From Piscinibacter aquaticus (GTDB lineage: Bacteria > Pseudomonadota > Gammaproteobacteria > Burkholderiales > Burkholderiaceae_C), in NCBI GenBank assembly GCA_007994965.1, contig VOPW01000001.1, forward strand, positions 3,162,001 through 3,226,000: a stretch of DNA of 64,000 nucleotides, written 5' to 3'. The position numbers and the translations under genes are program-made. The notes under the pieces are model-generated. The model was given only the letters and a program-made list of their open reading frames with translations. It had not been told where the DNA came from and ran no database searches. Of this stretch, positions 1-64,000 are shown piece after piece. The number at the start of each line of letters is the position of its first letter. The first letter of the stretch is position 1.

Positions 1-1874
1 CGGTGACGATGGTGGGTGCCACGGCGACCGGTGTGCCGGCGGTGACGTCGAGCGTGGCCTCGCCGCTGGTTGCCGAGCCCGCTCCGTTGCTGACCACCAC
101 GCTGTAGCGCCCGGCCTGCGCATTCGTTACCGCGGCCGGGCGCAGCACCGGTGCGTTGGCGCCGGTGATGGTGTTGCCGTTGAAGCGCCACTGGTAGCTC
201 AGCGCCTCGGTGCCGCGGGCGGCCACGGCGAACACCGCGTCACCGCCGGCAGCCACCGAGAGGGTGGCGGGCTGGGTCGTGATGGTGGGCGCGACGTCGG
301 TGTCGCTCACCGACACCGTGACCGGCGTGCTCGCTACCGAGCCGGCGGCATTGCTTGCCACCACGCGGATCTGCCGGCCGTTGTCGGCCGGGCCGAGTGC
401 GGCGGTGGTGTAGGTGCTGCCGGTGGCCCCGGCCACGTCGCTCCACGCACCTGCACTGTTGGCCGCACGGCTCTGCCATTGCAGCGTGGGGGCCGGCGCG
501 CCGATGACCGTGGCGCTGAAGCTGGCGGTCTGCCCCGTGCGCACCAGCACCGAGGTGGGCGGCACGCTGATCTCCGGCACGCCGCCCGACTGCAGCACCA
601 CCAGCTGCGTGGCGTTGCTGGTCACGCAGGGCGGGGGCGTGGCGTCAGCGGGCGTGAAGCAGGCGCGGGCGCGGAAGAGGGCGCCGTTGTCCGCACGCGA
701 AGGCACGAAGCCGTGTGTCATGCCGGTGTACAGCCAGCGCTCGACAGCCGGACCGAGCGGACTGGGGTCGCCCTCGAACTGGAACGAGCGGCCGACCGTG
801 CGCCAGGAGCCGCCGCCATCATCGCTGCGCTCCCAGTCCACCGTGGCGGTGCTCGTGGCCGAGGGGCATCGATGCTGGCGGCGAGGCCGTTGCGGACCCT
901 GGCGCCCCCGTCGAGCATCACCACCTTCACGCGGGTGGCGGTGTCGGCCACGGCCTGCGTCTGCGCGGGCAACGGCAGCAGCGTCATGGCTGGATAGCTG
1001 ACGTTGACCCAGGAGCCCGCATTGACCATGCGGCTGTCGATCCAGAACGTGCCGCCGGTTCTTGCGTCGCACTGCAGCGCCACCTTGACGTACACCTCCA
1101 TCACGCCGGCGCTGTACTGTGTGGCGGTGACGCGGGCGGTATAGGTGTTGGCACCGGCCGGCTGCACCATGCCCACGGAGGTGCCCGATTGCACGGCCAC
1201 CCGGCCGGTGCCGGCCGGCACTGCGTGGGCAGCTGCAGACCGGAGGTGTTGATGCTGAGGGTCAGATCGACGCTGCCGGCGGCTGGTTGCGAGCAGGCGC
1301 TTGGGCTGCAGCCGGTGACATTCACCGTCTCAAGCTTCCACGGCTGCGCCGTGAGGACCGGCTGCAGGTAGCTCACCGTCACCGGCAGGAAGTAGGAGAA
1401 GTCGATGACCTGGGTACTGAGCATGCCGCCGGCCTCGGTGCTGCCGATCAGTTGCCACGCGCCGTCGACCTCGGCCTTGGCCGGGCGCAACACCTGATTG
1501 GACTGCAGGGCGACCGACGGCGCGGGGATCTTCACCGTCACCGACTGCGCGAAGGCCGTTCCGTGCGGCGTGAGGGCATACACGGAGCCTGCGGCGGCCA
1601 ATCCTTCGGGCAGCGCCGGGGCGCCGCTGCCGTCCTGCGCGATGCGAATCGTGGTGTCGGTGGCCAGCGCCTCGGTCGGCACGTCAACGCGAGCGCCGCT
1701 GGCGTGCACCACGCTGCCGCCCGCCGCACCGATCGTGGCCGCGCCGCTGGCCGTGCCGGGATCGGTGGCACCACCACCTTCGCCTCCGCCGCAACCGGCC
1801 AGTGCCAGCACCATGGACAGCAGCAGCGCCAGTCCATGCCGCCATGGCCGCGAGGCTTCGTTCCTTGTACCCAT
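1..1874 (-). CDS. Surface lipoprotein with ZU5-like and Ig-like domains (3' end beyond window, frameshifted)
   Basis: The start is an ATG preceded by a strong GGAGGGAGAA ribosome binding site. The N-terminus is a lipoprotein signal with lipobox ALAGC (lipidated Cys at about residue 28) followed by glycines. Residues about 45-120 resemble a ZU5-type domain (GAATIGAAGGSV, then VDVPTEAL and VTVKIPAP). Downstream are Ig-like repeats with the pattern TQPATLSV...YQWRFNG...AGRYSVVVSN; two complete ones and the start of a third lie inside the window. Reading frame is lost near 1220 and near 870 with no loss of domain sequence, so these look like sequence errors. It is the paralogue of the lipoprotein at 4803-8519 and by analogy may end in RCC1 repeats outside the window. 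Probable role: outer-membrane-anchored surface or adhesion protein (inference). Confidence 0.7.
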
Positions 1875-1904
1875 CGCTTCTCTCCCTCCAGTTGGATCGC
1901 GCCG

Positions 1905-1938
1905 GTTGTAGAAGCCGGGGCGTTATGCCCTCGTTAGG
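1905..1938. repeat. Duplicated spacer upstream of lipoprotein gene, copy 1
   Basis: This 34-base segment matches 8615-8648 at 28 of 34 positions, counted by eye. In both places it lies just upstream of a ZU5/Ig lipoprotein gene and includes the stop codon region of the preceding secreted-protein gene. It marks the boundary of a duplicated gene pair. Confidence 0.6.
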
Positions 1939-2907
1939 GCATCGTGAAACGCCAGCGCACGGCCAGCGTGCCGGCCTCGTCGCGCTGGCCCTTCGTCTTC
2001 ACGCTGAACTCGCCCGCCGGCTCTTCGCGCCGGGCAGCAGCGCCACGCTGAAGGCGCCGAGCTCGCGCAGCGCACGGAAGTCGAGCGACTTGTTCGATTG
2101 CAGCCGCGCGTTGGTCTTGCCGCGGGTGTGTTGCGGCTCGTCGGTGACCACGGTCTCGGTGTAGGGCATGACGTTCATCGGCATCGGCAGACGCAGCCAC
2201 AGCGTCTGCTTCCCGGCATCGATCTCGGCCTGCGCGAACGCCGCCGAGCCGCGCGCGCCCTCCGGCAGCGCGCCTTCGCCGCGGCGCTCTTCACTGCGGT
2301 GGCAGAACTTGCCCGGGCCCTCGAGGCAGATCGGGTCGGCGTGCGTGATCTTCGCGTCCTCGCTGATGCGGTAGCTGCCCTGCTGGGCCACGCCCTTCCA
2401 CAGCTGATAGCGCGGCGCCCCAGGCTTCATCGCCGCTTCCGTCTCGCGCGCCACGCGCTGCGTTTCGCTGCGCGGTTTCGCGGCGGCGTTGGCGGCCATC
2501 TGCATCGCGAGCTTCTGCAGGCAGGCACGGTCTTCACCACACTTGGCGAACGCGGCCTGCATCTCGGCCATCGAGCCGCCCATCTGCTGCGCGATCGCCT
2601 CGCCTTGCGCCACGGCCCGGTCGGAGCGGGCCTGCTGGGCGGCATCGGGAAGCTGCACGGCCGACATCAGCGCCGGTTTGGTGGCTTCCAGCTCGGCGCG
2701 GATCGACGCAGTTCGCAGCACGCGCCACTCGCGCGAGTCGTACTTGTCGGCCGCGCGGCCTTCGGAGCGATAGCTGTATTCGACCGTCAGCACGGCCCGA
2801 GCGCCGGGCGGCGCGAAGCTCACCTGGGCCTGCGCCTCGGCCGCGATCACGGCACTGGGCAGCACCAGCAGGCGGGTCAGGGAACGGAAGTGCGTTGTCA
2901 TCGCCAT
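1934..2907 (-). CDS. Secreted protein of unknown function (frameshift near the C-terminus)
   Basis: I do not recognise the family. A signal peptide of about 27 residues ending in AEAQAQ precedes a periplasmic or secreted domain of about 290 residues. The middle is Ala/Gln/Met-rich and probably helical (residues about 75-165), with a Cys pair in KCGEDRACLQ and a second cysteine pair in the DPICLEGPGKFC segment. The frame breaks near 2035, and the tail continues to a TAA at 1934-1936. The gene lies 60 bases upstream of the ZU5/Ig lipoprotein and just downstream of another secreted protein, suggesting co-transcription. A decayed paralogue sits at 8644-8964 in the same position relative to the other lipoprotein, so the two products may work together (inference). 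Confidence 0.6.
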
Positions 2908-2926
2908 CTCCTCGGAAGGGAAGTCG

Positions 2927-4288
2927 TCAATTGCTGCCAGCCTCGCAGCTCGGGATCGGCGTGAGCGTCAGCTTCTCGTTGATCGGCCCGGAAAAGGTCC
3001 CGACCGGCGACTGGATCGAACCGCTGCCGGTGATGTGGATGGCCACCGGCTCGCCGCCCTCGGCGATCACGCTGTAGCGGCCCTGGCCCGTGCCGCGCGT
3101 GCCGCCGACGTTGGCCGCGACGTAGCTGAACGTGCCGCCGTCGGCGCCGGAGGGCGTGAACTGCCACTGGCCGGCCACCTCGGGGGCGATGGCGGTGAAG
3201 GGGCTGTCGAGCGAGCCGCACACCACGCCCTTGATCGTGGCCTCGTCGAGCCGGCCTTCGATGCGCCAGCCCGTGCCCGCGATGGACAACCTGAGCAGTT
3301 CCTCGGCCTTGCCGCGGCGCGAGGTGGCGACGAGGCGGATCTCCATCTCGGCGCGCTGGCTGTCCGGCGCCACGTGGGTGATCGTGCCGGGCGCCGCGGG
3401 GATCAGCTCGGGCGTGATCGAGGTGCCGCCGCTGAGCGATGCGTTCACGCGGGCCGCCACCTCGCCGCCTTCCAGGCGGTGCAGCACCCGCACGGGAATC
3501 CTGCTGCTGGCTCGGGGCTTCACGCGACCGGGCGAGGCGGCGTCGATGCGGATGCAGGCGCCCGACTTCCAGCGCGCTTCGGCACCGTACAAGGCGCCCG
3601 CCGCGGTGACCAGCGCGGTGCGCACGCCGCTCTCGGCCAGGGCAGCGTCGGCGTCGCTGGCCTGCGAGGAGGCGCGCACCAGCCGGTGGTTGCGCATCTG
3701 GATCTTCGAGCTGTCCGGCCCGCTCTGGTGCCACTCGGTCGCCGTCTCGATGTAGACCTGCCGGCCGCCTGCGGTGGAACGTTCGCCCTGGCGCGTGCGG
3801 ATGTCGGCCTCGGCGACGTTGGCATCGTCGCCCACCGTGGCGCTGACGTGGGCCTCGATCTCGCGGCCATAGACGACGTTGCCGCCGCTGCCGGCACAGC
3901 CCTCCTGCGACAGGCGCAGCGTGAATTCGACCTTGCCGGCGGCGTCGGGGCACAGGCCGGCGGTGGTGAGCGCGACCTTGGAGTTGGCCGACAGCACCAT
4001 CGGAATGGTGCTGGTGGAGGTCAGCTCCGCGGTGAACCGGCCGTCGGCGCCCGCCGTGACACGCATGCTGGCGCTCTGGCCATCACCATCGCGCACGTCC
4101 ACATTGAATCCGCTCAGGTCGGTGCCCGCGGGCACCCTGCCGACGTTGCCGATGCCGCCCAGCAGCCTGACGGCGGCGTTGCCGACGATCAGGCCCACGA
4201 ACTCGTTGCCGGTCAGGCCCTGCGCGCGCGCCTCGGGCAACAGGGCGAACAGCCAGACGGCGAGCGGGCGTGAAGGCGTGGCGGCCAC
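2927..4288 (-). CDS. Hypothetical secreted protein
   Basis: An uninterrupted reading frame of 453 codons from a GTG. The N-terminal part contains a hydrophobic stretch followed by EARAQ, which could be a signal peptide, but the frame is open upstream and it may instead be the continuation of the lipoprotein-like sequence at 4290-4698. The body has beta-rich segments with regular Gly/Ser/Thr content, for example VRDGDGQSASMRVTAG and SGPINEKLTLTPIPSCEAG at the C-terminus, and six scattered cysteines. I recognise no catalytic motif. It is followed after 19 bases by the secreted protein at 1934-2907, consistent with one transcript of cell-envelope proteins. Confidence 0.5.
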   Translation of the reverse strand: MAATPSRPLAVWLFALLPEARAQGLTGNEFVGLIVGNAAVRLLGGIGNVGRVPAGTDLSGFNVDVRDGDGQSASMRVTAGADGRFTAELTSTSTIPMVLSANSKVALTTAGLCPDAAGKVEFTLRLSQEGCAGSGGNVVYGREIEAHVSATVGDDANVAEADIRTRQGERSTAGGRQVYIETATEWHQSGPDSSKIQMRNHRLVRASSQASDADAALAESGVRTALVTAAGALYGAEARWKSGACIRIDAASPGRVKPRASSRIPVRVLHRLEGGEVAARVNASLSGGTSITPELIPAAPGTITHVAPDSQRAEMEIRLVATSRRGKAEELLRLSIAGTGWRIEGRLDEATIKGVVCGSLDSPFTAIAPEVAGQWQFTPSGADGGTFSYVAANVGGTRGTGQGRYSVIAEGGEPVAIHITGSGSIQSPVGTFSGPINEKLTLTPIPSCEAGSN

Positions 4289-4289
4289 C

Positions 4290-4698
4290 GCAAACGTCGA
4301 GCTCGGCGGGGCGACGTGACGAGGGTCGGCAGATCAAGGGCACTGGTGCGCCGCGGCCGCTGCGCCTCGAGGCGTTCGCTCAGGCGCTCGGCAAATCGCC
4401 GCTCCAGCGTCGCCGGGGCGGCGCTGTTCGTCCGCCTCCAGTCGCGCGCGCTGCGCTGCCACCTGCGGCAGCTCGGCCGAGACCACCTGCCACACCGGCG
4501 CATTGAGCGCCGGCATCGGCGCCTTCGGATCCGGTCGCGCGGCGGCGGCGCGGCGCGACCAGCCGCCTCCAGACGCGCGTTCGCGGCAGCATCGCCGCCC
4601 GTCGCGCTTCCGGTGGATTCGCGGCCGCGTTCGCAACCCGCCGTCAGGCCGGCTGCGACCAGCACCAGAGCCACATGAAGGACGGATCGGTTCCTCAT
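4290..4698 (-). CDS. Lipoprotein-like N-terminus, frame-disrupted
   Basis: The start ATG overlaps the stop of the small upstream frame (ATGA). The first 22 residues form a lipoprotein signal ending in lipobox LTAGC. The following Arg/Ala-rich helical sequence jumps frame twice: ALNAPVWQVVSAELPQVAAQ in one frame, then PATLERRFAERLSERLEAQ in another. It could be an independent small lipoprotein or the true N-terminus of the 453-codon protein immediately downstream. With two or three indels in 400 bases I cannot decide. The RLEADEQR...LERRFAERL stretch suggests a short coiled coil. Confidence 0.4.
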
Positions 4699-4781
4699 CG
4701 TTCTGCGCTGGCCGCCGCGGGCGCCGGCCAGGCCAGCAGCGCACCGGCAGCCCCGGCACGGCCTGTCTTGAAAGACATCAT
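4695..4781 (-). CDS. Short signal-peptide-like reading frame (28 codons)
   Basis: An ATG at 4781 is preceded by GAAGGA at good spacing, just after the end of the RCC1 lipoprotein gene. The 28 encoded residues look like an export signal: MMSFKTGR, then a hydrophobic Ala/Leu stretch, then PAAASA as a possible cleavage site. The frame stops at a TGA overlapping the next ATG. It is either a leader peptide for translational coupling or the N-terminus of a protein whose frame was broken by an indel. The surrounding indel density makes the second option at least as likely. Confidence 0.3.
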   Translation of the reverse strand: MMSFKTGRAGAAGALLAWPAPAAASAER

Positions 4782-4802
4782 GGTCGGAGTCCTTCGCAGG
4801 GT

Positions 4803-7800
4803 TCACGGCACCCAGAACTCGGCGCCCAGCGTGGTGCTGGTGGGTACGAGCACGTTGACGGTGCCGCTGAAGGTGCCGTTGCCGACCCGGCCGGCGTTGT
4901 TCCAGCCCCAGCACTGCACGGTGCCGCTGGTGCGCAGCGCGCAGGTGTGGCGCTCCCCGGCGGCGGCCACCGCGGCGGATCGGCGCTGTTGAAGTAGGCA
5001 CCGACGCGGCCGGCGGCCACCGGCAGCAGCAGCTGCTCGCGCTCGCCGCCGTTGCCCATGAAGCCGTAGCCCCAGCAAACCATGTCGCTGCTGCGGATGA
5101 CGCAGGTGTGGGTGGCGCCGGCGGCGGAGGCTGAGGCCGCCGAAGATGTCGGCGGGCATGGCGTCGTCGCGCGAGATCGTGGTGCCATCGCCGAGCTGGC
5201 CCTGCTCGTTGTGGCCCCAGCACATCGGCTGGCCCGAGCTGCTCTCGAGCGCGCAGGTGTGGTAGCGGCCGGCGACCACGCGGCCCGTGGCCGTGAAGTC
5301 CATCCGCGAGCCGTCGGGCAGGCGTCGCATCACGCGCGTGGCCGTGTCGTGGACGCCGAAGGCGACGTCGGCGCCCCAGCACCCACCACCGCGCCGTCGG
5401 CCAGCTGTGCGCAGCTGTGGTTGACGCCGACCGCCACCGCCACCGCGTCGCGCAGCAGGCTGCCGTCGGCGCGCCGCACGGGGTTGGGCCCCTCGGGCGG
5501 GTTCAGGTCGCCACGCTTGCCGAAGGTGGTGTTGCCCCAGCAGAAGACCTGGCCCGCGTCGTCCACGTAGCAGCCATGGTCGGCGCCCAGGCCGACCGCT
5601 CGCACGCGGACGCCGGCGGCGGACTGCTGCACCGGCACCCGGTCGCCCATCGAGCCCCAGCACCACAGTGCGTCGCTGCTGTCGATGGCGCAGGTGTCCC
5701 AGTTGCCTGCCGCCACCGCCTTTACGGTGCCCAGAACGCTGACGCGTGTCGGCACATCGCGATAGACACCCCCGCCGTCGCCCAGCTCGCCGCCGGCTCG
5801 TTGCCCCAGCAGTACAGCGCGTCGCTGCGGTCGATGGCGCAGGTGTGGTTCAGTCCGGCGGCGATCTTGTCTTCGGGTGAAGCCACCGGGGCGGGCCGCA
5901 CGGTGAGCAGCGCTTGTTCGCTGAAGGCGATGCCCGCGCCGTTGTAGACCACCACGCCGTAGAGCGCCCCGTCGTCGGCCAGTGCCAGTGCGGGCGTGGT
6001 GTACTCGGCCGCCGTGGCGCCGACGATCGCCACGTGGTTGCGCGTCCACTGGTAGAGCAGCGCGCTGCCGCCGGCGGCGACGGCGAAGCGCACGCTGGCG
6101 CCTTCGGTGCCGGTGACGGCCTGGGGTTGCGCGGTGATGGCCGGTGCGCCCACCACGGTGAGCAAGGCCGGCGCGCTGGTCACCGATCCGGCCGATGTGC
6201 TGATGCGCACGCTGTAGCTGGCGGCGTCCTCGGCCTGCGCGTTGTCGATTTGCAGGAAGGCCTGCGTGGCGCCGGCGATCGCCGTGCCGTTCTTCAGCCA
6301 CTGGAAGGCGAGCGTGCGACCGCCGCCGCTGTAGCCGACGGCGAACACCGCGGTGTCGCCGGGCAGCACCACCAGGGGCGCGGGCTGCTGGGTGACGCTG
6401 GGGACGACGCGGTCGGCGTTGGCGGTGACCGAGCCCCAGATGCCCGTGCTCCTGACCGTGCCGGCGGCATTGCTCACCTCCACGCGGTAGATCGCGTTGT
6501 CGCCCAGCTGGACGGGGTTGAAGCTCAGCATCGGCGAGGTGGCGCCGGCAATCGGCGTGTAATCGTTCAGCGCGGTGAGCTCAGCTCGGTACCACTGGAA
6601 GCGCAGCGGCGCGGTGCCCGTCGTGGCCACGACCAGGGCCGACGACTGGCCCTCGGTCAGGTAGACGAAGGCGGGCTGCGCCAGGATGGTCGGGGCCTGC
6701 ACCGTCGGCGGCACCGGCGAGACGGTGAGCACGGCGGCGTCGCTTTCCACGCTCCCCGCGGCATTGCTACCACCACCACGCTGTAGCGGCCGGCCTGTGC
6801 GGCGGCTGCGCCCGTGAGCCGGAGCACCGGCGCGTTGGCCGCGGTGATCGGCTGGCCCTCGAAGCGCCACTGGTAGCTCAGCACGCCGGTGCCGCTGGCC
6901 GCCACCGCGAAGGCGGCGTCGCTGCCGGTGAGGATGGTGAGCGGCGCCGGCTGGGTGCCGATGACGGGCGGCTGCTCGTCGCTGTTGACCGTGAGCGTCA
7001 CCTCCTGGCTTTCGCTGCTGCCCAGCGGATTGGTGGCCACCAGCTTGAACTGCCGGCCGTTGTCGGCGAGCGTGGTGGCGGCGGTGGTGAGAGTGCCTGC
7101 GGCGGCGCCCGTCACCGGCTCCCAGGTGTCGACGGCACTGGCGCGGCTCATCCATTGCAGCGCCGGGCTGGGGAAGCCGCTTGCAACCGCGGTGAAGCTG
7201 GCCGTCTGGCCCACGCGCACGGCCATCGAGCGCGGCTGGGTGCCGAACCCGGGCAGCGTGGCCTGCTGCGGGGTGGCGAAATGCAGGCCGATGCTGCTGG
7301 CGGGATAGCTCGTGGTGTCGCAGACCAGCCGCGCCGGGATGATCAGCGTACCCGGTTGCACGGGCGGTTGCACCGTGAACGTCAGCACCTGCTCCAGGGC
7401 CTGCGTATACCGCCCCGTGAGGTCATTGGTGTAGAAGATGTAGGCCTGCGCGTAGGCGGCGCCGTCCGGCGCTGCAGCACCACGCGAGGCCTGCTGGCCG
7501 CCTGGCACGTTGGCGGCAGCAGGGCGCGGCTGGGCACTCTGACGACGGTGCGCACCGACTGCGCGCCGGTCAGGAAGACGCAGTTGCCGCCATTGCAGGT
7601 GGGCGTCTCCAGGGACGCACTGAAGCCGTACTCCGGCGCGCTGCCGCTCTTGGAAGGGAAAACCAGCGGCAGGCTCAGCATCTGGGTGTCGCTGGCCGGC
7701 GGTCCGTCGCAGCGCAGGCTGGCGGCGATGGCGGCCGCCGTGGCCAGGCGCACGCCGGTGACCGGTGCAGTCGCGGAGACCGCGTTCACGTTGAAGCGGA

Positions 7801-8519
7801 AGCGGTAGCGGGTCTGCCCGGCCGTCAGCGGCTGCACCAGGGGATCGACGGCGGTCACGGGCGGTCTGCCGGCGAGGACGTCTCCGCCGAACACGTCGAC
7901 CACCAGCTTGGGCGCCGTGCAGGCGAGCGGGAACAGGCCCTGGTTGGTGTCCAGATCCAGCACCACCTGGGTGCTGTCCTCGGTGACCGCGGTGCAGTCG
8001 CCGGTGCTGCAGCTCAGGCTGGCCAGCCTCACCGAGAACGGCGGCAGCCGCAGTTCCTGGATCGGGTAGCGTTCCACCACCGGCACGAAGTAGGAGAACT
8101 CCTGCACGCTCACGACCAGGTCGCGGTCGGTGATCTCGGGCGACAGCAGCTGCCAGCCGCCGCCGGGGCTGAGCTTTCGCGATGCGCAGCTGCTCGCCGG
8201 CCGCCAGCGCACGGGCGGGCAGCGGAGGCTCACGCGCACCGGCTCGGCAAAGCGGCGGCCGTGCGGCGAGGGTGAACACGTCACCCACGGCGCCCACATG
8301 GGCCGGCAGCGCGGGCATGTCGGTGGCGTCCTTGGCCATGCGGATGGTCACCGGCTCGGCCAGCGCACCCGGCGGCACCTGCACCGTCGCGCCGCCCGGG
8401 CCCATGACGCTGCCGCCCTCCGCGCCCAGCGTGGCGGCACCGCTGGCGCTGCCGGTGTCGACGGCGCTGCTGTCGCTGCCACCGCCGCAGGCAGCCAGCC
8501 ACAGGCTGGCGATCAGCAC
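4803..8519 (-). CDS. Large surface lipoprotein: ZU5-like, five Ig-like and seven RCC1-type repeats (several frameshifts)
   Basis: The N-terminus is a lipoprotein signal (LWLAAC followed by GGG). A GTG at 8519 is the first in-frame start, but the n-region is short, and an ATG at 8582 behind AGGGAA would fit if one base is missing between. Order: ZU5-like domain (GAATLGAEGGSV...VQVPPGAL); a region of about 300 residues with disulphide-type Cys pairs (SCSTGDC, CNGGNC); five Ig-like repeats with conserved QW and Y; then seven repeats of the type HTCAI-(x)n-YCWG that match RCC1 repeats and would close a seven-bladed propeller. The frame changes near 8240, 8150, 7470, 6770, 5790, 5385, 5135 and 4970. 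Predicted outer-membrane-anchored surface protein, paralogous to the gene at 1-1874. Its binding partner cannot be read from sequence. Confidence 0.7.
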
Positions 8520-8614
8520 GGCGGCCCAGCGGGCCGTTCGGGCCCGCAGCGTGGCGGGCCGGTGACGTGGGAAGTTGGCATCGCGGTTCCCTTGCAGGGG
8601 ATGGGGATGCCGTG

Positions 8615-8648
8615 TTTGTAGAAGGCCGGCCGTTATGGCCGCGTTAGG
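8615..8648. repeat. Duplicated spacer upstream of lipoprotein gene, copy 2
   Basis: Partner of 1905-1938, with 28 of 34 identical positions. It contains the stop codon of the decayed gene at 8644-8964, as the other copy contains the stop codon of the intact gene at 1934-2907. Confidence 0.6.
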
Positions 8649-8964
8649 AAGCCGGGCGCGTGTGGCGCCGGCGCCTCGGCGCCGGTGCGAGCAGTTCGCG
8701 GTGGATCGGGTTGCGACGCAGAAGGCCGTCGCGGAACGGCTCGCGCATGTCGTCGCGCGCGGCGGTCTGCAGCCACTTCAGGCCGCGGGCCAGCGCCTCG
8801 CGGGTCTGCTTCTGGCCCGCCGTGGCGCCGCTCAGCTTGAGGTTCCCGCGCTCGACGCAGGCCTCGTCTTCGCCTCACTTGGCCAGCAGCGCCTCGACGC
8901 CGGCCATCGCCAGATCGGCGCTCATGGACACGTTGCGCCGGATGCGCCACTCGGGCGAGTCGTG
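8644..8964 (-). pseudogene. Decayed paralogue of the secreted protein at 1934-2907
   Basis: Translation gives HDSPEWRIRRNVSMSADL...ALLAK-stop-GEDEACVERGNLKL. The intact gene encodes YDSREWRVLRTASIRAEL and, further on, AFAKCGEDRACLQKLAM. The first Cys codon (TGC) is replaced by TGA at 8875-8877, and a TAG stands directly in front of the matching region. N-terminal signal and C-terminal domain are missing, so only about 105 codons remain. This differs from the indel-type breaks elsewhere in the window because it combines a nonsense change with real truncation. It lies directly upstream of the lipoprotein at 4803-8519, the same arrangement as the intact pair. Confidence 0.65.
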
Positions 8965-8975
8965 CTAGGCCAGCA

Positions 8976-9935
8976 TCAGGCCGTGTCGGCAATCGCCGTG
9001 CCGCGGCGCTGCAGAGCGCCCGAGCTCACCAGCTCGTTCACCAGCATCGCGCACCAGCCCTCGGCCGAATCGGCCTGGCCGCGGCCGTGGTGTTCCCACA
9101 CCCCGGTGAACAGCGGCGTGGCGAGAGCCCAGGCCATCAGCGCGGCCTCGTCCTGCTCGCGCACCTCCATCAGGTGGTACTTGATCAGCACCTTCACGCC
9201 GTGCTTCGCGTGGCGCGCCGGCTCGGCGCGGAACGATGCCAGCCGCGAGCGGGCGCGGGCGAGCGCGGCCTGCACGTCGGTGAACGGCGCGCCGTGGCCC
9301 GGCACCACCAGCTTCACCGGCAGCGCCTCGATCGCATCGAGCACCGCGCCGACATCATCGAAGCCCGGTTCGCCGTCCATCTCCGGAAAGACCACGCCGA
9401 AGCCGTGCTCCCACAGCGCGTCGGCCGAGATCAGCAGGCCGTTCGCGGCATCGAAGAGCATCACCGAGTCGGGGTCGTGGCCCGGTGCGGCGAGCACCTC
9501 GAAGCGGCGGCCACCGGCTTCGAGCGCCTCGCCGGGGTGCAGCGTGTCGTGCACCTCGAAGCGTTCGCACCGCTGGCCGGTGGCGTCGTAGCTCAGCGCG
9601 TCGGCGCGCCATTCGCGCACCGCATCGGCCAGTCCGGGCGGGATAGTGATGCGGGCGCCAAACTCGCGCGCCAACGTGGCGTTGCCGCCGCAGTGGTCGC
9701 TGTGCAGGTGGGTGTTGACGATGCGATGCAGCGGCTCGTCGCGGCCGTTCCCGCCGAGCGCGCGGCGCACCAGCGCGAGCGTCTGCTCCGCGTGGTTGAC
9801 GTGGCCGCTGTCGATCAGCGTGGCCCCGGCTTCATCGCCGGCCGCATGCACGAGGATGTTGTTCGAGGACAGCCAGCCGCGCTCGAAGACGCGCAGGCCA
9901 GCCAGGGCGGGATGGTCGTGCACCGAATCACTCAT
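8976..9935 (-). CDS. Metallo-beta-lactamase-fold hydrolase
   Basis: Intact, 319 residues. The zinc-binding signature THLHSDHCGG (HxHxDH) is at about residues 75-85, with further likely metal ligands in APGHDPDSVM and PGHGAPF. The long C-terminal helical part after residue 220 resembles the glyoxalase-II-like or LACTB2-like hydrolase subgroup, which cleaves thioesters, lactones or RNA. The substrate is not predictable here. No signal peptide, so cytoplasmic. The C-terminus ends a few bases before the decayed secreted-protein remnant. The divergent gene at 9979 starts 43 bases away. Confidence 0.85.
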   Translation of the reverse strand: MSDSVHDHPALAGLRVFERGWLSSNNILVHAAGDEAGATLIDSGHVNHAEQTLALVRRALGGNGRDEPLHRIVNTHLHSDHCGGNATLAREFGARITIPPGLADAVREWRADALSYDATGQRCERFEVHDTLHPGEALEAGGRRFEVLAAPGHDPDSVMLFDAANGLLISADALWEHGFGVVFPEMDGEPGFDDVGAVLDAIEALPVKLVVPGHGAPFTDVQAALARARSRLASFRAEPARHAKHGVKVLIKYHLMEVREQDEAALMAWALATPLFTGVWEHHGRGQADSAEGWCAMLVNELVSSGALQRRGTAIADTA

Positions 9936-9978
9936 CGGCCCGATTCTGCGCGAGCGCGCGGCGCGGCATCATCGGGGC

Positions 9979-11044
9979 ATGCCCAAGACCACGCTCGATG
10001 CGCTGCGCCGCCACGCGATCGCGCGCACCTTCTTCACGCCGACCACGCTGCCGAAGGCCATCGCGAGGCTCGGCTTCGTGCAGGCCGACCCGATCCGCGC
10101 GCCGGCCCGCGCCCAGGACCTGACGCTGCGCCACCGCGTGGCCGATTACCGCGCCGGCGATCTGGAGCAGCGCTACCCGCGTCTGCGCATCGAGGAGGAC
10201 TTCTTCGTCAACTACGGCTTCGTGCCGCGCGACCTGCACCACCTGATGCACCCGCGCACGCCGCGCACCGTGGCCGAAGGCGCGCTGGAAGCAGGCCCAC
10301 GCGGTGCTCGAGTTCGTGCGCGAGCGCGGTGTGGTGCATCCGCGCGATGTCGACGCCGAGTTCGCCCACGGCAAGACCACCAACTGGTTCGGCGGTTCGA
10401 GCAACGCCAGCACGCAGCTGCTCGACGGCATGCACTACCGCGGCCTGCTGCGCGTGGCGCGGCGCGAGGGAGGCATCCGGCTGTATGCGGCGCGCGAGGC
10501 GGTGCCGCCGCCTGACGATCCGCGCGCGGTGCACGACGCGCTGCTCGACGTGGTGGTGGCCAAGTACGCGCCGCTGCCGCTGGCCACGCTGGGCATGCTG
10601 GTCAGCCGGCTGAGCATCGGAGTGCCGCAGTGGCGCGATGCGCGTGGCGCGGTGCTGCAGCGCGCCAAGGCGCGGCTGGCGCACGAGCGCATCGACGGCG
10701 TGGACTGGTACTGGCCGGCCGGCGAGCGGCTGCGCCGCCGCGAGCCCGAGGAGCGCGTGCGCCTGCTCGCGCCCTTCGATCCGCTGGCGTGGGATCGGCG
10801 CCGCTTCGAGCTCTTCTGGGGCTGGGCCTACCGCTTCGAGGCCTACACGCCGGCGCCGAAGCGACAGCTCGGCTACTACGCGCTGCCGCTGCTGTGGCGC
10901 GACGAGGTGATCGGCTGGGCCAATGTGGAGGCGGGCGGCGTGCGCTGCGGCTACGTGGCCGGCCGTCCGCCGCGCGACGCGGCCTTCCGCCGCGAGCTGG
11001 AGGCGGAGATCGAGCGGCTGCGCCTGTTCCTTCAGCCGCGCTGA
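9979..11044 (+). CDS. Winged-helix DNA glycosylase of the AlkZ/YcaQ family (one frameshift)
   Basis: About 355 residues are recovered when the frame break near 10285 is bridged. Sequence features typical of the HTH_42/AlkZ-like family are visible: N-terminal LDALRRHAIA and PIRAPARAQDLTLRHRVADY, EEDFFVNYGFVPRDLHHLMHP, the loop HGKTTNWFGGSS, and C-terminal LLAPFDPLAWDRRRFELFWGW. Known members unhook interstrand crosslinks or excise bulky alkylated bases. Members of this broad family differ in substrate, so the exact lesion is inference. The gene stands alone between two minus-strand genes. Confidence 0.8.
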
Positions 11045-11063
11045 GCGGGCGAGCGGCCGAGGC

Positions 11064-12227
11064 TCAGCGCCGCGGCAGGGCCCGCTGCCGCGTGGCGAGC
11101 AGCGCACCGAGCGCGAGCACCACCGCCGAGACGCCGAAGCCGCGTGCGAGCCCGCCGCTGCCGTCGGCCACCCAGCCCACCGGGCTGGGCCCGACGATCT
11201 GGCCGGCCGCGAAGATGCTGGTGAACGCGGCGATGCCGGCCGGCCATCCCGCCGGCGGCAGGTTGTGCCGCACCAGCGCGGTGGTGGAGGCCACCAGCGA
11301 GAGAAAGACCGAGCCGAACAGCGCACCCGAGGCGAATACCGCCAGCGGGTGGGCGCTGAGCACCGGCAGCAGCGTGGCCACGGCGAGCAGACCGTTGAGC
11401 AACGCCAGCGGCTGCCCGCCGCGGTAGCGCTGCAGCAGCGGCGCCCACAGCCACGAGGAGGCAATCACGCCGGCACCGAGCAGCATGTAGAACGCGACCA
11501 CGATGCCGGTGCTCGCGCCCTGCTCGCGCAGCAGCGTGACGATGAAGGTCATGTAGCCGATGTAGCCGAGTCCGAACATCAGGTAGCCGGCCGGGCCGAA
11601 GGCGAAGTCGCGCGCGCGAAAGCCCTCGCCGCGGGCGGCCGGCGCGGCCGGTGCCGCCGCCAGCGGCCGGGTGCCCCAGGCCATCAGCAACGTTGCGACG
11701 GCAGCGGCCAGGGCCAGCGCCTCCCAGGCGGCCGGCCAGCGCAGCGGCGGCACCAGCAGCGACGAGGCGATGATGCCCAGCCCGGTGCCGCCGTAGTACA
11801 GGCCGAGCACCAGCGAGGGCTTGGCACCCGGCGTCTGGCCGAGCCGCGCGGCGAGCAGGCCGCCGCTGGCGAACGTGGCCGCGCTGGCCACGCCGGTGAG
11901 CCCGCGCAGCGCGTAGAGCAGCGCATCGCTGCGCGCCAGATCGCCGGCCACGCCGTGCAGTGCCAGCAGCAGTGCCGCACCCCAGCCGCCGGCGAGAAAG
12001 ACGGTGCGGGCCTCGAGGCGCCGCAGTGCCCGCGGCAGCAGCAGCGCGCCCACGAGGTAGCCCACCGCATTGACGGTATTCATCGCGCCAGCGGTGAAGT
12101 AGCTCCAGCCGAGATCGGCACGCATCGGCGGCAGCAGCAGCGCATACGAGAAGCGCGCCAGGCCGAGCGAGATGGCCGCGCCGAGCGCCAGTGCCACGGC
12201 GGTGGCGTAGAGGCGGCGTTCGGTCAT
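11064..12227 (-). CDS. MFS transporter (YbfB/YjiJ type)
   Basis: Intact, 387 residues with about twelve hydrophobic membrane segments. The N-terminus (ISLGLARFSYALLLPPMRADLGWSY) is characteristic of the YbfB/YjiJ group of major facilitator transporters. An Ala/Pro/Gly-rich cytoplasmic loop near residues 190-210 separates the two six-helix halves. The substrate is unknown. Its ATG overlaps the stop of the upstream HAD phosphatase gene (ATGA), so the two are translationally coupled, which hints that the pair handles one metabolite. Confidence 0.8.
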   Translation of the reverse strand: MTERRLYATAVALALGAAISLGLARFSYALLLPPMRADLGWSYFTAGAMNTVNAVGYLVGALLLPRALRRLEARTVFLAGGWGAALLLALHGVAGDLARSDALLYALRGLTGVASAATFASGGLLAARLGQTPGAKPSLVLGLYYGGTGLGIIASSLLVPPLRWPAAWEALALAAAVATLLMAWGTRPLAAAPAAPAARGEGFRARDFAFGPAGYLMFGLGYIGYMTFIVTLLREQGASTGIVVAFYMLLGAGVIASSWLWAPLLQRYRGGQPLALLNGLLAVATLLPVLSAHPLAVFASGALFGSVFLSLVASTTALVRHNLPPAGWPAGIAAFTSIFAAGQIVGPSPVGWVADGSGGLARGFGVSAVVLALGALLATRQRALPRR

Positions 12228-13027
12228 CCGCGTCGGGCGGCCAGCAGCCGCTGAGCCACCTGCGCGAAGCCACGGCCGCGTTCACCCTCGGTGATCCAGG
12301 CCGGCGGGTGTGCAGCTGATCGGCAAAGCGCCTCAGGTTGGCCACGCCCACGCTCAGCGGAAAGTGGCCGAACATCAGCTGGTCGTTGGTCGAGTCGCCG
12401 ACATACAGCCACTGGCCGCGCTCGCCATCCACGTCGCGGCCGAGCAGGCGCTGCACGATCCAGCGCGCGCCGCTGAGCTTGTCGTGCTCGCCGAACCAGC
12501 CGTTGACGTGGATCGAGCTCACCGTGGCATTCATGCCCTCGGACTGCATCAGCGCCACCACACGGGCGATCGCCGCGTCGTCGAGATGGGCGAACTCGCT
12601 GTGGTCGATCGCGATGTCGGTCACGCGGCCGGCGCTGTCGCGCGCCAGCGTCGCACCCGGCACCTCGCGCAGCACGCGCTGCGCCACGCCGGCCAGGGCG
12701 GCGTGCGTTGTGCGTGCGCGTGGCCTCGTCCTGCTGATACTCGATGCGCAGCGCACCCTCGTTCATGAACAGCGCCACGGCGCCGTTCTCGGCCACGATG
12801 GCGCGCATCGGCCATTCGCGGGCGAAGGGTTCGCTCCAGCCCATCGGCCGGCCGGTGATGGCGATCACCGGCAGGCCCGCCGCGTGCAGACCGCCCAGCG
12901 CCTGCAACGCCACGGGCTCGATGGCGCCGTCATGCGTGAGCGTGTCGTCGATGTCCGTGAGCACGCCGCTCACCGCGCGCAACAGCGCATCGGGGCAGTC
13001 GTCGAAGGGTCGGGCAGCGGTGGGCAT
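12224..13027 (-). CDS. HAD-IIB family phosphatase (two frameshifts)
   Basis: Motif I is LTDIDDTLTHDG, motif II is ITGRP, and motif IV is GDSTNDQLMF in YVGDSTND. Together with the C2B-type cap this places it with the Cof/sucrose-phosphatase/mannosyl-3-phosphoglycerate-phosphatase subfamily of Mg-dependent phosphatases. Frame changes occur near 12720 and near 12295. About 267 residues are expected. It is the first gene of a two-gene unit with the MFS transporter. It could dephosphorylate an imported or exported sugar phosphate (inference). Confidence 0.75.
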   Translation of the reverse strand: MPTAARPFDDCPDALLRAVSGVLTDIDDTLTHDGAIEPVALQALGGLHAAGLPVIAITGRPMGWSEPFAREWPMRAIVAENGAVALFMNEGALRIEYQQDEATRTHNARRPGRRGAARAARGAGCDAGARQRRPRDRHRDRPQRVRPSRRRGDRPCGGADAVRGHECHGELDPRQRLVRRARQAQRRALDRAAPARPRRGWRARPVAVCRRLDQRPADVRPLSAERGRGQPEALCRSAAHPPAWITEGERGRGFAQVAQRLLAARRG

Positions 13028-13068
13028 GGAGGAAGTCTCGCACGCCGGCGCGGCGCTATGCTGCGGCC

Positions 13069-13777
13069 ATGACCGAAGTGAAAGTGCTCCTGTTCGATGT
13101 ATTCGGCACGCTGGTCGATTGGCACGGCTCGATCGCGCGCGAGGCACGTGGCGTGCTCGGTGCTCAGGGCATCGAGGTCGACGGCGCGGCCTTCGCCACC
13201 GCCCGGCGCGACCAGTACCAGCCGGCGATGGAGGAGGTGCGCAGCGGCCGCATCCCGTTCAGCAAGCTCGATGCACTGCACCGGCGCAACCTCGACGTGG
13301 TGCTGAAGGCCTTCGGCCTCGACCGCGTCGACGAGGCCACGCGCGTGCACCTGAACCTCGCCCTGGCACCGGCTCGAATCGTGGCCCGACGTGACGCCCG
13401 GCCTCGCCCGGCTGCGCCTCAGATACCGCCTCGCGCCCTGCTCGAACGGCAACATCTCGCTGATGGCCGATCTGGCGCGGCGCAATGGCTGGCACTGGGA
13501 TGCGATCACCGGCGCCGAGCTGGCGCGCGACTACAAGCCCAAGGCGATCGTCTACACGACCGCCGCCGCGGCGTTCGACTGCGCGCCGCACGAGGCGATG
13601 ATGGTCGCGGCGCATTCGTCGGATCTCGCCGCGGCCGCGGCCGCCGGCCTGCGCACCGCCTTCATTGCGCGGCCCGACGAGCACGGCCCTGGCATCGGCG
13701 AGACCGAGGCCAGCGTGCCGGTCGATGTATCGGCCGACGGGCTGCTGCAGCTGGCCGACCGGCTCGGCTGCGCATGA
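13069..13777 (+). CDS. Haloacid dehalogenase, type II (one frameshift)
   Basis: The N-terminal nucleophile motif is LLFDVFGTLVDWHGS. The family signatures SNGN, DYKPKAIVYT and MMVAAHSSDLAAAA follow in order, which match L-2-haloacid dehalogenases (hydrolysis of 2-haloalkanoic acids to 2-hydroxyacids) better than phosphatases. A one-base change in a C-run near 13370 breaks the frame, and bridging it gives about 236 residues. Its stop overlaps the start of the HPP gene (ATGA). Natural substrates of such genomic copies are often unknown. Confidence 0.75.
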
Positions 13778-14818
13778 ACCGCGCTGCCGCCCGCGCCTTG
13801 CGCGCGGTGTGGGCACGGCTGCCCGCGGCCCTGCGCGTCGATGCGCGCGAGCGCTGGCGCGCGGTGGCCGGCGCCACGCTGGGCCTGCTGGTGGCCGCGG
13901 TGGTCAGCCGCTGGGCCGGCACGCAGCTGGCCATCTCGCCCTGGCTGGCCGCGCCGCTGGGTGCCAGCGCGGTGCTGGTGTTCGCGGTGCCGGCCAGCCC
14001 GCTCGCGCAACCGTGGTCGGTGATCGGCGGCAATACGCTGTCGGCGCTGGTCGGCCGGCCTGCGCGCACTGGCTGCCCGATGCGGCGCTGGCCGCCGCAG
14101 CGGCGGTGGGCGCGGCGATCGCGCTGATGTTCCTGTTGCGCTGCCTGCACCCGCCCGGCGGCGCCACCGCGCTGCTGGCCGTGCTGACCCACGCGACGGA
14201 CTGGCGCTTCGCGCTGCTGCCGGTGCTGCTGAATTCGGCGCTGCTGGTGATCGTCGGCGTGGCCTACAACACGCTGACCGGCCGGCGCTATCCGCACGTG
14301 CAGCTCGCGCCCGCCGCGCCGCCTTCGCCCCTGCCGGGTGCACGCTTCAGCCCGGCCGATCTCGATGCGGCGCTGGCCCACTACAACCAGTGCTCGACGT
14401 CAGCCGCGACGACCTGGAGGAGTTGCTGCACTTCGCCGAATCGGCCGCGTACCAGCGCAACCTCGGCGAGCTGCGCTGCCGCGACGTGATGTCGCGCGAG
14501 CCATTGACGGTGAGCCACGACACGCCGGTGGTCACCGCCTGGGCGATGATGCGCGAGCGGGCGGTGAAGGCGCTGCCGGTGGTCGACAAGTCGCACCACG
14601 TGATCGGCATCGTCACGCTGGCCGACTTCGTGCGCGCGCTGGTGGGCGACGATTCGGCGCCGCGCGCCACGCCGGGCCGTGTCGGCGACATCATGACGCG
14701 CCGGGTGCGCGTGGCCAGCGAAGATCGGCACGTGATCGAACTGCTGCCGCTGTTCTCCGAGGGCGGCCATCACCACCTGCCGGTGGTCGATGCGCAGCAG
14801 CACCGGTGGGCATCCTGA
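13774..14818 (+). CDS. HPP-family membrane protein with C-terminal CBS pair (frameshifts)
   Basis: The N-terminal half has about four membrane helices with the HPP-family signatures APLGASAVLVF and RCLHPPGGATAL. The C-terminal half is a soluble CBS-domain pair: CRDVMSREPLTVSHDTPV and VGDIMTRRVRVASEDRHV. Frame is lost near 14065 and 14388. The written frame ends at a TGA at 14816-14818, but homologous sequence (GILTQSD, then LVRALHRAV) continues to about 14870 through two further one-base losses, so the true stop is unclear and may overlap the convergent SDR gene. HPP proteins have been linked to nitrite transport and CBS pairs bind adenylates; the function here is open. Confidence 0.75.
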
Positions 14819-14857
14819 CGCAGTCGGACTGGTGCGCGCGCTGCACCGCGCGGTGGC

Positions 14858-15610
14858 TCAGCAGGTCGCGCGCCCGCCGGAGATGTCGAACACCGCGCCG
14901 GTGGAGAACGAGCAGTCTTCCGACGCCAGCCAGCCGATCAGCGCCGCGATCTCGTCCACCTGCACGAAGCGGCCCATCGGAATCTTCGAGAGCATGAAGT
15001 TGATGTGCTGCTCGCTCATCTGGTCGAAGATGGCTGTCTTCGCCGCGGCGGGCGACACCGCATTGACGATCACGCCCTGCGTGGCGAGTTCCTTCGCCAG
15101 CGACTTGGTCAGCGCGATCAGTCCGGCCTTCGAGGCGCTGTAGTGCGAGGCGTTCGGGTTGCCTTCCTTGCCCGCCACCGAGGCCACGTTGACGATGCGG
15201 CCGTAGCCGCGCTGCAGCATCTGCGGCACCACCGCGCGGCAGGTCAGGTACGGCGCGATCAGGTTGACCTCGACGACGCGGCGCCACACCTCGGGCTTCA
15301 GTTCCCAGGTGGTGGCATTGCCGCCCGTGATGCCGGCGTTATTGACGAGGATGTCGATGCGGCCGTGCGCGCGCATCACCGCGCCGGTGGCCGCGGTGAC
15401 GGCAGCCTCGTCGGTCAGCTCGACGGCCCGGCCGTCCACCGAGCCCAGCGACGACAACGCCTCTTTCGCCGCGGCCAGCGCCTTCGCATCGATGTCCCAC
15501 AGCACCACGCTGGCACCGGAGAGCAGCATGCGCTCGGCGGTGGCATAGCCGATGCCCTGCGCGCCGCCGGTGATGATGGCCACGCGGCCGTTCAGGTCGA
15601 GCTGGTTCAT
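14858..15610 (-). CDS. SDR-family NAD(P)-dependent dehydrogenase
   Basis: Intact, 250 residues. It has the classical SDR layout: TGGAQGIGYA cofactor loop at residues 13-22, acidic D at the end of beta-2 (LWDID, suggesting NAD), NNAG, catalytic Ser in NVASVAG, and YSASK with catalytic Tyr/Lys. The ATG overlaps the stop of the DenD-like gene (ATGA), so it is the last gene of the minus-strand operon headed by the GntR regulator. It resembles 3-oxoacyl-ACP reductase-type or sugar alcohol/acid dehydrogenases. In this context oxidation of a sugar acid or sugar is likeliest (inference). Confidence 0.85.
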   Translation of the reverse strand: MNQLDLNGRVAIITGGAQGIGYATAERMLLSGASVVLWDIDAKALAAAKEALSSLGSVDGRAVELTDEAAVTAATGAVMRAHGRIDILVNNAGITGGNATTWELKPEVWRRVVEVNLIAPYLTCRAVVPQMLQRGYGRIVNVASVAGKEGNPNASHYSASKAGLIALTKSLAKELATQGVIVNAVSPAAAKTAIFDQMSEQHINFMLSKIPMGRFVQVDEIAALIGWLASEDCSFSTGAVFDISGGRATC

Positions 15611-16625
15611 CGGGCGAGCCCTTTCAGCGCCTCGGCGGCATTCGGGCCCTTCTCGCAATCGGCGATGTACTGGCGGATGATGTCGGCGAACGAGGTATCG
15701 GGGTGCAGGCCCAGCGCCGCGGCGCGGCCGGGGCCGGCACCGGTCGGCCAGTTGGCGACGATGCCGGCGATGCGCTCGTCGCGCTCGAAGCGCACACGAT
15801 CCCGCACCGCCTTGCCGGCGACCTGCTCGAGCGCCTGCAGCATCTCGCCGACCGTCACGTTCAGGCCGGCGAGGTTCATCGCGAGGCGCCCGTTGAAGGC
15901 CTCGCGGCTGGCTTCGTAGACGGCGATCAGGCCGTCGACCGTGCGGCCCGGAGAAGCCACCGGGTGCGACACCTCGGGCGACACCGGGCAGACCGATTCC
16001 ACGCCGGCGAGGGGCTCCCGGATGATGCCGCTGAAGAACGACGAGGCCGCGCCGTTGGGCTTGCCCGGCCGCACCGTCACCGTCATCAGGCGCGCGCTGC
16101 GGCCGTCGATGTAGCCCTTGCGCGTGTAGTCGGACACCGGTGCTCGCAGATCAGCTTCTGCGTGCCGTAGCTGGTCTGCGGCGCCGGCAGCGTCGTGTCG
16201 GTGACGACCTTCGGCATCGGCACGGCGGCGTCGGGTCCGAACACCGCGATCGAGCTGCTGAAGACGAAGCGCGGCACCTTGCCGCCCTTCGGTAGCTGCA
16301 GGCGGAACGCATCGAGCAGCGCGCGCGTGCTGTCGAGGTTGCTGCGCAGGCCGAGCTCGAAGTCGGCCTCGCATTCGCCGGACACCGCCGAGGCAAGGTG
16401 GAACACGCCGTCGAAGCCTTCCTCGCCGAGCGCCGCACATTGCGCCAGCAGCGCGCCGGTGCGCGCGCTGACGCGCGAGTCAGCGAGCAGATCGGCCGGC
16501 GGCGCGAACTGGTCGGCCAGCACGATGTGCTCGATCTTCTTGCCGGCCAGCGTGCCGCGGGCGAGCAGCGTGCGCGCGAGCCGCGCGCCGACGAATCCGG
16601 CACCGCCGGTGATGAGCAGCTTCAT
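15607..16625 (-). CDS. denD: D-erythronate dehydrogenase-like NAD-dependent epimerase family protein (one frameshift)
   Basis: The N-terminus MKLLITGGAGFVGARL is an extended-SDR nucleotide-binding loop. FSSSIAVFG carries the catalytic Ser, and SYGTQKLICE the YxxxK pair. The second half (DYTRKGYIDGRSARLMTVTVRPGKPN) is typical of the DenD subgroup, which oxidises D-erythronate to 2-oxo-tetronate. The frame is broken near 16138 where one base of CCTGG appears lost. About 340 residues expected. It lies between OtnI-like and SDR genes with stop/start overlap to the latter. The assignment rests on motif style and neighbours, so another aldonate as substrate is possible. Confidence 0.75.
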
Positions 16626-16629
16626 GCCC

Positions 16630-17411
16630 TCAGGTCCTCTTGTACGGTTGGAACCAGCCGAGACCGGCCGAGGTGGCGCCCTTGGGGCGGTACTCGGCGC
16701 CGATCACGCCGGTGTAGCCGAGCGCATCGATGCGCTCGAAGAGATAGCGGTAGTTGACCTCGCCGATGTCGGGCTCGTGGCGCTCGGGCACGCCGGCGAT
16801 CTGAAGGTGGCCCACGCGGCCGGTCGGCAGGTACGCGTCGAGCTTCTTCGCCAGATCGCCTTCGACAATCTGGCAGTGGTACAGGTCCATCTGCACCTTC
16901 AGGTTCGGCGCGCCGATGCGCTGCACGATCTCGTGAGCCTCGTCCTGGCGGTTGAGGAAGAAGCCGGGGATGTCGCGCGTGTTGATCGGCTCGATGAGGA
17001 ACTGGATGTCGCGCGCCTGCGCGGCGGCCCAGGCGATGTTGGCCTCGTAGACGCCGCGCAGCGCGGCGCGCTCGGCACCGGCCGGCGCGAGGCCGGCCAT
17101 CAGGTGGAGGCGCGGGCAGTTCAGCGCACGGGCGTAATCGATCGCCTTCGCCACGCCGGCGCGGAACTCGTCCTGCCGGCCCGGCAGACAGGCCAGCCGC
17201 GCTCGCCGGCCACCCAGTCGCCCGGCGGTGCATTGAAGAGGGCCTGCTGCAGGCCGTGGTCGGCGAGCCGCTGCGCGAGCTCGGCGGCCGGGAAGTCGTA
17301 GGGAAAGAGGTACTCGACGGCGTCGAAGCCATCCTTCGCGGCCGCGGCGAAGCGGTCGAGGAAGGCGTGCTCGCCGTACATCATCGAGAGGTTGGCGGCA
17401 AAGCGCGGCAT
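16630..17411 (-). CDS. otnI: 2-oxo-tetronate isomerase-like protein (hydroxypyruvate isomerase family, one frameshift)
   Basis: Opens with [21 protein letters not shown] and EYLFPYDFP, the signature of the Hyi/OtnI TIM-barrel family. Later metal-site residues are in [37 protein letters not shown] and IGAEYRP (Glu, Asp, His, Glu). OtnI interconverts 2-oxo- and 3-oxo-tetronate in D-erythronate or L-threonate breakdown. The frame break near 17196 again sits at a damaged CCWGG site. Same operon as the LtnD- and DenD-like genes, but no OtnK kinase or OtnC gene is visible in the window, which leaves the fate of the product unclear. Confidence 0.75.
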
Positions 17412-17422
17412 GGCGCGGCTCC

Positions 17423-18342
17423 TCAGGCCTTCTCAGGCGACTTCTTCGCCGGCAGCTCGAGCCCGGCGAGTTCGGCATAGAACTTCACCACCGCGGCATC
17501 GTCCTCGTTGCCGTGGCCGGCGGCCGCAGTGGCGAGATAGAGCTGGTGTGCCGCCGCCGCCAGCGGCAGCGGGAAGGCCAGCTTGCGCGCCGCATCGAGC
17601 ACGATGCCCAGATCCTTGACGAAGATGTTCACGCTCGACAGCGGCGTGTAGTCGCCTTCGAGAATGTGCGGCACGCGGTTCTGGAACATCCAGCTCATGC
17701 CGGCCGAATTGCAGATCACCTCGTACAGCGCCGCCGGGTCGGCACCGGCACGCATGCCGAGCGCCATCGCCTCGCAGGCGGCGGCGATGTGCACGCCGGC
17801 CAGTGCTGGTTGACCATCTTCACGGTGGAGCCCACGCCCGCCCGGTCGCCGAGGCGGTAGACCTTGCCGGCGATGGCCTCGAGCACATCGCCCGCCGCTT
17901 CGAACGCCTGGGGCCGGCCGGAGGCCATCACCGTCATCTGCCCCTCGGCGGCCTTCTTCGCGCCGCCGGAGACCGGGCCGTCGATCAGGTGGATGCCGCG
18001 CTCGGCGAGCTTCGCTTCCCATTGCGGCGGCAGCGCGGGGTCGACGGTGGCCGAGGCGATCACCACCGAGCCCGGGCGCAGCGTGCTCGCCGGGCCGCTC
18101 TCGCCAAACAGCACCGCCTCGGTCTGCGCGGCATTGACCACCAGCAGTTGCACCACGTCACAGCGCGACGCCAGATCCTGCAGCGAAGTCGCGAGCTGCC
18201 CGCCGGCAGCGCTGAAGCGTGCCCGCGCGGCTTCGGTGGTGTCCAGGCCGAAGGTCGTCACCCCGCGCTTCATCGCCGACACCGCCGCGCCATAGCCCAT
18301 CGAGCCCAGGCCGACGACGCCGAGCACCTTGGCGCCGCTCAC
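17423..18342 (-). CDS. ltnD: L-threonate dehydrogenase-like beta-hydroxyacid dehydrogenase (one frameshift)
   Basis: The Rossmann loop [10 protein letters not shown] is at the N-terminus. The substrate-binding motif is [11 protein letters not shown], and catalytic Lys lies in STVKMVNQ, the standard 3-hydroxyisobutyrate/tartronate-semialdehyde/threonate dehydrogenase pattern. The C-terminal helical domain includes [12 protein letters not shown] and [17 protein letters not shown]. About 306 residues after bridging the break near 17802. A GTG at 18342 is chosen because it overlaps the probable end of the regulator gene (GTGA); a GTG at 18360 is also in frame. Known LtnD enzymes oxidise L-threonate; GarR-like activity is the alternative. 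Confidence 0.75.
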
Positions 18343-19084
18343 GAGCGCACCCCGCGGCACGGGGCTTGCCGCGCGTGATCACGCCGCCCTGCTGCAGGCG
18401 GCGCTCGCCGTGCTGAAGATGCTGGGTGGCGCGCTTGCGCGCCGCGGCGGGATCGCGCGCGGCGATGGCCTCGACGATGGCGCGGTGCTCGTTGCGAACC
18501 TGTTCCATGAAATCCTTGCGACGCGCCTCGTTGCCGCGTGTGATGCGCATGCCCTCGCGCAGGTATTGCTCGAGGAAGCCGAGCAGCCGACCGAACTGCG
18601 GGTTGCCGGTGGCCTCGCCGATGGCGCGGTGGAAGGCGAGGTCTTCGGCCACGCCGTCGCGGCCCTCGACCTCGGCACGGTCGATCTCGGCCAGCGCCCG
18701 CTTGAGCCCGGCGATCTGCGTGCGCGTGGCGCGCTGCGCGGCCAGCGCGGCGATCTCGCCCTCGAGCACGCGGCGCACCTCGACCACGTGCACCACCGAT
18801 TCCACCGATTCGAGCACCGACGGGTCGAAGGCCAGCGGCTGGTTGGCCGCCGGCGGCGAAACGAACACCCCCGAACCCTGCCGCGAACTGAGCAGCCCGC
18901 GCGACTTCAGCTGGTGCACCGCCTCGCGCACCACGGTGCGCGAGACGCCGTGCGTCTCGGCCAGCTGCTGCTCGGAGGGCAGCTTGTCGCCCGGCTTGAG
19001 CTTGCCGCCCTCGACCTGCGCGGCGAGCATCGCGGCGAGCCGGTCGGACAGCCGCTCGGTCACCAGCCGGCCCCCTGCGGGCAC
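18339..19084 (-). CDS. GntR/FadR-type transcriptional regulator
   Basis: A winged helix covers residues about 8-75 (GDKLPSEQQLAETHGVSRTVVREAVHQLKSRGLL), followed by an FCD-type ligand domain with metal or ligand residues in EDLAFHRAIGEATGN and EHRAIVEAI. Such regulators usually answer a sugar acid or organic acid. The C-terminus is uncertain: the written frame runs on, but a single missing base near the end would give a stop at 18339-18341 overlapping the ltnD start. The N-terminus uses a GTG at 19084. It heads the catabolic operon and faces the transporter genes across a short promoter region, so it probably controls both. Confidence 0.8.
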
Positions 19085-19112
19085 CGCCGAGACGGGGTCG
19101 GGACGGGGCTGA

Positions 19113-19141
19113 TTGACATAGTCATCAGGTTATCATACAAC
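19113..19141 (+). promoter_or_regulatory. Candidate promoter and GntR operator between regulator and ABC importer
   Basis: A consensus -35 TTGACA (19113-19118) is followed after 17 bases by TACAAC (19136-19141). The -10 overlaps an imperfect palindrome, GTTATCATACAAC (19129-19141), of the kind bound by FadR-subfamily GntR repressors. The ATG of the ATPase gene follows at 19195 behind GAGAAGGGG. The AT-rich composition of this spot contrasts with its surroundings. Binding by the adjacent regulator is inference. Confidence 0.5.
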
Positions 19142-19194
19142 TTTGTTCCAGATCAACGCAGAGCGCGAAGCGCGTCGAGAAGGGGACAAGCGGC

Positions 19195-20267
<1,073 letters not shown>

Positions 20268-20326
20268 GGCTTTCATCCGAAGCGGGCGACACCCGCCATC
20301 CTCACGGGAATCAACAGGAGACAAGC

Positions 20327-21660
20327 ATGCAAGAACAGAACCGTCGCAAGTTCCTCGAGAACTCGGCCGGCGTGGCCGCCGCCGCCACCTTCGGCACCGG
20401 CGCGCTGTGGACGCCGATGGCGCAGGCGCAGAGCCTGGCCTACAAGCCCGAGAAGGGCGCCAAGCTGCGCGTGCTGCGCTGGAAGCGCTTCGTGCAGGGC
20501 GACGAAGACGCCTTCATGGCCAACATCAAGAAATTCACCGACAAGACCGGCATCGAGGTGCGCATCGACAACGAGGGCTGGGAAGACGTGCGCCCGAAGG
20601 CCGCGGTGGCCGCCAACATCGGCAGCGGCCCGGACATCATCATCGGCTGGTTCGACGATCCGCATCAGTACCCCGACAAGCTGATCGACATGACCGACCC
20701 GCCGACTACCTCGGCAAGAAGTACGGCGGCTGGTACGACGTCTGCAAGAAGTACGGCCAGCGCACCGGCACCAACAACAAGTGGATCTCGGTGCCCTGGG
20801 GCATCGTCGGCAATGCGCTGGTCTACCGCGAGAGCCACGTGAAGGCGGCGGGCTTCGACGCCATCCCGAAGGACACCGCGGGCTTCCTCAAGCTGTGCCA
20901 GGCGATGAAGGCCAAGGGCACGCCGGCCGGCTTCGCGCTGGGCAAGGCGGTCGGCGACGGCAACAACTGGGTGCACTGGCTGCTGTGGTCGCACGGCGGC
21001 AAGCTGGTCGACAAGGCCGGCAACGTGGTCGTCAACTCGCCGGAGACGATCGCCGCGCTGGAATACGCCAAGCAGCTGTACGACACCTTCGTGCCGGGCA
21101 CGCTGTCGTGGCAGGACCCGAACAACAACAAGGCCTTCCTCGATGGGCAGATCTCGCTGACGGCCAACGGCATCTCCGTCTACTACGCCGCGAAGAACTC
21201 GAAGGACGACAAGATCAAGGAGATGGTCGCCGACATCCAGCACGCGCGCTTCCCGATCGGCCCGGTGGGCAAGCCGACCGAGCTGATGCAGATCACGCAG
21301 TTCATGACCTTCAAGCACACCAAGTACCCGCAGGCCGCGAAGGAGCTGGTGCGCTTCCTGATGGAAGGCGAGCAATACAACCCGTGGATGGAATCGGCGA
21401 TCGGCTACGTCTCGCAGCCGCTCAAGGCCTACGAGAAGAACCCGATCTGGACGGTGGACCCGAAGCACACCGCCTACCGCGACGGCGGCTCGATCATGCT
21501 CGACCACGGCCACGAGGGCCCGCTGGGCTATGCCTCGGCGGCGGCGATGGCCGACTACATCGTGCTCGACATGGTGGCCGAGGCCTCCAGCGGCTCGAAG
21601 ACGCCGAAGGAAGCCGCCGAGCGCGCCGAAGCCCGCGCCAAGCGCTATTACAAAGTCTGA
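20327..21660 (+). CDS. Sugar ABC importer substrate-binding protein with Tat-like signal (one frameshift)
   Basis: An ATG behind CAGGAG begins a signal sequence with NRRKFLENS, a twin-arginine-like motif, then a hydrophobic stretch and AQAQ. The mature part is a family-1 type solute-binding protein of about 410 residues, with GPDIIIGWFDDPHQYPDKLIDMTD, WISVPWGIVGNALVYRE and NNNKAFLDGQISLTANG. The frame breaks near 20700. Partner of the CUT1 ATPase and permeases around it. Twin-arginine export would mean it folds before crossing the membrane, which is uncommon but not unknown for such proteins. Ligand unknown; sugar acid or polyol suggested by context. Confidence 0.85.
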
Positions 21661-21666
21661 CCCCCC

Positions 21667-21694
21667 GGAGCGCCTGCGGCGCTCCCCCAGGGGG
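21667..21694 (+). repeat. GC-rich intergenic hairpins
   Basis: A perfect 8-base stem, GGAGCGCC/GGCGCTCC, with loop TGC is followed directly by CCCCC-A-GGGGG. They sit between the binding-protein and permease genes. There is no T-run, so a transcript-stabilising or REP-like element within the operon is more likely than a terminator. Confidence 0.55.
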
Positions 21695-21751
21695 CGCCGC
21701 CAGCGGCCCGGCGGAGCCGGTTCCGCGGCGGCCGCTTGATAGGTCTGAAAC

Positions 21752-22652
21752 ATGCAACTGCTCGAACGACTGCAGAACAGCCGCAACGCGCTGGGTTGGG
21801 CCTTCATGCTGCCGGCGGCCGTGCTGCTGCTGGGGCTGCTGGCCTACCCGCTCGGGCTGGGCACTGGCTGGGCTTCACCGACGCCAAGATCGGGCGGCCC
21901 GGCGAGTGGGTGGGGCTGGAGAACTTGGTACGGTGGGCGACAGCGTCACGCAGCTGGCGCTGTTCAACACCCTCTTCTACACGGTGGTGGCGAGCATCCT
22001 GAAGTTCGTGCTCGGCCTGTGGCTGGCGCTGCTGCTGAACAAGAACCTGCCGTTCAAGAGTTTCTTCCGCGCGATCGTGCTGCTGCCCTGGATCGTGCCG
22101 ACCGCGCTGTCGGCGATCGCCTTCTGGTGGCTGTACGACGCGCAGTTCTCGGTGTTCTCGTGGGTGCTGACCAAGCTCGGCTGGATCGACCACTACATCG
22201 ATTTCCTCGGCGATCCGTGGAATGCGCGGCTGTCGACCATCGCCGCCAACGTCTGGCGCGGCGTGCCCTTCGTGGCGATCTCGCTGCTGGCCGGATTGCA
22301 GACCATCTCGCCCTCGTACTACGAAGCCTCGGCGATCGACGGTGCCACGCCCTGGCAGCAGTTCCGCCACGTGACGCTGCCGCTGCTGACGCCGATCATC
22401 GCGGTGGTGATGACCTTCTCGGTGCTGTTCACCTTCACCGACTTCCAGCTGATCTACGTGCTGACGCGCGGCGGCCCGCTGAACGCCACGCACCTGATGG
22501 CGACACTGGCCTTCCAGCGCGGCATCCCCGGCGGCTCGCTGGGCGAAGGCGCAGCGCTGGCCACGCTGATGGTGCCCTTCCTGCTGGCGGCGGTGATGTT
22601 CAGCTACTTCGGCCTGCAGCGCCGCGCGTGGCAGCAAGGGGGTGACAAGTGA
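21752..22652 (+). CDS. CUT1 sugar ABC importer permease, MalF/UgpA type (two frameshifts)
   Basis: A first membrane helix (FMLPAAVLLLGLLAYPLG) is followed, after two one-base losses near 21880 and 21930, by LFNTLFYTVVASILKFVLG and the EAA loop YYEASAIDGATPWQQFRHVTLPL, the site that contacts the ATPase. Six membrane segments, about 300 residues. Its stop overlaps the GTG of the second permease (GTGA). Together with the ATPase and binding protein it forms one importer. Confidence 0.85.
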
Positions 22653-23531
22653 GCAAGCCGGGCGTGGCACCGGCCGACGATGTGGTCGGCATGGATTACC
22701 TGCAGTCGCTGCCGCGGCGCTGGGTGGTCACCTACATCCCGCTGGGCATCTTCGTCTTCGTGATGCTCTTCCCCTTCTACTGGATGGTGGTCACCTCGTT
22801 CAAGCCGAACGAGGAGCTGCTGTCGCGCGAGGGCAATCCGTTCTGGGTGATCAAGCCGACGCTGGCCCACTTCAAGAAGCTGATCTTCGACACGCCCTAC
22901 CCCGAGTGGCTGTGGAACACGGTGCTGGTGTCGGTGGTGTCGACCTTCGTCTCGATCATCGCCTCGGTGCTGGCGGCCTATGCGATCGAGCGCTTGCGCT
23001 TCTCCGGCGCCAAGCCGGTGGGCGGCGCGATCTTCCTGGCCTACCCGGTGCCGCCGTCGATCCTGTTCATCCCGCTGTCGGCGGTGATCTTCCAGCTCGG
23101 GCTGTTCGACACCAAGATGGCGCTGATCCTCGCCTACCCGACCTTCCTGATCCCGTTCTGCACCGGCTCTTGATGGGCTACTTCCGCTCCATCCCCTTCG
23201 AGCTGGAGGAGTGCGCGCTGATCGACGGCGCGAGCCGCTGGCAGATCCTCGTGAAGATCATCCTCCCGCTGGCGGTGCCGGGGCTGATCTCGGCGGGCAT
23301 CTTCGCCTTCACGCTCTCCTGGAACGAGTTCATCTATGCGCTGACCTTCGTGTCGAGCTCGGAGAACAAGACCGTGCCGGTGGGCGTGGTGACGGAGCTG
23401 GTGGAAGGCGACGTCTACCACTGGGGGTCGCTGATGGCCGGTGCGCTGCTCGGCTCGCTGCCGGTGGCCTTCGTCTACTGTTCTTCGTCGAGCACTACGT
23501 CTCGGGCATGACCGGATCGGTGAAGGAGTGA
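22649..23531 (+). CDS. CUT1 sugar ABC importer permease, MalG/UgpE type (two frameshifts)
   Basis: The N-terminal part has FPFYWMVVTSFKPNEEL, typical of MalG-like permeases. The EAA loop is ELEECALIDGASRWQILVKIILPL and the C-terminal helix WNEFIYALTF. Frames change near 23162 (damaged CCTGG) and near 23483; the real C-terminus is HYVSGMTGSVKE. About 294 residues. It is coupled to the preceding permease and followed after 4 bases by the dehydrogenase gene, so transport and catabolism are co-transcribed. Confidence 0.85.
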
Positions 23532-23535
23532 CACC

Positions 23536-24450
23536 GTGAGCGAGAGCAAGCCGACCGTCGGCTTCGTCGGCGTGGGCCTGATGGGCCACGGCATGGCGAA
23601 GAACCTCGTCAGCAAGGGCTGGCCGCTGGTGGTGCTGGGCCATCGCAAGCGCGAGCCGGTGGAGCATCTCAAGTCGCTCGGCGCGCGCGAAGCGGCCACG
23701 CCGCGCGAGCTGGCGGCCCAGTGCGAGATCGTTCACCTGTGCGTGACCGGCTCGCCGCAGGTGGAAGCGACGATGCGCGGCGAGCACGGCCTGCTGGCCG
23801 GCGCGAAGCCGTGCACCGTGATCATCGACTGCTCGACCTCGAATCCGGTGTCTACGCTCGCGCTGGCCGAAGAGGCGAAGGCCAAGGGCGTTCACTTCAT
23901 CGATGCGCCGCTGTCTCGCACGCCCAAGGAAGCCGAGGCCGGCACGCTTGACACCATGGTCGGCGCGGCGCCGGAGGTGTTCGCGCGCATCGAGCCGGTG
24001 CTGCGCGCCTGGGCCGGCAACGTGGTGCACCTCGGACCGGTGGGCCTGGGCCACAAGATGAAGCTGGTCAACAACTTCATCGCGATGGGTTATGCCGCCC
24101 TGTTCTCCGAGGCGCTCGCCATCGCGCGCCGTTCGGGCCTGAGCGTCGAGCAGTTCCATGCCGTGATCGGCTCGGGCCGCATGCGCAGCCCCTTCTACGA
24201 CACCTTCATGCAGTGGACGCTCGCCGGCGACGAGAACGCCCACCGCTTCACGATCAGCAATGCGCACAAGGACATGCGCTATCTCTCCGCGATGGCCAAC
24301 GAGGCCGGCGCGGTCAACCTGCTGCAGCCGCAGGTGAAGAACATGTTTGCGGCGATGGAAGCTGCCGGCCAGGGCGAACGCTTCGTGCCGATGCTGGCTG
24401 ATTTCATCGCGGGAATGAACGGGCTCGCGCCCGCCGGGAGCAAGGAATGA
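23536..24450 (+). CDS. NAD(P)-dependent beta-hydroxyacid dehydrogenase
   Basis: Intact, 304 residues. It has the Rossmann loop FVGVGLMGHGMAKNL, the substrate motif HFIDAPLSRTPKEA (in place of the usual DAPVSGG), and catalytic Lys in HKMKLVNNFIAMG. The replacement of SGG by SRT in the substrate loop suggests a specificity different from the LtnD-like paralogue at 17423-18342. It lies between the CUT1 permease and the IlvD/Edd dehydratase and shares an ATGA overlap with the latter. Probably oxidises or reduces a small hydroxyacid produced in the same pathway. Confidence 0.8.
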   Translation: MSESKPTVGFVGVGLMGHGMAKNLVSKGWPLVVLGHRKREPVEHLKSLGAREAATPRELAAQCEIVHLCVTGSPQVEATMRGEHGLLAGAKPCTVIIDCSTSNPVSTLALAEEAKAKGVHFIDAPLSRTPKEAEAGTLDTMVGAAPEVFARIEPVLRAWAGNVVHLGPVGLGHKMKLVNNFIAMGYAALFSEALAIARRSGLSVEQFHAVIGSGRMRSPFYDTFMQWTLAGDENAHRFTISNAHKDMRYLSAMANEAGAVNLLQPQVKNMFAAMEAAGQGERFVPMLADFIAGMNGLAPAGSKE

Positions 24451-26179
24451 GCAAGAAGAAGGCGCCCCACGAGCTGCGTTCGCAGCAGTGGTTCGGCCGC
24501 CAGGACCGCGACGGCTTCGTCTACCGCAGCTGGGTCAAGGGCAAGGGTGTGCCGCACGACCAGTTCGACGGCCGGCCGGTGATCGGCATCTGCAACACCT
24601 TCAGCGAGCTGACGCCGTGCAACTCGCATTTCCGCACGCTGGCCGAGCAGGTGAAGATCGGCGTCTACGAGGCCGGAGGCTTCCCGCTCGAGTTTCCGGT
24701 GATGTCGCTCGGCGAGACGCTGCTGCGCCCCACCGCAATGCTCTACCGCAACCTCGCGTCGATGGACGTGGAGGAAAGCATCCGCGCCAACCCGATCGAC
24801 GGCGTGGTGCTGCTGATGGGCTGCGACAAGACCACGCCCTCGCTGCTGATGGGCGCGGCCAGCGTGGACCTGCCGACTATCGGCGTCTCCGGCGGGCCGA
24901 TGCTCAACGGGCAGTGGCGCGGCCAGACGCTGGGCTCGGGCACCGGGGTGTGGAGCATGAGCGAGCAGGTGCGCGCGGGCACGCTGAAGCTGCAGGACTT
25001 CTTCGAGGCCGAGAGCTGCATGCACCGCAGCCACGGCCATTGCATGACCATGGGCACGGCCTCGACGATGGCCTCGATGGTCGAATCGCTCGGCGTCGGC
25101 CTGCCCGGCAATGCCGCCTACCCGGCGGTGGACGGCCGGCGCAACGTGCTGGCGCGTGACGCCGGCCGGCGCATCGTGCAGATGGTTCATGAAGACCAGC
25201 TGCTGTCGACCGTGCTGACGCGCGAAGGCTTCGAGAATGCGATCAGGACGCTCGCGGCCATCGGCGGTTCGACCAATGCGGTGATCCACTGGTGGCGATC
25301 GCCCGGCGCATCGGCATCGATCTCACGATCGACGACTTCGACCGCCCGCCAGCGAGATGCCCTGCATCCTGAACCTGCAGCCCAGCGGCGAATACCTGAT
25401 GGAGGACTTCTGCTACGCCGGCGGCCTGCCCGCGGTGATGAAGGAGATCCTGCCGGCGCTGCATGCGAACCACGTGACGGTGACCGGCAAGACGGTGGCC
25501 GAGAACGTGGCCTCCGCGCAGAACTTCAACCCGGCGGTCATCAAGACGATGGATGCGCCGTTCAAGCAGAAGGCCGGCATCGCCGTGCTGCGCGGCAACC
25601 TCGCGCCGCGCGGCGCCGTCATCAAGCCCAGCGCCGCGACGCCCGAACTGATGGTGCACACCGGCCGCGCGGTGGTGTTCGAGGACATCGAGGATTTTCA
25701 TGCGCGCATCGACGACGAGGCCCTCGACGTCGACGAGACCTGCGTGCTGGTGCTGAAGAACTGCGGCCCCAAGGGCTACCCCCGGCATGGCCGAGACCGG
25801 CAACATGCCGCTGCCGCCCAAGGTGCTGCGCAAGGGCATCACCGACATGGTCCGCATCAGCGATGCGCGCATGAGCGGCACCGCCTACGGCACGGTGGTG
25901 CTGCACACCGCGCCCGAGGCCGCCGCCGGCGGCGGCCCGCTGGCGCTGGTGAAGAACGGAGACCTGATCGAGCTCGACGTGCCGCAGCGCAAGCTGCACC
26001 TGCACGTCAGCGACGAAGAACTGGCGCGCCGCCGCGCCGCCTGGACGCCGCCGCAGCCCCCACTGCAAAGCGGCTACTGGAAGCTGTACGTGGATCACGT
26101 GCTGCAGGCGGACGAAGGGGCGGACCTCGACTTCCTGGTCGGGAAGCGAGGATCGTTCGTGCCCTGGGACAACCACTGA
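24447..26179 (+). CDS. IlvD/Edd family sugar-acid dehydratase (three frameshifts)
   Basis: Iron-sulphur cluster ligands and family signatures are clear: CNTFSELTPCN, LLMGCDKTTPS, SCMHRSHGHCMTMGTAST and LAAIGGSTNAVIH, then ISDARMSGTAYGTVVLH. The length (about 577 residues) and the start RSQQWFGRQDRDGFVYRSW resemble aldonate dehydratases (L-arabinonate, D-xylonate, L-fuconate types) more than dihydroxyacid dehydratase. Breaks near 25289, 25350 and 25790 leave the family sequence complete. It would remove water from an aldonate to give a 2-keto-3-deoxy acid. The stop codon lies inside a perfect palindrome. Confidence 0.85.
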
Positions 26180-26200
26180 ACCGCATGCGGTTCAGTGGTT
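26171..26200. promoter_or_regulatory. Perfect 30-base palindrome over the dehydratase stop codon
   Basis: AACCACTGAACCGCA is followed directly by its exact reverse complement. It covers the last codons and stop of the dehydratase gene. As RNA it can form a long hairpin at the end of the first operon. It lacks a following T-run, so attenuation, RNA stabilisation or a protein-binding site are possible. Confidence 0.7.
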
Positions 26201-26211
26201 GCGGTGAAGGG

Positions 26212-26232
26212 TCACATGGCCATGCCATGTGA
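26212..26232. promoter_or_regulatory. Palindrome, 9-base arms around CAT, upstream of the CUT2 operon
   Basis: TCACATGGC and GCCATGTGA are exact inverted arms separated by CAT. The outer TCACA/TGTGA is reminiscent of half-sites of CRP-like proteins in reversed orientation, but spacing does not fit a standard CRP site. It lies 158 bases before the start of the CUT2 binding-protein gene, in the 210-base gap between the two transport operons. The rest of that gap is a CAACAACAAACAACAACAAG-like A/C-rich stretch near 26250-26280, with nothing else I recognise. Confidence 0.55.
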
Positions 26233-26389
26233 GCCGGAACCACAACGGTAGACATCGACAACAACAAACAACAACAAGAGTAGCGCTCTCGCACCCCGCG
26301 TCGGGGTGACGGTTGGGAACGACGCACAGCATCCGGTGCCGCACGAGCGGCGCCGGCGGTGGTCCATTTCAACGATTCAGGAGACTCTC

Positions 26390-27511
26390 ATGTTGTTTTG
26401 CATCCGCACGATCGCGGCGGCCGCCGCCATGGCCGCGTCCAGCCTCGCACTGGCCGCGCCCCCAAGGTGGTTCCCGGCCCCGGCGAGAACCCGGCCTGCT
26501 TCAAGCCCTGGACGACACAGACCAAGCACTTCCAGTGGCCGGCCAGGAAGGGGCCTTACCGCATCGCGCTGGCCAACGGCTTCGTCGGCAACACCGCGCA
26601 TCCAGATGATCAAGATGGCCAAGGCCTACGCGGCCACGCCGGAGATGAAGGGCCAGATCAAGGAGTTCAAGATCGTCTCCACCGGCACCGACGTGGCGGC
26701 GCAGATCGCGGCGATCGACAACTTCATCAACTCCGGCTACGACGCGATCGTGACGATCGCCGTCAACCCGACCGCCTTCGCGCCGGTGATCAAGCGGGCG
26801 AATGCCGCCGGCGTGGTGCTGGTGCCGTTCGACAACGTGCTCGACAGCGAAGACGTGATGATGGTCAACGAAGACCAGCTCGAGATGGGCGGCTGGTCGG
26901 GCCAGTGGCTGGTGAAGAACATCCCGAGCAAGAGCGGCAAGCTGCTCGAGGTGCGCGGCCTGCCCGGCAACTCGGTGGACCGCGACCGCCACGTCGGCTT
27001 CCGCAAGGTGGTGGAGGCCGCGGGCAACAAGTTCGAGGTGGTCGAGGTGGTGGGCAACTGGGACGACGGCACCGCTCAGAAGGTGGTGGCCGATGCCGTG
27101 GCCGTGCACAAGAAGTTCGACGGCATGTACGTGCAGGGTGGCTCCACCGGCGCGGTGCGCGCGCTGATCGATGCCAAGCACCCGATGATCCCGGTGGCCG
27201 GCGAGAGCGAGAACGGCTTCCGCAAGCTGTGCGCCGAGCGCGCCAAGGACGGCCTGCTGTGCACCTCGGTGGGCCAGTCGCCGGGACTGGTGGCGATCTC
27301 CATGAAGGCCGCGGTCGCCGCGCTGCAGGGCAAGGTGATGCCTCAGATGATCTCGGTTCCGCTGCCGGTGACCACGCACCCGGACTTCAAGGCCGGCGTC
27401 AACTACTTCCCCGACCTGACGGACAACTTCTTCACGACCAACGAGTTCCCGGCCTGCGGCGTGAACCTGAAGGCGCAGGACATCATGTCCAAGGACGAGA
27501 AGAACAATTGA
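26390..27511 (+). CDS. CUT2 sugar ABC importer substrate-binding protein (two frameshifts)
   Basis: Begins behind CAGGAG with a signal peptide (IRTIAAAAAMAASSLALAA). The mature sequence is a ribose-binding-protein-type periplasmic protein: KGPYRIALANGF, then IQMIKMAKAYAATPEMK, NFINSGYDAIVTIAVNPTAF, VRGLPGNSVDRDRHVGF and MYVQGGSTGAVRAL. Breaks near 26462 and near 26597 are compensated in length. It belongs to the group of CUT2 binding proteins for pentoses, tetritols and similar small sugars. First gene of a four-gene importer set that ends with a lactonase. Confidence 0.85.
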   Translation: MLFCIRTIAAAAAMAASSLALAAPPRWFPAPARTRPASSPGRHRPSTSSGRPGRGLTASRWPTASSATPRIQMIKMAKAYAATPEMKGQIKEFKIVSTGTDVAAQIAAIDNFINSGYDAIVTIAVNPTAFAPVIKRANAAGVVLVPFDNVLDSEDVMMVNEDQLEMGGWSGQWLVKNIPSKSGKLLEVRGLPGNSVDRDRHVGFRKVVEAAGNKFEVVEVVGNWDDGTAQKVVADAVAVHKKFDGMYVQGGSTGAVRALIDAKHPMIPVAGESENGFRKLCAERAKDGLLCTSVGQSPGLVAISMKAAVAALQGKVMPQMISVPLPVTTHPDFKAGVNYFPDLTDNFFTTNEFPACGVNLKAQDIMSKDEKNN

Positions 27512-27520
27512 CCGCCCCCG

Positions 27521-27553
27521 CCCGTCGAGTACGACGGGCGACCCCCGAGGGGG
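27521..27553 (+). repeat. GC-rich hairpins after the binding-protein gene
   Basis: CCCGTCG-AGTA-CGACGGG (7-base stem) is followed by CCCCC-GA-GGGGG. Together with the adjacent repeated segment at 27560-27588 this makes a REP-like intergenic element. It is placed where differential mRNA stability would give more binding protein than ATPase. Confidence 0.55.
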
Positions 27554-27559
27554 CGCGGG

Positions 27560-27588
27560 CCGGCTTGGGAGCGGCCCGGCGCTCGGCC
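27560..27588 (+). repeat. Dispersed 29-base REP-like element, copy 1
   Basis: This segment, centred on CTTGGGAGCGGCCC, occurs again in inverted orientation at 39667-39695 with all 29 bases identical. Both copies lie just behind a gene for an exported protein. Confidence 0.7.
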
Positions 27589-27618
27589 CGCAGCGCGACT
27601 GCAACGTCCGAGGTCCAT

Positions 27619-29153
27619 ATGTCGCCAATTCTCGAACTGATCGACGTCTCCAAGCGCTATGGCGGCGTGCGCGCACTCGAGCGCGCACGCTTCGCCTGCG
27701 CGCCGGGGCGCATCCATGCCTTGCTCGGCGAGAACGGCGCCGGCAAGTCCACGCTGATCAAGATCATGTCGGGCGTGGTGCAGCCCGACGAAGGCCGATT
27801 GCTGCTGCACGGGCAGGAGCGGCGCTTCGCGCACCCGCAGGAGGCGGTGTCCGCCGGCATCGCCTGCATCTTCCAGGAGTTGTCGCTGATGCCGGATCTC
27901 AGCGTCGCCGACAACATCTGCATCACCGATCCCCCGCGCCGGTTCGGGCGCTTCGGCCTGATCGACCGCTCCGCGCAGCGCCGCATCGCCGAGGCCGCGC
28001 TGGCGCGTGCGGGCGCCGACGACATCCACCGCTGGCGCCGGTCGAGAGCCTGTCGCTGTCGCGCCGGCAGATGGTGGAGATCGCCAAGGCGCTGTCGCGC
28101 AACCCGCGCATCCTGATCCTCGACGAAGCCACCTCGGCACTGACCGCCGCCGATGTGCAACGCGTGTTCACGCTGCTCAAGCGGCTGCGCAGCGAGGGCA
28201 TGGCGATCGTCTACATCTCGCACCGCATGAACGAGATCGCGGAGCTGGCCGACGATTGCTCGGTCTTCCGCAACGGCCGGCACGTGGCCACCTTCGAAGC
28301 CGGCACGCAGACCGATGCGCAGACGGTGGAGATGATGATCGGCCGCGACGTGCAGCACGCCTTCCGCCCAAGCCGGCGCCGCAGACGCCCGCGTCCGCGG
28401 CGACGCCGGCACTGCGCACGCGCGGCCTGTCGTGGCAGGGCCGGCTGCATGACATCGATCTGGACGCACCCCGGCGAGATCGTCGGCCTCGGCGGGCTCG
28501 ACGGCCAGGGCCAGCGCGAATTCTTCCTCGCCCTCTTCGGTGTGTTGCGCGGCGTCGGCGGCGAGCTGCTGCTCGACGGTCGGCCGGTGCGGCTGAACAG
28601 CCCGCGCCAGGCCAAGCGCGGCGAGGTCGGCATCGCGCTGGTGCCGGAAGACCGCAAGACCGATGGCCTGATGCTGCCGATGTCGGTGCGCGACAACATC
28701 GGCTTTGCCGCGCTCGAACGCCTGAGCCGCGCCGGCATCGTCTCGGCGCAGCGCGAGAACGAGGCGGCGCTCGACATGGTCAAGCGCCTGTCGATCAAGG
28801 CAGCGGATCTCGATGTGCCGGTAGGCACGCTGTCGGGCGGCAACCAGCAGAAGGTGGTGATCGCCAAGTGGCTGATGAATGCGCCGCGGATCATCCTGCT
28901 GAACGACCCGACGCGCGGCATCGACGTCGGCACCAAGCAGGAGATCTATGCGCTGCTGCGCCGCCTGGCCGACCAGGGCGCCGCCGTGCTGCTCTATTCG
29001 ACCGACTATGCCGAGCTGATCGGCTGCTGCGACCGCGTCGCGGTGTTCTACGACGGCCGCATCGTGCGCTGGCTCGCCGGCGACGGTCTGACCGAACATG
29101 CGCTGGTGGCCAGCGCACTCAACCTGGGCTCGACCGAGGAGGCCGCCGCATGA
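27619..29153 (+). CDS. CUT2 sugar ABC importer ATPase, tandem domains (frameshifts)
   Basis: Two nucleotide-binding domains in one chain of about 511 residues. The first has Walker A GENGAGKST, signature SLSRRQMVEIAKAL and Walker B ILILDEATSAL. The second has LVPEDRKTDGLML, signature LSGGNQQKVVIAKWL and Walker B IILLNDPTRGIDVG. The second domain starts with GEIVGLGGLDGQGQ in place of a full Walker A, as in RbsA/XylG/AraG proteins, where it is degenerate. Breaks occur near 28037, 28370 and 28470. Stop and next start overlap (ATGA). Confidence 0.9.
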
Positions 29154-30135
29154 TCAAGGACGAATGGAGATACCTGCTGCGCGAGCACCGCGGCGCCTGG
29201 GCCGCGGCGGCGATGTTCGTGCTGATCTTCGCGACCTACATCGCTGCGCACCCGGCCGGCTGGACGGTGCCGGTGGTCACCACCGCCGTCAACAAGGGTG
29301 TGCTGCTGGCCGTGGTCGCGATGGCGCAGACGATTCCGGTGCTGACCGCCGGCATCGACCTGTCGGTGGGCATGGTGTTCGTGCTGGCCAACTGCATCGC
29401 CTCGCACCGGTGGTGGGCACGCCGGTTGAGGCGGCATTCGGCATCGTCGTCGTGCTGGCGGTCGGCGCGGGCTGCGGCTGGATCAACGGCGCGATCATCG
29501 TCTACGGGCGGCTGCAGCCCATCATCACCACGCTGGCCACCGGCACGGTGTACTACGGCATCGCGCTCGGCCTGCGGCCGGTGCCCGGCGGCGACGTGCA
29601 CGCCGGGCTGGCCGAGGCGCTGACCGGCGCGCTGCCCGGCGGCGTGCCGGCGATGCTGGTGGTGCTGCTGGCGGTGGTGCTGCTGGTGTGGCTGCCGTAC
29701 CGGCGCTCAGTGGGCGGGCGCGCGGCGCTGGCGATCGGCTCGTCGGAGGCCGCGGCCTACATGTCGGGCGTGCGCATCGGCCGCGCCAAGCTCCTCGCCT
29801 ACACGCTGGCCGGCCTGCTGGCCGCGGTGGGCGGCCTGCTGCTGACCTTCGTCACCTACTCGGGCGAGGCCTCGTCGACCATCGGCGGCGTCTATACGCT
29901 GAACTCGATCGCCGCGGTGGTGATCGGCGGCACCTCGCTGGCCGGCGGAGCCGGCTCGGCGATCGGCTCGATCTTCGGCGCGCTGGTGCTGCGCACCATC
30001 GGCGACCTGCTGTTCGTCTTCGACCTCGAACCGCTGTGGCAGCCGCTGTTCCAGGGCCTGATCCTGCTCGTCGCGGTGAGCCTGGGCGCGCTGCAGCTGC
30101 TGAAGGTGACGAACCGGCTGGAGTGGTTCCGATGA
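29150..30135 (+). CDS. CUT2 sugar ABC importer permease 1 (one frameshift)
   Basis: RbsC/XylH-type membrane protein of about 328 residues. Typical sequence includes QTIPVLTAGIDLSVGM, GRLQPIITTLATGTVYYG and GVYTLNSIAAVVIGGTSLAGG. The break near 29407 is at a lost base in CCTGG. It overlaps the ATPase stop and the start of permease 2, so the importer uses a heterodimeric permease, unlike the single RbsC of the classical ribose system. Confidence 0.85.
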
Positions 30136-31099
30136 ACGCGCTGGTGATCCGCCTGCGTCGCTCCGGCCACGTGCCGGTGCTGGCGGCCGCGGCCTGCACC
30201 GTGGTGCTGCTGCTGGTGGGCAGCCTGTACTCGAGCAACTTCCTCTCCGTCGACTACCTGCTGCTGCAGCTGCAGATCGCCTCCTTCCTCGGCATCATCG
30301 CCACCGGCGCGATGCTGGTCATCCTGCTCGGCGGCATCGATCTCTCGGTGCCCTGGCTGGTGACGGTCGGCGGCGTGATGTCGGCCGCCGCCGCGGGCTG
30401 GTGGGGCGATGCCGGCGCCGCGCTGGCCATCCCTTCGGCATCGCCTGCGGCGCTCTGCTCGGGCTGGTCAACGGCATCGGCGTGGCCTACCTGCGCGTGC
30501 CCTCGATGATCTTCACGCTGGGCATCAATGCGGTGGCGCAGGGCCTGATCGTCGTGCAGACCGGCGGTTTCGCGCCGCAGGACCGCGCCACGCCCACGAT
30601 GCACCTGATCGCCACCGGCCGCTCGCTGCTGGGCATTCCGAATGCGCTGCTGGTGTGGCTGGTGATCGGCGCGGCCACCGTCTTCCTGCTGCACAAGACC
30701 ACCCTGGGCCGCGCGATCTATGCCATCGGCAACCGCGAACGCGCGGCCTACCTCTCCGGCGTGGACACGCGCCGCGTGGTGATGCTGTGCTTCGTGCTGG
30801 CCGGCGCCTGCTCGGCGGCGGCCGGCGTGCTGCTGACGGGCTATTCCACCAAGGCCTACCGGGCGATGGGCGATGCCTACCTGCTGCCGGCCATCGCCGC
30901 GGTGGTGCTCGGCGGCACACACATCCTCGGCGGCAGCGGCTCCTACATCGGCACCGTGGTCGGGGTGATCCTGATCACGCTGCTGCAGTCCATCCTGTCG
31001 GTGATGCAGATTCCGGAGATGGGCCGGCAGATCGTCTACGGCATCGTGATCATCACGATGCTCCTCGTCTACGGGCGCGGTCGGCGCCATTCGGGTTGA
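30132..31099 (+). CDS. CUT2 sugar ABC importer permease 2 (one frameshift)
   Basis: Second RbsC-type permease of about 322 residues, with ILLGGIDLSVPWLVTVGGVM, RVPSMIFTLGINAVAQG, GNRERAAYLSGVDTRRV and LPAIAAVVLGGTHILGGSGS. Frame changes near 30432 in a short C-run. Forms a pair with the preceding permease. The lactonase gene follows after 18 bases. Confidence 0.85.
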
Positions 31100-31117
31100 T
31101 CCATAGGAGCCACAGCA

Positions 31118-32053
31118 ATGGTCATCGAACTCACCGAAAGCTTCGAGGTGATCGACCCGCGCTTTCGCAAGCTGGTGTTCCCGAACGTGCACCTCGAGGA
31201 GCTGTGGACCGGCTGCCGCTGGGCCGAAGGCCCGGCCTGGTTTGCCGCCGGCCGCTACCTCGTCTGGTCGGACATCCCGAACGACCGCCTGCTGCGCTGG
31301 GACGAGACCGACGGCTCGGTGTCGGTGTTCCGCCAACCGGCGATGCACAGCAACGGCCACACGGTGGATGGGCAGGGCCGGCTGGTCAGCTGCGAGCACC
31401 GCGGCCGCTGCGTCTCGCGCACCGAGCACGATGGCTCGCGCCGCGTGCTGGTGAGCGAGGTCGACGGGCGAAAGCTCAATTCGCCGAACGACGTGGTCGT
31501 GAAGAGCGATGGCAGCGTCTGGTTCACCGATCCGAGCTATGGCATCGACAGCGACTACGAAGGCGACGCCGCGCCCAGCGAGATTGGCGCGAGCCGCGTC
31601 TACCGCTTCGACGAGGCCACCGGCGCGCTCAGCATCGTCGCCGACGACTTCGTGCAGCCCAACGGCACGGCCTTCTCGCCGGACGAATCGCTGCTGTACA
31701 TCGTCGACACCGGCGCCACGCACATCGAGAACGGGCCGCATCACGTGCGCCGCTTCCGCGTGAAGGCGGACGGCACGCTCGCCGGCGGCGAGGTGTTCGC
31801 CATCTGCCCGGCCGGCCTGTACGACGGGATGCGCGTGGACGTGCACGGCAACCTGTGGCTCTCGGCCGGCGATGGCGTGCACTGCCATGCGCCCGACGGC
31901 ACGCTGCTGGGCAAGATCCTGGTGCCCGAGACGGTGGCCAACGTCTGCTTCGGCGGCGCCAAGTTGAACCGGCTGTTCATCTGCGCCACCACCTCGCTGT
32001 ACGCGGTCTACCTGAATACGCGCGGCCTCACTGCAGTCGCACCGCATCGCTGA
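31118..32053 (+). CDS. SMP-30/gluconolactonase family lactonase
   Basis: Intact, 311 residues. A six-bladed propeller protein with metal-site signatures: acidic Glu in WAEGPAW, Asn in KLNSPNDVVV, and Asp in FSPDESLLYIVDTG. These enzymes open sugar lactones to aldonates. No signal peptide, so it acts in the cytoplasm on the product of a sugar dehydrogenase. Its position at the end of the CUT2 importer operon, 5 kb downstream of an aldonate dehydratase, fits an oxidative route: sugar, lactone, aldonate, 2-keto-3-deoxyaldonate. Confidence 0.85.
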   Translation: MVIELTESFEVIDPRFRKLVFPNVHLEELWTGCRWAEGPAWFAAGRYLVWSDIPNDRLLRWDETDGSVSVFRQPAMHSNGHTVDGQGRLVSCEHRGRCVSRTEHDGSRRVLVSEVDGRKLNSPNDVVVKSDGSVWFTDPSYGIDSDYEGDAAPSEIGASRVYRFDEATGALSIVADDFVQPNGTAFSPDESLLYIVDTGATHIENGPHHVRRFRVKADGTLAGGEVFAICPAGLYDGMRVDVHGNLWLSAGDGVHCHAPDGTLLGKILVPETVANVCFGGAKLNRLFICATTSLYAVYLNTRGLTAVAPHR

Positions 32054-33843
32054 AGTACCAGCTGCGGCGGATCTCGATCACGTCGACATCACGCGCCATC
32101 AGGGGCGGGAAGCGCGGATAGGGCCGCTGCGCCTCGATGATGCGTCGGATCGCGTCGTCGATCTCCGCGACGCCGCTGGACGTGACGAAGGTGATCGACT
32201 CCACCGAACCGTCGCTGCGGATGGCCACGGTCACCATCGGCGGCGTGTGCGGTCGCTTCGACAGCGCACGCACTGTCTCCACCGGCGTGTTGAACTGGAT
32301 CTTGCGCTCCCAGGCCTCGGCGTACTCGATGCGCTCCGGATTCGAATCCGTCCGGCCCCACAGGCGCACGCGGCGCGCGGTGCTCAGCGACAGCGGCAGC
32401 GTATTGCCCTGCCGCTCGGCAGCCTCGCGGCGATCGGCTTCCTCCCTGCAACTGCCGGCCGATCGAGCGCAGCACGGCCTCGCGCCGCTGAGCCTCGGCC
32501 TGCTCGGCTTCCTGCTTCGCGGCCTGCTGGCGCGTCAGTTCCTTGCGCTGCGCTTCCTCGCGCGCGGCGGCTTGCCGCAGGGCTTCCTGGCGCTCGGCTT
32601 CGAGACGGGCTGCCTCGGCGCGCGCAGCTTCGGCGCGGACGGCGTCCTGGCGGGCGCGTTCGAGCCGTTGGGCTTCCTCACGGGCCGCGGTTCGGCGCTG
32701 CGCCTCCTGGCGTTCGGCTTCCATGCGGGCCGCCTCGGCTCGGGCGGCCCCCGCACGGGCGGCTTCCTGGCGCGCACGCTCCTGCCGCTGCGCCTCCTCG
32801 CGGATCGCGGCCTGGCGGTTCGCCTCCAGCCGTTCGGCCTCCGCACGTGCTGCTTCGGCGCGCACTGCTTCAGCGCGAGCCGCGTCCTGGCGAGCGCGCT
32901 CGAGCCGTTGCGCTTCCTCGCGGGCCGCGGCCTGGCGCAGCGCTTCCTGGCGTTCGGCATCCACGCGCGCCGCTTCGGCGCGAGCGGCTTCCTGGCGCGC
33001 GCGCTCCTGCCGCTGCGCCTCGTCGCGGATCGCCGCTCGGCGACTCGCCTCCTGTCGTTCGGCTTCGATGCGCTCGGCTTCGACGCGGGCCGCTTCCTGG
33101 CGTGCTCGCTCCTGGCGTTGCGTCTCCTCGCGGATCGCCGACTGGCGCTCGGCTTCCGCTCGAGCGGCTTCGGCACGGGCCGTCCCCTGCCGCGCGAGTT
33201 CCTGCCGCTGCGCCTCCAGACGCTCCGCCTCCCGCCGCGCCGCTTCGGCGCGCTCGGCGTCCTGGCGCGCCTTGTCACGCGCCGCGTGTGCTTCCGCTAC
33301 GGCGATGGCCGGCGCCGAAGCCGCGGCATCGACCGCCATCGGTGAGGTGGGCGAAAACGGCACGGCGACCACGGCCACCGGTGGCGGTGGCGGTGGCGGT
33401 GGCGGTGGCGGTGGCGGCGACGGTGGTGGCGGCGGCGACTCGACGACCGGTGCTGGCGCCGCGGGCGCTGGTGCCATCGCCACGATCTGCTGCTGCGGGG
33501 CCTCGACTGCCGGCGCCGGTGCTGGCGCTCGCGGTGGCCGCGGCACGGGAGCCGGTGTCGGCTCCGGCGCGGGCTCCGGTGGCGCGGCAGGCGGAAGCGG
33601 TGCGGCCACCGGCGGCGGCATCAGCACGATGTGCAGGTCGGGGACCTCGGCGCGCCGCTCGCGCCACGGGAACAGCAGGCCCGGCAGGCCCTGCGCGTCG
33701 CCGCCGATGCTGAGGCTGGCGAGCACCATGTGCACGGCCAGCGAGATCAGCAGCGGCCGCGCCAGCGCGCGGTGGCCGTTGTCGTCGGGCACGGCGAGAG
33801 CCTCGGCCGGGGCCGACGCCCCGCTCTCGCCCGAGGTCTTCAT
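32028..33843 (-). CDS. TonB/TolA-like protein with very long EAR-rich repeat region (one frameshift)
   Basis: About 604 residues. A single N-terminal membrane anchor (RPLLISLAVHMVLASLSIGG) is followed by a proline-rich segment with a run of about 13 consecutive prolines. Then comes a helical region of roughly 260 residues built from units like ERQEALRQAAAREEAQRLERARQDAARAEAA, and a C-terminal TonB-type domain (VTVAIRSDGSVESITFVTSSG). The break near 32447 is an extra G. It has the layout of TonB or TolA, which span the periplasm, but no exbB, exbD, tolQ or tolR is adjacent. It overlaps the 3' end of the lactonase gene by 26 bases, and its start overlaps the EamA stop (ATGA). Confidence 0.7.
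33376..33432. repeat. GGTGGC hexamer microsatellite in the TonB-like gene
   Basis: Tandem GGTGGC units (plus-strand reading) encode the polyproline run of the TonB-like protein. Slippage would add or remove Pro-Pro pairs without changing frame. Confidence 0.65.
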
Positions 33844-34785
33844 GCGCGCCATGGCAGCGATTCTCGCGGCGAGCCCAGCGCCGCCGCAGCCCCAGCCACA
33901 TCACGGTGGCGACCACGATCAGCCCGCCGGCCACCTGCGACGGCGCGATCGCCTGATCGAGGATGGCCCAGGCCAGCACCAGCGCGAAGATCGGCTCGAC
34001 GTTCATGATCGCCGAGTTGCCCACCACACCGAGACGCGGCAGCACGGTGAACATGATCGTGAAGCCGGTGCCGTACAGCAGCGTCAGGCCCGCGAGGCCG
34101 GCCCAACCGGTGGCATCCGCGGGCAGGTGGAAGCCGCCCTGCACCGCCACGCCGGCCAGCGCGAGCAGCGCCACGGGCCCATCGTCGCCGCGGTGCGCAC
34201 GCGGCCATCGAGGTCACCCGCTTCGTGCTGGGTGAAGACGAGTGCGAGGCCGAAGGTCGCCGCCGCACCGAGCGCGAAGGCCACGCCGGCGCCAATGCGG
34301 CTCCACTGCCCCGCCGCGCCGAGGCCCGAGGCGGCGCCGAACACGTCCAGCGCAAGCGCCGGGCCCACCAGCATCACCGGCATCGCCATCAGCACACGGC
34401 GCTCGGGGCGGTGCGCATAGGCCACGCGTGCCCACAGCGCTGTCCACAGCGGATAGGTGTTGAAGGCCAGCAGCGCCAGGGCCACCGGCAGGCGTGCCAC
34501 GGCCGAGTAGAGGCACAGGCTCTGGATCGCGATCAGCACGCCGATGGCCGGCAGCGCTCGGCGGTGCTTCGCCTCCAGCTTCAAGGGCACGCGCTGCCAC
34601 GCGATGATCGCGCCGACGACCATGGCAGTCACCGCACTGCGGAAGACCACCGCCGTGGCGACGTCGACCCCGTGGTTGAAGGCCACGCGCGCCGACACGT
34701 GGTTCGCGCCCATCAGCAGCGCGATCAGCAGCAGCGTGAGGAAGGCCGCGGTCGACAGCGCCGCCGGCCGGGATTCGCCCGCCAC
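33840..34785 (-). CDS. EamA/DMT-family transporter (two frameshifts)
   Basis: Ten hydrophobic segments in two EamA repeats. The first begins FLTLLLIALLMGANHVSARVAFNHG, the second GLTLLYGTGFTIMFTVLPRLGVVGNSAIMNVEPIFALVLAW, which carries the family's typical NxEP. A GTG at 34785, five bases after the SDR stop, is the most plausible start. Breaks near 34168 and 33870. The corrected stop at 33840-33842 overlaps the ATG of the TonB-like gene. Substrate unknown; members export amino acids, sugars or metabolites. Confidence 0.75.
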
Positions 34786-34787
34786 GC

Positions 34788-35558
34788 TCAGACGCTGGCG
34801 GTCAGGCCGCCGTCCACGTAGAGGATGTGGCCGTTGACGAAGCGCGCCGCATCGCTGGCGAGGAACACCGCCGCGCCGGCGAGTTCTTCCACCTCGCCCC
34901 AGCGCCGCATCGGCGTGCGCGCCACCAGCCAGCCGCTGAAGGCGGCGTCGTCGATCAGCTTGCGGTTCAGCTCGGTCTTGAAATAGCCCGGCCCGATGCC
35001 GTTGACGTTGATGCCCGAGGGGCCGAGGTCCGCGGCCAGCCCCTTGGTGAGCATCTTCACCGCCCCCTTGCTGGCGGTGTAGGGCACGATGCCCGGGCGG
35101 CCGAGTTCGCTCATCACCGAGCAGATGTTGATGATGCGGCCCCGGCCGCGCGGCACCATGCGCCGCGCCACGGCCTGCGCGGCGTGGAAGACGGCGTCGA
35201 GGTTGGTGCGCATCAGCTCCTGCCAGTCGGCGGCGGGAAAGTCGATGAAGGACGCCCGGCGCTGGATGCCGGCGTTGTTGACGAGGATCTCGATCGGGCC
35301 GAGCTCGCGCTCGATGGCGTCGACGGCGGCATCCACCGCGGCGCGGTCGGCGACATCGAAGGCTCGTGCTTCCACCGCCAGGCCTTCGCCGCGCAATTGC
35401 GCCTGCGCCTCGGCCAGCCGCTGCGCATCGCGGCCGTTGAGCACCACGCGCGCGCCGGCCTGGGCGAGGCCGCGGGCCAGCGCCGTGCCGATGCCGGCCG
35501 ACGAGCCGGTGACCAGCGCGATCCGGCCGTCGAGCCGGAAAGTGTCGAGAACGTTCAT
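34788..35558 (-). CDS. SDR-family dehydrogenase (gluconate 5-dehydrogenase-like)
   Basis: Intact, 256 residues from an ATG. TGSSAGIGTALA, NNAGIQRR, the catalytic Ser in NICSVMSELG and YTASKGAVK give a complete SDR active site. NGRDAQRL after beta-2 (Arg) suggests NADP. The NNAGIQ and GPGYFKTELNRKL segments resemble gluconate 5-dehydrogenases and related sugar-acid reductases. Heads a minus-strand unit with the EamA and TonB-like genes. Its position beside the lactonase makes a role in the same sugar-acid pathway reasonable. Confidence 0.8.
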   Translation of the reverse strand: MNVLDTFRLDGRIALVTGSSAGIGTALARGLAQAGARVVLNGRDAQRLAEAQAQLRGEGLAVEARAFDVADRAAVDAAVDAIERELGPIEILVNNAGIQRRASFIDFPAADWQELMRTNLDAVFHAAQAVARRMVPRGRGRIINICSVMSELGRPGIVPYTASKGAVKMLTKGLAADLGPSGINVNGIGPGYFKTELNRKLIDDAAFSGWLVARTPMRRWGEVEELAGAAVFLASDAARFVNGHILYVDGGLTASV

Positions 35559-35643
35559 GAAGTCGGGATGAACCGTGAAAACCCCGCGAGTCTCGCATTG
35601 CCGGCGAGCGGGCGCCCCACCCCCGCTGATAGAATTCGCGCCG

Positions 35644-35735
35644 TTCCGAGGAGCGTTGCAAGGCCTGCAGGCCCCAGGCTCGGAAACTTCTTCTGCAACG
35701 GCGCTCACCCGCACGGCTTCTCTCCGTGGGTGAGT
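35644..35735 (+). ncRNA. S-adenosylhomocysteine (SAH) riboswitch
   Basis: The element 5' of ahcY has the SAH riboswitch layout. TTCCGAG (35644-35650) pairs with CTCGGAA (35679-35685). The conserved GAGGAGCGTTGCAA (35649-35662) faces TGCAACGGCGCTCA (35694-35707). A final hairpin CTCACCC...GGGTGAG lies just before the ahcY leader. Known SAH riboswitches switch on SAH-recycling genes when SAH accumulates, which matches the downstream gene. Confidence 0.9.
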
Positions 35736-35791
35736 TCGGTCGAATTCCCTGTGGTCGTGTCGTGCGGGTTCCATCGATCCTGGAGCTCACC

Positions 35792-37979
<2,188 letters not shown>

Positions 37980-38000
37980 GGCGCGCGGGAGAAACAGAAC

Positions 38001-38849
38001 ATGGATGAGATCCGAACCCCGATCCCGGTGAGCTTCGAGTTCTTCCCGCCGAATACGCCGGTGGGCAGCGAGAAGCTGCGCGGCGTGGTGGCCGAACTGG
38101 GCGCGACGAACCCCGAGTTCTTCAGCGTCACCTACGGCGCCGGAGGCTCGACGCGCGAGAAGACGCTGGCCACCGTCAGCGAGATCGCGGCGATGGGCCA
38201 CGAGGCGGCGGCGCACCTGTCGTGCATCGGCGCCACGCGCGAGAGCATCCGCGAGATCCTGGCCACCTACCGCGAGCGCGGCATCCGCCGGCTCGTGGCG
38301 CTGCGTGGCGATCTGCCCAGCGGCACGGCCACCGCCGGCGAGTTCCGCTATGCGGCCGATCTGGTGCGCTTCATTCGCGACACGGAGGCCAACCACTGGC
38401 ACATCGAGGTGGCGGCCTACCCGGAGGTGCACCCGCAGCAGCGTTATGCGAAGCGCGACCTGCAGCACTTCGCCGAGAAGATGGGCGCCGGCGCGAATGC
38501 CGCCATCACGCAGTTCTTCTTCAATGCCGACGCCTACTTCCACTTCGTATCGGAAGCGCGCGCGCTGGGCGTCAGCGCACCGATCGTGCCGGGCATCATG
38601 CCCTTCCACAACTACGCCCGCATCGCGCAGTTCGCGCAGCGCGACGGCATCGAGATCCCGCGCTGGGTGGCGATGAAGATGGAAGGCTTCATGGATGACG
38701 CCGCGTCCATCCGCGCCTTCGGCCTCGACGTGGTCACGCAGCTGTGCGAGCGGCTGATCGCCGGCGGCGCGCCGAGCATCCACTTCTACACGCTGAACCA
38801 GTCGGCGCTGGCGCTGGAGATCTGCAGGCGGCTCGCACGGCTGGTTTGA
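38001..38849 (+). CDS. metF: 5,10-methylenetetrahydrofolate reductase
   Basis: Intact, 282 residues. SFEFFPPNT with the catalytic Glu, FSVTYGAGGSTRE, HLSCIGATRE and ITQFFFNADAYFHF are typical of MetF. It makes 5-methyl-THF with FAD and NADH, feeding methionine synthesis. Order SAH riboswitch-ahcY-tlyA-metF ties homocysteine release to the methyl donor that remethylates it. No frameshift. Confidence 0.95.
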   Translation: MDEIRTPIPVSFEFFPPNTPVGSEKLRGVVAELGATNPEFFSVTYGAGGSTREKTLATVSEIAAMGHEAAAHLSCIGATRESIREILATYRERGIRRLVALRGDLPSGTATAGEFRYAADLVRFIRDTEANHWHIEVAAYPEVHPQQRYAKRDLQHFAEKMGAGANAAITQFFFNADAYFHFVSEARALGVSAPIVPGIMPFHNYARIAQFAQRDGIEIPRWVAMKMEGFMDDAASIRAFGLDVVTQLCERLIAGGAPSIHFYTLNQSALALEICRRLARLV

Positions 38850-38989
38850 CCTGGGTCAGGAGGTCGGCGTGGCCGCGTTGCCGCATAGTCACAACGCCGG
38901 TGGGGTCTTGATGCACCGCAACAAGCCGCGGTGGGTGCAGTCCTGAAATCGAGAACGAGGATTTGACCTCGATTCGACAGGACAAGACC

Positions 38990-39643
38990 ATGACCATTCA
39001 GACCTTCCAACGCGCCGCTCTCTCTCTCGCCATCGCCGCCGGCCTCGCCGCACCGCTGCTCGCCCAGGCCCAGAGCTTCAAGGCCGGCGACCTGCTGGTG
39101 CGCGCCCGTGTCGTCAACATCGACACCGCGAACAAGGACAGCATCGACGCCGCCGACATCACCGTCAGCAACAAGACGATCCCGGAAGTCGACTTCACCT
39201 ACTTCCTCTCGCCGAACCTCGCGGCCGAGCTGATCCTGACCTATCCGCAGAAGCACAAGATCAGCGCCAACATCCCGAGCCTGAGCGTCAACGGCGAGAT
39301 CGGCTCGGTGAAGCACCTGCCGCCGACGCTGACGATGCAGTACCACTTCACCGACTTCGGCGCGGTGAAGCCCTACCTCGGCGCCGGCCTGAACTACACG
39401 CGTTTCTCGAGCGTGGACCTGCCGCAGGGCACCGCGCTGGGTTCGCTGACGATCGACAAGAACAGCGTCGGTCTGGCGCTGCAGGCGGGCGTGGACTACG
39501 TGATCGACGGCAAGTGGTCGCTCAACCTCGACGTCAAGAAGGTGCAGATCCGCACCGACCTGAAGTCGGGCGCTGCCGGCAACCTCGGCAAGATCAAGAT
39601 CGACCCGCTGCTGATCGGCGTGGGCGTCGGCTACAAGTTCTGA
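38990..39643 (+). CDS. OmpW-family outer membrane protein
   Basis: Intact, 217 residues. A signal peptide (LSLAIAAGLAAPLLAQAQS) precedes an 8-stranded OmpW barrel with GDLLVRARVVNI, the PPTLTMQYHF segment, KPYLGAGLNYTRF, and the C-terminal aromatic GVGVGYKF for BAM recognition. The ATG at 38990 is taken because the signal peptide starts there; a TTG at 38963 is in frame but gives an unsuitable N-terminus. OmpW proteins form narrow hydrophobic channels for small nonpolar compounds. Confidence 0.9.
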   Translation: MTIQTFQRAALSLAIAAGLAAPLLAQAQSFKAGDLLVRARVVNIDTANKDSIDAADITVSNKTIPEVDFTYFLSPNLAAELILTYPQKHKISANIPSLSVNGEIGSVKHLPPTLTMQYHFTDFGAVKPYLGAGLNYTRFSSVDLPQGTALGSLTIDKNSVGLALQAGVDYVIDGKWSLNLDVKKVQIRTDLKSGAAGNLGKIKIDPLLIGVGVGYKF

Positions 39644-39666
39644 TCGCTGAAGTCAGCGGGGCGGCC

Positions 39667-39695
39667 GGCCGAGCGCCGGGCCGCTCCCAAGCCGG
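39667..39695 (-). repeat. Dispersed 29-base REP-like element, copy 2 (inverted)
   Basis: Exact reverse complement of 27560-27588 over 29 bases. Located between the convergent ompW and cyclo-ligase genes, where it could act as a transcription boundary. No T-run. Confidence 0.7.
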
Positions 39696-39704
39696 CGGGG
39701 GCCG

Positions 39705-40285
39705 TCACACCAGCGGTTTCTGCCAGCTGACGCCATCCTCGGTGAGCATGGCGTCGAGCACGAAGTCCTGATCGGTGGGCAACAGCAGCGGCAGGAAGCC
39801 GTGGCTGTAGCTCACGCCCACGGTCACCGGCCGTGGGCTGATCGACTTCAGCGTGCGGTCGAAGAAGCCGCCGCCGTAGCCCAGGCGCACGCCGCCGGGG
39901 CCATACCCGAGGCAGGGCACCACGAGCAGTTCGGGAAGGAACTCCTCGGTGTCCTTGGGCTTGGGATGTCGTAGGCATCGAGCTCCATCGGGCAGCCCGG
40001 GTACCAGACGTGGAACTTCAGGGAGCCGGTCTCGCGGTCCTTCACCGGCAGGCCGATGCGGCGGCTGATGCCGTCGGGCGCGCCTTCGGTCCACCGGTAC
40101 AGCGCCGGCAGCGGATCGAACTCGCCCTTGATCGGCCAGTAGGCGCCGATGGTGCGCTCCGGCCGCCCCACCAGCCACACCCGCAGCACGCTTTGCAGTG
40201 CCACGGCGCGTTCGAGCCGGTCGGGCAGGGCCCGGCGGGCGGCGACGAGGCGTTGGCGCAGGGCATCGCGGTCGGTGGGCGTCAT
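39705..40285 (-). CDS. 5-formyltetrahydrofolate cyclo-ligase, copy A (one frameshift)
   Basis: About 193 residues. The ATP/folate motif LGYGGGFFDRTL and the N-terminal DALRQRLVAARRALP are typical of the MTHFS family, which converts 5-formyl-THF to 5,10-methenyl-THF using ATP. A short C-run lost a base near 39970. A second gene of the same family lies 1.7 kb away (42016-42585) with only family-level similarity, so this is not a recent duplication. The C-terminal part (PTDQDFVLDAMLTEDGVSWQKP) is unlike copy B. Confidence 0.85.
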
Positions 40286-40331
40286 GGCGCGAGAAGTGAT
40301 CGGCGGGGAGCGCATTGTGCAAGACTGCGCC

Positions 40332-40703
40332 ATGCCCGCCGATACCGAGTTCGTCGCCCACTGTCGTGAACTGCTCGCCCCGCTGGGCAGCGTGCGCTCC
40401 CGGCGCATGTTCGGCGGCCACGGCTTCTACGTCGATGATCTTTTCATCGCACTGATCGCCTTCGGCCGCCTGTACCTCAAGGCCGACGAGACCAGCCGGG
40501 CGCGCTTCGAGGCTGCCGGCTGCGAGCCCTTCGTCTACGACGGCAAGGGCAAGCCGGTGACGATGAGCTACTTCACCGCGCCGGAAGAGGCCATCGAGTC
40601 GCCAGCGCTGATGCAGCCCTGGGCGCGGCTGGCGCTCGAAGCCGCGGTGCGCGCCAGGGCGGCGAAGAAGGCGCCTGCGAAGCCGGCGAGGCCGGCGCGC
40701 TGA
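40332..40703 (+). CDS. TfoX N-terminal domain protein
   Basis: Intact, 123 residues. HCRELLAPLGSVRSRRMFGGHGFYVDDLFIALI and YLKADE match the N-terminal domain of TfoX/Sxy competence regulators. The C-terminal TfoX domain is absent, and the protein ends in an Ala/Lys/Pro-rich basic tail. Such stand-alone domains are common in betaproteobacteria, and a role in competence is not established. Its 3' end overlaps the convergent DUF2917 gene. Confidence 0.8.
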   Translation: MPADTEFVAHCRELLAPLGSVRSRRMFGGHGFYVDDLFIALIAFGRLYLKADETSRARFEAAGCEPFVYDGKGKPVTMSYFTAPEEAIESPALMQPWARLALEAAVRARAAKKAPAKPARPAR

Positions 40704-40951
40704 GCGCGCGGTTGCCAGCGCAGCTCGGCGCCTTCGCCACGCCGCCAGGATTCGATCACCGCACCCTGGGCATCGGCCAGGCGCAGCGTATCGCCGGGCG
40801 AGAGCACGAGGTCGTTGTCGTCGGCCGGGCCGCAGCGCCCGGTGAGCCAGACGCGGCCGCGCAGCACCGTGATCTCTCCGGCGCCCGTGCCGACGCGGCG
40901 AGCCTCTCCGGGGGCCAGCGACAGGATCCGTTGCGATTGCGTATTCATCAT
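40568..40951 (-). CDS. DUF2917 family protein
   Basis: The N-terminal 75 residues (ILSLAPGEARRVGTGAGEITVLRGRVWLTGRCGPADDNDLVLSPGD split over cupin-like strands) match the DUF2917 family, usually small cytoplasmic proteins next to LysR regulators. The frame continues opposite the TfoX gene by 136 bases; family members are normally near 100 residues, so the last 25-50 codons may be an artefact of a lost stop. Divergent from the LysR gene, which probably regulates it. Confidence 0.65.
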   Translation of the reverse strand: MMNTQSQRILSLAPGEARRVGTGAGEITVLRGRVWLTGRCGPADDNDLVLSPGDTLRLADAQGAVIESWRRGEGAELRWQPRAQRAGLAGFAGAFFAALARTAASSASRAQGCISAGDSMASSGAVK

Positions 40952-40980
40952 CAATCTCCTGCAAGTCAGGCTACGATGAT

Positions 40981-40993
40981 CGTCGTGTCGACG
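40981..40993. promoter_or_regulatory. Small palindrome in the DUF2917/LysR intergenic region
   Basis: CGTCG-TGT-CGACG, exact 5-base arms, lies between the divergent starts, where a LysR-type regulator usually binds. Weak evidence because short GC palindromes are frequent in such DNA. Confidence 0.3.
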
Positions 40994-41039
40994 AGGAAGA
41001 TCCAATGAGTTCGGTAGCCTCGATTCATGCGAGATTGAT

Positions 41040-42041
41040 ATGAATGCACCGCGCCGCCGGCCGCTCTCCCTGAACAACCTGCGCGCGTTCGAGGCGGTGG
41101 CCCGCCTGTCCAGCTTCAGCGCCGCCGCGGAAGAACTGTTCCTGACCCAGTCGGCGATGAGCCGGCAGATCAAGAGCCTCGAAGACGAGCTCGGCGCGGC
41201 GCTGTTCGTGCGCGGCACGCGGCACGTGGAGCCGACACAGGATGCGCAGATCCTGCTGCGCGCGGTGGAGCCGGCGCTGGCGCGGCTCGATGCCGCCGTG
41301 CGGCAGATCCGCGAGAAGCGCACGCGGCGGCGCGTCAGCGTGACCACCTTTGCGTCGTTCGCCTCGCTGTGGCTGCTGCCGCGCATCGAGGCCTTCCAGC
41401 GCGAGCACCCGGACATCGACATCCGTGTGTCGGCCAACGATGCGCTGTCCGATCTGGACGACCCCGAGCTCGATCTCGCGCTGCGCTACTGCAGCCCGGC
41501 GCAGGCGCCGGCCGGCGCGCTGCGCCTGTTCGGCGAGACGCTGACGCCGGCGGTCAGCCGCACGCTGATGGAGCGCATCCGCAGCGGCGATGCGCCGCCG
41601 CTGACGCGCCCGGCCGATCTGGCGCAGCACACGCTGGCCGAGGAGGACGACCACCGCGCCAGCTCCGAATACCTCAGCTGGCGGCACTGGCTGGTGAAGC
41701 ACGGCGAGCCTTCGCTGCAGCCGCGCCGATGGCTGTACCTCAACTTCACCTACCAGCAGGTGCAGGCGGCGCTGGCCGGCCAGGGCGTGGCGCTGGCCCG
41801 CGTGGCGCTGGTGGCCGAGGCGCTGGAGCGCGGCGAGCTGGTCGAGCCCTTCGGCGCCGCCGGGCGCATCACCAGCCCCTACTGCTACTGGCTGATCGTG
41901 CCGCCGGCCAGCCGGGCGCGGCCCGAGGTGGGCGAGTTCTGCGACTGGGTCGAGGCGCAGGCCGCGCTGACCCGCGCGGCCACCGGCGAGGCAGAGGCGA
42001 CCGCGCCCGCGGTTCCTACGCCGCCACGCCGCGCTCGGTGA
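41040..42041 (+). CDS. LysR-family transcriptional regulator
   Basis: Intact, 333 residues. The N-terminal HTH is LNNLRAFEAVARLSSFSAAAEELFLTQSAMSRQIKSLEDELG. The effector domain starts TTFASFASLWLLPRIEAFQREHPDIDI, the GcvA/AmpR-like subgroup pattern. The C-terminus has a Thr/Ala-rich tail of about 25 residues. Divergent from DUF2917. The pairing LysR/DUF2917 is recurrent in Burkholderiales, but the effector is unknown. Overlaps the convergent cyclo-ligase gene by 26 bases. Confidence 0.9.
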   Translation: MNAPRRRPLSLNNLRAFEAVARLSSFSAAAEELFLTQSAMSRQIKSLEDELGAALFVRGTRHVEPTQDAQILLRAVEPALARLDAAVRQIREKRTRRRVSVTTFASFASLWLLPRIEAFQREHPDIDIRVSANDALSDLDDPELDLALRYCSPAQAPAGALRLFGETLTPAVSRTLMERIRSGDAPPLTRPADLAQHTLAEEDDHRASSEYLSWRHWLVKHGEPSLQPRRWLYLNFTYQQVQAALAGQGVALARVALVAEALERGELVEPFGAAGRITSPYCYWLIVPPASRARPEVGEFCDWVEAQAALTRAATGEAEATAPAVPTPPRRAR

Positions 42042-42585
42042 CGATCAGCGTCAGCGGAATGTCGTGCGGCTGCGCACTGAACTGGTCAGGCCCGAGTTCG
42101 GTGAAAGACCGTGCCACGCCGACCGTCGTGACGTGCGGGTGCCTGGCGAGAAAGCGGTCGAAGTAGCCGCCGCCGTAGCCGAGCCGGTAGCTGCCTGCCG
42201 CATAGCCGACGCAGGGCACCAGCACCACGTCGGGCACGACCACGGGCCCGGCGGCGCTGGCAATGCCGCACTCGTCCGGCACCATCGTCGCGTGCCGGTC
42301 CCATTGGCGGTAGTCCATCTCGCGCGGCTCGCGGCGACAGAACGGCAAAGCCCACGGCAATTGGTCGCAAAAGGGGTCGGCGGCCAATGCAACCACTGCG
42401 TTAAATTCGGATCGTATGGACGCGTACAGGCCCAGGCACTGGGGTTCGAGCTGAGTGATGACTTGCGTCAAGTGCCCGGCCAGCGCGGCTTCCGCAGCAG
42501 CATGGTCGGCCGACAGGGCGAACTGCTGGCGCCGCTCGCGCAGGGCGCGGCGCAGCTCGGCGCGGGGGCTCGAAGCGGGTGTCAT
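42016..42585 (-). CDS. ygfA: 5-formyltetrahydrofolate cyclo-ligase, copy B
   Basis: Intact, 189 residues. VVVPDVVLVPCVGYAAGSYRLGYGGGYFDRFL holds the family motif, and YASIRSEFN the substrate loop. Same reaction as copy A. It is divergent from the lytic transglycosylase gene with 35 bases between starts. Having two cyclo-ligases suggests one may serve a different formyl-folate or thiamine-like substrate. Confidence 0.88.
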   Translation of the reverse strand: MTPASSPRAELRRALRERRQQFALSADHAAAEAALAGHLTQVITQLEPQCLGLYASIRSEFNAVVALAADPFCDQLPWALPFCRREPREMDYRQWDRHATMVPDECGIASAAGPVVVPDVVLVPCVGYAAGSYRLGYGGGYFDRFLARHPHVTTVGVARSFTELGPDQFSAQPHDIPLTLIVTERGVAA

Positions 42586-42620
42586 GGTGCCGCTCGCGGT
42601 GAAGAAGAACGGAAACGACG

Positions 42621-44671
42621 TTGAATCGGATGCAGATGGCCAAGGCAGTATATGAGCGGGCTCCCCGGGCCGAATGGCGGCGCAGCATGGGGCTGGCGCT
42701 GCTGGCCTCGTGCCCGGCGATGCCCCTGAGCGCCTCGGCAGCGCCGGGCGACGGCGCGATCGTCGAGGCGCGCGAGGCGCTGCGCAAGAAGGATCGGCAA
42801 GGGCTGAAGGTGGCGCGCGCCGCGGCGATGGCCGCCGGGCACCCGCTCGCGCAGTGGGCCGACTACTTCGAGCTGAACAACCGGCTCGCCGAAGTGCAGC
42901 AGGGCGAGCTCGATGCCTTCTATGCCCGTTGGCCGGGCACCTACGTGGAAGACCGGCTGCGCAACGACTGGCTGCTCGAGCTCGGCAAGCGGCGCGACTG
43001 GGCCAACTTCGCCGTCGAGTACCCGCGCTTTCGCATGAACGACGACCGCGAGGTGCGTTGTTATGCGCTGATGCTCGACCAGCAAGCCGGCAAGGACGTC
43101 AAGGACGAGGCGCTGTCGACTGGCTCGCCCAGCGCGACGCCGACGACGGCTGTGCGCTGATGGCGGCCACGCTGGTCGATGCGAAGCAGTTCGGCAGCGT
43201 CGAGGTCTGGCGCAAGGCGCGCTTCGCGATCGACGCCAACCGGCCGCGCGCTGCGAGGCAGGCGGTGGCCCTGCTGAGCACGACGGCGGCCAGCAGCGTC
43301 GGCGAGCTGAACGACAACCCGGCGCGCTTCCTCGCGAAGACCGCCTCCGCCGCCAATCGCCCCGCGGCGGAACTGGCCACGCTGGCGCTGATGCGACTGG
43401 CCACCAACGACCCCGATGCCGCGGCACTGCAGCTCAACGAGCGCTGGGACAAGGCGCTGCCGCCCGATCTCGCCGCCTGGGCCTGGGCCTCGGTGGCCAA
43501 GCAGGCGGCGCTGAAGCTGCTGCCCGACGCCTCGGAGCATTTCGTTCGGGCCGCCCAGCGCGCCAGCCGCGGCGGCGCCGAGCCCGACTGGCCGGACGAC
43601 ACGCTGGCCTGGAAGGCCCGCGCCGGGCTGCGCGCAGAGAATGGCCGCGGCCGCTGGCAGCAGGTGATGCAGGCGATCAATGCGATGACGCCGGAGCAGC
43701 AGCGCGACCCGGCCTGGATCTACTGGAAGGCCCGCGCGCTGCAGGGACTGGCGCCGGCCTCGCAGGACGACGAAGGCATGCGCGCGCTGTCGCGCGAGAT
43801 GCTCGCGGGCATCGCCGGCAAGCTGCATTTCTATGGCCTGCTCGCCGCCGAAGACCTCGGCCAGCCGCTCGCGCTGCCGCCCAAGCCGGCGCCACCGACG
43901 GCCGAGGAGATCGAGGCCGCGAAGTCCAACCCAGGCTTGACGCGCGCGCTGCAGCTGATCGAGATCGGCCTGCGCAACGAGGGCGTGCGCGAGTGGAACT
44001 TCTCGCTGCGCGGCATGAACGACCGCGCGCTGCTCGCCGCCGCACAGCGCGCCTGCGATGCGCAGGTGTGGGACCGCTGCATCAACACCAGCGACCGCAC
44101 GCGCGAGGAGATCGACGTCGACCAGCGCTACCCGCTGCCGTTCCGCAAGGACGTCATCGCCAAGGCCAGCGAGATCGGCCTGGACCCGAGCTACGTCTAT
44201 GGCCTGATCCGCCAGGAGTCGCGCTTCATCCTCGATGCGCGCTCGCACGTGGGCGCCTCCGGCCTCATGCAGATCATGCCGGCCACGGCACGCTGGACGG
44301 CGCGCAAGATCGGCCTGGACTACACGCAGGACATGATCAGCGACCGCGACGTCAACCTGCGCCTGGGCACCAGCTATCTGAAACTGGTGCTCGACGATTT
44401 CGGCGGCTCGCAGGCGATGGCTGCGGCGGCCTACAACGCAGGCCCGAACCGGCCGCGCCGCTGGCGCGAAGGCCCGACGCTCGATCCGGCGGTGTGGGCG
44501 GAGAACATTCCGTTCAACGAGACGCGCGACTACGTGAAGAAGGTGCTGCACAACGCCACCGTCTATGCCGCCGTGACCGGCGCGAGCGCGCCGTCGCTGA
44601 AGGCGCGGCTGGGCACGAAGATCGGCCCGCGCGAGGCTACGGCGCCGCCTTCCGACACCAACCTGCCCTGA
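42621..44671 (+). CDS. slt: Soluble lytic murein transglycosylase (one frameshift)
   Basis: About 683 residues. A signal peptide (GLALLASCPAMPLSASA) and a long superhelical U-domain (AVALLSTTAASSVGELNDN... ALRELATLAL-like repeats) lead to a C-terminal SLT domain with catalytic Glu in YGLIRQESRFILDARS, then GLMQIMPATARWTARKIG and AAAYNAGPNRPRRW. It cleaves peptidoglycan glycan strands with formation of 1,6-anhydro ends in the periplasm. One base lost near 43115, probably in CCTGG. Followed after four bases by the NDUFA9-like gene. Confidence 0.9.
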
Positions 44672-44675
44672 CGTC

Positions 44676-45638
44676 ATGAAGAAGAACATCCTCGTTCTCG
44701 GCGGCACCGGCTTCGTCGGCCGCAGCGTGTGCGCCAAGCTGATCGACCGCAACGGCGGCGGCGGCGGCCGCATCGTCGTGCTGCCGACACGGCGCATCGC
44801 CAGCGGCAAACATCTGCAGATGCTGCCGACGCTGCAGCTGGTGGAGGCCGACATCCACGACCCGGCGCAGCTCGCGAAGCTGGTGGCCGGCTGCGATGCG
44901 GTGGTCAACCTCGTGGCGGTACTGCAAGGGGACGAGCGCCGGTTCGAGCAGGTGCATGTGGAACTGCCGCGGCGCATCGCCACGGCGTGCCTGGCGGCCG
45001 GAGTGAAGCGGCTGATTCACGTGAGTGCGATCGGCATCGCCGAGAACGCACCGAGCCGCTACCTGCGATCGAAGGCGCGCGGCGAGAAGGTGCTGCGCGA
45101 GGCCGGTCTCGATCTCACCGTGCTGCGCCCCTCGCTGATCTTCGGTGCGCACGACAAGCTGCTCAACCTGTTCGCCACGCTGCAGTCGGTCGCGCCGTTC
45201 GTGCCGCTGGCCGGTGCCGATTCGCGCTACCAGCCGGTGTGGGTGGACGACGTGGCCAGCGCGATCGTGCGCTGCCTCGATGACGACACGACCATCGGCC
45301 AGACCTACGAATGCGCCGGCCCCGACGTGATGACGCTGCGCGAGATCGTGCGCGGTGCGGGCCGTTGGGCCGGTTGCGAGCGGCCGGTGATCGGCCTGCC
45401 GGGCGGCGTGGCGGCGCTGCAGGCCACGCTGATGGAGCTGATGCCCGGCGAGCCGCTGATCTCGCGCGACAACCTCGCCTCGATGACGGTGCCCAACGTG
45501 GCCAGTGGCACGCTGCCCGGGCTCGATGCGCTGGGCATCCGCGCCACGGCGATGTCGGCCATTGCGCCGGGCTACCTGTCGCGCGGCCAGGGGCCGGCGC
45601 GGCTGGACAGCTTCCGCGCCCGCGCACGCCGAAGCTGA
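44676..45638 (+). CDS. NAD(P)-binding epimerase of the complex I NDUFA9 type
   Basis: Intact, 320 residues. Starts NILVLGGTGFVGRSVC, a Rossmann loop of atypical SDRs. NLVAVLQGDERRFEQVHVELPRRIATAC and YLRSKARGEKVLREAGLDLTVLRPSLIFG follow; the active-site Tyr and Lys are partly conserved. Related to the mitochondrial NDUFA9 subunit and to bacterial quinone-associated homologues. The function in bacteria is not settled. Between slt and the GST gene. Confidence 0.85.
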   Translation: MKKNILVLGGTGFVGRSVCAKLIDRNGGGGGRIVVLPTRRIASGKHLQMLPTLQLVEADIHDPAQLAKLVAGCDAVVNLVAVLQGDERRFEQVHVELPRRIATACLAAGVKRLIHVSAIGIAENAPSRYLRSKARGEKVLREAGLDLTVLRPSLIFGAHDKLLNLFATLQSVAPFVPLAGADSRYQPVWVDDVASAIVRCLDDDTTIGQTYECAGPDVMTLREIVRGAGRWAGCERPVIGLPGGVAALQATLMELMPGEPLISRDNLASMTVPNVASGTLPGLDALGIRATAMSAIAPGYLSRGQGPARLDSFRARARRS

Positions 45639-45747
45639 TCGCGCGCGGCTTGTGCATGCGCGCCGTGCATCGCAGCGATGCACGATCGGCAACCACGGCC
45701 GCGGCGTCGGTCGCCAGCATGGCGGGCCACACACACGGAGGCCCGCG

Positions 45748-46428
45748 ATGCAACTCGTCATCGGCAACAAGAACTACTCGTCCTGGTCGATGCGCCCCTG
45801 GGTGCTGATGCAGCAGGCCGGCATTCCCTTCGAGGAAGTGCTGGTGCGCTTCGATGCGTTCACGCCCGACTCGGCCTTCAAGCAGCGCCCGGCCGGCCTC
45901 ACTCCCGCTGGCCGCGTACCGGTGCTGATCGACGACGGCTTCACGGTGTGGGACACGCTGGCCATCGCCGAGTACCTGGCCGAGCGCTTCCCGGAGAAGC
46001 GGCTCTGGCCGGCCGATGCGAAGGCCCGCGCCCGGGCGCGCAGCGTCTGCGCCGAGATGCATTCCGGCTTCGGGGCGCTGCGCAGCCACTTCCCGATGAA
46101 CATCGAGGCGCGCCTGCCCGAGATCGGCGCCAAGGTCATGGCCGAACAGGCGGGCGTGCGCGCGGATCTCGACCGCATCGTCGCGATGTGGAGCGAGCTG
46201 CTGCGCGAGCATGGCGGGCCGATGCTGTTCGGCGACTTCAGCATCGCCGATGCCTACTTCGCGCCGGTGGTGATGCGGCTGGCGACCTATGCACCGCCGG
46301 TGCCCGAAGCGATCAGCGCCTACATGGCGCGCGTGCAGGCACTGCCCGGCATCGCCGCCTGGGTGAAGGACGCGCTGGCCGAGCAGGACTTCCTCGACTT
46401 CGAGGAACCGTACCGAAAGCACCGCTGA
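45748..46428 (+). CDS. Glutathione S-transferase family protein
   Basis: Intact, 226 residues from an ATG preceded by [31 protein letters not shown] is the thioredoxin-like N-domain with the Ser-type active site; [12 protein letters not shown] has the cis-Pro and the GSH-binding region. The C-domain is all-helical ([14 protein letters not shown]). Probably cytosolic glutathione-dependent detoxification; the specific substrate is unknown. Confidence 0.88.
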
Positions 46429-46462
46429 GGCCGCGGCTCCATGCGGCCTACACTGCAGCTGC

Positions 46463-47683
46463 ATGAAGATGTACCGGGTCGGTGGCGCAGTGAGGGATGA
46501 GTTGCTCGGCCGCGCCGCAGGCGACCGCGACTGGGTGGTGGTCGGCGCGACGCCGGCCGAGATGCTCGAGATGGGCTTCGAGCCGGTGGGGCGCGACTTC
46601 CCGGTCTTCCTGCACCCCGAGACCCACGAGGAATATGCGCTGGCGCGCACCGAGCGCAAGACCGCGCCGGGCTACCACGGCTTCGCCTTCCACGCGGCGC
46701 CGGAGGTGACGCTCGAGGAGGATCTCGCTCGGCGCGACCTGACGATCAATGCCATGGCGCGCGGCGAAGACGGCACGCTGGCCGATCCCTACGGCGGCCA
46801 GCGTGATCTGGCCGCGAAGGTGCTGCGCCACGTCTCGCCGGCATTCGCCGAGGACCCCGTCCGCATCCTGCGCCTGGCGCGTTTCGCGGCGCGCTTCCAG
46901 GGTTTCTCGATCGCGCCCGAGACGCTGGCGCTGATGCGCGGCATGGTCGAGGCCGGCGAGGTGGACGCGCTGGTGGCCGAGCGCGTCTGGCAGGAGCTCT
47001 CGCGCGGGCTGATGGAAGAGCGGCCGAGCCGCATGTTCGAGGTGCTGCGCGAGTGCGGCGCGCTGGCGCGCCTGCTGCCCGAGGTCGATCGCCTCTGGGG
47101 CGTGCCCCAGCGCGCCGAGTACCACCCGGAAGTCGACACCGGCGTGCACCTGATGATGGTGCTGGACATGTCGGCACGGCTCGGCGCCAACCTCGCCGTG
47201 CGCTTTGCCTGCCTGGGCCACGACCTCGGCAAGGGCACGACGCCGGCGGACGTGCTGCCGCGCCACATCGGGCACGAGATGCGCAGCCGCAAGCTGGTGC
47301 GCGCGCTGTGCGACCGATGGAAGGTGCCCACCGATTGCCGCGAGCTCGCCGAAGCGGTGGCGATGGAACACGGCAATGTGCACCGCAGCGGCGAGCTCAA
47401 TGCGGCCGCCGTGCTGCGGCTGCTGGAACGCTGCGATGCGCTGCGCCGGCCGCAGCGCTTCGACGAACTGCTGCTGGCCTGCGAATGCGATGCGCGCGGC
47501 CGGCTGGGCAAGGACGACGAGCCCTACCCGCAGCGCGACCGCCTCGGCGCCGCATTGCGCGCGGCCTTGGCCGTCGACACCGCACCGGTCGCCGCCGACG
47601 CCGCGGCACGCGGCCTGAAAGGCCCGGCGATCGGCGATGCCGTGCGCGACGCCCGCGTGCGCGCCATCGCCGAAGCGATCTGA
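46463..47683 (+). CDS. cca: Multifunctional CCA-adding tRNA nucleotidyltransferase with HD domain
   Basis: Intact, 406 residues. [14 protein letters not shown] is the nucleotidyltransferase head, DRDWVVVGA the catalytic DxD-like region, and [12 protein letters not shown] the CCA family signature. The C-terminal HD domain has [10 protein letters not shown] and [12 protein letters not shown], as in enzymes with phosphatase and phosphodiesterase activity. Adds or repairs the 3' CCA of tRNA. Starts 34 bases after the GST gene. Confidence 0.95.
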
Positions 47684-47684
47684 C

Positions 47685-47876
47685 TCAGATCAGCGCGCCG
47701 ATCGCCATCGCGATCAGGCTGAGCAGCAGGCTGCTGGCGATCGGCAGATGCCACACGCGGCCGCGGAAGCGGAAGCTGAGGTCGCCCGGCAGCCGGCCCA
47801 GGCCGATGCGCTTGAGCCACTCGGCCAGCCCCTGGAAGACCAGGAAGGCGAGCAGGAAGACGATCAGCCAGCGCAT
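47685..47876 (-). CDS. DUF2905 family small membrane protein
   Basis: Intact, 63 residues. Two hydrophobic segments (WLIVFLLAFLVFQGLAEWL and LPIASSLLLSLIAMAIGAL) around GLGRLPGDLSFRFRGR, a motif diagnostic for DUF2905. Inner-membrane protein of unknown role, transcribed convergently to cca with the stop codons two bases apart. Confidence 0.85.
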   Translation of the reverse strand: MRWLIVFLLAFLVFQGLAEWLKRIGLGRLPGDLSFRFRGRVWHLPIASSLLLSLIAMAIGALI

Positions 47877-47889
47877 CGGGGTGCCTTGC

Positions 47890-48985
47890 TCAGAGGGTGT
47901 GCGTGCGGTCGCCGTGGGCGAAGCCGATGGGCGCGATGTCCAGCCCGCGTGAGAAGCCGATCACCTTGAACAGCTCGCCCATCTCGTGCTCCGTCAGCAG
48001 TTTCTGCGTATTGGCGATGGTGCGAACGTCGGCACCCTGCAGCATCTCGAGGATGCCGCATTCATCAGGAAGCGCGCCTGCGTGGTGTAGCCGATCACGT
48101 CGAGCCCCGCGTCCTGCGCGGCCAGCGCGATGCCGGTGAAATCGACGTGCGCGGTGATGTCCTTCTCGCCGACATCGGCCAGCGGGTCGTCGTCGCTGCG
48201 ATGCACGCGGTGGCACATCAGCGTGCCGCCACGGCGCTGCGGGTGCCAGTACTCGGCCTCCGGAAAGCCGTAGTCGATGAAGAAGGCCGCGCCGCGCGTG
48301 AGCGTGCCGGCCAGCGTGGCGATGAAGGCCCGGGCCTGCGGATGGATCTCGGTCACGGTGCCCGGCACGAAGGGGCCGGCCACCGGCGGGCGCAACTCGG
48401 TGGGCCGATCGGCCCAGGCAAAGGCATCGCCCTGCACCACCACCCCGCGCTCGAACCACTGCAGGCCGTCGAAGTGCAGCAGCTGCACCGGCATCGCATC
48501 GAGCACCTCGTTGCCGACCACCACGCCGGTGATCGAGGCCGGCAGTTCGTTCGCCCACTGCACCCTGTCGCCGAACGCCGCCAGCCGCTCGCGCTGGCGC
48601 TCGCGCAGAGAACCGGAGAGATCGACGATCGTGTAGCGCGTCACCGTCTCGCCGAGCGATGCCAGCAACTGCTCCGCCAACGCACCCGAGCCAGCGCCAA
48701 ATTCCCACAGTTCGCCGCTGCCGCATGCGTCCAGCGCCTGGGCCACCGGCGCGCCAGCGCCCGGCCGAACAGCGGCGAAAGTTCCGGTGCTGTGACGAAA
48801 TCGCTGCCCGAGGCCGGCAGCGTGCCGAACTTGCGGCTGCCGTGGCTGTAGTAGCCCAGGCCCGGCTCGTACAGCGCCACCGCCATGAAGCGGTCGAAAC
48901 CGATCCAGCCGCCGGCGACTGCGATGGCCTCGCGAATGCGGCGCGCGAGGCCCGCCGATACACTGTCGCCCTCGTTCTGTTGCAT
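47890..48985 (-). CDS. SAM-dependent methyltransferase, MidA/NDUFAF7 family (two frameshifts)
   Basis: About 365 residues. GWIGFDRFMAVALYEPGLGYYS and SDFVTAPELSPLFGRALA open the protein. The SAM site is ELWEFGAGSGALAEQLL, then VGNEVLDAMPVQLL, all features of the DUF185/MidA family that in mitochondria methylates an arginine of a complex I subunit. Breaks near 48747 (damaged CCTGG) and near 48064. The start may be 48985 or the upstream ATG at 49006, which would overlap the divergent SDR start. Located 13 bases upstream of the DUF2905 gene. Confidence 0.85.
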
Positions 48986-49004
48986 TGCCGCATTGTAGGA
49001 AGCC

Positions 49005-49775
49005 ATGTCGTCCCGCCCCGTCGTGCTGGTCACCGGCGCCGCCCGTCGCATCGGGCGGGCGATCACGCTCGACCTCGCCGCGCACGGGCACGACATCGCG
49101 CTGCATTGCCACAAGCGTTCGGACGAGGCACAGGCGACGGCCAGTGAGGTTCGCGCGCTCGGCGCGCGCGTCGAGATCTTCGCCGCCGATCTGGGCGATG
49201 AAGAAGCCTGCCGCGCGCTGGTGCCCTCGGTGGCGGAAACCTTCGGCCGCGTCGATGCCGTGGTCAACAACGCCTCGCGCTTCGCCTACGACGATGCAGC
49301 CAGCTTCGGCCACGCCGAGATGGAGGCGCACTGGCGTGTCAATACCGCCGCGCCGATCCTGCTGGCGCAGGCGCTGCACGCCCACCTCGCGGGGCGCGAT
49401 GCCAGCGGCTGCGTGGTTAACCTGCTCGACCAGAAGCTCGCCAACCCGAACCCCGATTACCTGTCGTACACGCTCTCGAAAGCCGCACTCGACAGCGCCA
49501 CGGTGATGCTGGCGCAGGCGCTGGCCCCGCGTCTGCGCGTCTGCGGCGTGTCGCCCGGCGTCACGCTGCTGTCGGGCGACATGACGGATGCCGACTTCGA
49601 GGCAGCCCACCGCATGACGCCGCTGCAGCGCTCCTCCACCCCGGCCGACATCGCCGCGGCCGTGCGCTACCTGCTCGGTGCGCCGGCAGTGACCGGCACC
49701 ACGCTGCTCGTCGATGGCGGCCAGCATCTGGCGGCGCAAGCGCGCGACGTCGCCTTCCTCGTCCGCCCGAACTGA
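49005..49775 (+). CDS. folM: SDR oxidoreductase, FolM/pteridine reductase-like
   Basis: Intact, 256 residues. TGAARRIGRAITLDLAAHGHDIALHCHKRSDEA has the RR-type loop common in pteridine reductases (TGxxxRIG) and a basic NADP pocket. NNASRFAYDD replaces the usual NNAG. LSYTLSKAAL supplies Tyr and Lys. Reduces dihydromonapterin or dihydrobiopterin-like pterins in known relatives. Directly upstream of folB, supporting the pterin assignment. Confidence 0.85.
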   Translation: MSSRPVVLVTGAARRIGRAITLDLAAHGHDIALHCHKRSDEAQATASEVRALGARVEIFAADLGDEEACRALVPSVAETFGRVDAVVNNASRFAYDDAASFGHAEMEAHWRVNTAAPILLAQALHAHLAGRDASGCVVNLLDQKLANPNPDYLSYTLSKAALDSATVMLAQALAPRLRVCGVSPGVTLLSGDMTDADFEAAHRMTPLQRSSTPADIAAAVRYLLGAPAVTGTTLLVDGGQHLAAQARDVAFLVRPN

Positions 49776-49777
49776 CC

Positions 49778-50176
49778 ATGCAAAGCCTGCTCAACCACGC
49801 CAGCCTGCGCGATTGCCGGCGCCTCTTCCTGCGCGACTACGAGGTGCGCATGAACATCGGCGTGCATGACTTCGAGAAGCAGGGCGAGCAGCGTGTGCTG
49901 ATCAACGTCGACCTGTACGTGCCGCTGGCGCTGTCGACGCCACGGCACGACGAGCTCGACGAGGTGGTCGACTACGACTTCATCCGCCGCAGCATCGTCG
50001 CGCGCATCGCGCGCGGCCACGTGCAGCTGCAGGAGACGCTGTGCGACGACGTGCTGGCGATGATGATGGCGCACCCCAAGGTGCGTGCAGCGCGCGTGTC
50101 GACCGAGAAGCCCGATGTGTATCCCGACTGCGATGCGGTCGGCTGTGAAGTGTTTGCGATCAAGGAGCCGGCATGA
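49778..50176 (+). CDS. folB: Dihydroneopterin aldolase
   Basis: Intact, 132 residues. [25 protein letters not shown] and [13 protein letters not shown] fit Fol[18 protein letters not shown] is the C-terminal strand with a variant of the KP motif. Forms 6-hydroxymethyl-dihydropterin in folate synthesis. Two bases after folM, and its stop overlaps the ttcA start (ATGA). Confidence 0.9.
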
Positions 50177-51087
50177 GCGCGGTACTCGACGACCCGAAGG
50201 CAGCCGCGAAGGCGGCGCACGAAGTCAACAAGCTGTCCAAGCGGCTGCACCGCCAGTGGGCCAAGCGATCGCCGACTTCAACATGATCGAGGACGGCGAC
50301 AAGGTGATGGTCTGCGTCTCCGGCGGCAAGGACAGCTATGCGCTGTTGGACATCCTGATCAACCTGCGCCAGCGCGCGCCGGTGAAGTTCGATCTCGTGG
50401 CCGTCAACCTCGACCAGAAGCAGCCGGGCTTCCCCGAGCACGTGCTGCCGGAGTACCTGAAGACCCGCGACATCCCCTTCCACATCGAGAACCAGGACAC
50501 TTACTCGATCGTCAAGCGCCCGGTGCCGGAAGGGCAGACGATGTGCAGCCTGTGCTCGCGACTGCGCCGCGGCATCCCTCTACCGCGTGGCGGGCGAGCT
50601 CGGCGCGACCAAGATCGCGCTCGGCCACCACCGCGACGACATGCTGCAGACGCTCTTCATGAACATGTTCTTCGGCAGCCGCCTCAAGGGCATGCCGCCA
50701 AAGCTCGTCAGCGATGACGGCAAGAACATCGTCATCCGGCCGCTGGCCTACGTGGCCGAGACCGACCTCGAGCGCTGGGCGGCGCATCGCCAGTTTCCGA
50801 TCATCCCGTGCACGCTGTGCGGCAGCCAGGACAACCTGCAACGCGTGCAGATGAAGAAGATGCTGCGCGAGTGGGAGCGCCAGTATCCGGGCCGGCTGGA
50901 CAACATCTTCACCGCGATGGGCAACATCACGCTGTCGCACCTGATGGACCGGCGTCACTACCCGTTCACGACGCTGAAGACCACCGGCGTGGTCAACCCC
51001 GAGGGCGACCGCGCGTTCGACGAGGACGAGGAAGACAACTGCGCCACGCCGGCTGCCCAGCCGATCCGCATCCACCGCGACGACTGA
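50173..51087 (+). CDS. ttcA: tRNA 2-thiocytidine biosynthesis protein (two frameshifts)
   Basis: PP-loop ATPase motif [15 protein letters not shown] and the iron-sulphur cysteine pairs [11 protein letters not shown] and [14 protein letters not shown] identify TtcA, which installs 2-thiocytidine at tRNA position 32. About 305 residues. Breaks: a lost G in CCAGG near 50254 and an extra C near 50578. The C-terminal acidic DEDEED segment is typical for betaproteobacterial members. Translationally coupled to folB. Confidence 0.92.
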
Positions 51088-51114
51088 CGCGACTCGTCGC
51101 AGCAGGAGAACGCC

Positions 51115-51708
51115 ATGATCCGCACCCTCACGCTGCTGACGGCCACCGCCCTGCTCTCGGGCTGTGCCGCACTGAACTCCGTTTCGAGCGAAGTCTCGAG
51201 CTTCAGTGCCTGGCCGGCCGACCGCCAGCCCGGCACCTACGCCTTCGAGCGCCTGCCCTCGCAGCAGGCGCGGGCCGAGCAGCAGCAACTGCTGGAAGAC
51301 AGCGCGCGCCGCGCGCTCGAAGGCGCCGGTTTCACGCCGGCCGCGGAGGGCCAGACCAGCGACTTCATCGTCCAGCTCGGCGCGCGCGTCAGCGCCACCG
51401 AGGCCTACTACGACGATCCGTTCTGGTGGCGCGGCGGCCTGTACGTGCACCGCTTCGGCCGGCCCTGGCCCTACTACGGCATGGGCCTCGGCATGGGCAT
51501 CCCGACGGTCAATTACGCGCGCGAGGTGGCCGTGCTGATCCGCGACCGCAAGAGCGGCCAGCCGCTGTACGAGACGCGCGCGAGCAATGACGGCAGCTCG
51601 CCGTCCATCAAGTCGCTGCTGCCGGCGATGTTCGAGGCAGCGATGAAGGACTTCCCCGCCGGCAGCGTGACGCCGCGCCGCGTGACCACAGAGATCACGC
51701 CGCCCTGA
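51115..51708 (+). CDS. DUF4136 lipoprotein
   Basis: Intact, 197 residues, behind AGGAGA. Lipoprotein signal with lipobox LLSGC at residues 13-17. The mature part has TYAFERLPSQQA, a region of aromatic and Gly residues (FWWRGGLYVHRFGRPWPYYGMG), and EVAVLIRDRKSGQPLYETRA, matching DUF4136 proteins. Outer-membrane or periplasmic anchoring expected; no known function. It follows ttcA with 27 bases and faces the DUF6279 gene. Confidence 0.85.
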   Translation: MIRTLTLLTATALLSGCAALNSVSSEVSSFSAWPADRQPGTYAFERLPSQQARAEQQQLLEDSARRALEGAGFTPAAEGQTSDFIVQLGARVSATEAYYDDPFWWRGGLYVHRFGRPWPYYGMGLGMGIPTVNYAREVAVLIRDRKSGQPLYETRASNDGSSPSIKSLLPAMFEAAMKDFPAGSVTPRRVTTEITPP

Positions 51709-51717
51709 TCGGCCGGG

Positions 51718-52611
51718 TCAGTCGACCGCGCCGGCCAGGGCGCGGAAGTCCGCCTCCCATCCCTTGAGCCGGTTGGCCGCGGCCTGGGCGCTGGGCGGGC
51801 GTGGTGGCGTTGTGCAGCGTCGCCGCGAAGCTGCAGTTGTAGTTCTCGAGCTTCTCCTGGTAGCGCCGGTAGCCCTCGCGCGGCGAACGGCTCATGCGCT
51901 CGCCATAGGCGCGCATCGCGGCCAGCGCCGCGTCGCGGTCGATGCCGGTGCCGGCGAGCCGGCGGATCAGCTGCAGCGCCTCCTGCTGGCGCTGCACACG
52001 TTCGGCGAACCACGCCTCGGCGTCGAAGGGCGAGGCGGCGACCAGCCGCGCCACAAGCGCCCGCTGGCGCTCGTCGAGCGAGCCGTAGACAAATTCGAAG
52101 CGCTCGACGGCACGATCAACCGAACGCGACAGGCGGCGCGCCGGATCCTTGTCGAGGTAATCGCTGCGGAACTCCTCGTTGACGCGCGCCTGGCGGCGCT
52201 CGATGTGCTGGATCTGCGCCGGCTTCAGCGTCGCCAACACCTCGGCAGCGTGCGGCAGTGCCTGCTCGGCCGCCACTTCGCCGCGCTGCCGCAGTTCGGC
52301 GAACCAGCGGCAGGTGCGGTCCGGCGTGGTGTCGGCCAGCACGTCGACCTGCGCGCGCGACAGCAGGCTCGCATAGTCCGGCAGCTGCGTGCGGCGGTGC
52401 CGGGCAAACCAGTCGGCGAGGCGGCTGCGCACCGGCGGGCCTGGGCATCGTCGAAGTCGGCGTAGCCATCGAGCCACCAGAACACCAGCTCGGGGCCCTG
52501 GTTGTAGCCAAAACGTACCGCGCTGCAGCCGGCCAGCACGCCGGACACGAGCAGCAGCGCCACGATAATGCGCAGTCTCGTCACCACGTTCCGCAAGAAC
52601 AACAGCGTCAT
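51718..52611 (-). CDS. DUF6279 family lipoprotein (two frameshifts)
   Basis: Signal with lipobox VLAGC, then SAVRFGYNQGPELVFWWLDGYADFDDAQ, the hallmark of DUF6279 proteins. The rest is helical and Arg/Gln-rich (RRTQLPDYASLLSRAQ, RRQARVNEEFRSDYL, FEFVYGSLDERQRALV). About 298 residues. Breaks near 52440 and near 51797; the corrected end is AGAVD at 51718. Its ATG shares bases with the divergent glmU ATG. Cell-envelope role unknown. Confidence 0.82.
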
Positions 52612-53981
52612 GGCTCTGGACATCGTGATCATGGCCGCGGGCAAGGGAACCCGCATGAAGTCGGCCCGGCCCAAGGTACTGCACCGGCTGGCCGGGCGCA
52701 GTCTACTTCAGCACGTCGTCGACACGGCGGCAGGGCTGAAGGCCGAGCGCACCGTGGTGATCACGGGTCACGGCGCCGATCAGGTCGAGGCGGCCTTCGC
52801 GGGCGCCGGCCTCGCCTTCGTGCGCCAGGAGCCGCAGCTCGGCACCGGCCACGCGGTTCAGCAGGCCGTGCCGCAACTTCACGACGAAGGCACCACGCTG
52901 GTCCTCAATGGCGACGTTCCGCTGATCGAGGCCAACACGCTGGCCAAGCTCGTGCAGGCCTGCGACGGCAAGTCGCTCGCGCTGCTGACGGTGGTGCTCG
53001 ACGACCCGACCGGCTACGGCCGCATCATCCGCAGCGGCGATTCGGTCGGCGGCACGGTCGAGGGCATCGTCGAGCACAAGGATGCGACACCGGTGCAGCG
53101 CCGCATCAACGAGGTCTACACGGGCGTGATGGCCGCGCCGACGGCGCACCTGAGGCGCTGGCTGGCCGCGCTGAAGAATGACAACGCGCAGAAGGAGTAC
53201 TACCTCACCGACGTGGTGGCGATGGCGGTGGCCGACCGCGTGCGCGTGGTGGCCACGCATGCGCACGACGAGACCGAGGTGCTGGGCATCAACAGCCCGG
53301 CGCAGCTGGCCGAGCTGGAGCGGCGCTACCAGCGGCGCATCGCCGACGCGCTGATGGAAGCCGGCGTTCGCCCTGGCCGACCCCGACCGCTTCGACGTGC
53401 GTGGCGAGCTGGTCTGCGGCCAGGACGTGGAGATCGACGTCAACTGTGTCTTCGAAGGCCGCGTCGAACTCGGCAGCAACGTGCGCATCGCGTCGCACTG
53501 CGTGATCCGCAACTGCCGCATCGGCGACAACGTGCTGGTGCGCTCGTTCACCCACATCGACGGCGAGCAGCTCGGTGCACGGGTCGGCCGCGGCGCCGAG
53601 ATCGGGCCGTTCTCGCGGCTGCGCCCCGGCGCCGAGCTCGGCGAGGACGTGCACATCGGCAACTTCGTCGAGGTGAAGAACTCCACGCTGGCCAAGGGCG
53701 CCAAGGCCAACCACTGGCGTACCTCGGCGACGCGACGGTCGGCGAGCGCGTCAACTACGGCGCCGGCAGCATCACCGCCAACTACGACGGCGCCAACAAG
53801 CACCGCACGGTGCTCGGCGACGACGTGCACGTGGGCAGCAACTGCGTGCTGGTGGCGCCGGTCACGGTCGGCGCCGGCGCCACGATCGGCGCCGGCTCGA
53901 CGCTGTCGAAGGATGCGCCGGCCGGCCAGCTGACCGTGGCGCGCGCGAAGGCGGTGTCGCTGGCCGGCTGGACGCGGCCGG

Positions 53982-53998
<17 letters not shown>
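52610..53998 (+). CDS. glmU: Bifunctional GlmU: glucosamine-1-phosphate acetyltransferase / UDP-GlcNAc pyrophosphorylase (two frameshifts)
   Basis: The N-domain has [38 protein letters not shown] and LVLNGDVPL. The C-domain is a left-handed hexapeptide helix with [51 protein letters not shown], where His and Tyr of the acetyltransferase site sit. About 462 residues. Breaks near 53361 and at a damaged CCTGG near 53714. It makes UDP-GlcNAc, required for peptidoglycan and LPS, so a true knockout would be lethal. Its end overlaps the convergent EAL gene by 17 bases. Confidence 0.95.
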
Positions 53999-56439
<2,441 letters not shown>

Positions 56440-56441
56440 CG

Positions 56442-57230
56442 TCACCGGCTGGCCGACTTCAGCGTATGAACCGCCAGACAGAGGTCGTCCCAGGCCTTGG
56501 CCTTGTCGTCGAGGTTGCGCAGCAGGTAGGCGGGGTGGTAGGTCACGATCAGCGGCACGCCCTGGTAGTGGTGGACACGCCCGCGCAGCTTGCCGATGGG
56601 CTCGTGGCTGCGCAAGAGGCTTTGCACCGCGAAACGCCCCATCGCCAGGATGATGCGCGGGCGCACCAGCTCCACCTGCCGGATCAGGAAGGGCTCGCAC
56701 TGCGCCAGTTCCTCCGGCTCCGGGTTGCGGTTGCCCGGCGGGCGGCACTTCAGCGTGTTGGCGATGTAGACCTGCTGAGCGGCGTCGGCTTCCTCACGCG
56801 TGAGGCCGATGGCGCGCAGCATGTTGTCGAGCAGCTGACCGGACTTGCCGACGAAGGGCTCGCCCTGGCGGTCTTCCTGCTCGCCCGGCGCCTCGCCGAC
56901 GATCATCCAGTGCGCGCTCGCATTACCGACGCCGAAGACCGTCTGCCGCCGGCCTTCGCACAGTTTGCAGGCCCGGCACCCGGCGACGGCCTCGCGCAGC
57001 GCTTCCCAGCCCATGCCCTCGACGCCGACGGCGCGGTCGCGCACGACCGCGGTGGGACGATCAGACACTGGCACGGGTGCACGCGCCGCAGGCTCGGGCG
57101 CGGCCACTGCCGCGCCCTCCCCGCCCGGCGGGGGGTTGGGGGTGTCGTCGACGACCCCAGGTTGTGGCGCAAGCCACAACCTGATCCCCATCTCCTCGAG
57201 CATCGCCTTCTGGCGCTCAGTCCAGCCCAC
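56442..57230 (-). CDS. udg: Uracil-DNA glycosylase, family 4/5 type
   Basis: Intact, 262 residues. A linker of about 60 Pro/Ala-rich residues precedes the catalytic domain. CRACKLCEGRRQTVFG and LKCRPPGNRNPEPEELAQC carry the four iron-sulphur cysteines. GEAPGEQEDRQGEPFVGKSGQLLD is the active-site loop and VTYHPAYLLRN the C-terminal motif. Excises uracil from DNA. Its start overlaps the 3' end of rimI by 14 bases. Confidence 0.92.
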   Translation of the reverse strand: MGWTERQKAMLEEMGIRLWLAPQPGVVDDTPNPPPGGEGAAVAAPEPAARAPVPVSDRPTAVVRDRAVGVEGMGWEALREAVAGCRACKLCEGRRQTVFGVGNASAHWMIVGEAPGEQEDRQGEPFVGKSGQLLDNMLRAIGLTREEADAAQQVYIANTLKCRPPGNRNPEPEELAQCEPFLIRQVELVRPRIILAMGRFAVQSLLRSHEPIGKLRGRVHHYQGVPLIVTYHPAYLLRNLDDKAKAWDDLCLAVHTLKSASR

Positions 57231-57711
57231 GCTGCGCTCCGTCGATTGCCAGGCTCATCACCACCGCATCCTCGCGCCGGCCATGCGCTGCCGGGTAGTA
57301 GCCCCTGCGCTTGCCGACTTCCGCAAATCCGTGCCGGCGATAGATGGCTCGGGCGCGCCCGTTGCTCTCGCGCACTTCCAGCCAGAGCTGATTCGCCCGG
57401 CGCTGCCGGCACAGATCGGCCAGCGCCTCGAGCATGAAGCGCGCATGGCCCTGGTGCCATGCCGACGGCGCCACCGTGATGTTCAGCAGGTGCATCTCGT
57501 CGACGCCGGCCATCGCGACGAAGTAGCCGAGGATCTCGCCGCCCTCGTCGTACAGCACGCGCGCGTCGTAGCCGGCAGCGAGCGAGTCGACGAAGTTGCC
57601 GCGGCTCCACGGGAAGGCATAGGCGTCGGCCTCGATGGCCATCACCGCATCGAGATGCGCGGCGTGCATCGGCAGCAGCGTGCGCTGCCGCGGCAGCGGC
57701 ACGGCGCTCAT
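57217..57711 (-). CDS. rimI: Ribosomal protein S18-alanine N-acetyltransferase
   Basis: Intact, 164 residues from the ATG that overlaps the tsaB stop (ATGA). GNAT fold with EADAYAFPWSRGNFVDSL, NITVAPSAWHQGHARFMLEAL (acetyl-CoA site QGHA in place of the usual QGxG) and LEVRESNGRARAIYRRHGFAEVGKRRGYY. The conserved order tsaB-rimI supports the assignment. The Gly-to-Ala change in the acetyl-CoA loop is a conservative oddity. Confidence 0.88.
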   Translation of the reverse strand: MSAVPLPRQRTLLPMHAAHLDAVMAIEADAYAFPWSRGNFVDSLAAGYDARVLYDEGGEILGYFVAMAGVDEMHLLNITVAPSAWHQGHARFMLEALADLCRQRRANQLWLEVRESNGRARAIYRRHGFAEVGKRRGYYPAAHGRREDAVVMSLAIDGAQRGLD

Positions 57712-58425
57712 GCCGCGGCCTTGGCGCGCTGGGCCGCCTCGCGCTCGGCGGTGGTCTGCGCGACCTTGTCGCGCAGGTAGACCGGCAGCGCCAGCGCGGC
57801 GTCGATGGCTTCTCCGTCGCGCCAGGCGGCTTCGGCCAGACGCGCCAGCGCCGCCGCACGCGAGCGGGTGGCCGGGCGACGCAACGCCGTACCGGTGTGC
57901 CAGCCCGGCCCGAAGACCGGGAGCGCCGTTCCGGCCACGCAGCGCGGCGGCGCATCGGCCCACGTGGCCTCGAGCGCTTCCGGGCGGCACAGCATCGGCG
58001 CCGTGGCGATCGACCAGCGCGCCCCGTCGAAGCGGTAATGCGCCGCATAGACCTCGTCCATGCGGGCGTCCATCGTGACCCAGCAATCGGCCGCAGCCTC
58101 GCCGCAGTCGTCGAGGGGCGTCCTGCGCCACCAGCAGCAGGCTGTCGAGCGCGAGCACCGGCTTGCCGGCGCCGAGCGCCGTGCCCTGCGCGACCGAGCA
58201 GGCACTTCGCAGGCCGGTGAAGGCGCCCGGGCCGCGGCCATATCCAATGGCGTCGAGCGCGGTCAGCGCAACGCCCGCGCGCCGCAGCAGCGCCAGCACC
58301 TCGGGCAGCAGGCGCTGCGAGGCCTGCGCACCGCCTTCGCCTTCGAACACCCAGGTGCTGCCATCGCGACTGAGCGCGACGGACATCACCTCGGTGGAAC
58401 TGTCGATGGCCAGAACGCAGGGCAT
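57708..58425 (-). CDS. tsaB: tRNA N6-threonylcarbamoyladenosine protein TsaB (one frameshift)
   Basis: VLAIDSSTEVMSVALSRDG and AIGYGRGPGAFTGLRSACSVAQGTALG are the N-terminal ASKHA-type motifs of TsaB, the partner that activates TsaD in t6A synthesis. About 238 residues. An extra C near 58121 breaks the frame. The C-terminal segment ends with AREAAQRAKAAA-like residues. Sua5/TsaC, which supplies the threonylcarbamoyl-AMP, is encoded 5 kb away at the window edge. Confidence 0.9.
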
Positions 58426-58483
58426 GCCGGCGAGTGTAGGCCAAGGCCCCTGGCCCGCCCGGTGCATGAGATCATCGAGCCCC

Positions 58484-59931
58484 ATGCGTTTTCACTCGAT
58501 GTGGCGCCTTGCGGCGCTCCTGTCGCTGGCCCTGGCCAGCGCCCATGCCACGGCCCGGCTGCCGGGCGAGGTCTACAGCGCGCTCGACCGCGCAAAGGTT
58601 CCGACAGACGCTGTCGTGGTGCTGGTGCAGGAGGTCGGCACCCACCGCAGCCGGCTGGCCCGGCGCACCGATGCTGCCGTGAACCCGGCCTCGCTGACCA
58701 AGCTGCTGACCACCTATGCCGCGCTCGAACTGCTCGGTCCGGCCTGGACCTGGAGCACGCCGGTCTGGCTCGATGGCACCGTGCGCGACGGCGTGCTCGA
58801 GGGCAACCTGGTGATCAAGGGCAGCGGCGACCCCGAAGCTGGTGCCGGAGCGGCTGTGGCTCCTGCTGCGCCGCGTGCAGCAGCTGGGCGTGCGCGAGAT
58901 CCGTGGCGACATCGTGCTCGATCGCAGCGCCTTCGCAGTGCCCGAGCAGAACCCGGCCGACTTCGATGGCGAGGCGCTGCGCCCGTACAACGTGCGCGCC
59001 GATGCGCTGCTGCTGGCCTACCGCTCGGTGCTGATCGGCTTCACGCCCGATGCAGCGCGCGGCGTGGCCTGGGTGAGTGTGGATCCGCCGCTGGCCGGCG
59101 TTGCGGCCGAATCCAGCGTACCGCTGTCTTCCGCGCCGTGCGCCGACTGGCGCGCCGAGCTGAAGGCCGACTTCTCCGATCCGGCGAAGCTGCGCATGGC
59201 CGGCAGCTTCCCGGCGGCCTGTGGCGAGCGCACGGCCGATCGCCTATGCCGAACCGCGGCGCTACGACGAGCGCATGCTTGCGGGCCTGTGGCGCGAGAT
59301 GGGCGGCAAGTTCAGTGGCAGCGTGCGCGACGGCATCGCACCGACCACGCCGCCCACCTTCAGCAGCGTCTCGCCGGCGCTCTCGGAGGTGGTGCGCGAG
59401 ATCAACAAGTTCAGCAACAACGTGATGGCGCAGCAGCTGTTCCTCACGCTCGGCTGGTGGCGCAGTGGCAAAGGCACGCCCGAGGCTTCGCGCGATGTCG
59501 TGAAGCGCTGGCTCACCGAGCGCATCGGCCGGCAGGCCGAGGGCGCGGTGATCGACAACGGCTCGGGGCTGTCGCGCGAGACGCGCCTGAGCGCCCAGCA
59601 GCTCGGCCGGCTGCTGCAGGCGGCCTGGGCCAGCACGGTGATGCCCGAGCTGGTCGCCTCGCTGCCGGTCTCGGGGTCCGACGGCACGATGATCCGCTCC
59701 AAGGCGCCGCCCGGCCGCGCGCACCTGAAGACCGGCTCCTTGCGCGACGTGGCGGGCGTGGCCGGCTACGTGCTGGGCAGCAGTGGACGCCGCTACGCGC
59801 TGGTGGCCATCGTCAACCACCCCAATGCCAACGCTGCGCGGCCGGCGATCGATGCGCTGGTGCAGTGGGTGGTCCAGGACGGCAACGCCGCCATCGCCGA
59901 AAAACCCGACGACCTGCCCACCGATCGATGA
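58484..59931 (+). CDS. dacB: D-alanyl-D-alanine carboxypeptidase/endopeptidase, PBP4 type (two frameshifts)
   Basis: Signal peptide (WRLAALLSLALASAHA). Penicillin-binding motifs: SxxK in NPASLTKLLTTYAAL, SxN in FSNNVMAQQ and KTG in LKTGSLRDVAG. The large insertion domain typical of class C PBP4 (LVIKGSGDPKLVPERLW, then DIVLDRSAF) is present. About 482 residues. Breaks near 58840 (extra C) and near 59238 (two bases). Acts in the periplasm on peptidoglycan cross-links. The stop overlaps the SemiSWEET start. Confidence 0.92.
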
Positions 59932-60209
59932 GCCCTGACACGTCCGCAGCCGAGTGGATCGGCTATGCCGCCGCCACGCTGACCACCTTGTCGTTCGTGC
60001 CGCAGGCCTGGCACACGTTCAGCACCCGCGACGTGCGCGGCATCTCGCTGGGCATGTACAGCGCGTTCACGCTCGGCGTGGCGCTGTGGCTGGTCTATGG
60101 CGTGCTGCTCGATGCCCGGCCGGTGATCATCGCCAACGCGATCACGCTCGCGCTGGCGACGACCATCCTCGTGATGAAGCTCGTGCTCGGCCGGCGCGGC
60201 GGCGGCTGA
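59928..60209 (+). CDS. SemiSWEET-type sugar transporter (PQ-loop)
   Basis: Intact, 93 residues, three membrane helices. IGYAAATLTTLSFVPQAWHTFSTRDVRGISLGMY holds the SWEET PQ motif (VPQ), followed by ALWLVYGVLL and ANAITLALATTILVMKL. SemiSWEETs dimerise to form a small facilitator for glucose or sucrose. The overlap with dacB (ATGA) is unexpected for a sugar facilitator. Confidence 0.9.
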   Translation: MSPDTSAAEWIGYAAATLTTLSFVPQAWHTFSTRDVRGISLGMYSAFTLGVALWLVYGVLLDARPVIIANAITLALATTILVMKLVLGRRGGG

Positions 60210-60230
60210 GCGCCGCCGCCGCGCTGCCGC

Positions 60231-60878
60231 TCAGAACTTGTAGGACAGGCCGAACGAGTAGGTCACCGGGCGGAAGTCGATCTCGGTGGTGAGCACCGTG
60301 CTGCCGGCGGCCACCAGCTTCGACTTGGTGTCGACGCGCGCGATGCTGCCGAACAGGCCCCACTGCTTGTCGATCGCATAGTCGAGGCCGGCCTGCACCA
60401 CCAGGCCCGTCGAATCGCCGAGCTTGACGTCCGGCGCGAGGCGCGACTTCACGTCGGTGAACTTGGTGTAGTTGATGCCTGCGCCGAGGTAGGGCCGGAA
60501 GCGGTCGCCTTCACTGCCGAAGTGGTAGTTGACGATCAGCGTCGGCGCCACGTTGCGTGCCGAGAGGATGTCTTCGCCGAGGAAGGCCACGGTGCCGGTG
60601 GCCTTGGCCTTGATCTTCGGCGGGATGCCGATCACCAGCTCGACACCGACGTTGGGCGTGAACAGGCGCTCGTAGGTCAGCAGCAGCGTCGTCGCGTTGC
60701 CGGTCTCGGCATCGGCGCCGGGCGGCACCCCGATGCCCTGGATGCCGTTGGTCTTCGAGTTCGTCGTGTACTGGATCACGCCGATCTTGAAGATGTTCTG
60801 CTCGGTCTGGGCATGGGCGGTGCCGAGGGCTCCCGCGGCCATCGCCAGGGTGGCCAGCACTTGGTTCTGGAACTTCAT
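60231..60878 (-). CDS. OmpW-family outer membrane protein, second copy
   Basis: Intact, 215 residues. Signal peptide ending in GTAHAQ. IFKIGVIQYTTNSKTNGIQG, TYERLFTPNVGVELVIGIPPK, PTLIVNYHF, FRPYLGAGINYTKF and C-terminal SFGLSYKF show the OmpW barrel. It differs from the copy at 38990-39643 in the loops. It lies 24 bases downstream of an SGNH lipoprotein gene in the same direction, so the channel and the esterase may be co-transcribed. Confidence 0.88.
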   Translation of the reverse strand: MKFQNQVLATLAMAAGALGTAHAQTEQNIFKIGVIQYTTNSKTNGIQGIGVPPGADAETGNATTLLLTYERLFTPNVGVELVIGIPPKIKAKATGTVAFLGEDILSARNVAPTLIVNYHFGSEGDRFRPYLGAGINYTKFTDVKSRLAPDVKLGDSTGLVVQAGLDYAIDKQWGLFGSIARVDTKSKLVAAGSTVLTTEIDFRPVTYSFGLSYKF

Positions 60879-60902
60879 CGTTGTGTCTCCGCTGTCGTCG
60901 CG

Positions 60903-62106
60903 TCAGATCCAGCCGAAGGAGCGCAGCTCTTCGAGCACACCGTCGCTGATGGCCTTGTGGCCACCGGTCGTCGGGTGCACCGAGTCGGCGAAGAACCGGT
61001 CGTCGCGCTCGCCTGCGGCGTGTCGCGCAGCTGATTCGGGCCGCAGAACAGCGACGATCCATCGGTGATCGGGCCCCGGCACTTGCGGGTTCGTCGTGGT
61101 GGCCGCAGCGATCTTGACGCCGTCGCAGGCCGGTATCGTCGTGTTGGTGATGCCGTAAGCCGACGGATTGGTCGAGAGAGCCTTGAAACGCGCGAAGGTG
61201 TCGATGATCTTCACCGGCTGGCCGGTGAGCGCTTCGCGCAGCCACAGATTGAAGATGCGCGACAGGTCGGTCAGCACGCCGCGCGCAGGGGCCACCTGCG
61301 CCGAGTTGCCGAACGGCGTGTCGGCGATGTCGCTGAGCGTCATCACCGCCACGTATTTGCCGCCCTTGGCGAGGATCTGCGTCTTCACCAGCGTCGCCAG
61401 TTCGATGGCCGCCGTCTTCATGCCTTCCTGCGCCTCGGTCTGCGCCTGGAACAGCAGCGCCTGGGCCTGGTCGTTCGTGATCTGGCCGGCCAGCGCCTGC
61501 GTCTGGATCTGGCCGGCCTTGGCCGCGAAGGTGCCGAACTGCACGAAGACGTCGTTGTTGCCGGCGTAGACCATGATCAGGTCGGTGTCGGCAAACCGGC
61601 CGCCGAAGGCGGGATTGGCGAGGTGGTTGGCGATCTGCGTGACCACCGGCACGGTCAGCGCACCGGCGCCGGTGGCCGGATCGCGGCCGATGCCGTTCTC
61701 GTTGGTGACACGCGCGCCGCCCTGGCCATAGGCGGTGCACGAACGCTGGATCGCCGGCACGTTGCTCTGCAGCGCTGCCGGGCACTTCACCGACTGCTTG
61801 TTGAATCCCACCTCGGCCGGCGTGAGCGGATGCCCAGGGCAGCAGCCACGTTCTCCACCCACACGGTGCCATTCGGCCCGTTGGTGGTGAACTTGCCCCC
61901 TGGATGCCGAAGGCGCCAGGGAACGGCGCGTAGGTTCCGACGTCGCTCAGGCTGTCACCGAACGAGACGACGGCGGTGAAGTTGCCACGCGTGGTCGGAG
62001 CGCCAGCGGGCGAGCCGGTGCCGGGAACATCGGGGTCGCCCCCGCCACAGGCCGCGAGCAGAGCGGCCGCCAGCGCCACCGGCGCCAGGGATCGAAACAG
62101 CTTCAT
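60903..62106 (-). CDS. SGNH/GDSL-type lipoprotein esterase (several frameshifts)
   Basis: Lipoprotein signal with lipobox LLAAC followed by GGGD. Block I VSFGDSLSDVG has the nucleophile Ser, block III MVYAGNNDVF the oxyanion Asn, block V DSVHPTTGGHKA the Asp and His, so all SGNH catalytic parts are present. Breaks near 61905, 61830, 61075 and 61010. Expected length about 400 residues. Probably an outer-membrane-anchored esterase or lipase facing outward or into the periplasm. Directly behind a TetR-like operator and upstream of ompW. Confidence 0.82.
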
Positions 62107-62131
62107 GAGCACCTCGTCGACGAGTCGGATG

Positions 62132-62171
62132 AAAACGAACGACCGTTCGTTTTTAACGAGCGTCACTATAG
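62132..62171 (-). promoter_or_regulatory. TetR-like operator and -10 upstream of the SGNH esterase
   Basis: AAAACGAAC-GACC-GTTCGTTTT (62132-62153) has exact 9-base arms. The sequence CGAACG-N-CGTTCG is typical of TetR/AcrR-family operators. On the minus strand, TATAGT at 62166-62171 is a possible -10, putting the operator just downstream of the start of transcription, where a repressor would block. No TetR gene is in the window. Confidence 0.55.
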
Positions 62172-62233
62172 GTGCGCGCCCTGGCGCTGCACGGCGGGGG
62201 AAACCCGGCCGCACAGCCTGGGACTTCCCCGGA

Positions 62234-63204
62234 TCAGAACGGATTGGCGCGTGTGCGGGACGCCGCCAGCGAGCCGATGTAGGCGTGGCCGTTGGGGCTC
62301 AGGTGGGTGGCGTCGGCCCAGAGGTGGGAGGTGGACGTCGCGCCGGTGATCAGCGTGTCGCTGGTGCAGTCGAGCACATTGGTGACGACCGCCGCGTTGC
62401 AGTTCTGCACGGTCACGTTGGTCATGCCGGCGAAGCTGGTCGGGAACTTGTACATCGTCTGCATCAGTTCGTTGGTGAGCATGATGGCGACCCTCGAACC
62501 GTTCTCCTTGGCCAAGCCGACACGCAGCCCTTCATTGAACTTCGCCACCAGTGCGTTGAGCAAATCACTACGAGTCTTGTCGCCGATGGCTGCGTCTTCG
62601 GAAGCAGCGAAGGGCGAGAGGGCCATCTCGGGCGCCGTCGAGACGAGCACCTTGCCGCCAGCGTCGGCGACGCGCGGGCCTGGCCGGCCAGGATTTCGCC
62701 GGCCGCCTTCGCGGCGTCGAGCAACGTCTGCGCGGGCGTCGTCGGGTACTGCGCGTACAAGTCGAGCACGTCGTGCTGGCCGACGAACAGCGTGACCGTG
62801 TCCTTCGCCGAGAAGGAGTCGCTGCTCAGGTGCTGATCGACCTGCGTGACGAGGTCGGCGACCTTCGCGCCATTGGTGGCATACATGCGGCTCGGCGGAT
62901 TCGGCACGGCATTCGGATTGCACTGCGGAAAGACCAGCCCGTAGCTGCTGGCCAGCTGCTGGATCCACAGTGGATTGGCGGCGCAGTTGAGCGTCTTGAC
63001 ACCATTCGCATCGGCCGCCAGCGCATTGACGGTGTACTTCCGAGCGTCCGCGGTGATCAGGCTGTTCTCGTCGCCGAAAGCCAGTACGCGGGTCGGCTCG
63101 AATCGCACGACCGGGTCGCCACCGCCGCAGGCAGACAGCAGCGCCGCAGCGCTGAAGGCGAGCGCCACGGCAGTGCGGCGAAGGGCGGGGACGAACGGAA
63201 TCAT
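62234..63204 (-). CDS. SGNH-like lipoprotein with altered nucleophile block (one frameshift)
   Basis: Signal with lipobox LLSAC then GGGD, as in the downstream esterase. Block I reads RVLAFGDENSLI, so Glu stands where GDSL enzymes have the nucleophile Ser. A later block, TLFVGQHDVLDLY, has His in place of the usual Asn. DATHLSPNGHAYIG keeps Asp-x-x-His. The break near 62688 adjoins a CCAGG. About 323 residues. It lies 127 bases upstream of the first SGNH gene in tandem. Either the fold uses another Ser (two residues on) or the protein has lost hydrolase activity. Confidence 0.72.
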
Positions 63205-63248
63205 GAGAGCTCCAGTGGAAATTCTTGCGGACGGCGCGCCTCGGATAC

Positions 63249-64000
63249 TCAGGCCGCCGCAGCGCGGGCGAGCCTGTCGCGGACGCCGTCCCAGGCGGAT
63301 TCGCCCGGCGGCTCCTCGACCCAGATCAGATCCAGACCCTGGGCGTCGAGTTCACGCAGCGCGGCGAACAGCTCGTGCGCCGCCTGCCCTGGGTCGTCGG
63401 GCATCGCGCGGCGCTGCAGCCTGCAGCCTTGGGGCAGGCGCACGGTGCGCGAATATACCGCCAGCCTCAAGGGGCTGTCGCCGAGCATCTGCAACGCCGT
63501 ATTCAGCATCGGCGCTGGCATCAGTCGCAGCTTGGCGCGCGGTGCGTAATGTGCCTCGAGGGTGCCCGATGCGCGCGGCGAACTGGAATCCCTTTCGGCG
63601 AGCGGTACACCAGCCACGGCCTCGATGCGCTCGCGCGGAATCTGGCCCGGCCGCAGCAATGCGGGCACGGCACCGGAGCAGTCGATGATCGACGACTCGA
63701 TGCCGACTTCGCACTCGCCGCCGTCGAGCACCAGCAGCGCATCGCCGAATTCGTCGACCACGTGCTGTGCGCGCGTCGGGCTGATGCGGCCGAAGCGGTT
63801 CGCGCTCGGGGCGGCCACGCCGGGCACGCCGCGCTGGCGCACCGCGGCCAGCAGTGCCCGGGCGACCGGATGGGAGGGGCTGCGCAGTCCGATCGTCGAT
63901 TGGCCGCCGGCGGCTGCACGTGCCACCTCGGCCGCACGCGGCACGATGAGCGTCAACGGGCCCGGCCAGAAGGCCTCGGCCAGTCGTTGCGCGACGCCGC
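63249..64000 (-). CDS. tsaC: L-threonylcarbamoyladenylate synthase, Sua5 type (5' end beyond window)
   Basis: The 3' 250 codons are present. GPLTLIVPRA, TIGLRSPSHPVARALL, PSANRFGRISPTRAQHV and SSIIDCSG are YrdC-domain motifs. The C-terminal extension from about APRAKLRLMP onward is the Sua5 domain absent from short TsaC proteins. Makes threonylcarbamoyl-AMP from Thr, bicarbonate and ATP for t6A. Reading frame is open to the right edge. The start lies outside. Confidence 0.9.
   Translation of the reverse strand, partial: GVAQRLAEAFWPGPLTLIVPRAAEVARAAAGGQSTIGLRSPSHPVARALLAAVRQRGVPGVAAPSANRFGRISPTRAQHVVDEFGDALLVLDGGECEVGIESSIIDCSGAVPALLRPGQIPRERIEAVAGVPLAERDSSSPRASGTLEAHYAPRAKLRLMPAPMLNTALQMLGDSPLRLAVYSRTVRLPQGCRLQRRAMPDDPGQAAHELFAALRELDAQGLDLIWVEEPPGESAWDGVRDRLARAAAA

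Follow-up and report, generated by a model that had tools for sequence, protein, structure and literature searches.

The window, the whole stretch of 64,000 nucleotides of Piscinibacter aquaticus DNA analysed here, carries near its left end a gene that the first-pass annotation described as encoding a lipoprotein with ZU5-like, Ig-like and RCC1 modules. That observation is confirmed. The three kinds of module are present together in the gene, here called copy A, and an intact orthologue has the same modules. A tandem paralogue, copy B, begins in the window, and two conserved genes lie between the copies. The features are as follows.

4803..8519, minus strand: ZU5-Ig-RCC1 lipoprotein gene, copy A (from reading frames and Pfam; intact orthologue of 1313 residues)
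8487..8498, minus strand: putative lipobox, LAAC (read by eye)
8072..8444, minus strand: ZU5 domain, in about four frame segments (Pfam half-match and relatives' profile; score and fold of the orthologue)
8093..8098, minus strand: F-S pair (EFSYF), a break preceding the last ZU5 strand in the orthologue model
7251..8071, minus strand: variable middle region with several cysteines, without a Pfam match (sequence and Pfam)
5893..7250, minus strand: five Ig-like domains (Pfam, Ig_3 stretches of two and three)
About 7250-6990, 6980-6712, 6696-6420, 6405-6149 and 6147-5893, minus strand: borders of the Ig-like domains, read from the sequence
4806..5874, minus strand: seven predicted RCC1 blades, a cysteine pair in each (sequence and Pfam; orthologue compared with UVR8)
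2927..4288, minus strand: conserved neighbour between copies A and B (alignment to Piscinibacter)
1999..2907, minus strand: second conserved neighbour (identity to the Piscinibacter counterpart 62% over 290 residues)
1..1874, minus strand: 5′ part of paralogue B, continuing beyond the window (ZU5 21.9 bits, above cut-off)

About nine frame changes within 3.7 kb break copy A into some ten frame segments, and Pfam was run on these pieces separately. The stop codon is at 4805-4803 on the minus strand, and translation probably starts upstream of the GTG at 8519. The Cys codon of the lipobox lies at 8489-8487 and is followed by GGG. Glycine at position +2 of a lipoprotein is compatible with an outer-membrane location. 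The LAAC-GGG motif supports the predicted lipid anchor; the call was made from the lipobox, by eye and with a loose pattern, and that pattern precedes ZU5 in 44 of 44 ORFs. The roughly 270 residues between ZU5 and the first Ig domain of copy A match no Pfam family. In a model of the orthologue this middle region (residues ~157-370, at low confidence) gives fold matches with Z no higher than about 5.9, mostly to antibody chains and of no informative value. Beyond it, Ig_3 and I-set score above their Pfam cut-offs in the pieces of copy A, and the Ig_3 stretches of two and three add up to the five Ig-like repeats originally proposed. Every match in an NCBIfam search fell below cut-off, and no tandem DNA repeats were detected with TRF.

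The intact orthologue, L034, is encoded in Piscinibacter sp. (JAGOAS010000011.1, contig C21 of genome G007). It has 1313 residues and is adjoined by its own paralogue of 1299 residues, and the order copy A, neighbour, neighbour, copy B is identical in that organism. The product of 2927..4288 aligns with its Piscinibacter counterpart only over the C-terminal 112 residues, which are 66% identical. The product of 1999..2907 has no Pfam match, and relatives of its gene are also found near other ZU5 loci. Copy B continues past the edge of the window to an RCC1 head, and after it comes a gene for a BTAD-AAA regulator. Between copy B and the regulator, the Piscinibacter sp. genome has a further lipoprotein-like frame, which contains Ig-like and NHL-like repeats but no ZU5.

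The ZU5 domain of copy A is recognised piecemeal. Its first half alone scores 15.1 bits with PF00791, below the Pfam cut-off of 21; its second half, in another frame, matches a profile of 15 relatives at E 2e-9 (A5). The Pfam search that had been suggested as a check therefore misses the ZU5 call in copy A itself but bears it out in the orthologue, which scores 21.9 bits. Paralogue B scores the same and relatives reach 37.5 bits, with several core relatives below the cut-off.

Profile comparisons and the predicted fold together show that the homology to animal ZU5 domains is real. Against the PDB, the 15-member family profile finds ankyrin-2 at E 3e-13, ZO-1 at 2e-5 and UNC5B at 5e-5, and ankyrin-1 and ankyrin-3 as well; among the ten chains listed at E up to 10, nine are ankyrin, ZO-1 or UNC5B, and the tenth is unrelated (E 0.18). 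A single bacterial ZU5 domain used as query finds ankyrin-1 at 6e-4 and ZO-1 at 0.0045. Lack of a ZU5 fold in a predicted structure had been named as the outcome that would count against the domain. The orthologue model, built from an alignment of seven sequences, contains such a fold: it superimposes on ankyrin-1 ZU5 with Z 14.5 (2.3-2.5 Å over 129-133 residues), on rat NLRP1 (7crw) with Z 10.3, on ZO-1 with Z 9.3 and on UNC5b with Z 8.8. Ten-residue blocks in this part mostly have pLDDT 68-88, with one loop at 43. Ankyrin, ZO-1 and UNC5B are animal cytoskeletal, junction and receptor proteins. The eukaryotic flavour of the domain is less odd because Zhang et al. reported in 2012 that large surface proteins of bacteria can combine ZU5 with modules for adhesion (PMC3482391). 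The ZU5 profile is found in 27 of 299 genomes of the family (A3), 8 of 399 of the order and 6 of 398 of the phylum (both A5), in samples that overlap and all include the source genome. This bacterial set is near enough to animal ZU5 for residue-by-residue comparison, which would turn the origin of the animal domains and of their self-cleavage into a testable question.

Sequence comparison supports a seven-blade RCC1 propeller as the head, in agreement with the initial description. The RCC1_2 stretches in the pieces of copy A (one, three, two and one) total seven; three of the four pieces score above the cut-off of 22, and the short piece with blade 6 scores 18.4. Chance does not account for this: in the orthologue the RCC1 head aligns with UVR8 at E 6e-31, and WD40_RLD scores 180.1 bits (cut-off 150). 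The motif HxC...CWG had been assigned to every blade. The cysteine pair is indeed present in all seven, but HxC occurs in only six (blade 2 has W where the H would be), and in copy A blade 4 shows its second Cys only when read across a frame change. Spacing between the cysteines in the orthologue is X8-X10, with exact X10 in one blade only.

Wider sampling suggests that the paired cysteines come and go together. Among 100 blade matches from 21 loci, some of which encode RCC1 proteins outside the ZU5 family, 40 have both cysteines, 59 have neither and one has a single Cys. Blades of one protein are not independent, which makes a p-value computed over such matches far too strong. L038 has repeats of another kind than RCC1, and its three matches are excluded. 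Among the matches counted as lacking Cys a few are out of register (a single one in L013 and a double one in L016), and blades without the anchor letters of the search pattern escape it. Proteins are either all-pair or no-pair, and L015 alone is truly mixed, besides the off-register match in L013. A disulphide within each blade would predict just such a both-or-none pattern, which supports the disulphides proposed at the outset. A similar arrangement is described for the plant CRINKLY4/ACR4 ectodomain, where seven RCC1-like repeats carry C(X10)CWG pairs thought to form within-blade disulphides; by the same account the pair is absent from BLIP-II and RCC1 (PMC4617170). The bacterial proteins share with that receptor the seven repeats, here predicted to lie outside the cell, with cysteine pairs, here X8-X10 apart, and are unlike it in having a lipid anchor and an Ig stalk. 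Pfam scans of the copy A pieces and the orthologue find neither the kinase nor the TNFR-like domain of CRINKLY4. RCC1 blades are common to these heads and to the RCC1-family propellers UVR8, RCC1 and HERC2, but the cysteine pair is not seen in the aligned blades of UVR8.

Relatives of copy A carry heads of several kinds. Pfam identifies RCC1 heads in L034, the first L031 gene, L076, L079, both L080 genes, L081 and L085, with weaker RCC1-type matches in L078 and L083. Lactonase-type heads are found in L036, L037 and L090, NHL heads in L077, L087 and L091, and BNR/Vps10-type heads in L084, L086, L088 and L092. The repeats of L038 have no Pfam name, L082 stops at a contig edge, and the Pfam scan recognises no head in L093. 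For L029 B, L030, L035 and the second L031 gene the heads were assigned from the RCC1_2 search or by reading the sequence.

Closely similar scaffolds can bear unrelated heads. Compared with L034, the scaffold of the Rhizobacter protein L036 shows 63% identity (924 columns) and that of L037 59% (913 columns), whereas their lactonase-type heads match the RCC1 head of L034 at E 0.91 and not at all, respectively. L039, with a scaffold only 53% identical over 507 columns, has an RCC1 head that is 36% identical to that of L034; for paralogue B the figures are 45% over 979 columns and 33%. Because scaffolds at 59-63% identity bear unrelated heads and scaffolds at 45-53% bear homologous RCC1 heads, heads must have been replaced on an older scaffold, close relatives differing while distant ones keep RCC1.

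We consider it probable that these proteins are exported lipoproteins of a modular family. Their exchangeable head most likely has a variable ligand, bound outside the cytoplasm, and their expression is most likely under the control of a BTAD-AAA regulator encoded nearby. The lipid anchor and the ZU5 domain would form a base, the Ig-like domains a stalk and the C-terminal β-propeller a head. RCC1, lactonase-type, NHL and BNR/Vps10 heads are swapped among relatives on a nearly constant scaffold, and because they are swapped in this way the head is likely to bind something that varies, such as a glycan, the matrix or the surface of a partner. Ligand binding would be the natural function of an exchanged head. 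The lipoprotein may lie at the cell surface, but it could instead face the periplasm. The role of adhesin suggested by the first-pass annotation would be one use only, because RCC1, lactonase and NHL propellers may also be interaction hubs or enzymes. The architecture suggests that the cell envelope has a binding tool that can be changed: in these Burkholderiales envelope proteins whole β-propellers are swapped on a fixed, lipid-anchored scaffold, much as toxin or adhesin tips are elsewhere. Not part of the initial description are the tandem paralogue, the exchange of heads in close relatives, the linked BTAD-AAA gene and the F-S pair where ZU5 ends. Among the papers listed in searches of the open-access literature, none describes such a lipoprotein scaffold on which propellers are exchanged and which is linked to a BTAD-AAA regulator; this does not prove that there is no such description.

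The regulator gene, of about 1100 codons, is near 19 of 27 PHG-type loci, counted in locus groups picked by hand from those retrieved, and near 3 of 12 more distant loci. Within the 64-kb window it is not found (profile, E 1e-10); in the source genome it lies just past the left edge, after copy B (C1:3159514). Six regulator proteins scanned with Pfam all have BTAD above cut-off, five have AAA (the sixth scores 26.9 against a cut-off of 27) and one has TPR. The breadth of the linkage is partly circular, the profile having been seeded by one source-genome sequence and built from the same loci. An independent control comes from eight genomes of the genus, which contain one to eight BTAD matches each, so chance adjacency should be rare. 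Among the eight PHG-type loci that lack the gene, four have less than 4 kb of DNA covered; the other four (G004, G301 C7, G205 and G295 C412) have 9.9-19.5 kb covered. Many regulator genes lie 3′ of the lipoprotein gene in the same orientation, either immediately after it or 1-2.6 kb further away, and a few are upstream or on the opposite strand. When diverged members are counted too, just 12 of 38 ORFs have a same-strand regulator in the 600 bases downstream. The regulator gene stays with the scaffold regardless of the head.

The linkage can also be read in another way. Rather than an adhesin, the lipoprotein might be a periplasmic or outer-membrane sensor that relays its state to the co-encoded regulator, whose BTAD and AAA domains may recall signal-transducing ATPases. 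Adjacency by itself also fits simple expression control, and a sensor of this kind would have no known link across the inner membrane. We regard sensing as rather unlikely, and control of lipoprotein expression by the regulator as the better account of the linkage.

A different proposal concerns the joint between base and stalk. At the end of ZU5 all 28 PHG-type proteins have F-S or L-S, with F-S in 23, and 8 of 11 other members have F/L-[ST], seven of them HFS or HFT. Of the 41 domains aligned, 39 entered these counts. The other two, L098 and L107, have a gap in the column and were left out (the L107 locus does read HFS), as were copy A (EFS), copy B (DFS) and further loci from the order and phylum searches. 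SFS occurs in 14 of the 39 and HFS in 6, and the published account gives SFS as the motif of CARD8 and NLRP1 and HFS as that of PIDD and Nup98 (PMC3210808). Rat NLRP1 is described as cutting itself at F968-S969, with an essential His942 located 27 residues before the Ser (PMC8081665). In the orthologue model F142-S143 forms a break of two residues just ahead of the final ZU5 strand. The alignment ends where model residue 152 meets residue 978 of rat NLRP1, which would place F142-S143 near F968-S969, a register taken from the ends of the alignment range only.

It is possible, not likely, that the bacterial domain cuts itself between F and S as NLRP1 and CARD8 do, leaving the Ig-propeller part held non-covalently on the lipid-anchored base and free to be shed. 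The sequence pair, its position in the model and the 2012 proposal of ZU5 autocleavage in bacterial surface proteins, via a CxH site (PMC3482391), are in its favour. The fold and the F-S pair before the last ZU5 strand are shared with the FIIND (ZU5-UPA) of NLRP1/CARD8 and PIDD, but no His is found at about 27 residues before the Ser: by sequence distance rather than coordinates, a His 20-34 residues upstream occurs in 2 of 28 PHG-type proteins and in none of the 11 others, so that 26 of 28 PHG-type members lack one in the region of NLRP1 His942. Pfam finds no UPA domain in the copy A pieces or the orthologue, where the region after ZU5 is poorly modelled, and the CxH motif of that 2012 account is absent at the F-S position. 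The pair may be purely structural, a plug. A fuller version, in which ZU5 would cut itself after export, the Ig-propeller part would be bound only via the last ZU5 strand, pulling or binding would free the head and another residue would replace the catalytic His, is quite doubtful. The substitute could perhaps be the PHG His in most members and the His before F-S in the rest. If such cleavage took place, bacteria would have the same releasable joint as NLRP1 and PIDD. A His directly before F-S is seen in none of the 28 PHG-type proteins and in 7 of the 11 others, so that PHG goes with x-F-S and P-x-G with H-F-S; L129 has neither the PHG His nor a His before F-S, and the reciprocity may be a mere reflection of two clades.

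That copy A is a decayed pseudogene is very improbable, although some nine frame changes in 3.7 kb would suit decay. The source genome (4.57 Mb in three contigs, completeness 77%) also has the domain of the essential gene rpoB split into three matches in at least two frames. In five other genomes of the genus rpoB is in one frame in G001, G004 and G005, in two stretches in G003 and not found in G002. Paralogue B is likewise split, as is a third copy (C1:3.08 Mb), and the family motifs are still present in the pieces of copy A. Assembly error is likelier than decay, because rpoB of the same genome is broken while the Piscinibacter sp. gene is intact.

A delivered protein of the polymorphic-toxin type, with the C-terminal module as effector, is the least probable reading: polymorphic toxins are described as containing ZU5 and propellers (PMC3482391), and L102, a remote ZU5-like relative, has a NucA/NucB nuclease domain at its C-terminal end (26.0 bits against a cut-off of 23.8). 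In 22 relatives, however, whose heads are mostly propellers, Pfam at E 0.001 detects neither a toxin domain nor RHS repeats, and it finds no C-terminal toxin domain and no RHS or similar filament repeats in the copy A pieces and the orthologue. The proteins in the account of Zhang et al. have in common with the present family an N-terminal ZU5 domain, large size, export, adhesion modules and propellers. Most of those described there are toxins that combine SpvB, propeller and RHS parts and have a CxH site (PMC3482391). The present proteins differ in being predicted lipoproteins with an Ig stalk, exchanged propeller heads, F-S in place of CxH and a linked BTAD-AAA gene.

The diverged ZU5 lipoproteins (loci L094, L095, L096, L097, L100, L101 and L108) lack the histidine of the PHG motif, and in these proteins HFS or HFT stands at the end of the ZU5 domain; a histidine precedes the F-S pair at the ZU5 end in none of the 28 members of the PHG-type, the main group of ZU5 domains in the family. 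A distant ZU5-like lipoprotein (L102, 438-3356) matches Ig only weakly and carries at its C-terminus a NucA/NucB nuclease domain that scores above the cut-off. Weak ZU5-like matches also occur within open frames of about 9,000 to 15,000 codons (L064, L066, L067, L068, L121, L122, L123 and L127).

The source genome (G000) holds two further ZU5-like lipoprotein loci, both outside the window:

C1:3080813, split, with another BTAD-AAA regulator gene nearby
C3:22110

In the same genome rpoB (C1:76803-78467, outside the window) is broken across several frames, and gene calls based on reading frames are therefore unreliable in this assembly, the window included.

Neighbours of ZU5-propeller loci:

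window 1999-2907, and also L091, L038 and L098: a conserved protein family that recurs near these loci, for which Pfam gave no match
L029 (Piscinibacter), about 2230-4957: a lipoprotein-like frame that contains repeats of Ig-like and NHL-like type and lacks ZU5, lying between the counterpart of copy B, the tandem paralogue of the window's lipoprotein gene, and the regulator

An RNA element lies in the window:

35642-35713, forward strand: SAH riboswitch, scoring 71.1 bits (cut-off 37)
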